A DNA stretch of 36,129 nt. Origin: an uncultured Endomicrobiia bacterium (GTDB lineage Bacteria; Elusimicrobiota; Endomicrobiia; DTEH01). The notes under the pieces are model-generated. The model searched no databases. It was not told the origin of the DNA and saw only the letters and a program-made list of their open reading frames with translations. Positions 1-36,129 of the stretch are shown in pieces; position 1 is the stretch's first letter; each line of letters begins with the position of its first letter. The translations under genes were made by a program, and so were the position numbers. The stretch lies in the NCBI GenBank assembly GCA_938074745.1, contig CALJEJ010000079.1:1-36129 (forward strand), given 5' to 3'.

Positions 1-676
1 TACCTAAAAGTAAAACACCTGTTGTACCGTCATTACCGGGAGCACTCCAGGTAAGATTAATTTCTCCCCCAAGCGAACCCGGAAGTGCAGAAAGGTTTGT
101 AACAGCAGCAGGCGGTGTGGATTCTTTAACAAAAGAAATGTTATCAAAATATCCAGTTGCATATCGTGTCAGATCGCCTTGGATAAAATCTATTCTTACT
201 CCTAAGTTAACCGTCATTTGAGTATATCCTGGGGTAACTGTGGTGGACATTTTTAGTTCATGCCAAGAAGAACTGCTTATACGAGTGATAGTTGCACGAC
301 TTACATCTGTCCAATTTGATTCACCATAACCCAAAGCAGAAGTCCCAAGATTAACTCCTAAACCTATCCATTGAATATAATCAGTGGTTTCTGAATTTAG
401 AACCCATCCTGAAAGTATATAAGTTGCATACGGTTCCACATTTACTACTTGATAAACTATTTTTGTGTCTGCTGTTGTACTACACGAAGATTGAGCAAGA
501 GCATAGCTACCTTCTTGAACTGGATTGGTGACAACTGTACGAAGAGCAGTTCTGAAAGTAGTCCAACCGGTTAAATTTCCTGTTTCAAAACCTGGGTTCT
601 GCAACAAATTACCAAAAGATACCGAAGTTGAAAAAAGAAGTACTATCCAAAAAATTATTCCAGTTTTTGTTTTCAT
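1..676 (-). CDS. Secreted protein with N-terminal signal peptide, carbohydrate-binding-like N-terminal module and start of a fibronectin type III-like domain; truncated at the left window edge
   Basis: ATG at 676 (minus) opens a frame that stays open to the window edge: MKTKTGIIFWIVLLFSTSVSFGNLLQNPGFETGNLTGWTTF...TPPAAVTNLSALPGSLGGEINLTWSAPGNDGTTG. The signal peptide, the 'LLQNPGFETG..W' motif and the FN3-like 'PPAAVTNLSA...INLTWSAPGNDG' are visible. Confidence 0.75.
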   Translation of the reverse strand, partial: MKTKTGIIFWIVLLFSTSVSFGNLLQNPGFETGNLTGWTTFRTALRTVVTNPVQEGSYALAQSSCSTTADTKIVYQVVNVEPYATYILSGWVLNSETTDYIQWIGLGVNLGTSALGYGESNWTDVSRATITRISSSSWHELKMSTTVTPGYTQMTVNLGVRIDFIQGDLTRYATGYFDNISFVKESTPPAAVTNLSALPGSLGGEINLTWSAPGNDGTTGVLLLG

Positions 677-1152
677 CTTTTTATTTTTTTCTTTTTTATT
701 TTTTCTTTTATCTCTTTCAAAATTTCTAAGTCAAGTTTATCTTGTGGCCTGTTTGTAGATTTTTTATTTTTTATGAGTTCGTTTAATCCAATAAAGTATG
801 TATTTGTATTACCATACTTTGCTTTAACTTTTTTCTTAAATACGGTCTTTAAATCTACACCATCCAGAGTAGTTATTATATGAATCATTACAGGAGCAAC
901 TCCAATCTGATAAAAATTCCCACTAACAGAAAAATATTCATCTTCAACTTTTGAAACATCTACGCCAAATTCAGCCATTGCTAATTTTGTCTTTCTACTG
1001 TTATCTAAATCTGGATAAACCAAAATATCCATATCGTCTGTATACCGTGGTTTACTGTGATACGAAACTGCAAACCCGCCAACTATACAGTATTTGACTC
1101 TATACTTATTCAAGCATTCTAAAAACTCTTCAAAATCTTTTTCTGTTCTCAT
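673..1152 (-). CDS. Nucleotidyltransferase-fold protein (DUF6036 / AbiEii-like family)
   Basis: 159 aa; VKYCIVGGFAVSYHSKPRYTDDMDILV matches the GG..(x)n..T.D.D nucleotidyltransferase signature. Confidence 0.65.
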   Translation of the reverse strand: MRTEKDFEEFLECLNKYRVKYCIVGGFAVSYHSKPRYTDDMDILVYPDLDNSRKTKLAMAEFGVDVSKVEDEYFSVSGNFYQIGVAPVMIHIITTLDGVDLKTVFKKKVKAKYGNTNTYFIGLNELIKNKKSTNRPQDKLDLEILKEIKEKIKKKKIKR

Positions 1153-1349
1153 TTTTTTCTAAAATTTCCTGCAACACAAATTTTTTTGTTCAACCTATGC
1201 GGTTTTATCCCTTTTATTTTATAGAACTGCTCTCTTAAATACTGAAGGATGTCAAGCCGTTGTTGTGGTGTCAAAGAGATAAAGTGTAGTGTAGAAAGGA
1301 TATTCATTTCTTTAAAAGAACGACATTTTAAAACATTTCTAATTTTCAT
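1149..1349 (-). CDS. Small hypothetical protein, putative partner of the downstream nucleotidyltransferase (TA-like pair)
   Basis: ORF called 1149..1412, but the likelier start is the internal Met at 1349 (MKIRNVLKCRSFKEMNILSTLHFISLTPQQRLDILQYLREQFYKIKG...). The stop overlaps the start of the next gene (ATGA). Confidence 0.5.
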   Translation of the reverse strand: MKIRNVLKCRSFKEMNILSTLHFISLTPQQRLDILQYLREQFYKIKGIKPHRLNKKICVAGNFRKK

Positions 1350-1391
1350 ATTATCTATCTTAAGAAATGTTATACAAAATTTTAACCAAAT

Positions 1392-1464
1392 AAAAAAAAG
1401 GCCAGAGAACAATTTTTTAGAAACCCTACCGGGTTTATGGGTGAATTAGATTTGTTCTCTGGCC
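1392..1464 (-). terminator. Rho-independent terminator
   Basis: Minus strand GGCCAGAGAACAA (1452-1464) ... TTGTTCTCTGGCC (1400-1412), perfect 13-bp arms, followed by TTTTTTTT (1392-1399). The loop holds a second hairpin, AAACCC-GGTA-GGGTTT (1421-1436). Confidence 0.8.
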
Positions 1465-1580
1465 GAAACCACCTACGAACCAGAAAAAAAGAATTTCGTA
1501 TTGTTAGATAGGTCTTACCCGACCTCAGGGTACTTCTTTTTTCTAGTCCGTAGGTTTCATCCAATTCAATACTTTTCATT
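1392..1580 (-). ncRNA. Candidate structured small RNA or 5' attenuator/riboswitch-like leader
   Basis: Intergenic. Promoter-like boxes are followed by a ~25-bp imperfect long stem (1534-1558 with 1465-1493) capped by a 40-nt loop with interleaved complementary segments, then a 13-bp perfect terminator stem and T8. Confidence 0.6.
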
Positions 1581-1581
1581 A

Positions 1582-1614
1582 ATTATATATACCTTAAAAA
1601 ATACAATCTGTCAA
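1582..1614 (-). promoter_or_regulatory. Sigma70-like promoter for the structured RNA
   Basis: Minus strand: TTGACA (1609-1614), 17-nt spacer to TATATA (1586-1591); the overlapping TATAAT at 1582-1587 has a 21-nt spacer. Confidence 0.55.
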
Positions 1615-1640
1615 CTAAATTTTTCAAAAATTTTTATCTC

Positions 1641-3029
1641 TCATTCCAACAAAGATAATTCTTTTAAATATTTTTCGTACCCTTTCCGTCCTAAAAGTGC
1701 GTAAGTATAGTTTTTACCCAACACAACACCAGGTTGGTTAAACGCGTCAATATTGAAAAGTTCGCCTGCGTAAGCTGTTGCAAGTTCTAACATATAAATT
1801 AGTTCTCCTACAGATTCTTCATCAATTTTAGGCAAAGTTATAGTAAGGTTAGGACGGTTCGCTTGTGTAAGTGAAACAACAGTTGCTTTCTCTTCCGATT
1901 TGAAAAGTTCGTTAAGTGTATGGCCACAAAGATAATGTTCTTCAGGAAATTTTGGAATTTTAATCGTAGAAGAAAATTTTTCAACTGACAAAATTACAAT
2001 AATTTTGTCATAAGGACCTTCACGGTAAAGTTGTAGTTGTGAATGTTGGTCTGTAACACCTAAAGATTTTACAGGCGTAGGACCAAAGTTTACAATGTTA
2101 CCATCGTTATCTTTTTCTTTCCCTAAACTTTCTGCCCAGAGTTGACGAAACCAATCTGCTATACCGTATAAACGGTCAGAATAAGGCATCATTACACAAA
2201 TATGTTTTCCTTTTTGGTACAACAAATAGTTTATTAACGCGAACATAAACGCAGGGTTCTCGTACATTTGTACGAGTGTCAATTTTTCAGTATTTACCTT
2301 ACAATATTCAGCCATATTTTTTGCTCCAGCAAGAAGTGATTTAATATTTATCCCGCTCAACGCTGCAGAGACAAGTCCTACCGGAGACAAAACTGAGAAC
2401 CTACCACCTACATTTTCAGGTATTGTAAAATCGTACTGTGAGTAACCTTTGTTGACAAGGTCACGAAGGAAACCTGTTTTTGGCCCAGTTGTAATTATTA
2501 TATGTTTTTTAGCATTGGTTTTACCAACTTTTTTTACAAGATGGCTGTAGAATATAAAAAATGTAGACAAAGTTTCTGCAGTATCGCCTGCTTTAGAGAT
2601 TACGTTAATTAATGTTTTTTTAATGTCAATATGCTGTAACAAACTTTTTGCAGTGTCAGGGTCTATATTGTCAAACACATAAAGTTTTAAAAACCCTTTC
2701 CTTTGCTGTTTTGATAACGAATTCCAAAATTTGTCCCTTAACGCTGTTTGTAAAGCAATATTACCTAACGCAGAACCGCCTATGCCTAAAACTAAAAGTG
2801 TGTCAAACTTAGGTTTTACTTGATGAACCATTTTAAGAATTTTTTCAACTTCAGGATTTTCATACGGTAATTTTACCCAGCCAAGCATAAGACTTTCGTT
2901 CTGCGATTTTTGGACAATTTTTCTGTGGATATCAACAAATTTTTTTTCCCAAGTTGTAAGTTCTTGTTTTGTAACACCGTGATGTTGTACTTTTTCAGAT
3001 AGACAGTTAGTATAGTTTAACGTTATCAT
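1641..3029 (-). CDS. pgi: Glucose-6-phosphate isomerase
   Basis: FDTLLVLGIGGSALGNIALQTAL, VISKAGDTAETLSTFFIF, PENVGGRFSVLSPVGL motifs. Start probably the internal MITLNYTN, preceded by a GGAG-like SD (ORF extends to 3041). Confidence 0.95.
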   Translation of the reverse strand: MITLNYTNCLSEKVQHHGVTKQELTTWEKKFVDIHRKIVQKSQNESLMLGWVKLPYENPEVEKILKMVHQVKPKFDTLLVLGIGGSALGNIALQTALRDKFWNSLSKQQRKGFLKLYVFDNIDPDTAKSLLQHIDIKKTLINVISKAGDTAETLSTFFIFYSHLVKKVGKTNAKKHIIITTGPKTGFLRDLVNKGYSQYDFTIPENVGGRFSVLSPVGLVSAALSGINIKSLLAGAKNMAEYCKVNTEKLTLVQMYENPAFMFALINYLLYQKGKHICVMMPYSDRLYGIADWFRQLWAESLGKEKDNDGNIVNFGPTPVKSLGVTDQHSQLQLYREGPYDKIIVILSVEKFSSTIKIPKFPEEHYLCGHTLNELFKSEEKATVVSLTQANRPNLTITLPKIDEESVGELIYMLELATAYAGELFNIDAFNQPGVVLGKNYTYALLGRKGYEKYLKELSLLE

Positions 3030-3052
3030 ATTTTTCTCCACTGTAAAAAAAA

Positions 3053-3928
3053 TTATTTTTCTAAAAAAACTTTTATTGTATTAAAATGTATTTCAGCAGT
3101 ATCACGAACATCTTCCGCGTACCCACCGCCTAAAGTAACAACTACAGGAACATCGTTAAAATATTTTTTTACCAACCTATCTCTTTCAATGATACCTTGT
3201 TTTGTAATTTTTAACTGAGCAAGTCTATCATTTTCATAAACATCAGCACCTGCTTGGTAAAAAACCATCTGCGGAGAAAATTTTTTTACTTCTTTTAACC
3301 CTTCTTCTAACAATTGTAAATATTCTTTATCTTTAGAATATGCAGGTAATTCTATATCTAACGAACTTTTTTCTTTTGGGAACGGATAAATTTCTCTTTG
3401 ATGGATTGAAAATGTGAACACATCTGTGTCTTTTTCAAAAATTTTTGCAGTACCGTTACCTTGGTGAACATCACAATCTATAACAGCAAACTTTTTTAAC
3501 TGTGTAGTTTCTTGTAAATATCTCACTCCGACGGCAAGGTCGTTAAACACGCAGAACCCTTCCCCATGGTCAGGATACGCATGGTGCCACCCACCACCAA
3601 TATGAACACCAATTTTTTGTTCTAATGCTAACTTCGCAGCTAAAACAGTACCACTTACCGCTATAACTGCTGACTCAGAAACTTGTTTTGTCAACGGTAT
3701 TTCAAGCCGTAAAATTTCAAAATATGAAAGTTTTAAGTTTAAAACTTTTTCAACATACTCTTTTGTATGAACCTTAAGTAACCATTTAATATCTATATCG
3801 GGTGGTTCAACAAATTCTATGTTTTTAAATTCCTGTTGTAACAGTTCTTTTATCAACCTATATTTTGTAGTATTAAACGGGTGCTCACCTAAGTCAACTT
3901 CATATTTTGATGAATAAACAATTTTCAT
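3053..3928 (-). CDS. Histone deacetylase/AcuC-family (class II HDAC-like) deacetylase
   Basis: HIGGGWHHAYPDHGEGFCVFNDLAVGVRYL, FAVIDCDVHQGNGTAKIF, YQAGADVYENDRLAQL, LGGGY. Start assigned at MKIVYSS because an AGGAGAAAAGAAA SD precedes it; the longer ORF starts at 4012. Confidence 0.9.
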   Translation of the reverse strand: MKIVYSSKYEVDLGEHPFNTTKYRLIKELLQQEFKNIEFVEPPDIDIKWLLKVHTKEYVEKVLNLKLSYFEILRLEIPLTKQVSESAVIAVSGTVLAAKLALEQKIGVHIGGGWHHAYPDHGEGFCVFNDLAVGVRYLQETTQLKKFAVIDCDVHQGNGTAKIFEKDTDVFTFSIHQREIYPFPKEKSSLDIELPAYSKDKEYLQLLEEGLKEVKKFSPQMVFYQAGADVYENDRLAQLKITKQGIIERDRLVKKYFNDVPVVVTLGGGYAEDVRDTAEIHFNTIKVFLEK

Positions 3929-4026
3929 TTTCTTTTCTCCTGTAGCATATACTGTGATGTAAAAATATCTTAACGGATATTGATTTATCTTTCTAACTTT
4001 TGTAGACGCCAATTAATTGCCGTTTA

Positions 4027-4100
4027 TACGAGGCTAAAGCCTCTATTCCCACGAGGCTAAAGCCTCTACTCCAAAGCAAAGCTGACGCTTTGCCGCTACA
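4027..4100. repeat. Cluster of short palindromic repeat units (REP-like)
   Basis: ACGAGGCTAAAGCCTCTA occurs twice (palindrome GAGGCT-AA-AGCCTC at 4030-4043 and 4053-4066), followed by GCAAAGC-TGAC-GCTTTGC (4076-4093). Confidence 0.75.
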
Positions 4101-4132
4101 CTGTTTCTTTTTCACTTTCTCAATCTTCACTT

Positions 4133-5218
4133 TCATGTTCCCAAAACTTTCAAAATCCGTAGTTTTTCTTTACCTTCAATCTGTGCTTTGTCAATTATGC
4201 TTTTAAACAACGATAAGGTTTTATCATAATTTTTTTTATCCACAGGATACGGATGACCATCTTTACCACCAAACGCAAACGAAAACCGTGCAGGGTCACG
4301 TGTAGAAACAGGATAACCATACACAACTTCAGAAATCAAACCTAACGCACGAAGTGTTTTTGCACCCACACCTTCAGTAAGTAGAATATCTTTAAATGAA
4401 TTTAATTGTTGTTCTTGTTTTATCTTACACAATATTTTGTATAATCTTTGTGTATCATAATCTTCTTGAGTAATATAATGTCTATAAGGCAATGAAAACG
4501 TTGTAGTATTATCAAGAATTTTCTGAAATTCTTTTACAATTTTTTCCGGCTGCTGTAATTTTAAATATTCAATAATATTGTTTTGCAACTTTTGTGCTTC
4601 TGTATCAACAAAATTTAATACATTATTTTCGTTTTGTTGAGTAATAATACCTGTATGTGGTGAAATAATAAATTTTTTATCTTCACTTTTTGTTATTGTA
4701 TTAAACCAGTGATACCTACGTGCAGTCTTAGTAGAAATATTCATGCCTTGTTGTACTACACACCAGTTGTTGTCTTTATCAACAAATAGTGTATGATGAT
4801 ATATTTGGTAGCCGTCTTGAATACAACTGTTATCTACTTTAGCAGTAAGTTTTGATATAGTAACATAATCTTGCTGTGTATTAATATACGGGCAGTTTAA
4901 AATTTCTTTTGGAGTATTTACTGCAGTTTTCCCTTTACCACCAAAAACAAATATCCCCCATTCAGGATGGTTTCTAAAAGATTCTTTTATTGCAGCCGTA
5001 ACTGTAGTGGTAACACCTGACGAATGCCAGTCAAAACCTGATACACAACCAAGTATTTGAAACCATACTGGGTCAGATAGACGAAAAAGTAACTCTTTAG
5101 TTCCAAACTCTATAATTACCAAACGACAAATCTCGTACAAAATTTTTTTCTGTCGTTCAAAAAGCCATCTTGGTGCTGAACCGTAATGTAATGGTAAATT
5201 AGCAATTTTCCGTGTCAT
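4133..5218 (-). CDS. DUF763 domain-containing protein
   Basis: MTRKIANLPLHYGSAPRWLFERQKKI...DPVWFQILGCVSGFDWHSSGVTTTVTAAIKE...GGKGK; C-terminal LLTEGVGAKTLRALGLISEVVYG...DPARFSFAFGGKDGHPYPVDK. Confidence 0.85.
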   Translation of the reverse strand: MTRKIANLPLHYGSAPRWLFERQKKILYEICRLVIIEFGTKELLFRLSDPVWFQILGCVSGFDWHSSGVTTTVTAAIKESFRNHPEWGIFVFGGKGKTAVNTPKEILNCPYINTQQDYVTISKLTAKVDNSCIQDGYQIYHHTLFVDKDNNWCVVQQGMNISTKTARRYHWFNTITKSEDKKFIISPHTGIITQQNENNVLNFVDTEAQKLQNNIIEYLKLQQPEKIVKEFQKILDNTTTFSLPYRHYITQEDYDTQRLYKILCKIKQEQQLNSFKDILLTEGVGAKTLRALGLISEVVYGYPVSTRDPARFSFAFGGKDGHPYPVDKKNYDKTLSLFKSIIDKAQIEGKEKLRILKVLGT

Positions 5219-6381
5219 TAAAAATTTTTTACCAACCGTTGATAATTTTTATAGTTTTGTTTCAGTTCTTTAATAGAATCTCCGCCAAACTTGTGTTTTA
5301 TTTCGTTTGCTAAACATATTGCCAACATTGCTTCGCCAATAACACTACAAGCAGCTACTGCTAAAATATCACTTCGAATTATTTCTGCTTTAGCAGTTTG
5401 TTTTGTTTTTATGTTCACACTTTTTAACGGTTTAGCTAAAGTAGGGATTGGTTTCATACTACATCGCACTATAATAGGTTCACCATTAGAAATGCCACCT
5501 TCAATACCGCCAGCATTGTTGGTTTTACGATAAAATTTTTTGTTGGAATAAAAAATTTCGTCGTGAACTTCCGAACCATAAAGTTGGCTTGAAACACTAC
5601 CAAGACCTATTTCTACAGATTTTATTGCTGGTATTGACATAAGATAATACGCAATTTTTGCGTTTAACCGTTGATACCATTGAGAATAACTTCCCAACCC
5701 TATCGGATTGTTTATTGAAAATACCACAAACTCTCCACCTAAAGTATCACCTTTAGCTTTTGCTGTATCAACAATTTTTATAATTTTTTGTTCTTTAGTT
5801 TTATCAGGAAACCTTAAAGAAGATTCCTCAGCCATACGGTGTAACTTTAATAACACATCTTTATGTAAGTTAGATACCAAATAATTTGTTGATAAAATTA
5901 TGTTATAAATCCGTGTAACAAAAGAACCTACAAAAATGTCAAGTTCTGAAAGAACCTGTTTACAAATACTACCAGCAACTACACGAGCAACAGTCTCTCT
6001 TGCTGAAGAACGTTCTGAAACATCCTTGAGGTCAGAACGTAAAAATTTTATTGCTCCGGAAAGGTCTGCATGACCAGGTCTCGGACAATAAGAAATATTA
6101 GTCTGGGAAATATTATCTTGGTAATACTCCTTCCTATAATCTTTGTTATACACAAAGATACAAATTGGCGACCCTGTGGTCTCACCATATCGTATACCAG
6201 AAATTATTTCTATTGTATCTTCTTCAAAATTTTGTCTGTTACTTCTGCCATAACCTTTTCTTCGTCGTGATAATTCTAAACTTATTTTTTCTTTAGAAAC
6301 TTTAATTCCGGCAGGTACTCCCTCCAAAATTACTATAATACCTTTCCCGTGTGATTCTCCTGCTGTGGTAAAGTTTATCAT
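5218..6381 (-). CDS. aroC: Chorismate synthase
   Basis: MINFTTAGESHGKGIIVILEGVPAGI; RRRKGYGRSNR; RPGHADLSGAIKF; SARETVARVVAGSI; NNAGGIEGGISNGEPIIVR. Confidence 0.95.
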   Translation of the reverse strand: MINFTTAGESHGKGIIVILEGVPAGIKVSKEKISLELSRRRKGYGRSNRQNFEEDTIEIISGIRYGETTGSPICIFVYNKDYRKEYYQDNISQTNISYCPRPGHADLSGAIKFLRSDLKDVSERSSARETVARVVAGSICKQVLSELDIFVGSFVTRIYNIILSTNYLVSNLHKDVLLKLHRMAEESSLRFPDKTKEQKIIKIVDTAKAKGDTLGGEFVVFSINNPIGLGSYSQWYQRLNAKIAYYLMSIPAIKSVEIGLGSVSSQLYGSEVHDEIFYSNKKFYRKTNNAGGIEGGISNGEPIIVRCSMKPIPTLAKPLKSVNIKTKQTAKAEIIRSDILAVAACSVIGEAMLAICLANEIKHKFGGDSIKELKQNYKNYQRLVKNF

Positions 6382-6396
6382 ACATTCACACTCCTA

Positions 6397-8199
6397 TTAA
6401 ATTGTATCTATCTTCAACAGTTCAATAAAAGTCTCTTTAGGAATATTTACAGAACCAAACTGTTTCATTTTTTTCTTACCTTCTTTTTGTTTTTCTAACA
6501 ATTTTCTTTTCCTTGTGACATCACCACCGTAACATTTTGCAAGAACATCTTTTTTCAATGCCTGGATATCTTCCCGAGCAATAATCCTACCTTCACATTT
6601 TACCTGTAAAGGTATAGAAAACAAATGTCGTGGTATGGTTTTTTTAAGTTTTTCTAAAATTTTTGTCGCTATATTATATGCTTTAGTTCTGTGGGTAATA
6701 TAACAAAACGAATCTATCTGTTCATTGTTCACTAAAACTTCTAATTTTACTAAATCGCTTTCTTCATACCCACATTGTTCATAATCAAACGAAGCGTAAC
6801 CTTTTGACACAGATTTTATTGCGTCAAAAAATCCTATTATTATTTCACTTAATGGTATCTTAAAAACTATCACTACACGGTTCTCGTCAATAAAATTTTG
6901 GTCTATCACCTCTCCACGGAAAAGTTTACAAGTTTCTATTACCACACTTAAATACATCAATGGTGTAACAACAGTAGTTTTTGTTATAGGTTCATAAATT
7001 TTTTCTATTTTGTTATATTCAGGGAAATCTGAAGGGTTATCTACAACTATTTCTTTTTTGTCTTTAGTCAAAATTTTGTATTCCACATTAGGTATTGTTA
7101 CAATTATATCCAAGTTATATTCTCGTTCTAACCGTTCTGTGACAATGTCTAAATGTAATGAACCTAAAAATCCGCAATGGAACCCAGCAGCTAAAACTTT
7201 TGAAGTTGTAGGTTTGTAAAACAAAGAGTAATCTGTAAGATGTAATTTTTGTAACGCAAACTTAAGATTTTCATAATCTTTAGGATTTAAAGGATAAATA
7301 CCAGCAAATACATACGGTTTAACTTTTTTGATTTCAATTTTAGGTAAACGGTTCACATCTGTATTAACTTCATAAATAATATCACCAATTTGTATTTCGT
7401 GAATATCTTTAATTCCTGCTACAACATAACCCACATCACCACAGAGTAGTTCTTCACAAGGAACAAAATTTAATTTTATATACCCTATATCTTCTATTTT
7501 AAACCTTTTGTCTTCTTTTGAAGAACAAAATTTAAACAACATATCTTTTGTAATTCTACCACTTAAGACTTTAACATACATTACTACTCCACGGTATGTG
7601 TCATAATAAGCATCAAATACTAACGCTGACATACCATCTATTTCTGGATATACCTTTGGCGGAGGTAATTGTGTAATTATCGCTTCAAGAACTTTTTCAA
7701 CACCATAACCTGTTTTTGCACTTATCAGAATAGGTTCTAAATTTATCCCCAAAGATTCTTTTATTTGTTGTTTTACAGAATTTACATTTGCATTTTGTAA
7801 GTCTATTTTGTTTATCACAGGAATAATTTTTAATCCGCTACGGCTTGCAATAATTGTGTTTGCTAAAGTTTGTGCTTCAACACCTTGTGTCGCATCAACC
7901 ACAAGTATTGCTCCTTCACAAGCATTCACTACACGCATAACTTCGTAAGTAAAATCTACATGTCCTGGAGTGTCTATAAGATTAAGAACATAATTGTTAC
8001 CATTATAACTATACTCCATTCGTATTGTTTTTGACCTAATAGTAATCCCTCGTTCACGTTCTAATTCCATACTATCTAATATTTGCTCCTGCATTAATCT
8101 TTTAGGAACAGTATTGGTAAGTTCTAACAGTCTATCTGCAAGGGTAGATTTTCCGTGGTCTATATGAGCAATGATACAAAAATTTCGTAAAAATTTCAT
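6397..8199 (-). CDS. lepA: Elongation factor 4 (LepA GTPase)
   Basis: NFCIIAHIDHGKSTLADRLLELT; RERGITIRSKTI; LIDTPGHVDFTYEV; NKIDL; GFHCGFLGSLHLDIVTERLEREY; CYGGDVTRKRKLLEKQKEGKKKMK. Confidence 0.97.
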   Translation of the reverse strand: MKFLRNFCIIAHIDHGKSTLADRLLELTNTVPKRLMQEQILDSMELERERGITIRSKTIRMEYSYNGNNYVLNLIDTPGHVDFTYEVMRVVNACEGAILVVDATQGVEAQTLANTIIASRSGLKIIPVINKIDLQNANVNSVKQQIKESLGINLEPILISAKTGYGVEKVLEAIITQLPPPKVYPEIDGMSALVFDAYYDTYRGVVMYVKVLSGRITKDMLFKFCSSKEDKRFKIEDIGYIKLNFVPCEELLCGDVGYVVAGIKDIHEIQIGDIIYEVNTDVNRLPKIEIKKVKPYVFAGIYPLNPKDYENLKFALQKLHLTDYSLFYKPTTSKVLAAGFHCGFLGSLHLDIVTERLEREYNLDIIVTIPNVEYKILTKDKKEIVVDNPSDFPEYNKIEKIYEPITKTTVVTPLMYLSVVIETCKLFRGEVIDQNFIDENRVVIVFKIPLSEIIIGFFDAIKSVSKGYASFDYEQCGYEESDLVKLEVLVNNEQIDSFCYITHRTKAYNIATKILEKLKKTIPRHLFSIPLQVKCEGRIIAREDIQALKKDVLAKCYGGDVTRKRKLLEKQKEGKKKMKQFGSVNIPKETFIELLKIDTI

Positions 8200-8225
8200 T
8201 AAAGTGACATTGAAAAGAAGAGGAT

Positions 8226-9974
8226 TTATAATATTATTTTCTTATTTTTCAAAATAGTTATTACATCTTCCCGATTATCTTTAGAAAAAATATCTTCAAC
8301 CAATTCTTTAGCTTCAGAAAAACTAAAACTGCGGATAAGTTTTTTAATTTCCAATACTTTACCAATAGGTACACTAAACACGTCCAAACCCATACCTAAT
8401 AATATTTTTGTAAAAGCAGTATCTGCCGCCATATCACCACACATGTCTACTTGTTTACCATTTTTATGTGAAGATTCTATAATATATTTTACCAAGCGCA
8501 AAATTGATAAATGTAACGGTTCGTACATTTCTGCAACATTTTCGTTCATACGGTCTACAACAAGTGTGTATTGTATCAAATCATTTGTTCCTATAGAAAT
8601 AAAATCTGCTTCTTTAGAAATAATATCGCAGGTTAACGCAGCTGACGGTGTCTCTATCATAGCACCAAGCGGAATGTTTTTATCAAACTTAACATTTTTG
8701 TTTTCTAACTCAATCTTTACTTCTTCAACAATTTTTTTTGCTTCTTTAAACTCTTGGACAGCAGAAATCATTGGAAACATAATTTTTATATTACCTTTTA
8801 CAGAAGCACGTAATATCGCAGTCAACTGTGTTTTAAAAATATCTTTGTACTTAAGCGAAACTCGTATCCCACGCAATCCTAACGCTGGCGACGGTTCAGG
8901 CCTAAATCCTTCAAGGTTAAACCGTGAAAGTTTATCCCCACCAAGATCCATTGTCCTTATGACTACACATAAAGGATAAAGTTTTTCCGCTACATAAGTG
9001 TAGACTTCAGTTAATTCTTTTTCTGATGGCAACTCATCCCGACCTAAATACAAATATTCTGTCCTGAACAGACCAACACCGTCTGTGCCTGAAAGATCAA
9101 TTTTTTCAAGTTCTGTATGGTTATCTAAATTAACCATTATTTTTACTTTATGACCATCAACAGTTTCAGCTGGTAAATTCTTAAGTTTGGCCAAATATTC
9201 TTTCTCTTGAGCAATTTTTTGTAATTTTAAACGATATTCCTCCAACGTTTCTTTATCTGGGTTCACTATCACTATACCTTCATATCCGTCAAGGATAATA
9301 TCCCCACCATCTTCTATTTCTGTAGTAATATTTTTTAACCCTACTACAGCAGGTAATTCTAACCCTTGGGCTATTAAAGATATATGTGATGTTTTGGTCC
9401 CTACGTCTATAGCAAAACCAATACATTTTTTTTCTTTTAATAAAGCAGTGTCATGTGGACTTAATGTATGTGCTACAACTATATGTTCAGAAGTTATATT
9501 TGTTAGTTCTTTTCTTTTTTTACCTAATATATTACGCAAAATTTTCCGTACTACATCACGGATATCTGACGCCCTACCTCTAAAATATTCATCTTCAATC
9601 TTTTCAAATGTAGCAATAATTCGGTTCAATACAGTGTTTGTTGCATATTCTGAAACTACCATTTCTTCTTCTATCATACGGACAACATCACGAGTAAGTA
9701 ACGGATCGTCTACAATAGAAACATAAACTTCTACAAACGCAGCGTGTTGTTTCCCTAACGACTTAAGTATTCGTTCTTTTGCTGCCAACAACTCTTTCTT
9801 AGTCTTTTCTAACGCAGATTTATATTTATTAATTTCTTCTTTAACTTCCTCTTTACTAATTTTCTTTATAGGGATGTATAAATCGTCCGCACGTTCTAAA
9901 AGAAACACTTTACCTATAGCAATACCGTTACTTGCCGGTATACCTTTAAGAATCTTTTGTTTTTTTCCTTTCAT
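8226..9974 (-). CDS. ptsI: PTS Enzyme I (phosphoenolpyruvate-protein phosphotransferase)
   Basis: ILKGIPASNGIAIGKV; GTKTSHISLIAQGLELPAVVGL (active-site His region); GTDGVGLFRTEYLYLGRDELPSE; DLIQYTLVVDRMNENVAEMYEPLH. Confidence 0.95.
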   Translation of the reverse strand: MKGKKQKILKGIPASNGIAIGKVFLLERADDLYIPIKKISKEEVKEEINKYKSALEKTKKELLAAKERILKSLGKQHAAFVEVYVSIVDDPLLTRDVVRMIEEEMVVSEYATNTVLNRIIATFEKIEDEYFRGRASDIRDVVRKILRNILGKKRKELTNITSEHIVVAHTLSPHDTALLKEKKCIGFAIDVGTKTSHISLIAQGLELPAVVGLKNITTEIEDGGDIILDGYEGIVIVNPDKETLEEYRLKLQKIAQEKEYLAKLKNLPAETVDGHKVKIMVNLDNHTELEKIDLSGTDGVGLFRTEYLYLGRDELPSEKELTEVYTYVAEKLYPLCVVIRTMDLGGDKLSRFNLEGFRPEPSPALGLRGIRVSLKYKDIFKTQLTAILRASVKGNIKIMFPMISAVQEFKEAKKIVEEVKIELENKNVKFDKNIPLGAMIETPSAALTCDIISKEADFISIGTNDLIQYTLVVDRMNENVAEMYEPLHLSILRLVKYIIESSHKNGKQVDMCGDMAADTAFTKILLGMGLDVFSVPIGKVLEIKKLIRSFSFSEAKELVEDIFSKDNREDVITILKNKKIIL

Positions 9975-10243
9975 AATGGTTCTGTATAAAACTTATGTTC
10001 TACTAAATCGCGAATTACATTCATCACTTCTTGTTCATCTTCACCTTCAACTATGAATTTCACTTTTTCTCCACAAGCAACTGCTAAAGTAAGTATACCC
10101 ATTATACTTTTACCGTCTACAACTTCGTCATTTTTTGCTATTTTTACTGTGGATTTATACTTACTTATTCTTTGAACTAAATTTGTCACAGGTCGTGCAT
10201 GTAAACCTAAACTATTTTTTATTACAAATTCTTCCTCTATCAT
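9971..10243 (-). CDS. ptsH: Phosphocarrier protein HPr
   Basis: MIEEEFVIKNSLGLHARPVTNLVQRISKYKS...VVDGKSIMGILTLA; both the His15 (LHARP) and Ser46 (KSIMGIL) regions are intact. Start overlaps the upstream EIID stop (ATGA). Confidence 0.93.
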   Translation of the reverse strand: MIEEEFVIKNSLGLHARPVTNLVQRISKYKSTVKIAKNDEVVDGKSIMGILTLAVACGEKVKFIVEGEDEQEVMNVIRDLVEHKFYTEPL

Positions 10244-11004
10244 AAATTCGTCACCGTTAAAATTATTATGTTCAATAAAAAAAGTATATAAAATATTCCA
10301 ACTTCGGCAATTTTTTTGCTTAACAGTAAAGACAACAAAATATTTAACCAAAAAAGTAATACTATCTTGAGGTCTGAAATCAAAGAAATACTATAAATAA
10401 AAGATGCAAAAAGTAATATTATTATTCCTACATTTCTTATTTTAACAATATACGACTGTAACGCAAACTTTGAAATTTTGTCCACAACATTATTAGTATA
10501 CTTATATCCCCAATAAATTGACAATATTCGTAAAGGCAAGTGACCTAACAAATTGTAAATCAACAAAAACAACAATATACCAACAAAAATGTTCGCTTGA
10601 TACCACACACCTTCCTTACCTGAACAAAGATAATATGCCACACCTATAAAACTACAAACCACACGCCAAGTAGACCATATAAACCTATCACCGATTGCAG
10701 CAATAGGTCCTGCTAACATTGTTTTTGTACGGAGAACTTCCTCTTGTGAAACCTCGTTTTTTAAACATTTTTCCTCCAACCTCATAACAATACCTAACAA
10801 CAAATTTGCAAGATAAGGATGAGTGTTAAAAAAACCAAAGTGTGTTTTTATTTTTTGTGCACGAACTGTTTTATCTTTATACAAATGGTTTATAAACGGT
10901 ATCAAACTGAACACAAAACCTACATTTTGCATACGTTCATAATTCCATACACTCTGTAAAAATAACGAACGAAAAAAAATTTTTATACCTAAAAAAAAGT
11001 TCAT
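10240..11004 (-). CDS. PTS mannose/sorbose-family EIID component
   Basis: RSLFLQSVWNYERMQNVGFVFSLIPFI; HFGFFNTHPYLANLLLGIVMRLEE; AGPIAAIGDRFIWSTWR. Confidence 0.9.
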   Translation of the reverse strand: MNFFLGIKIFFRSLFLQSVWNYERMQNVGFVFSLIPFINHLYKDKTVRAQKIKTHFGFFNTHPYLANLLLGIVMRLEEKCLKNEVSQEEVLRTKTMLAGPIAAIGDRFIWSTWRVVCSFIGVAYYLCSGKEGVWYQANIFVGILLFLLIYNLLGHLPLRILSIYWGYKYTNNVVDKISKFALQSYIVKIRNVGIIILLFASFIYSISLISDLKIVLLFWLNILLSLLLSKKIAEVGIFYILFLLNIIILTVTNL

Positions 11005-11618
11005 TATTCTTCTACAAAATGTGCTAAACCTATACCAATACCTATAGCTGGTAGAATATAAATCAAATTATACAAATCCATATGAACCCACAAATTCTTT
11101 ATCCAACAACAAAAAACTTGTTTAATAAAAAAACTTAATATTGGCAGAACTATCAAATAAAATAACACTGTTTTTAAATACGTAATAAACAATGCATAAA
11201 TTATCAGTAGATTCACTCTTTGTTCTACGAGTTCAGCTTTTGCAGTATCAACCCAACCAAGAAGTAAACTATTGAAACTTCTTTGTGCTATATCTATGTA
11301 TTTGTATAAAAAACCAAATATTATAGCAAAAAACAATGCTACAGGAATATCTATCAACCGTTCTGAACAAACAACTGTTAAAACAGCAACCGTAGTACTA
11401 TCCGGAGGAATTTTTATACCAACAGGAATTATTGACACATATAACAATTCTGTTATAATTCCAACTATTAACCCTACTTCAGGCAAACCTGACAAAATCC
11501 CAATTATTGGTGCTACAACAATAGGTCGTGAAAACATAAACTGGCCAAAAACCATAACGTCTAAATGAAACAATCCTGCAATTGTGGATATAAACAAAAA
11601 CCATAAACTTAATTTCAT
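11004..11618 (-). CDS. PTS mannose/sorbose-family EIIC component
   Basis: Hydrophobic; RPIVVAPIIGILSGLPEVGLIVGIITELLYVSIIPVGIKIPPDSTTVAVL; sits directly upstream of EIID. Confidence 0.88.
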   Translation of the reverse strand: MKLSLWFLFISTIAGLFHLDVMVFGQFMFSRPIVVAPIIGILSGLPEVGLIVGIITELLYVSIIPVGIKIPPDSTTVAVLTVVCSERLIDIPVALFFAIIFGFLYKYIDIAQRSFNSLLLGWVDTAKAELVEQRVNLLIIYALFITYLKTVLFYLIVLPILSFFIKQVFCCWIKNLWVHMDLYNLIYILPAIGIGIGLAHFVEE

Positions 11619-13708
11619 TATTTTATTTCTAACTCTACTTTTGTAAAAAATTTTTCTTTATGAGTTATACTGAACTTAAAACTTACTGCTATGCACACTC
11701 CTTGATAAGTTCGTTCAAACCCACCTTCCGATAAAGAAATTGTTTCTATCGGAAATATCCAGAAAATTGTTTTTTGTGGGACAGAAATTATCACATCAAA
11801 TTTTTTATTATTAAAACTGTCATACCATGATGAGAACCATCTGTCTGTTACTAATTCGCCAATTAAATCTTGTGATGGACGAGGTAACATAAAATTCAAT
11901 TCTGTTAAAAACCACAAATCTACTTTAAAGTTAGACAAGTTTTCTATATTATATTCACACCTAATTTTATCCGAGATATAGAAACTTTTTTGAATATTTA
12001 TTTCTATAGCCGAACTGTCCACCCAAACAATCCCTCTGCGTGAAAATGTAACACAAAAATTTTTTTTGTCAACTTTATCTAAATTATATGGTTCTATTGT
12101 AAAATTTCCCTGTTCACCATACTGACTTTTGTAAAAATTTTCATATTTTGTATCTTTGTGTAAAAAATGGTCTAAAAAACTGTATCTTGTATACCAGTCA
12201 TAGAACAAATATTGACTTAAATTTGGTTCTTTAGTAAGCACTAAATCGTGTATTGTTTTTATTTTTGATGGATCAATGTGGTTAGCCATATTATTTTTCT
12301 CAAACTCTATCAATCTTTTATGATAAGCTTCACGTCTTCTAGTTAACACACTACAAAGATTATGATCATAATTTTTTAAATCTATTTCTGTAGCACACCC
12401 TCCATAGGAAGGTTTCAAGTGAACAACAAAATTTTTATTTTCTAACACAACTTCTATTCTTCCATCTTTATCAAAATCTATTAATTCAATTTTGTCTTTT
12501 TTATATAACGATTTTTCTGCTTTAATAAGATGTTCATAAATTGCATTTCTTAAATGAGGTAAATACAACCCTCCAAAAATTCCATGCCAGTAAGCACAAT
12601 TACACTGAGATTTGTATAAATTGATTATTTCGTCAGGTAAACCTGTCAGCTTATTATTCGCAGAAGAACCAATTTTAGCCTTATGAACTTTTTGACTTAC
12701 ATACAACATTTTTTTGTGCATATTATTTGATTCGTCATATTTAGCAAAAAAATTTTTCCAATATCCGCCACGAAGAAACTGGCTAATAATTTCTTTTTTT
12801 GGTATAGAATCCAGATTTTTAATAATCTCTTCAAACAACTCTTGAGTTGGTTGTGGTAAAGTCCACTCGCCCATCTCAAAATATGAAGAAGTTGGTAGAT
12901 ATATTCTTCCTTTTGGTGGTTGTAATTGTAAAAATTCAGAAAATGTTACAGTAGACAACCAATTACTATTTTCTTTAATTTTTTCTAAAAAATTTTTTAA
13001 CCATCCGTTTTTGTATACATGTTCGTGTGTTTTAGGCCACAAACCAAATTTTTCTCCGTCATCGCCCATCGTCAATGAAACAATTTGTTGTTTGTGTTCA
13101 TCAAAAATTTTTTTAAATAGTTGGATTACTTCATTAACTGGTTTAAAAGGTATATAATATCTTAATGTTTGTGAAATAGGGAAAACATACAACACTCTCC
13201 CTTCTTCATCAGTTACATAATATCCCGTAAGTTCTTGTTTAGGTAACCCTGCTGAAAAAAAATGGTAATCATCTACAAGAGTATATTGAAGTCCTGAATC
13301 TACAATATCTTTTACTACACTTTGTTCCCAAACACGTTCTGTTAACCACAACCCTTTAGGTTCAACACCAAACTGGCGGTTTAAAAAGTCGTTCATCATT
13401 TTTATCTGTCCTATACGGTCATTTTGTGGAATTGAAGAAAGGATAGGTTCGTAATAACCACCAGAAATAAGTTCTAGTTGTCCTCGTGAAACCATCTCTT
13501 TAACTATCTCAATATACTCTTTATGTTTTGACATAAAATAGTCCCACAAGATACCTGAACAATGTAACGAAAATTTTATTTCTGGATATTGAAAAAGTAA
13601 ATCTATAAACGGTTTATACGATTTTTCATAAGCATAATCTAACACGGATTCAAAATTTCCTACAGGTTGATGATTATGTATCCCTAACAAAAATATTATT
13701 TTGTTCAT
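11618..13708 (-). CDS. Glycoside hydrolase family 57 (4-alpha-glucanotransferase/alpha-amylase type) with C-terminal DUF1925/DUF1926-like region
   Basis: LLGIHNHQPVGNF; KFSLHCSGILWDY; GYYEPILSSIP; GLWLTERVWEQSV; SLTMGDDGEKFGLWP; C-terminal RRGIVWVDSSAIEINIQKSFYI. Confidence 0.88.
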   Translation of the reverse strand: MNKIIFLLGIHNHQPVGNFESVLDYAYEKSYKPFIDLLFQYPEIKFSLHCSGILWDYFMSKHKEYIEIVKEMVSRGQLELISGGYYEPILSSIPQNDRIGQIKMMNDFLNRQFGVEPKGLWLTERVWEQSVVKDIVDSGLQYTLVDDYHFFSAGLPKQELTGYYVTDEEGRVLYVFPISQTLRYYIPFKPVNEVIQLFKKIFDEHKQQIVSLTMGDDGEKFGLWPKTHEHVYKNGWLKNFLEKIKENSNWLSTVTFSEFLQLQPPKGRIYLPTSSYFEMGEWTLPQPTQELFEEIIKNLDSIPKKEIISQFLRGGYWKNFFAKYDESNNMHKKMLYVSQKVHKAKIGSSANNKLTGLPDEIINLYKSQCNCAYWHGIFGGLYLPHLRNAIYEHLIKAEKSLYKKDKIELIDFDKDGRIEVVLENKNFVVHLKPSYGGCATEIDLKNYDHNLCSVLTRRREAYHKRLIEFEKNNMANHIDPSKIKTIHDLVLTKEPNLSQYLFYDWYTRYSFLDHFLHKDTKYENFYKSQYGEQGNFTIEPYNLDKVDKKNFCVTFSRRGIVWVDSSAIEINIQKSFYISDKIRCEYNIENLSNFKVDLWFLTELNFMLPRPSQDLIGELVTDRWFSSWYDSFNNKKFDVIISVPQKTIFWIFPIETISLSEGGFERTYQGVCIAVSFKFSITHKEKFFTKVELEIK

Positions 13709-13730
13709 TTTTTACACCTCATGTTACCAT

Positions 13731-14249
13731 TTAATCAGTTGAATTTAGAACTTTTTCTATCTCATAAATTTCTTTATTTAATACAATTTTATTGTCGTTC
13801 GGTAGTAAATAATATTCTAACACAATATTTTGTGTAGAAAACTTTTTTATCAGTTCTAAATCTTTATTATCTAAACACAACGCTTTATAAATTTGCTTTT
13901 TACCACTGCAATATCTCAATCCGCCTATATTTATCGGTGGAAAAATATAATCTGGATTTTTAGTCTTTACGTTTTGGATCAATAAATCTAATTCAACTAA
14001 AGAAGAGATAAGTATTAGTGTATTATTTTTATATTTTTTAGTTACAATATTTTCTGCTGTTTCGGAGATAGGGCTGCATTCTAAACTAACTTTTGGCGGT
14101 ATTGCAAGACTAAATAAGGTTTTTTGCATAGCGTCACAATATATACTATCTGAACATATTACTACCAATGAAATTTTTAATGGTTTAATCCATCCTTCAA
14201 CAACTTGGCCATGGATTAGTCTATCATCTACTCTTATTATATATTCCAT
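13731..14249 (-). CDS. PTS mannose/sorbose-family EIIB component
   Basis: MEYIIRVDDRLIHGQVVEGWIKPLKISLVVICSD with the active-site His in RLIHGQV. Confidence 0.92.
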   Translation of the reverse strand: MEYIIRVDDRLIHGQVVEGWIKPLKISLVVICSDSIYCDAMQKTLFSLAIPPKVSLECSPISETAENIVTKKYKNNTLILISSLVELDLLIQNVKTKNPDYIFPPINIGGLRYCSGKKQIYKALCLDNKDLELIKKFSTQNIVLEYYLLPNDNKIVLNKEIYEIEKVLNSTD

Positions 14250-14252
14250 TTC

Positions 14253-14678
14253 TTACGAATTTGATTTTAACTTTTTTATAAACTTCTCTTTCACATCAGC
14301 AATACTATTTTTGCCCGCAGAAATAAGTTTAGACACAAATTCTTCAATAGAACCAACTTGTTGTCGCAAAGTTATTGCAGTAATTAACATATACAAATTT
14401 ACTCCACTTATTATATGAATTTTATCATCATACTGTTTACATACCATCAATGAAGCGTTGCAAGGGGTCCCACCAAGCATGTCTAACAATATAACAACAT
14501 ATTGTGTGTTCATCTGGTCTATCTTGTGCTTAATACTCTCACACAACGATTCAAGTGTAATCTCGCTAACTACCGAGATACTCTCTACAGCATCTTTTGT
14601 ACCACAGATAGAGAATGCTGTGTTAACAAGTTCTTCAGCAAACTTACCATGAGTTATTACAATTATTCCAATATTCAT
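14253..14678 (-). CDS. PTS mannose-family EIIA component
   Basis: MNIGIIVITHGKFAEELVNTAFSICG; VVILLDMLGGTPCNASLMVC; ISGVNLYMLITAI. Confidence 0.92.
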   Translation of the reverse strand: MNIGIIVITHGKFAEELVNTAFSICGTKDAVESISVVSEITLESLCESIKHKIDQMNTQYVVILLDMLGGTPCNASLMVCKQYDDKIHIISGVNLYMLITAITLRQQVGSIEEFVSKLISAGKNSIADVKEKFIKKLKSNS

Positions 14679-14689
14679 AACGTATGTGC

Positions 14690-15670
14690 TTAACTTAAAA
14701 ATATCTTTATCAACGCTTTTGCTAATTTAGCAGGGTCATGACGAACATATTTCATGGTGTTTTTATTTTCATTTCTTGACACAAGGTCTGCAAAAATAAC
14801 TTTAGTACATAAAGTTTTTAATATTTCATAATCTATTTTTACAGGGAACGACTTTTCTTTTGCATATTTTTTTAATAAATTAGACGGTAATTTACCTTTG
14901 TTTACTAAAACATAATCAAACCAAATTTTGTTATGAGAATGTTCATAAATTTTTTTTACATGGTCACTAACAGTATAATTATCAGTTTCTCCTGGTTGTG
15001 TCATTATGTTACTAACATACACTTTTTTTGCACGAGATTTGTATATTGCATCGGTTATGTCTTTTATAATGATATGTGGGATTATTGACGTAAACAATGA
15101 CCCTGGACCTATTATTATACCGTCAGCTGACAAAATCTCTTTTACAGTTTCAGGGTAATGTTTAACCTTATGTGGGTTAATACGTATTCTTTTTATAGGG
15201 ACGCCTGATTTTGAAATTTTCGACTCGCCAAAAACTTTCTGTCCATTTTCTAATTCTGCAACTAAATTTGCAGTTTGTAAAGTTACCGGCAACACTTTAC
15301 CTCTTATTGCAAGAATTTCAGATATTGCTCGGACAGATTTGTCAAACCCACCAACAATGTCAGAAATCGCTAATAACAACAAATTACCTAAAGAATGTCC
15401 CCCTACCTCAGGAATTTTCTTTTTCACAGGAAACCTGTATTGAAAAAGTTTTGTAAGAATATCTTCCCTATTTGACAATGCTAACAGGCAGTTTCTTATA
15501 TCTCCCGGTGGTAGTGTACCAAACTCTTCTCTTAACCTGCCAGAACTACCTCCATCGTCCATCATTGTTACTACAGCAACAATGTCTATATTATCATACT
15601 CTTTTAACCCTCGTAGTAATGTAGACAACCCTGTACCACCACCTATAGAAACTAATTTCTTTTTATTCAT
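14690..15670 (-). CDS. YvcK/CofD-like gluconeogenesis factor
   Basis: VSIGGGTGLSTLLRGLKEYDNIDIVAVVTMMDDGGSSGRLREEFGTLPPGDIRNCLLAL; IIGPGSLFTSIIPHI. Confidence 0.94.
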   Translation of the reverse strand: MNKKKLVSIGGGTGLSTLLRGLKEYDNIDIVAVVTMMDDGGSSGRLREEFGTLPPGDIRNCLLALSNREDILTKLFQYRFPVKKKIPEVGGHSLGNLLLLAISDIVGGFDKSVRAISEILAIRGKVLPVTLQTANLVAELENGQKVFGESKISKSGVPIKRIRINPHKVKHYPETVKEILSADGIIIGPGSLFTSIIPHIIIKDITDAIYKSRAKKVYVSNIMTQPGETDNYTVSDHVKKIYEHSHNKIWFDYVLVNKGKLPSNLLKKYAKEKSFPVKIDYEILKTLCTKVIFADLVSRNENKNTMKYVRHDPAKLAKALIKIFLS

Positions 15671-16586
15671 AAAATTTTAAATCTCTATGTTGTAATATCA
15701 CCTCGTAATTTAATTCAGAAAAATTCTTAACTGAAAGAATATTATATACGTATTCTGCTATAACCACGGACCTATGTTGTCCTCCTGTACATCCAAAAGC
15801 TATTGTTAAATAACTTTTACCCTCTAATACTGTATATGGTAATATAAATTTTAATAATCCTACTAAATGTTCTAAAAATTGTTGCGTTGTTTTATGGTTA
15901 AGAACGTAATCTTTTACTTTTTTATTTTTACCTGTATAACTTCTTAATTCCCTCACATAATTAGGATTTGGCAAAAATCGTGTATCAAAAACAAAATCTG
16001 CGTTTAAAGGTATACCGTATTTGTAACCAAAAGACATTATTGTAATTATTATTTTAGTAGACGGTTTTGATTCTACTGATTTCAAAACAGCTTGTTTTAA
16101 TTCAGTAAGAGTCATCTTTGAAGTATCTATAATAACATCAAAATCTTTTCTAATTGAAGCAAATAAGTTATATTCTCTAGAAATTGCTTTTAATAAATCA
16201 CCGCCTAACGGATGTTTTCTGCGTGTTTCTGAAAAACGTTTTATCAAAGTTGGTTTATCTGCCTCAAGATATAATTTAACAATTTCAAACTGTTTTTTTT
16301 TAGTTACTGAAGACAATACTGTAAATATACGGCCAAGATCTTTTATATTTTCTACAGAACGAACATCTATACCTACAGCAAATTTGTTTCGTTTAGAATG
16401 TTTACACAAATCTATAAATTTGGGTATCAACTCAACTGGAAGGTTGTCAATACAAAAATAATCGTTGTCCTCTAAAAAGTTTAACACTTGACTTTTCCCT
16501 GCTCCTGAAAGACCTGATACAAGTACTAATTTTTTATTACTAAGACTGGACATTTTTCTTTCCAATAACCTGCTTAACTTTTTCAT
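15663..16586 (-). CDS. rapZ: RapZ-like RNase adapter / nucleotide-binding protein
   Basis: LVLVSGLSGAGKSQVLNFLEDNDYFCIDNLPVELIPKF; FDTRFLPNPNYV; LTIAFGCTGGQHRSVVIAEYV. True start may be MSSLSNKK at 16553. Confidence 0.94.
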   Translation of the reverse strand: MKKLSRLLERKMSSLSNKKLVLVSGLSGAGKSQVLNFLEDNDYFCIDNLPVELIPKFIDLCKHSKRNKFAVGIDVRSVENIKDLGRIFTVLSSVTKKKQFEIVKLYLEADKPTLIKRFSETRRKHPLGGDLLKAISREYNLFASIRKDFDVIIDTSKMTLTELKQAVLKSVESKPSTKIIITIMSFGYKYGIPLNADFVFDTRFLPNPNYVRELRSYTGKNKKVKDYVLNHKTTQQFLEHLVGLLKFILPYTVLEGKSYLTIAFGCTGGQHRSVVIAEYVYNILSVKNFSELNYEVILQHRDLKFYE

Positions 16587-17502
16587 CTAAAACTTCAGAC
16601 GCATAATAACCTTTTTCTTGCAATCTGAAGTTCAATGCAGCAATTTCTATAAGTGTGGCAATATTACGTCCAGGCGCTACAGGTATAGTTATCACTGGCA
16701 CTTTTATCCCTAAAATTTCTTTATACTTTTTTTCAGTACCTAATCTGTCATATTCATCTACGCTCGAAAAAGATTTAAGTTCTATTATAAGGTCAATCCT
16801 GTACCTATCAAGTATTGCACCAACACCAAAAATTTGTTGTAAATCTATGATACCTAATCCACGAACTTCTATAAAATTCCTAGTCACTTCCGCCGATGTA
16901 CCCATTAAAACACCTGAAGAAGAAATATATACATTAACAGCATCATCAGCGATAAACAAATGTCCTCGTTTTAACAGTTCTATAGCAGATTCTGATTTAC
17001 CAATACCTGAATCTCCCATGATAACTATCCCTACACCATATACACTAACCATTACCCCTGAAATCAAATGAGCCTTAGTTAACCGTTCTTCTAAAATTGT
17101 AGATAGTTCAGTAATAAACAAACCTGTTTCGTAATGTGTTCCCCAAATAGGAATTTTATATTCTATACCTAAATTTATTATTTCAGTATAAGGGACTAAA
17201 TCAGAAGTAAAAACTAATAATGGTAGGGTATTACCAAAAGTTGAGAATATATTTTTTATACTATTGTACCGTTTTTCTTCTGTTAACTTTGCAAGAAAAG
17301 AATATTCGGTAACACCACAAACTTGAATTCTATGACCCGGGAAATGTTCAAAATGGCCAACTAAAGCCAAACTTAATCTGTGAACAAACGGCTCTTTAAT
17401 AACTTTATTTAATCCTATGTCACCTGTAAAATTTTTATAATTAAATTTATAATCTGTTTCACGAAAAAGGTCTTTAACTGTATAAGATATTTGTTCTGCC
17501 AT
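16540..17502 (-). CDS. hprK: HPr kinase/phosphorylase
   Basis: GVGIVIMGDSGIGKSESAIELLKRGHLFIADDAV (Walker A); FIEVRGLGIIDLQQIFGVGAI; VPVAPGRNIATLIEIAALNFRL. Confidence 0.95.
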   Translation of the reverse strand: MAEQISYTVKDLFRETDYKFNYKNFTGDIGLNKVIKEPFVHRLSLALVGHFEHFPGHRIQVCGVTEYSFLAKLTEEKRYNSIKNIFSTFGNTLPLLVFTSDLVPYTEIINLGIEYKIPIWGTHYETGLFITELSTILEERLTKAHLISGVMVSVYGVGIVIMGDSGIGKSESAIELLKRGHLFIADDAVNVYISSSGVLMGTSAEVTRNFIEVRGLGIIDLQQIFGVGAILDRYRIDLIIELKSFSSVDEYDRLGTEKKYKEILGIKVPVITIPVAPGRNIATLIEIAALNFRLQEKGYYASEVLDEKVKQVIGKKNVQS

Positions 17503-17504
17503 AT

Positions 17505-17963
17505 TTAAAAATTATCTTCTTGTTTTATAATTTTAATTGCTTCTTCTACTGAGGAGACATTTTTCAAGGCTTCTCTAAAAAATCTATCTCTGAAAAACCT
17601 TGATACACGAGATAATGCTCTTAAATAATCTCCTGTAGCATCTAACGGAGATAAAATTAGAAATATAAAGTGTACTGGTTCACCATCTAACGACTCAAAC
17701 TCTACCCCTTCCGGTGAAATACCTAAAGCACCTACTAACTGTTTTACAGCCTTAGTTCTACCGTGAGGTATGGCAACACCAGAACCTACACCTGTGGAAC
17801 CTAATTTCTCACGTTCAATTACACTGTTGAACGCATCTTCTATATCTTCAACTCGCTTATTTTTATGCAACACTTCAATAAGTGTACGTATAATTTCTTT
17901 TTTACTTTTTGGCTCCAAGTTTAATATTATGGATTTAGGGTCTAAAAAGCTCATTATTTTCAT
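17505..17963 (-). CDS. PTS fructose/nitrogen-type EIIA domain (PtsN-like)
   Basis: GSTGVGSGVAIPHGRTKAVKQLVGALGISPEGVEFESLDGEPVHFIFLILSP with phosphorylatable His in PHGR. Confidence 0.92.
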   Translation of the reverse strand: MKIMSFLDPKSIILNLEPKSKKEIIRTLIEVLHKNKRVEDIEDAFNSVIEREKLGSTGVGSGVAIPHGRTKAVKQLVGALGISPEGVEFESLDGEPVHFIFLILSPLDATGDYLRALSRVSRFFRDRFFREALKNVSSVEEAIKIIKQEDNF

Positions 17964-17983
17964 AAGGTTTAACCCCTTTCAAT

Positions 17984-18526
17984 TTATTGTTTTAATGGTT
18001 TAAATTCCACAATTTTTATCCCGTTAGAAGTATTTTTCACCATACATATATTGTCTGTCTGTTTGTTGATAAAAATTAAATAATCTTTATCACTAAGACT
18101 ATATTGTTGTAGTGCTTGTTGTGGTTCAAATATCGGAACATATTCTGTTTCAATTTCATATTTTGGTTCTTCCTGTGAAACAAATATTTCACTAACTTTT
18201 TTTCTATGTTTACGTGATAAAACCATTTTTTCTTTAAATCTAATCAATGTATCTTTTAGCCTATCAGCTATTTTATCTATTGCAGTGTATAAATTTTCAT
18301 CAACCTCTTTGAGCCTGAAAACTTTTTTATTAGATGTATGCAAGACAACCTCTACAATATGTCTATATTTTTCTACTTCTAATATTACTTGTGCTGAAAC
18401 TATATTATGTAAATATTTTTCTATATGATGTCCCAACCGTTTTTCAACATAGTCTGTAATACCTTTAGTAATTTCAATATGTCGTGCTACAATTCTTATT
18501 TTTTCCATAAAAATCTCTCCTTCCAA
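17984..18526 (-). CDS. hpf: Ribosome hibernation-promoting factor, apparently long form
   Basis: N-terminal RaiA/HPF domain (IRIVARHIEITKGITDYVEKRLGHHIEKYLHN...VEVVLHTSNKKVFRLKEVDENLYTAIDKIADRL); C-terminal QQYSLSDKDYLIFINKQTDNICMVKNTSNGIKIVEFKP resembles the long-HPF C-terminal domain. GGAG SD. Confidence 0.88.
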   Translation of the reverse strand: MEGEIFMEKIRIVARHIEITKGITDYVEKRLGHHIEKYLHNIVSAQVILEVEKYRHIVEVVLHTSNKKVFRLKEVDENLYTAIDKIADRLKDTLIRFKEKMVLSRKHRKKVSEIFVSQEEPKYEIETEYVPIFEPQQALQQYSLSDKDYLIFINKQTDNICMVKNTSNGIKIVEFKPLKQ

Positions 18527-18528
18527 AA

Positions 18529-19248
18529 TTACATTTTAAAACGTTCTCCTAAATATACACGTTTGGCGTCTTCGTCAGAAATAAGTTTTTCTTTAGGACC
18601 TTCAACTAAAATTTCTCCTTTATAAATTATGTATGCTCTGTCAACAATTTCTAAAGTTTCTCTAACATTATGATCTGTTAACAATATCCCTATACCTTCA
18701 TTTTTTAATTTTAAAATGATATTCTGTAATTCTTCAATAGTTTTAGGGTCAATTCCTACAAACGGTTCGTCAAGTAACAAATATTTAGGTTTAGAAATCA
18801 ATACACGAGCAATTTCACAACGACGTTTCTCACCACCAGATAACGTGTAGGCTTTTTGATTCCTCAAGTGAACAAGATTAAATTCCTGAAGTGTCTTTTC
18901 CAAAACTTCAATTCTTTGTGATTCTGATTTAATGAACAATTCTATAGCAGAATAAATATTTTCTTCCACAGTAAGTTTCCTAAAAATTGAAGGTTCTTGA
19001 GACAAGTATCCAATACCATACCTTGCACGTAAATATACAGGAAGATCCGTAATATCTTGCGAATCCAAAAATACTTTCCCAGAATCTATTTGAATTATCC
19101 CCATAATAGAATAAAAAGTAGTAGTTTTTCCAGCACCATTTGGTCCTAACAACCCTACTATTTCACCAGGGTTAACTTCTATATTTATATTGTTAACGAC
19201 AACTTTTTGTTTATAAGATTTTTTAATATTTTTCGCTAATATCCCCAT
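18529..19248 (-). CDS. lptB: LPS export ABC transporter ATP-binding protein
   Basis: GLLGPNGAGKTTTFYSIMGI; GIGYLSQEPSIFRKLTVEENI; LSGGEKRRCEIARVL; LLLDEPFVGIDP; GILLTDHNVRETL; YLGERF. Confidence 0.96.
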   Translation of the reverse strand: MGILAKNIKKSYKQKVVVNNINIEVNPGEIVGLLGPNGAGKTTTFYSIMGIIQIDSGKVFLDSQDITDLPVYLRARYGIGYLSQEPSIFRKLTVEENIYSAIELFIKSESQRIEVLEKTLQEFNLVHLRNQKAYTLSGGEKRRCEIARVLISKPKYLLLDEPFVGIDPKTIEELQNIILKLKNEGIGILLTDHNVRETLEIVDRAYIIYKGEILVEGPKEKLISDEDAKRVYLGERFKM

Positions 19249-19251
19249 ATG

Positions 19252-19944
19252 TTAAAATACTACTTCAACTTTACCACTTAGTAAAATTGTATCTTGTTGA
19301 AAATTTATTTTGCCTGTGGTAGAAACAAATGATTTTATGTTATATTCCTCATTCGTAGAAACAAATTTTATTTTTGCAGAAGAGATATTTTGATCACCTA
19401 AATTGTGGTTAAGAAACAACTCTTTCGTGTTTAAATCGTATTGTGCAGTTTCACAATATAACTGACCATCTTGAGTTATAAAACTAACATTTTTTTCACA
19501 CAACATCACGGATGTTTTTTCATTAAACACAATTTTTTCGCAATAGAGTTTTGCTTGTTTAGTTATATCTGTTGAGGTATATATAACATAAGGATTACCA
19601 CTAAATTCTAATATTCTTTCTATTTCGTTAAATTTTGCAAACTCTGATTTTATCTCAACAACAGTATTGTCTTTAGTTGAAAATAACACAGCATATACTT
19701 GGGATTCACAATTTATTATATAATTTTTTTCATCATAAACTGCTCTTTGACAATTTATAGTTCCATATATCAGTTCAACTTTTACTTTACCGGAAAATTT
19801 TGTAGTTTTATCTTTTCTATTGTACTCAACTTCGTCAGAAACAATTTTTTTTATTATTTTTTCATCTGCAAAATTTTTTTGAAATAAGATTAATAGTAGT
19901 AAAATAAATTTGATATATTTTATAGAAATACCGTTGTATGTCAT
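19252..19944 (-). CDS. lptA: LptA/OstA-like periplasmic LPS transport protein
   Basis: N-terminal signal sequence, SDEVEYNRKDKTTKFSGKVKVELIYGTINCQRAVYDEKN repeats, position next to lptB. Confidence 0.78.
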   Translation of the reverse strand: MTYNGISIKYIKFILLLLILFQKNFADEKIIKKIVSDEVEYNRKDKTTKFSGKVKVELIYGTINCQRAVYDEKNYIINCESQVYAVLFSTKDNTVVEIKSEFAKFNEIERILEFSGNPYVIYTSTDITKQAKLYCEKIVFNEKTSVMLCEKNVSFITQDGQLYCETAQYDLNTKELFLNHNLGDQNISSAKIKFVSTNEEYNIKSFVSTTGKINFQQDTILLSGKVEVVF

Positions 19945-19948
19945 AAAC

Positions 19949-20494
19949 CTATTCAGGCACGATTATGTTTTCTTTAATTTTAATTGTTTGAAAGTTATCA
20001 AAAGTCTCAAATCCTCTACCTTTTATAACGTTTCCGTTACGATATATTGTAATTTTATCGTCAGAAAAAATTTTGTTTTCTGAAAATATGTATTTTATAT
20101 TGTATGTAATTATTCGTTCATTTTCAATAGTATGGATAACATTCTCTTTAGGACATTCTACATCTTTTGTTTTTAAATTTATAATTGCAGTGTTAAATTT
20201 TACTTCAGCAAAAAAATTCTTTTTATTAAATATTTTCATTACACCATTATAAATTATCACAGAATTATTATCAGGTTGTACTTCTGCTTTTTTAGCAAAA
20301 ATTTTCCATACAGGTTGTCCACTTACTGTTTGTGTTATAACAAAATCTTCAATTACAGATTTAGCTGACAAATCTGAATTTTTTACACTTTTTAGGTTAG
20401 ATTTCTCTTCTAACTTATAACAAGAAAATAACGTTAAAAACAAACTCAATATCCATACTTTTGTTTCTATCCGATAATTAATTTTTAATCTCAT
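19949..20494 (-). CDS. lptC: LptC-like LPS export protein
   Basis: Lipoprotein-like N-terminus (LFLTLFSCYKL), SVIEDFVITQTVSGQPVWKIFAKKAEV, NVIKGRGFETFDNFQTIKIKENI; adjacent to lptA. Confidence 0.78.
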   Translation of the reverse strand: MRLKINYRIETKVWILSLFLTLFSCYKLEEKSNLKSVKNSDLSAKSVIEDFVITQTVSGQPVWKIFAKKAEVQPDNNSVIIYNGVMKIFNKKNFFAEVKFNTAIINLKTKDVECPKENVIHTIENERIITYNIKYIFSENKIFSDDKITIYRNGNVIKGRGFETFDNFQTIKIKENIIVPE

Positions 20495-21413
20495 TATTTT
20501 GTAAGTTCCATCTATTGTGTATCCATACCCATTGTGAAGGATAAAGATTTATCATTTCAGAAATTGTTTCATTTATTTCAGAAACTAATTTCATCTTATC
20601 ACGATAAAGTGACTCATCAAGTGGTTTTATAAAAACTTTGTGTCTATTGTCCGCTTTACGATATAGTAAACCTATCACTGCAGGAATTTTTTGTTTTATA
20701 ACAAGTTCTACAACACTTACAGGAGTTGTTGTAGGAATACCTAAAAATGGAGATATAACATTTTTTATATTTTGGATATTTTGATCAATTAACACACCTA
20801 TTAAATATCCTGATTTTATTGCTTTAAATAAATACTTTATAGATTCAGTTTGCTTTCTTTCTATCACTATTTCATTTACTGCTGTTCTTAACTTACGAAC
20901 TAAAAAATTTATAGATGGAATATAAATATTTCTTGCAATAACTGCCAACGGGAAATTATGTAATGCAAATGTAGCACCTAAAAGTTCCCAGTTACCATAA
21001 TGTGCAGAGAAAATTACCACACCACTTTTTTTTGAATACATTTTTTTTAATAAATTGTATTCTTCAATTCCAAAATCTACAATTTTGTGAATAATAAATT
21101 TCATCCGTTTGAACAAAAAAAATTCAAACAAGTTTTTACCTAAATTTGTATAACATTGTTTTGTTATTTTCACAATTTCTCTAAAAGATTTTTTAGGGTA
21201 AACAAGACGTAAGTTTTTAAACGCAATATATTTGTATCTAAAATCAAAGTTATAGAAAATCTTCCCTAATAACGAACCTACAAACAAATTTACTTTCCAA
21301 GGCATCCTGCTAAAAATTGTATACATTAACAACAAAATATAACTTGCAATCTTATTCCTAACTATTTTCCAGCAACTATTTGTCATACAAAGAGAATACT
21401 TTGTCAAACACAT
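20478..21413 (-). CDS. Lipid A biosynthesis lauroyl/myristoyl acyltransferase family (LpxL/HtrB-like)
   Basis: VVIFSAHYGNWELLGATFALHNFPLAVIARNIYIPSIN; GYLIGVLIDQN; PSQWVWIHNRW. Start uncertain (21386 possible). Confidence 0.88.
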   Translation of the reverse strand: MCLTKYSLCMTNSCWKIVRNKIASYILLLMYTIFSRMPWKVNLFVGSLLGKIFYNFDFRYKYIAFKNLRLVYPKKSFREIVKITKQCYTNLGKNLFEFFLFKRMKFIIHKIVDFGIEEYNLLKKMYSKKSGVVIFSAHYGNWELLGATFALHNFPLAVIARNIYIPSINFLVRKLRTAVNEIVIERKQTESIKYLFKAIKSGYLIGVLIDQNIQNIKNVISPFLGIPTTTPVSVVELVIKQKIPAVIGLLYRKADNRHKVFIKPLDESLYRDKMKLVSEINETISEMINLYPSQWVWIHNRWNLQNNEIKN

Positions 21414-21915
21414 TATTTGCTATTAGTATTAGTTCAACTATTTCACGAAACACACCACAACCACCTTTAGCCGAACAGATATAATGAACAATTTTTTTAA
21501 CTTCTTTAACTGCATCTTTAGGACAAACTGCAAGCCCTACACGTTTTAATACCGGAATATCTAGCCAGTCATCTCCTATGTAACATACTTCTTTAGGTGT
21601 AACTTTGGCAATTTTAATTATCTCATTAAATACTTCAAGTTTATCTTTTACCCATTGGTAAAAAAAGTCTAATTTCAAATCTTTTGCTCGTAATTGCAAT
21701 TCTTTTGAACCACGACCACTTATCCAACCTATTTTTATTCCTAATCCTGACTTTCTTAACATTGTATAAGCAAATCTGTCTTTAATATCCCATATTTTTA
21801 TTTCATCATTTTTACCAATAATAATCATTTCTCCTTTTGTTAATACACCATCTACATCCATCAGTAAAACTTTTACATTTTTTGCTTTAGACAAAATTTT
21901 CTTACTGAAACTCAT
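21376..21915 (-). CDS. kdsC: 3-deoxy-D-manno-octulosonate 8-phosphate phosphatase (KdsC, HAD family)
   Basis: VKVLLMDVDGVLTKGEMIII; IKIGWISGRGSKELQLRAKDL; CYIGDDWLDIPVLKRVGLAVCPKDAVKEVK; SAKGGCGVFREIVELIL. Confidence 0.94.
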   Translation of the reverse strand: MSFSKKILSKAKNVKVLLMDVDGVLTKGEMIIIGKNDEIKIWDIKDRFAYTMLRKSGLGIKIGWISGRGSKELQLRAKDLKLDFFYQWVKDKLEVFNEIIKIAKVTPKEVCYIGDDWLDIPVLKRVGLAVCPKDAVKEVKKIVHYICSAKGGCGVFREIVELILIANNVFDKVFSLYDK

Positions 21916-21918
21916 TAT

Positions 21919-22905
21919 TTATAACCCCTCAGACAAAATGTCGCGTTCATCTATAATACCAATAACTTTTTTGTTTTTGTCTACCACAGGTAAGTTGTCA
22001 CAATTATATTTTTCCATCATCTCTTTTGCAGTAATTACTAATTCTTCTTCATAAATATATTTAGGTTTTCTCGTCATTACACGAACAATTTTTTCGTTAA
22101 GCAGATGTTCATTTTTTTGTAATGAACGGCGCAAATCTCCGTCAGTAAAATAACCCACCAACTTTCCATTTTTGTCAACTACACTCGTAGCACCTACTTT
22201 TGTAGAAGTCATTATAAACAACGCATCTTTTACTGAAGCGGTAGTCTTTACTACTGGATTATTTTTCCCTGTTCTCATTATATCTTTCACTTTTAAATTT
22301 AACAATTTTCCTAAGCTGCCTGAAGGGTGTAATTTTGCAAAATCTTCTTTTTTAAATCCTTTAAGTTTTGCTACTGTAATACCTAAAGCATCACCTAAAG
22401 CTAACATTGCAGATGTTGATGAAGTAGGAACAATATTGTAAGGACACGCCTCTTTCTCAATCTTTGTATTTATTACAATATCAGCAAACCGTGCTAACCT
22501 TGAATTTGTTTTTCCAGTGAACGCTATGATTTTTATACCGAAGTTTTTTAATACAGGCAAAATATTTTTTATTTCTACTGTTTCACCTGAATAAGACAAA
22601 ATAATTACTATATCTTGTGGCTGGATTGCTCCCAAATCACCATGTAAAAGTTCTACTGGGTGAACAAATATTGAAGGAAGGTTTAATGAAGAAAATGTTG
22701 CTGCAAGTTTTCTACCTATTAAACCTGATTTACCTACACCAAGAACAACTATCTTACCTTGAAACGAAGATAACAATTTTACTGCAGAAACGAAATTTTT
22801 ATCTATATGATTTTTTTGTAATAACACTTGTTCTGCTTCGGTTTTTACTATTGATTTTGCAAAATTTATTATTCCTCTATCTGAGATTGTTATTTTATTT
22901 TTCAT
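21919..22905 (-). CDS. kdsD: Arabinose-5-phosphate isomerase (KpsF/GutQ/KdsD: SIS + 2 CBS domains)
   Basis: GKIVVLGVGKSGLIGRKLAATFSSLNLPSIFVHPVELLHGDLGAIQPQDIVIILSYSGET; LHPSGSLGKLLNLKVKDIM; CBS repeats. Confidence 0.95.
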   Translation of the reverse strand: MKNKITISDRGIINFAKSIVKTEAEQVLLQKNHIDKNFVSAVKLLSSFQGKIVVLGVGKSGLIGRKLAATFSSLNLPSIFVHPVELLHGDLGAIQPQDIVIILSYSGETVEIKNILPVLKNFGIKIIAFTGKTNSRLARFADIVINTKIEKEACPYNIVPTSSTSAMLALGDALGITVAKLKGFKKEDFAKLHPSGSLGKLLNLKVKDIMRTGKNNPVVKTTASVKDALFIMTSTKVGATSVVDKNGKLVGYFTDGDLRRSLQKNEHLLNEKIVRVMTRKPKYIYEEELVITAKEMMEKYNCDNLPVVDKNKKVIGIIDERDILSEGL

Positions 22906-23134
22906 TTTTATACAACCAAGGTGTAATTTCTTTAGGTAACTTCCTCATATACGGTTTAAGCAACCAGTTAAGTAAGAAAAAAATTGCTATTAAACAAACG
23001 TAAATTATACCTAGCACTTTCAAATGCCATACTAAAGATGGTTTCCATAAAGGTTCTACAACTAATGGGTTGCCACATTTCTTACACACTTTTGCATCTG
23101 GTTTGTTTTCAGTATTACATTTTGGACATTTCAT
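22895..23134 (-). CDS. Small zinc-ribbon protein with one transmembrane helix
   Basis: MKCPKCNTENKPDAKVCKKCGNPLVV (CxxC..CxxC), then hydrophobic LKVLGIIYVCLIAIFFLLNWLL; overlaps kdsD start. Confidence 0.75.
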   Translation of the reverse strand: MKCPKCNTENKPDAKVCKKCGNPLVVEPLWKPSLVWHLKVLGIIYVCLIAIFFLLNWLLKPYMRKLPKEITPWLYKNEK

Positions 23135-23145
23135 TTTTTTTCTCC

Positions 23146-24348
23146 TTAAATAGACACAATTTTAGCAAATTTAATTTTACCAATCTGGAGATTTATATGA
23201 CCCACTTTGTTAAAATCAATTTCAATATTTTCTAAAACTTTTTTCTGATTTATTTTTATTCCACCTTGCAAAATTAATCGCTTAGCTTCATTTTTGGAAT
23301 TCACCAGATTTAATTTAACCAACAGATCTACTAACTTATAAGTTTGTTTTTCTACTTTTATCTCAGGTATATTATCTGGGACCTGTTTTTCTTTAAATAT
23401 TTTATCAAACTGTTCTTTTTCATAAATAGCAACAGATTCACCATAATACTGTTTAACAATTAAATATGCAAGATAAGACTTTGCATTCCTAGGATCAGTT
23501 TCACACATATGTTTTATTTTATCCATATCTTCATTAGTCAGCAGTTCAAAATATTTTAACATTATATTATCAGGTATGGACATTATTTTACCAAACATAT
23601 CTTTAGGTGTGTCGTTAATAGAAATATAATTATTGTAAGATTTTGACATTTTACGAACGCCATCTGTCCCTTCTAACAATGGCATTGTAATAACTACTTG
23701 AGGTTTTTGTCCTGCATCCTTTTGCAACTCTCTACCCATAAGAAGGTTAAATTTTTGGTCATTACCGCCAATCTCTACATCTGCTTTTACTGCAACAGAA
23801 TCGTACCCTTGTAAAAGTGGATAAATAAACTCTAAAATGGTTATAGGTAGATTGTTTTTGTAGCGAAAATTAAAATCGTCTCGTTCCAACATTCTCGCTA
23901 CTGTATATTTTGAACATAATTGTATTAATCCATCTATCCCTAAATGATATAACCATTGACTGTTATAAACAACTTCAGTTTTTGTTTTATCAAGTATTTT
24001 AAACATTTGCTGTGTATACGTCTTTGCATTTTCTATAATTTCTTCTTCAGAAAGTAATGGTCGGGTTGAATCCCGTCCTGAAGGATCACCAATCCGTGCT
24101 GTAAAATCACCTATAATAAAAATAACTTTATGACCTAAATCTTGAAACTGTCTTAACTTGTGTAATATGACAGTATGTCCCAAATGTATATCAGAAGCGG
24201 TAGGGTCAATACCAAATTTCACCCTTAATTGTTTTTTAGTAGTTAAATACTCTTTTAATTCTTCTTGCGAAATTATTTCTGTAGTTCCACGAGAAATAAT
24301 TTCTAACTGTTTTTGTATATCTATATTTTGCTGCATAGTAAAAATCAC
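23146..24348 (-). CDS. tyrS: Tyrosyl-tRNA synthetase
   Basis: LRVKFGIDPTASDIHLGHTVILHKLRQFQDLGHKVIFIIGDFTARIGDPSGR; KMSKSYNNYI (KMSKS); C-terminal S4-like domain. Confidence 0.96.
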   Translation of the reverse strand: MIFTMQQNIDIQKQLEIISRGTTEIISQEELKEYLTTKKQLRVKFGIDPTASDIHLGHTVILHKLRQFQDLGHKVIFIIGDFTARIGDPSGRDSTRPLLSEEEIIENAKTYTQQMFKILDKTKTEVVYNSQWLYHLGIDGLIQLCSKYTVARMLERDDFNFRYKNNLPITILEFIYPLLQGYDSVAVKADVEIGGNDQKFNLLMGRELQKDAGQKPQVVITMPLLEGTDGVRKMSKSYNNYISINDTPKDMFGKIMSIPDNIMLKYFELLTNEDMDKIKHMCETDPRNAKSYLAYLIVKQYYGESVAIYEKEQFDKIFKEKQVPDNIPEIKVEKQTYKLVDLLVKLNLVNSKNEAKRLILQGGIKINQKKVLENIEIDFNKVGHINLQIGKIKFAKIVSI

Positions 24349-24785
24349 CCTTTATTTAGTTGTTGTTTTACGAGCGAAATAATTTCTTTATCTGATTTAT
24401 ATGACAAGATCTCTGTTACTTTATCAAGGTCTATCCATAAAACTTCATCTACTTCCTTAATACCACAAGAGGAATCTGACAAATGAATACCACGTGGAAT
24501 TTCTATAGGTTGCATTAAATACCAAGTAACTTGCTTTAATATTTTTTCTCCTTTGTATACAAACCAATATTTTATATTTTTTATTTTTTTTATGATTTTA
24601 CATTTTACTCCGGTCTCTTCTTCAACTTCGCGTAATGCAGCATCTTGAGAACTTTCTTTAGGTTCAATGTGTCCTTTAGGAAAAGTGTAGACAACTTCAT
24701 TTTTTAAATTTTTTGTCTTAATCACCAATACTTGGTTATTATTAATTACAATTCCGCCAGAAGAAAATTCTAATTTCGTTTTCAT
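24345..24785 (-). CDS. NUDIX hydrolase
   Basis: FPKGHIEPKESSQDAALREVEEETGVKCKI (Nudix box GX5EX7REUXEEXGU). Confidence 0.94.
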   Translation of the reverse strand: MKTKLEFSSGGIVINNNQVLVIKTKNLKNEVVYTFPKGHIEPKESSQDAALREVEEETGVKCKIIKKIKNIKYWFVYKGEKILKQVTWYLMQPIEIPRGIHLSDSSCGIKEVDEVLWIDLDKVTEILSYKSDKEIISLVKQQLNKG

Positions 24786-25297
24786 TCAATACAGTATTTA
24801 TCCCAGTATAAAACTTCTTTCAATGATTTCTTTTTTATATTTTGTACTCTTTTTAATTCATTTTCTTCAGGATAACCTAACGAAATTAAACTTACAAGTT
24901 TATAATCCGAAGGAACATTTAACATTTTTCTAATTTCTTCACAATAAAATTTTTTATCGCCTGCAATCCAACAACTTCCTATACCATAATCCCACGCAGC
25001 AAGCAAAATATTTTGTGTAGCAGCAGAACCATCTTCTAAATAATATTTTGTAGATTTACAAAATACTGCTATACAAACATTTGCCTGAGTAATAAATTTA
25101 CCATAATCAGTAATATCTGAAATTTTTGATTTTAATTTTTTGTCTTTTATAACAATGAATATCCAAGGTTGTAAATTGTTTGCTGTTGGCGCTAATCTAG
25201 CACAGTCAATTATGTCTTCAATAATTTCTCTAGGAATGTCTTTGTCAATATATTTTCTAATACTTCTTCGTGTTTTTAAAAGTTTTATTCCTTCCAT
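24782..25297 (-). CDS. Nitroreductase family protein
   Basis: LKTRRSIRKYIDKDIPREIIEDIIDCARLAPTANNLQPWIFIVI; YGIGSCWIAGD; LVSLISLGYPEE. Confidence 0.93.
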   Translation of the reverse strand: MEGIKLLKTRRSIRKYIDKDIPREIIEDIIDCARLAPTANNLQPWIFIVIKDKKLKSKISDITDYGKFITQANVCIAVFCKSTKYYLEDGSAATQNILLAAWDYGIGSCWIAGDKKFYCEEIRKMLNVPSDYKLVSLISLGYPEENELKRVQNIKKKSLKEVLYWDKYCIE

Positions 25298-25301
25298 TTT
25301 T

Positions 25302-26459
25302 TTATTTCAATAGAAATATCATCAGCAAAAATGAAAAAAATGATATTATACTGCCAAACACAAACGGTGCTGAATGTCCTATCTTATCCCACAGCATACC
25401 TGCAATAAAACTTGCGGGAAACAACATTAACCCTGTTATTGTATAATGTACTCCTAAAACAGAAGCTTTATACTCTTCAGGTGCTACTTCTGATAAAAAT
25501 GCTTTTTCTTGCCCTTCAACTAAACCTATGTAAATACCGTAAATTATAAATAATATCCATACAAAATTTTTTGTTTCCTCATTCAACATACCAAAAAAGA
25601 AATATACAATACTATACACCAAATATCCTAACAAAATAACCCTTTTTTTACCAATTTTATCACTTATAACACCTGCAGGATATGAAATTATAGCATAAGA
25701 GATATTATACACAAGATACAACAAAATGATTGTTGCAGTTTTGAACCCCACAGTTTTTGATTTCAACAACAAAAATTGGTTTGAAGAATTACCTAACGCA
25801 AATATTGTAGAAATTAAAATGTATTTATTAACTTTTGAAGGAAAAATCTTAAAATTTGCAAAACTAATTTTAGTTTGAGCAATATCTTTATTTACTAATT
25901 GCACTGTATCTTTTACAAAAAATAAAATTATAACTCCTATAGCTGCAGGTATACAAGAAAATAAAAATGTTTTTTTCAATACAACTACGTCATTAATCAC
26001 TGAAGAAATAAAAATATATACAATTATTACCCCACATATCGCACCAAAAGTGTCCATTGCACGATGAAACCCAAACACTCTCCCCTTTTTTTCTTCGTGG
26101 ACAGATTCCGCAATTAACGCATCCCGTGGTGCTGTCCTAACTCCTTTACCAAATCTGTCTACTACACGACTTAATAATACTAAACTCCATGAATTGCTTA
26201 TATACAACAAAAATTTGCCTATCAATGAACTAAAATATCCAACTACAACAAACGGTTTACGTTTTTTAAACTTGTCTGAAACATTGCCTGAAAAAACTTT
26301 TAACAAATTAGACAAACTTTCAGCAATACCTTCTACAATACCAATTAAATAATATGGTGTATTTAATGTTGTAAGATATATACCAACCAACGGATATACC
26401 ATCTCTGAAGAAATGTCAGTAAACAAACTTGTTAACCCTAATAAAAATATATTTTTCAT
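25302..26459 (-). CDS. MFS transporter
   Basis: Multi-TM; LGLTSLFTDISSEMVYPLVGIYL; DRFGKGVRTAPRDALIAES; SYPAGVISDKIGKKRVIL. Confidence 0.9.
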   Translation of the reverse strand: MKNIFLLGLTSLFTDISSEMVYPLVGIYLTTLNTPYYLIGIVEGIAESLSNLLKVFSGNVSDKFKKRKPFVVVGYFSSLIGKFLLYISNSWSLVLLSRVVDRFGKGVRTAPRDALIAESVHEEKKGRVFGFHRAMDTFGAICGVIIVYIFISSVINDVVVLKKTFLFSCIPAAIGVIILFFVKDTVQLVNKDIAQTKISFANFKIFPSKVNKYILISTIFALGNSSNQFLLLKSKTVGFKTATIILLYLVYNISYAIISYPAGVISDKIGKKRVILLGYLVYSIVYFFFGMLNEETKNFVWILFIIYGIYIGLVEGQEKAFLSEVAPEEYKASVLGVHYTITGLMLFPASFIAGMLWDKIGHSAPFVFGSIISFFSFLLMIFLLK

Positions 26460-26485
26460 AAAATATAAAAATGGATAAAGTTATA

Positions 26486-26543
26486 CAAAAATATTTTATA
26501 TTTTTGCAACAACTTGAATTTATATTTTTTCATTTTGTATATT
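26486..26543 (+). promoter_or_regulatory. Divergent MFS/ndk intergenic region: palindrome and ndk promoter candidate
   Basis: CAAAAATAT-TTT-ATATTTTTG (26486-26506) perfect 9-bp arms; TTGAAT (26514-26519), 18-nt spacer, TATATT (26538-26543), six bases before the ATG at 26550. Confidence 0.4.
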
Positions 26544-26549
26544 TTTTAT

Positions 26550-27080
26550 ATGAAACGAAAAAGTAAAAAACGACATCAATATACTCTTATAATTTTAAAA
26601 CCCGATGCTTTAGTAAAATCACTAACAGGCAATATTCTTACACGTCTTTCGGAAGCAAGGTTAAGAATTATCGCTGCCAAAGTTGTTCGTGTGACACCAG
26701 AACTTGCAAAAAAACATTACGCTCATCTTGTAGATAAACCATTTTTTAACGACCTTTACGAATATTTCTCTGGCAAAATATACGGACCTGATTACGAACG
26801 AGTGTTAGCATTTGTCTATGAAGGTGAAGACGCTATAGAACGTGTTCGCAAGATTGCTGGTGCAACTAACCCGTTAGAAGCAGACCCTACAACCATCCGT
26901 GGTGCATATGGTAGAATAAACAAGAAAGGTATCATGGAAAATTTAATTCATTGTTCCGACTCAGAAGAAGCAGCTGAAAAAGAGATAAAGTTGTGGTTCT
27001 CACCGGATGAAATTATTGAAGAGATATATCCTACAAAAATTGTTGTGGAAAAAAATTATAAACGTCGTGTTTGGGCATAA
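26550..27080 (+). CDS. ndk: Nucleoside diphosphate kinase
   Basis: YTLIILKPDALVKSLTGNILTRL; GATNPLEADPTTIRGAYG; NLIHCSDSEEAAEKEIKLWF (active-site His). Start taken as MKRKSKK at 26550. Confidence 0.92.
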   Translation: MKRKSKKRHQYTLIILKPDALVKSLTGNILTRLSEARLRIIAAKVVRVTPELAKKHYAHLVDKPFFNDLYEYFSGKIYGPDYERVLAFVYEGEDAIERVRKIAGATNPLEADPTTIRGAYGRINKKGIMENLIHCSDSEEAAEKEIKLWFSPDEIIEEIYPTKIVVEKNYKRRVWA

Positions 27081-27093
27081 GGTAGAAAAAAAA

Positions 27094-28176
27094 TTATAGA
27101 CCTGCTTTTTGAATTAATTTTTTCAACTCTTCAGGGTCTAACGACGCACCTATAGCTTCTTCAAAAGTTATCAACCTTCGTGCATAAAGTTCGGCTAAAG
27201 ATTGATTCATAGTATGCATACCATACTTTGCACCTGTTTGTATATGGGTAAAAATTTGTTCTGGTTTACCTTCACGAATTAAATTCCTTATTGCAGGTGT
27301 TGAAACTAACACTTCTGTTGCCAATACTCTACCTTTACCTGTGGATTTTAACAAAAGTTGTTGAGATATAACTGCTTGTAATACAAACGACAACTGAACA
27401 CGTACTTGTTGTTGTTGATGTGGTGGAAATACATCTATAATACGGTTTATTGAAGAAACAGCATCGTTGGTGTGTAAAGTAGCAAAAACTAAATGTCCAG
27501 TTTCTGCAATGGTTAATGCAGAACTTATTGTTTCCAAGTCACGCATCTCACCTATAAGAATAATATCAGGGTCTTCTCTAAGAACATATTTTAACGCTGT
27601 AGAAAACGATTCTGTATCAGTACCTACTTCGCGTTGGTTTATAATACAATTTTTGTGATGAAACACATATTCAATTGGATCCTCAATTGTAATAATATGG
27701 GCATTTCTGTGTTCGTTAATAAAATTTATCATTGAAGCAAGTGTAGTAGTTTTACCACATCCTGTAGGTCCAGTAACTAATACCAACCCTTTAGGAAGAT
27801 CTACTAATTCTGTAACAATTTTTGGTAAACCTAATTCTTCAAATGTAGGAGGTGTGGTCGGTATTGCTCGTAACACAGCAGCAACTGCTCCTCGTTGACG
27901 AAATACATTCATTCTTATTCTTCCAATGTCTTTTATACCAAAAGAAAGATCTAATTCATTTAAAGTTTCAAACTTTTCTTTTTGTTTATCTGTAAGCACT
28001 GAGTAAACTAACTTCTGACATAACTCTGGTGTTAATTTCTCATATGTTGTAGGTACAAGTTGGCCATCAATACGTAGCATTGGTGGTAAACCTGCAGTAA
28101 GATGTAAATCAGAAGCTTTCTTTTCATGCATTAAAAACAATAAATCTTCTATAGTTAATAATCCTGTAGGTCTCAT
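27094..28176 (-). CDS. pilT: Twitching motility ATPase PilT
   Basis: HEKKASDLHLTAGLPPMLRIDGQL; LVTGPTGCGKTTTLASMINFIN; TIEDPIEYVFHHKNCIINQREVGTDTESF; ALREDPDIILIGEMRDLETI-type motif; ATLHTNDAVSSINRIIDVFP. Confidence 0.95.
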   Translation of the reverse strand: MRPTGLLTIEDLLFLMHEKKASDLHLTAGLPPMLRIDGQLVPTTYEKLTPELCQKLVYSVLTDKQKEKFETLNELDLSFGIKDIGRIRMNVFRQRGAVAAVLRAIPTTPPTFEELGLPKIVTELVDLPKGLVLVTGPTGCGKTTTLASMINFINEHRNAHIITIEDPIEYVFHHKNCIINQREVGTDTESFSTALKYVLREDPDIILIGEMRDLETISSALTIAETGHLVFATLHTNDAVSSINRIIDVFPPHQQQQVRVQLSFVLQAVISQQLLLKSTGKGRVLATEVLVSTPAIRNLIREGKPEQIFTHIQTGAKYGMHTMNQSLAELYARRLITFEEAIGASLDPEELKKLIQKAGL

Positions 28177-28197
28177 AATTATACTCCTTTAATTGAT

Positions 28198-29910
28198 TTA
28201 TTCTTGAATATCGCTTATAGTAACACGTAAAACTTCTTCAATAGTAGTTATTCCTGCCAACATTTTTTTCAAAGCAGATTTTCTTAATGTAGTCATACCG
28301 TTAGAAATTGCTACTTGCCGTATCTCATAATCAGAACGATTATTTAAAATAAGTTCTCGTATACTATCGTTTACTTCCATAACTTCGTAAATTCCTATTC
28401 TACCTTTATACCCATCATTACATTTATCACATCCTTTACCTTTATACAACACAACTTTTTTTTCTCCAGCAACCATTTCGTCAGTAACACCAAGATGGTA
28501 CAATTTCTCTACTGGCACTTCATACGGAATTTTACAATTAGGACAAATTCTTCTAACTAACCTTTGTGCTTCTACTAAAATTAGTGTTGATGAAATAAGA
28601 AACGGGTCAACACCCATATTGTGCAAACGTGTCACAGCAGAAGGTGCATCGTTCGTATGTAAAGTTGAAAACACAAGTTGACCTGTTAACGCTGCTTGAA
28701 CAGCAATTTTTGCTGTTTCAGTATCACGAATCTCGCCTACAAGAATTATATCTGGAGCTTGTCTTAAAAATGCTCTTAAACCACTTGCAAATGTTAACCC
28801 TACATCAGGATTTACATTCACCTGAGTAATCCCGGGAATTATATATTCCACCGGGTCTTCTATAGTCATAATATTTATTTCAGGACGGTTTAAAGTAGAT
28901 ATTGCTGAATACAAAGTTGTAGACTTACCGGAACCTGTTGGTCCTGTAATTAAAATCAAGCCAAAAGGTGAGTTAATTGCACGTTTAAACATTTCTAAAG
29001 TATCCTCTTCAAACCCTAATTTTGCAAGGTCAAGACATAAAGCTGAAGAATCAAGTATCCTTAAAACACACTTTTCACCATACACTACGGGAACTACTGA
29101 AACACGAAAGTCTATTTCTCTGTTATCTACAACCATTTTTATTCTTCCATCTTGAGGTTTTCGTGTTTCAGTAACGTCTAACTTTGACATAATTTTTATT
29201 CTGGCTATAATACTGTTGTAAACTCTATGTGGGAAAAATGCTTCTTCATGAGTTACACCATCAATTCTATATCTTAATCTACATTTTTTTTCAAACGGTT
29301 CTAAATGAATATCTGAAGCTTTTTTTCTTACTGCTGTAACAATAATGTTATTAGTTAATTTTATAATAGGCTCTTCTTCAGCAAGTTTTAACGAAGTTTC
29401 GTCTTCAGAAAAGGTTTCAACTTCAATTTTTGTTTTTTCTTCAGAAGCTATTTTTTCAACAAATTTTTCTATCTCAGGTTCTTCTTGTAATAACAACTTT
29501 TTTATATTTTCTTTAATTTCGTTTGGTGATGCTACTACAGGTTTAATATTATAACCAGTAGCAATTTTTAAATCTTCTACTATGAACAAATTAAACGGGT
29601 CTGGTATTGCTACAGTTAAAGTATTGCTTTTTTTATCGTATTCTAAAGGTAATAAATTGTTTTTTTCCATAAAACTTCGTGGAATATAGTTTAGCATTTC
29701 CTTAGATATATTATATTCAGAAACATACACAAACTCTAACCCTTGTTGTCTAGATAAAAAAGATAATAAAACATCTTCAGTAATGTATCCTAAGTTAACC
29801 AAAATCTGGCCTAATTTTTCGTTTGATTGTTTTTGTATAGTTAGTGCTTCTTCAAGTTGTTCTTTAGTAATAATTTTTGTAGAAACTAACATTTCGCCTA
29901 ATTTTTGCAT
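28198..29910 (-). CDS. Type IV pilus assembly / type II secretion ATPase (PilB/GspE), copy 2
   Basis: GspE N-terminal domain; LILITGPTGSGKSTTLYSAIS; TIEDPVEYIIPGITQVNVNPDVGLTFASGLRAFLRQAPDIILVGEIRDTETA; CPNC...GCDKC. Confidence 0.93.
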   Translation of the reverse strand: MQKLGEMLVSTKIITKEQLEEALTIQKQSNEKLGQILVNLGYITEDVLLSFLSRQQGLEFVYVSEYNISKEMLNYIPRSFMEKNNLLPLEYDKKSNTLTVAIPDPFNLFIVEDLKIATGYNIKPVVASPNEIKENIKKLLLQEEPEIEKFVEKIASEEKTKIEVETFSEDETSLKLAEEEPIIKLTNNIIVTAVRKKASDIHLEPFEKKCRLRYRIDGVTHEEAFFPHRVYNSIIARIKIMSKLDVTETRKPQDGRIKMVVDNREIDFRVSVVPVVYGEKCVLRILDSSALCLDLAKLGFEEDTLEMFKRAINSPFGLILITGPTGSGKSTTLYSAISTLNRPEINIMTIEDPVEYIIPGITQVNVNPDVGLTFASGLRAFLRQAPDIILVGEIRDTETAKIAVQAALTGQLVFSTLHTNDAPSAVTRLHNMGVDPFLISSTLILVEAQRLVRRICPNCKIPYEVPVEKLYHLGVTDEMVAGEKKVVLYKGKGCDKCNDGYKGRIGIYEVMEVNDSIRELILNNRSDYEIRQVAISNGMTTLRKSALKKMLAGITTIEEVLRVTISDIQE

Positions 29911-29917
29911 AGTTTAA

Positions 29918-31654
29918 TTATTCCTGAATTTCGTCAGTAAAAGTGTTTTTTACCACTTCTTCAACAGTAGTCACTCCGGATAACAATTTTTTCAATGCCG
30001 ATTCTCTTAAAGTACTCATACCTTGTTTTCTTGCAACTGATTTTATTTCAAAATGTGTTGCTTTTTTTAAAATTAGTTCTTTTATTGCATCTGTACATTC
30101 CAACACTTCACTAACTATTGTTCTACCTCGGTAACCATCTTTACACTTATCACATCCTTTACCTTTATAAATTACTATCTCGTTTAAATTTTTCACCATT
30201 TCTAAAGTAACACCTAAAGGTGCAAGTTGTTCAAAACTAACTTTATATGCTACACGACAATCTTTACATACTTTACGAATAAGTTTCTGAGATACCACAA
30301 CAGTTAATGTTGAAGCTATTAAAAACGGTTCAACACCCATGTTTATCAACCTTGTGATAGCAGAAGCTGCATCGTTCGTGTGCAATGTAGTGAAAACTAA
30401 ATGTCCTGTTAACGCTGCATTTATTGCAATTTCTATAGTTTCTTTATCCCTGATTTCACCTACCATTATAATATCAGGGTCTTGACGTAAAAACGCTCTT
30501 AACGCTGCAGCAAAAGTTAACCCTGCCTTCTCATTAACATTTACCTGATTTATACCATATATCACTGCTTCTACTGGATCTTCCACTGTCATTATGTTAA
30601 CATCAGGGTTATTTAACACATTCAACGCAGAATACAAAGTAGTGGTTTTGCCAGAACCTGTAGGTCCTGTAACTAAAATCATACCGTATGGCTGCTGTAT
30701 CGCTTTTTGAAACAATTTTAACTGGTCTTCTTCAAAACCTAACTCTGACAACGGTAAAGTTAGTGCCTGAGCGTCAATTATTCTTATAGCAACTTTTTCA
30801 CCAAAAGAAGTAGGAACTGTAGATACACGCAAGTTTATCTGCCTACCACTAAAAGTTAATCTTATTCTACCATCCTGCGGTTTTCTACGTTCGGTAATAT
30901 CCAATTTTGACATAATCTTTATTCTTGCAACAATTGATGACAAAAGTTTTCTCGGTAGAGGTTTTTGGTCATGGAACACACCATCTATACGATACCGTAA
31001 ACGAACTTGTTTTTCCTGCGGTTCTATAAGTATATCCGACGCTCTTGAAATTATTGCTTGTTCAATAATATAATTTACTGTTTTAACCACAGGAGCAGAA
31101 TCTGTATCTGTGCTAACATCTTCTTCCTTTTCCTCTTCCACAACTTCTACATTACCAGATTCAAACTGTTGTTCAGCTTGTTTCTCAATTTCTTGTAAAC
31201 TTTCTTTTTTTACATAATACTTATCTATCAACTCCAAAATTTCGCTTTTTTTCGCTATAACTGTTTTTATATTATATTTTGTCATCAACTTAAGATTATC
31301 TATAGCTTCTATATCTAATGGGTCAGATATTGCTACAGTAAGTGTTTTTGTTTCCAAAGAAAATTCTAATGGTATAAGGTGATATGTTTTCACAATTTTT
31401 TCAGGAACAAGAGAAATAACTTCTTTAGGTATCTCTCCATATTCTAATAATGAAACATACTGGATATTAAACTGTTTCGCTAACAAGGCTAACAACATTT
31501 CTTCATCAACAAGTTTCTTATTGATTAAAATTTCGCCAAGTTTTTCTCCGGTACGTTTTTGTTGTTCTAACGCAGTTTCAAGTTGTTCTCTGGTAAGAAT
31601 TCCTAACGAGACAAGCATCTCACCAAGTTTTCTATGAGGAGAAACAAGTTTCAT
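29918..31654 (-). CDS. Type IV pilus assembly / type II secretion ATPase (PilB/GspE), copy 1
   Basis: LGEMLVSLGILTREQLETALEQQ; ILVTGPTGSGKTTTLYSALNVL; TVEDPVEAVIYGINQVNVNEKAGLTFAAALRAFLRQDPDIIMVGEIRDKET; CKDC...GCDKC. Confidence 0.94.
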   Translation of the reverse strand: MKLVSPHRKLGEMLVSLGILTREQLETALEQQKRTGEKLGEILINKKLVDEEMLLALLAKQFNIQYVSLLEYGEIPKEVISLVPEKIVKTYHLIPLEFSLETKTLTVAISDPLDIEAIDNLKLMTKYNIKTVIAKKSEILELIDKYYVKKESLQEIEKQAEQQFESGNVEVVEEEKEEDVSTDTDSAPVVKTVNYIIEQAIISRASDILIEPQEKQVRLRYRIDGVFHDQKPLPRKLLSSIVARIKIMSKLDITERRKPQDGRIRLTFSGRQINLRVSTVPTSFGEKVAIRIIDAQALTLPLSELGFEEDQLKLFQKAIQQPYGMILVTGPTGSGKTTTLYSALNVLNNPDVNIMTVEDPVEAVIYGINQVNVNEKAGLTFAAALRAFLRQDPDIIMVGEIRDKETIEIAINAALTGHLVFTTLHTNDAASAITRLINMGVEPFLIASTLTVVVSQKLIRKVCKDCRVAYKVSFEQLAPLGVTLEMVKNLNEIVIYKGKGCDKCKDGYRGRTIVSEVLECTDAIKELILKKATHFEIKSVARKQGMSTLRESALKKLLSGVTTVEEVVKNTFTDEIQE

Positions 31655-31657
31655 AAT

Positions 31658-32164
31658 TTATTTAGACAAGCGATATTTAGACTTTACCATATCTACGATT
31701 TCCTGTGGAACAAATGGTGTGATATCTCCGTGATATTCTGCAATTTCTTTTACTAAACTTGAAGAGATATAAGTCCATCGTTCATCTGGCATAAGATAAA
31801 TTATCTCTATTTCATTATAAATTTTACGGTTAGTTAATGCCATCTGAAATTCGTACTCAAAATCGCTTACCGCTCTTAACCCACGAAGAACTGTTTTACA
31901 TTTTATACTTTTTAAATAGTCTACTAATAAACCATCAAATGTGTCAACACAAACATTTTTTTGCCATTTTCTTTTATGTATAATAGCATTAAACATTTTA
32001 ACTCTTTCATCTACTGTAAACTTTGGTTTTTTTAATGGGTTAGTGATTATGGCAATTATTATTTTATCAAAAATCTTTGTAGCACGGGAAATTAAATCTA
32101 TATGACCGTTAGTTGGCGGGTCAAAACTGCCAGGATAGACAACTGTTCTTTGTTTAGGTTTCAT
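31658..32164 (-). CDS. coaD: Phosphopantetheine adenylyltransferase
   Basis: TVVYPGSFDPPTNGHIDLISRA; FDGLLVDYLKSIKCKTVLRGLRAVSDFEYEFQMALTNR; YISSSLVKEIAEYHGDITPFVP. Confidence 0.96.
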   Translation of the reverse strand: MKPKQRTVVYPGSFDPPTNGHIDLISRATKIFDKIIIAIITNPLKKPKFTVDERVKMFNAIIHKRKWQKNVCVDTFDGLLVDYLKSIKCKTVLRGLRAVSDFEYEFQMALTNRKIYNEIEIIYLMPDERWTYISSSLVKEIAEYHGDITPFVPQEIVDMVKSKYRLSK

Positions 32165-32197
32165 TTACAAAAACTTAAATTTTTTTCTACAAGTTTA

Positions 32198-32273
32198 CGG
32201 GGACGACGAGATTTGAACTCGCGATCTCCGGCTTGACAGGCCGGTGTGTTAGACCAGGCTACACCACGTCCCC
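32198..32273 (-). tRNA. tRNA-Asp (anticodon GUC)
   Basis: Minus strand GGGGACGTGGTGTAGCCTGGTCTAACACACCGGCCTGTCAAGCCGGAGATCGCGAGTTTGAATCTCGTCGTCCCCG folds as a cloverleaf: 7-bp acceptor, anticodon loop CTGTCAA, discriminator G73. CCA not encoded. Confidence 0.95.
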
Positions 32274-32297
32274 CTACAGAATTAAACAAGATTAACT

Positions 32298-32325
32298 TTT
32301 ATAAAATAAATTTCTAATTTTTCAA
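32298..32325 (-). promoter_or_regulatory. Promoter for tRNA-Asp
   Basis: Minus TTGAAA (32320-32325), 16-nt spacer, TATAAA (32298-32303), about 25 nt upstream of the tRNA 5' end. Confidence 0.5.
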
Positions 32326-32333
32326 TGTTATAA

Positions 32334-33239
32334 TTAAATTTTTAGTGGATAACCTACAAGCAAACTAAATATATAACCGCTAAGAACAGAAAACAGAATC
32401 GTTGTGGTAAGATACACTACTACTATTTTTGTACCAAACTTTTTTGTTACAACCATCAACGTGGCATAACTTGTCAACGGCCCTAAAATTAACAATACTA
32501 ACGACGGACCTAAACCTAATCCTTGATCGTTTAATGCATAAACTAATGGTACTGACGCTGTTGAACATATATACATCAAAACACCAAAAATTGTAGAAAA
32601 TATATATCCATAAATTCCAACTAAAAAATTTTCTACAAAAAATTTTACTATATTTAAACTACTTATTAAACTTGCTAACAACAACCCTATCAAAATTTCA
32701 ACCCCTATCTCTTTCGGTAAATAAACAAATGCATATTTTAAAATAGACAAAATTTTCTGTTTCAATGTCTTATTAGGCACAAACTGTAAAAAAAATTCTG
32801 TAGATGATACTTGTTGTTGAAAATTTTGGTCTTTGTGAAGTTCTATTAAATTTCCAATCATTCCAATTAACAACCCTAAAAGTATTACACTTAAACACAA
32901 ATATAAAGTAAACCAGAAACCAAAAAATTTCAGTGTCATCAGTACCGAGGATACAGAAGTTGCAGGTGTGGCAACTAAAAATGCTAATACATTGCCAAGT
33001 CTTACTCCTTTTTGTTTAAACCCTATTGCCATAGGTAAACATCCTATACAACATATCGGTAATATCATACCAATAATTATTATTATAAACAAGCTAAAAA
33101 AATTATTTTTTCGTAAATATTTCTGAACAATACTTTCTGGTACCAATTCATAAAAAATCCCACTCAATAAAAAACCTATAAATAACACAGGCAAAATTTC
33201 AATAAGATAATGTTTAAAATGCCAAAAAAAAGTAAACAT
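32334..33239 (-). CDS. Permease, DUF318/UPF0718 (ArsP-like) family
   Basis: Multi-TM; IGMILPICCIGCLPMAIGFKQKGVRLGNVLAFLVATPATSVSSVLMTLKFFG. Confidence 0.75.
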   Translation of the reverse strand: MFTFFWHFKHYLIEILPVLFIGFLLSGIFYELVPESIVQKYLRKNNFFSLFIIIIIGMILPICCIGCLPMAIGFKQKGVRLGNVLAFLVATPATSVSSVLMTLKFFGFWFTLYLCLSVILLGLLIGMIGNLIELHKDQNFQQQVSSTEFFLQFVPNKTLKQKILSILKYAFVYLPKEIGVEILIGLLLASLISSLNIVKFFVENFLVGIYGYIFSTIFGVLMYICSTASVPLVYALNDQGLGLGPSLVLLILGPLTSYATLMVVTKKFGTKIVVVYLTTTILFSVLSGYIFSLLVGYPLKI

Positions 33240-33276
33240 ATTTTGTAAAATAATTTCTAAACCAAGAATTAGCGAA

Positions 33277-34488
33277 TTATTGTGTTTTTTTATAAATAGG
33301 CGAGATTTTTCTAATTTTTTCTACTATTTTAGGTAAAACTTCCAAAACATAATCTATATCTTCTTCTGTAGTAAACCTTCCTAAAGTAAACCTTAACGAA
33401 CCACGAGCTAAAACTGGATCTCTACCTATTGCTAACAACACATGTGACGGTTCCAAACTTCCTGAAGAACATGCACTGCCTGAAGAGACAGCAATACCTT
33501 CATTATCCAACGCTATCAACACAGATTCACTTTCAACCCCAGCAATACAGATGTTCAAGTTGTTTACTAATCTTTTTTCCATATCGCCATTTACTACTAC
33601 GTCCGGAATTTTTTTAATTATACCTTCAAAAAGTTTATCTCTTAACAATTTTATCCTTTTGTTTTCTTCTTGCATAACTTCAGAAGCAATCTCTGCTGCT
33701 TTATAAAGTCCAGCAATACCTGAAACATTTAAAGTAGATGACCTTTTGTTAAACTCATGTCCTCCACCATGTAATAAAGGTTCTATTCTTGTACCTTTTC
33801 TTATATACAACACACCTACACCTTTTGGCGCATAAAATTTATGCCCACTTATTGAAAGTAAATCAACTCCAAGTTCTTCAACATCTACTTTCATATGACC
33901 AAAAGTTTGTACTGCATCTGTATGAAAATAAATTTTATGTTTATTTTGTTGTTGTCTTTGTTGATTAATTTTTTTTAACCTTTCAGCAATCTCTTTTATT
34001 GGTTGAATAGTCCCTATCTCATTATTCGCATGCATGATAGAGATTAACACTGTATCGTCTCGGATATTTTCAAAAATTTTATCAATATTAACTATTCCTG
34101 AAGAATCTACCGGAACAAAAGTAACCTTTGCACCTTCAGATTGAAAATTTTCTTCTATAAACTTCATAGGTTCTAACACAGCATGGTGTTCTATTGTAGA
34201 AGTTATAAAATGTTTTCCAGCAAAATTCCTGGTTGCAAAATATACACCTTTTATTGCAGTATTGTTAGATTCTGTCCCGCCAGAAGTAAAAATTATTTCT
34301 TCAGCAGAACAATTCAACATTTTAGAAATAAAATTTCTTGCTTGTTCTACAATTTTATAACTTTCCTGACCAAACGTATGCACACTTTGTGTGTTACCAA
34401 AAATTTTGTCAAAATATGGTTGAATAAATTCTTTTACTTGTGGGTCTACAGGAGTGGTTGCTGCATAGTCAAGATATATCCTTTTCAT
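33277..34488 (-). CDS. Cysteine desulfurase (NifS/IscS)
   Basis: IYLDYAATTPVDPQV; FTSGGTESNNTAIKG; SISGHKFYAPKGVGVLYI; SSGSACSSGSLEPSHVLLAIG. Confidence 0.96.
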   Translation of the reverse strand: MKRIYLDYAATTPVDPQVKEFIQPYFDKIFGNTQSVHTFGQESYKIVEQARNFISKMLNCSAEEIIFTSGGTESNNTAIKGVYFATRNFAGKHFITSTIEHHAVLEPMKFIEENFQSEGAKVTFVPVDSSGIVNIDKIFENIRDDTVLISIMHANNEIGTIQPIKEIAERLKKINQQRQQQNKHKIYFHTDAVQTFGHMKVDVEELGVDLLSISGHKFYAPKGVGVLYIRKGTRIEPLLHGGGHEFNKRSSTLNVSGIAGLYKAAEIASEVMQEENKRIKLLRDKLFEGIIKKIPDVVVNGDMEKRLVNNLNICIAGVESESVLIALDNEGIAVSSGSACSSGSLEPSHVLLAIGRDPVLARGSLRFTLGRFTTEEDIDYVLEVLPKIVEKIRKISPIYKKTQ

Positions 34489-34495
34489 AACAAAT

Positions 34496-35035
34496 TCACC
34501 TCAACTTACCTCCACAGTGTGTACAAATATCTTTATACTCTACAATTTTTCCACAACTTGGACATTTCACTATTTGTTTCTTACATTTCTTACATTCCAT
34601 AATTTCAGCACAAGGTAAATCTCCATCACAAAACGGACATCTACACAACAGCGGATTCAATTTTTTCTTTGATAGGTAATCTTGTATTGCTTTATGTAAT
34701 GCGTCAACACCTAAATTTGAACAATGCATTTTCTGAGGTGGCAACCCACCAAGTTCCTCTGCTATCATTTCGCGAGTGAATTTTAACACTTCGTCAATAG
34801 TTTTTCCTTTAGCCATTTCAGATACTATTGAAGATACAGCTATAGCAGCACCACAACCAAAAGTTTTATATTTCACATCTTCCAATATTTTACCATCTTT
34901 TGATACTTTAATATAAAAAGTCATAAGGTCGCCACAAACAGGATTACCTACTGTACCTACACCGTCAGGGTCAGATATCTCACCTACGTTCTTAGGGTTC
35001 ATAAAATGTTGCATAACTTTTTCACTATATTGCAT
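34496..35035 (-). CDS. Fe-S scaffold IscU/NifU-N with C-terminal cysteine-rich zinc-ribbon-like extension
   Basis: YSEKVMQHFMNPKNVGEI; GNPVCGDLMTFYIKV; TFGCGAAIAVSSIVSEM; MHCSNLGVDAL; then CRCPFC..CAEIMECKKCKKQIVKCPSCGKIVEYKDICTHCGGKLR. Confidence 0.93.
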   Translation of the reverse strand: MQYSEKVMQHFMNPKNVGEISDPDGVGTVGNPVCGDLMTFYIKVSKDGKILEDVKYKTFGCGAAIAVSSIVSEMAKGKTIDEVLKFTREMIAEELGGLPPQKMHCSNLGVDALHKAIQDYLSKKKLNPLLCRCPFCDGDLPCAEIMECKKCKKQIVKCPSCGKIVEYKDICTHCGGKLR

Positions 35036-35135
35036 AATTAACCTCCAAATTTATTTTCTAAAAATTAAAATATAATATTTTTCATAATAAAAACAACAAA
35101 AGATAAAAAATTACACAATAGTGTCATAAAAAAGA

Positions 35136-36129
35136 TTACTTGTTAGATTTTTTAGTTTTTATCCTATAAAAAATTTCTTCACCTAAACTTAGCACTGGCA
35201 TAAGTCCTGTAACTATATACAATACTTCTTTGTCTTCAATTTCTTCCACATCTCTTACTTCATTAAAACTATTAATCATAATCATATTTACAACAAATCT
35301 TGCAATACCTGAAATAAGAAACAAATTAAGTAAACTAGAACTAAAGATAAAATTGTGTAAATTCATTGCTAACCAACCTCCAATAAGAGAACCTAGGAAA
35401 ATAAAAAATCCGTTAGTAAAATTAAAATATCCAACACATCTTGTTCTTACTTCTTGTGAAGCAACATCAAAAATAAAATTTACTACACAAAGGTTAAATC
35501 CTGACCAAACATATCCTGCAAACGCGTTTACAATTATAAGAAACAGAGGGTTTTTTGTAAAAATCCACAGTATCGGCATAATTGGAATAAATTTCGCTGA
35601 TATTTTTATTATTTTAGCATTTCCATATTTATCTGCAAGTCTACCCCACAAAGGTAAAGAAACAAGCCCAGCTATTGTTGCTGAAGAAGTAATAAGAGTA
35701 TAAGTTGAATATTTAAACTTTAATTCGTCAAGCATATACACGGCAAAAAAAGGTGCAGAAAGAAATGTAGCAAAGTTTATTAAAGATACAAACAATGTAA
35801 ATTTTGCAAAATTACTCTCAGGTAGACGTTTAATAAACTGAAAATAAGAAAATTTTTTTTGTTGCGATTCAGTAACAGATATATCATCCATTTTGCTAAG
35901 ATATATACCTGATATAAATCTACAAATCCCTGCAAGCAAAAATAGAATAATAAAGCCAATAAATTTATCGGGGAAAACAAATAAAAAGAATCCTGCAAAA
36001 AAACTGCTTATAAAACTTACAAAACCTAAAACTTTTCCACGCCAGGAAAAATATTCACCATATTTATTTTTATCAACTGTGTCACTCATTAAACTTGCCC
36101 AGGCAGGAGTAGATATAGAACCAAAAATA
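35136..36129 (-). CDS. MFS transporter, 5' end truncated at the right window edge
   Basis: The frame stays open upstream of the listed ATG (…IFGSISTPAWASLMSDTVDKNKYGEYFSWRGKVLGF). PAWASLMSD and GRLADKYG are typical MFS signatures. Confidence 0.85.
   Translation of the reverse strand, partial: IFGSISTPAWASLMSDTVDKNKYGEYFSWRGKVLGFVSFISSFFAGFFLFVFPDKFIGFIILFLLAGICRFISGIYLSKMDDISVTESQQKKFSYFQFIKRLPESNFAKFTLFVSLINFATFLSAPFFAVYMLDELKFKYSTYTLITSSATIAGLVSLPLWGRLADKYGNAKIIKISAKFIPIMPILWIFTKNPLFLIIVNAFAGYVWSGFNLCVVNFIFDVASQEVRTRCVGYFNFTNGFFIFLGSLIGGWLAMNLHNFIFSSSLLNLFLISGIARFVVNMIMINSFNEVRDVEEIEDKEVLYIVTGLMPVLSLGEEIFYRIKTKKSNK

Follow-up and report, generated by a model that had tools for sequence, protein, structure and literature searches.

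Related RNA regulators

Among described regulatory RNAs, one of the closest to the one analysed here is the purine riboswitch (RF00167), whose transcription-ON platform follows pbuE-like logic. In the sister genome G003 the homologous leader contains the purine aptamer, and strands a and b of the RNA in the window (the whole 36,129-nt stretch of DNA that was analysed, contig C79 of a 1.52-Mb Endomicrobia genome) match the 3' strand of the G003 P1 helix and its competitor, with the same alternation of a-b, b-c and c-d pairings. Unlike a typical purine riboswitch, the window RNA shows no aptamer ahead of strand a and precedes a surface-protein operon, not genes of purine metabolism. In the HMP-PP (thiS motif) riboswitch, the aptamer is embedded in an intrinsic terminator, the loop of which is conserved to an unusual degree (PMC6478431). 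The window RNA is similar in its unusually conserved terminator loop, possible pseudoknot and consistent gene association, but it has no sequence match to the thiS motif, no thiamin genes are found downstream of the leader, and the leader is known from four genomes only.

Two c-di-GMP-I riboswitches (RF01051 on G000:C6 and RF03167 on G001:C1) have a similar promoter sequence and precede surface-protein operons in the same genomes, but they differ in fold and core, and the window RNA matches neither model. They are located at L003:1284-1385 (-) and L011:1591-1670 (+), respectively, ahead of corresponding operons that encode proteins with FlgD-like tails and PorV/PorQ-family proteins. Since these riboswitches, with their similar promoters, head other surface-protein operons, the proposed RNA control of the present operon would not be an isolated case in these genomes. 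The small GGTA-loop hairpin of the window, close to where a long operon begins, presumably resembles RfaH/ops or LoaP leader elements; unlike in those systems, the loop in G003 is AGGUC. A search of five genomes for a specialised NusG paralogue found none and a single NusG in each, and the RfaH/ops idea, which came from the CGGTAG loop, was rejected.

A structured RNA in the window

Sequence inspection located promoter-like boxes, hairpin 1 (hp1) with a 40-nt loop, and a 13-bp terminator hairpin (hp2) with a nested 6-bp hairpin and a T8 tract exactly where the original prediction had placed them:

1582-1614, minus strand: sigma70-like promoter, by sequence (TTGACA 1614-1609, 17 nt, TATATA 1591-1586, overlapping TATAAT 1587-1582)
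1534-1558, minus strand: strand a, the 25-nt 5' arm of hp1, containing CUACGGACUAG, by folding and comparison with G003
1494-1533, minus strand: 40-nt apical loop of hp1, with the small hairpin GGUC-GGGUAA-GACC (1524-1511) preceded by UACCC (1532-1528)
1465-1493, minus strand: strand b, the 3' arm of hp1, containing CUGGUUCGUAG, with strand c as its alternative partner
1452-1464, minus strand: strand c, the 5' arm of terminator hairpin hp2, GGCCAGAGAACAA
1413-1451, minus strand: conserved loop of hp2, with ACCC (1442-1439) and the nested 6-bp hairpin AAACCC-GGUA-GGGUUU (1436-1421)
1392-1412, minus strand: strand d (1412-1400, UUGUUCUCUGGCC) and U8 tract (1399-1392), a predicted intrinsic terminator

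The promoter was matched by eye and is absent from the list of a consensus scanner because its TATATA lacks the final T; the predicted transcript start is near 1575-1580 (about 1578). In all three homologues, a TTGACA or TTGTCA box and a TATA-like -10 box are likewise found 5' of hp2, 62-237 nt away. The arms of the terminator stem (1464-1452 and 1412-1400) form 13 perfect pairs. The motif in the apical loop of hp1 is of the same kind as that in the hp2 loop, and UACCC (1532-1528) can pair with the GGGUA in the loop of its small hairpin, giving a possible pseudoknot. In the window copy, strand b could alternatively pair with strand c to form a 10-bp antiterminator (UUUUUCUGGUU with GGCCAGAGAA).

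Folding had been proposed as a check, and the leader proved far more stable than shuffled sequences: positions 1385-1580 of the minus strand fold at -63.7 kcal/mol versus -42.3 +/- 4.2 kcal/mol for shuffles (z = -5.06; none of 200 shuffles as good). The z values for the whole leader in the four copies are -5.1, -5.8, -5.9 and -5.5, with leader lengths ranging from ~120 to ~290 nt. An Rfam scan of the window yielded a single match, a tRNA elsewhere, and none on the leader; at a loose threshold (E<=10), no credible match was seen within 1150-1900. The window RNA thus matches neither 6S, SRP, tmRNA, RNase P nor any other Rfam family, which agrees with the original prediction, where it was not recognised as one of these four or as a known riboswitch class. 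The leader is overlapped by a 65-aa ORF (1382-1579), the G003 counterpart of which is an 81-aa ORF. As stop codons interrupt the frame in G001 and G004, though not in G003, a coding role was rejected and the ORF is incidental, as originally assumed. Leader-peptide attenuation was also rejected, there being no conserved short ORF and no room for one in G004.

Homologues and conservation

The three close relatives of the window, as judged by pgi, are the Endomicrobia MAGs G004, G001 and G003. In these relatives pgi has other downstream neighbours and no such RNA next to it, so the RNA is not a feature of pgi. The first homologue (G001:C4, locus L029) was reached via the downstream nucleotidyltransferase gene: the insert DNA is 87% identical to that of the window, and upstream of it lie a promoter and two hairpins, of which the second is clearly a homologue of hp2. 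A model of this pair then matched G004:C161 and G003:C51. The homologue search that had been suggested thus gave covariance-model matches in three further genomes from the Endomicrobia family of the window (E values 1.8e-19, 1.1e-18 and 5.1e-18, with 7.6e-15 for the window itself). With the four-sequence model, the copies score 95.6, 92.8, 89.7 and 76.5 bits; each genome gives a single match, on the sense strand.

Across 341 genomes of the phylum, the covariance model found no convincing homologue outside the four genomes of this family, and the fifth family genome, G002, has no copy of the leader. BLASTN with the leader across the class returned promoter-like AT-rich or chance matches only, two of which (L003 and L011) are the c-di-GMP-I riboswitches with similar promoters. 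Weak model matches in other families (G049, G059, G020 and others) were treated as chance, and the only low-E match in the phylum outside the family, in G297, was dismissed as a REP-like palindrome between convergent genes. Such palindromes were seen near gene ends at L094:1501-1584 (-) in G297 (GGTGCCAGGCAC...GTGCCTGGCACC) and at L095:1501-1616 (-) in G049 (GGGGACAGACACCATTTTT...AAAATGGTGTCTGTCCCC). The exact core pattern was not found in viral contigs, and a search of a paper library for riboswitches in Endomicrobia returned no paper.

In the four-sequence alignment, the hp2 stem comprises 14 pairs, with 100% of cells paired where letters exist. It contains two compensatory changes (C-G to U-A in G004 and G-C to A-U in the window) and two one-sided changes. 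For the whole structure, 98.7% of cells are paired, versus 29-66% when the structure is slid along the alignment. A structured RNA tightly bracketed by promoter and terminator is supported by the homologues and by these compensatory changes. The G-U pairs originally described as compensatory-looking belong to hp1; the two real compensatory changes lie in the terminator stem. With four sequences the covariation is thin, and 25 of 500 shuffles reach an equal number of two-sided changes, so that it supports the hp2 stem rather than proving it. A U-tract follows the terminator stem in all four copies. The consensus of the hp2 loop core over the four genomes is ACCY-NN-AARCC-RGGUA-GGYUU; in the window, 6 pairs enclose a GGUA loop in the nested hairpin, as opposed to 5 pairs and GGGUA. 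The hp2 hairpin is 67-82% identical in aligned columns, whereas the adjoining spacer is hardly alignable; the terminator loop is thus conserved beyond what termination needs. The window, G001 and G003 all contain hp1, whereas G004 has the terminator hairpin only.

Gene context

Each of the four copies has its own promoter and lies upstream of, and co-directional with, a gene for a giant secreted surface protein of the Kelch/FnIII/carbohydrate-binding kind; a small insert lies between them in three. The upstream neighbours vary: pgi in the window, a uvrA-like gene, and DUF192 genes in two cases. Downstream of the leader, the window encodes:

1149-1349, minus strand: 66-aa small protein, the first gene after the leader, forming the insert together with the nucleotidyltransferase gene
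673-1152, minus strand: 159-aa nucleotidyltransferase with a weak DUF6036 match (DUF6036/DUF2204-like), between the leader and the surface-protein gene and absent in G004
2-676, minus strand: start of a secreted CBM4_9/FnIII-type surface protein, running off the contig

The CBM4_9/FnIII gene is the head of the operon that the window leader would control. The two insert genes had been described as a toxin-antitoxin-like pair, which was not established: they encode a small protein and a DUF6036/DUF2204-like nucleotidyltransferase and form an optional insert that G004 does without. In three genomes such pairs separate the leader from the surface-protein gene (window 673-1349; L029 1364-1798 and 1953-2414; L064 781-1399; L050 1-356); in G001, stops disrupt one of the copies, which is joined to a truncated signal-peptide ORF.

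In G004, the leader is followed directly by genes for a 1346-aa FnIII protein, a PLD protein with weak similarity to NucT nuclease, a barrel-like protein whose tail is a helix-hairpin-helix of the ComEA type, and one unassigned protein. In G001 it is followed by the insert, a 1753-aa Kelch/FnIII protein, a PorP/SprF-like protein, PLD and additional genes of the barrel and helix-hairpin-helix kinds, and in G003 by another insert and then a Kelch/FnIII protein. The operon partners are conserved between G001 and G004; G002 has a PLD homologue in a different setting and no leader RNA. The operon with the secreted, weakly NucT-like PLD protein and the barrel-like protein with the ComEA-type tail was found at L122 6980-9977 (-) and L121 9414-14000 (+), and might encode a DNA-capture or uptake apparatus. 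At L121:7983-9323 (+), a 23S rRNA intervening-sequence (S23-type) protein and a PorP/SprF-like barrel are encoded together in a single ORF.

A purine aptamer in a sister genome

The G003 leader holds a purine riboswitch aptamer that scores 54.8 bits against a gathering threshold of 37 in Rfam:

L064:1673-1779 (= G003:C51:3891-3997), minus strand: purine riboswitch, RF00167 match

It was the only Rfam match to the RNA in scans of the window and its three homologues at gathering and loose thresholds, and a scan of 96 Endomicrobia-class genomes (E<=0.01) found no other purine riboswitch. The aptamer heads a nucleotidyltransferase insert and a Kelch/FnIII surface-protein gene, not purine genes. 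In the alignment, J3/1 has a C at the ligand-reading position before the 3' strand of P1, as in guanine-type members, and a G where the consensus has A. The 3' strand of P1 is strand a of hp1, G003 CUACGGACCAG being matched by CUACGGACUAG in the window. When the G003 transcript is cut before strand d, its minimum-energy fold combines aptamer P1 with the b-c antiterminator, whereas the full transcript is predicted to fold into a-b and c-d. This modelled alternation is the wiring of a ligand-ON attenuator.

The window retains the strands of this P1-competing platform. Strands a and b match their G003 counterparts in register better than shuffled sequences do (P 0.006 and 0.003), and CUACG in the window agrees with the conserved end of this aptamer class. 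The aptamer itself (P1-P2-P3 with conserved J2/3 and J3/1), present in G003, is missing in the window: only ~20 nt lie between the expected start and strand a, and RF00167 was detected neither within 1150-1900 (E<=10) nor in G000 (E<=1). In contrast to G003, a window transcript that stops short of d is predicted to be 16.6 kcal/mol more stable with a-b than with b-c. In the absence of an aptamer, the predicted default of the window is therefore termination, and no switching would be expected without an outside factor. The b-c complementarity is not better than chance in the window (P about 0.15), versus 0.03-0.05 in G001 and 0.012 in G003.

Likeliest is that the ancestor possessed the aptamer and that it was lost in the window lineage. 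Its gain in G003 is a possible alternative, since the scan of the class gave no other purine riboswitch. The window copy would be either a locked or vestigial switch, acting as a strong roadblock, or one in which some factor reads the conserved hp2 loop, as suggested by the presence of hp2 alone in G004.

Alternative explanations

The RNA is real and conserved, and it is probably a leader rather than a free-standing sRNA, a pgi terminator or a repeat. The original prediction had offered an sRNA or a premature-termination leader, and the second of these is supported by the co-directional surface-protein gene in all four genomes and by the G003 aptamer. A trans-acting sRNA gene lying upstream of the operon by chance would account for the bracketing of ~185 nt by promoter and terminator and for the terminated form as the predicted default in the window. 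It is nonetheless quite improbable: the RNA keeps to the same strand before the same kind of surface gene although the upstream neighbours differ, one homologue contains a riboswitch aptamer, and the leader varies in length more than twofold. That the hairpins are simply a strong intrinsic terminator, serving pgi or acting as a roadblock with a coincidentally large loop and no regulation, also appears unlikely. There is no other obvious pgi terminator before the promoter at 1614-1582, and hp2 is all that G004 keeps; against this, pgi and the hairpins are separated by the promoter, the RNA goes with the downstream operon while pgi in the relatives has other neighbours, and plain terminators have no need of the conserved loop. 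A DNA-level role as a REP-like palindrome or transposon end is brought to mind by the G297 match and is highly improbable: REP/REPIN elements have many dispersed copies, as opposed to the single copy in each of the four family genomes, and a search of phages and plasmids gave no match to the leader.

A further reading, which overlaps the preferred one and adds the identity of the sensor, treats hp1 and hp2 as a tandem sensing motif (ACCY, a small hairpin with an RGGU loop and a possible pseudoknot) of a new terminator-embedded riboswitch or protein-binding class. The hp1 and hp2 cores align, and a model built on hp2 only scores 20.6 bits on window hp1 and 20.2 bits on G001 hp1, in register. 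However, G001 hp1 also scores 20.7 bits on the wrong strand, so part of this signal reflects the shared stem. The ACCY/RGGU complementarity beats shuffles over seven instances (P 0.0009) and includes one compensatory change from C-G to U-A, but these instances come from four related genomes and are not independent, and window hp2 has only 3 such pairs and G001 hp1 only 2. HMP-PP riboswitches provide a precedent for an aptamer inside a conserved-loop terminator (PMC6478431). We consider this reading possible and rather doubtful. Equally tentative is its full form, a family-restricted riboswitch class of tandem pseudoknotted hairpins with the hp2 loop consensus as core, the second within the terminator, which would sense a ligand to switch on a surface and DNA-handling operon and to which one lineage would have added a purine aptamer.

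Probable transcription attenuation of a surface-protein operon

The RNA is probably the 5' leader of the surface-protein operon, acting by transcription attenuation of the riboswitch type, with the aptamer lost or replaced in the window. This explanation builds on the observed anatomy, homology and gene context and on the G003 aptamer. From these we infer a transcript that starts near 1578 and runs through strands a, b, c and d. In the OFF state, pairing of a with b would leave c free for d, forming the intrinsic terminator and yielding a ~185-nt RNA that ends at ~1392. In the ON state, withholding a from b would let b pair with c, so that no terminator forms and transcription reads through into the downstream genes. 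In G003, P1 of the purine aptamer, which contains strand a, would take up that strand and make a ligand-ON switch. The window copy shares these switching strands, has no recognisable aptamer, and would either be stuck terminating or be set by a reader of the terminator-loop motif. Several observations count against this explanation: the predicted lack of switching in the window copy, its chance-level b-c complementarity, the thin covariation, the absence of hp1 in G004, and the fact that the first gene after the window leader belongs to the nucleotidyltransferase insert and is not the surface gene.

If the attenuation explanation is true, sister genomes share one expression platform that is joined to a known aptamer in one case and not in another, and the gain or loss of a riboswitch sensor could be traced on a single leader. 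The only purine riboswitch seen in the class sits before a gene of the surface-protein type rather than before purine metabolism, and a giant surface protein, together with PLD, PorV/PorP-like and ComEA-like genes, would be under RNA-level control in these uncultured Endomicrobia.
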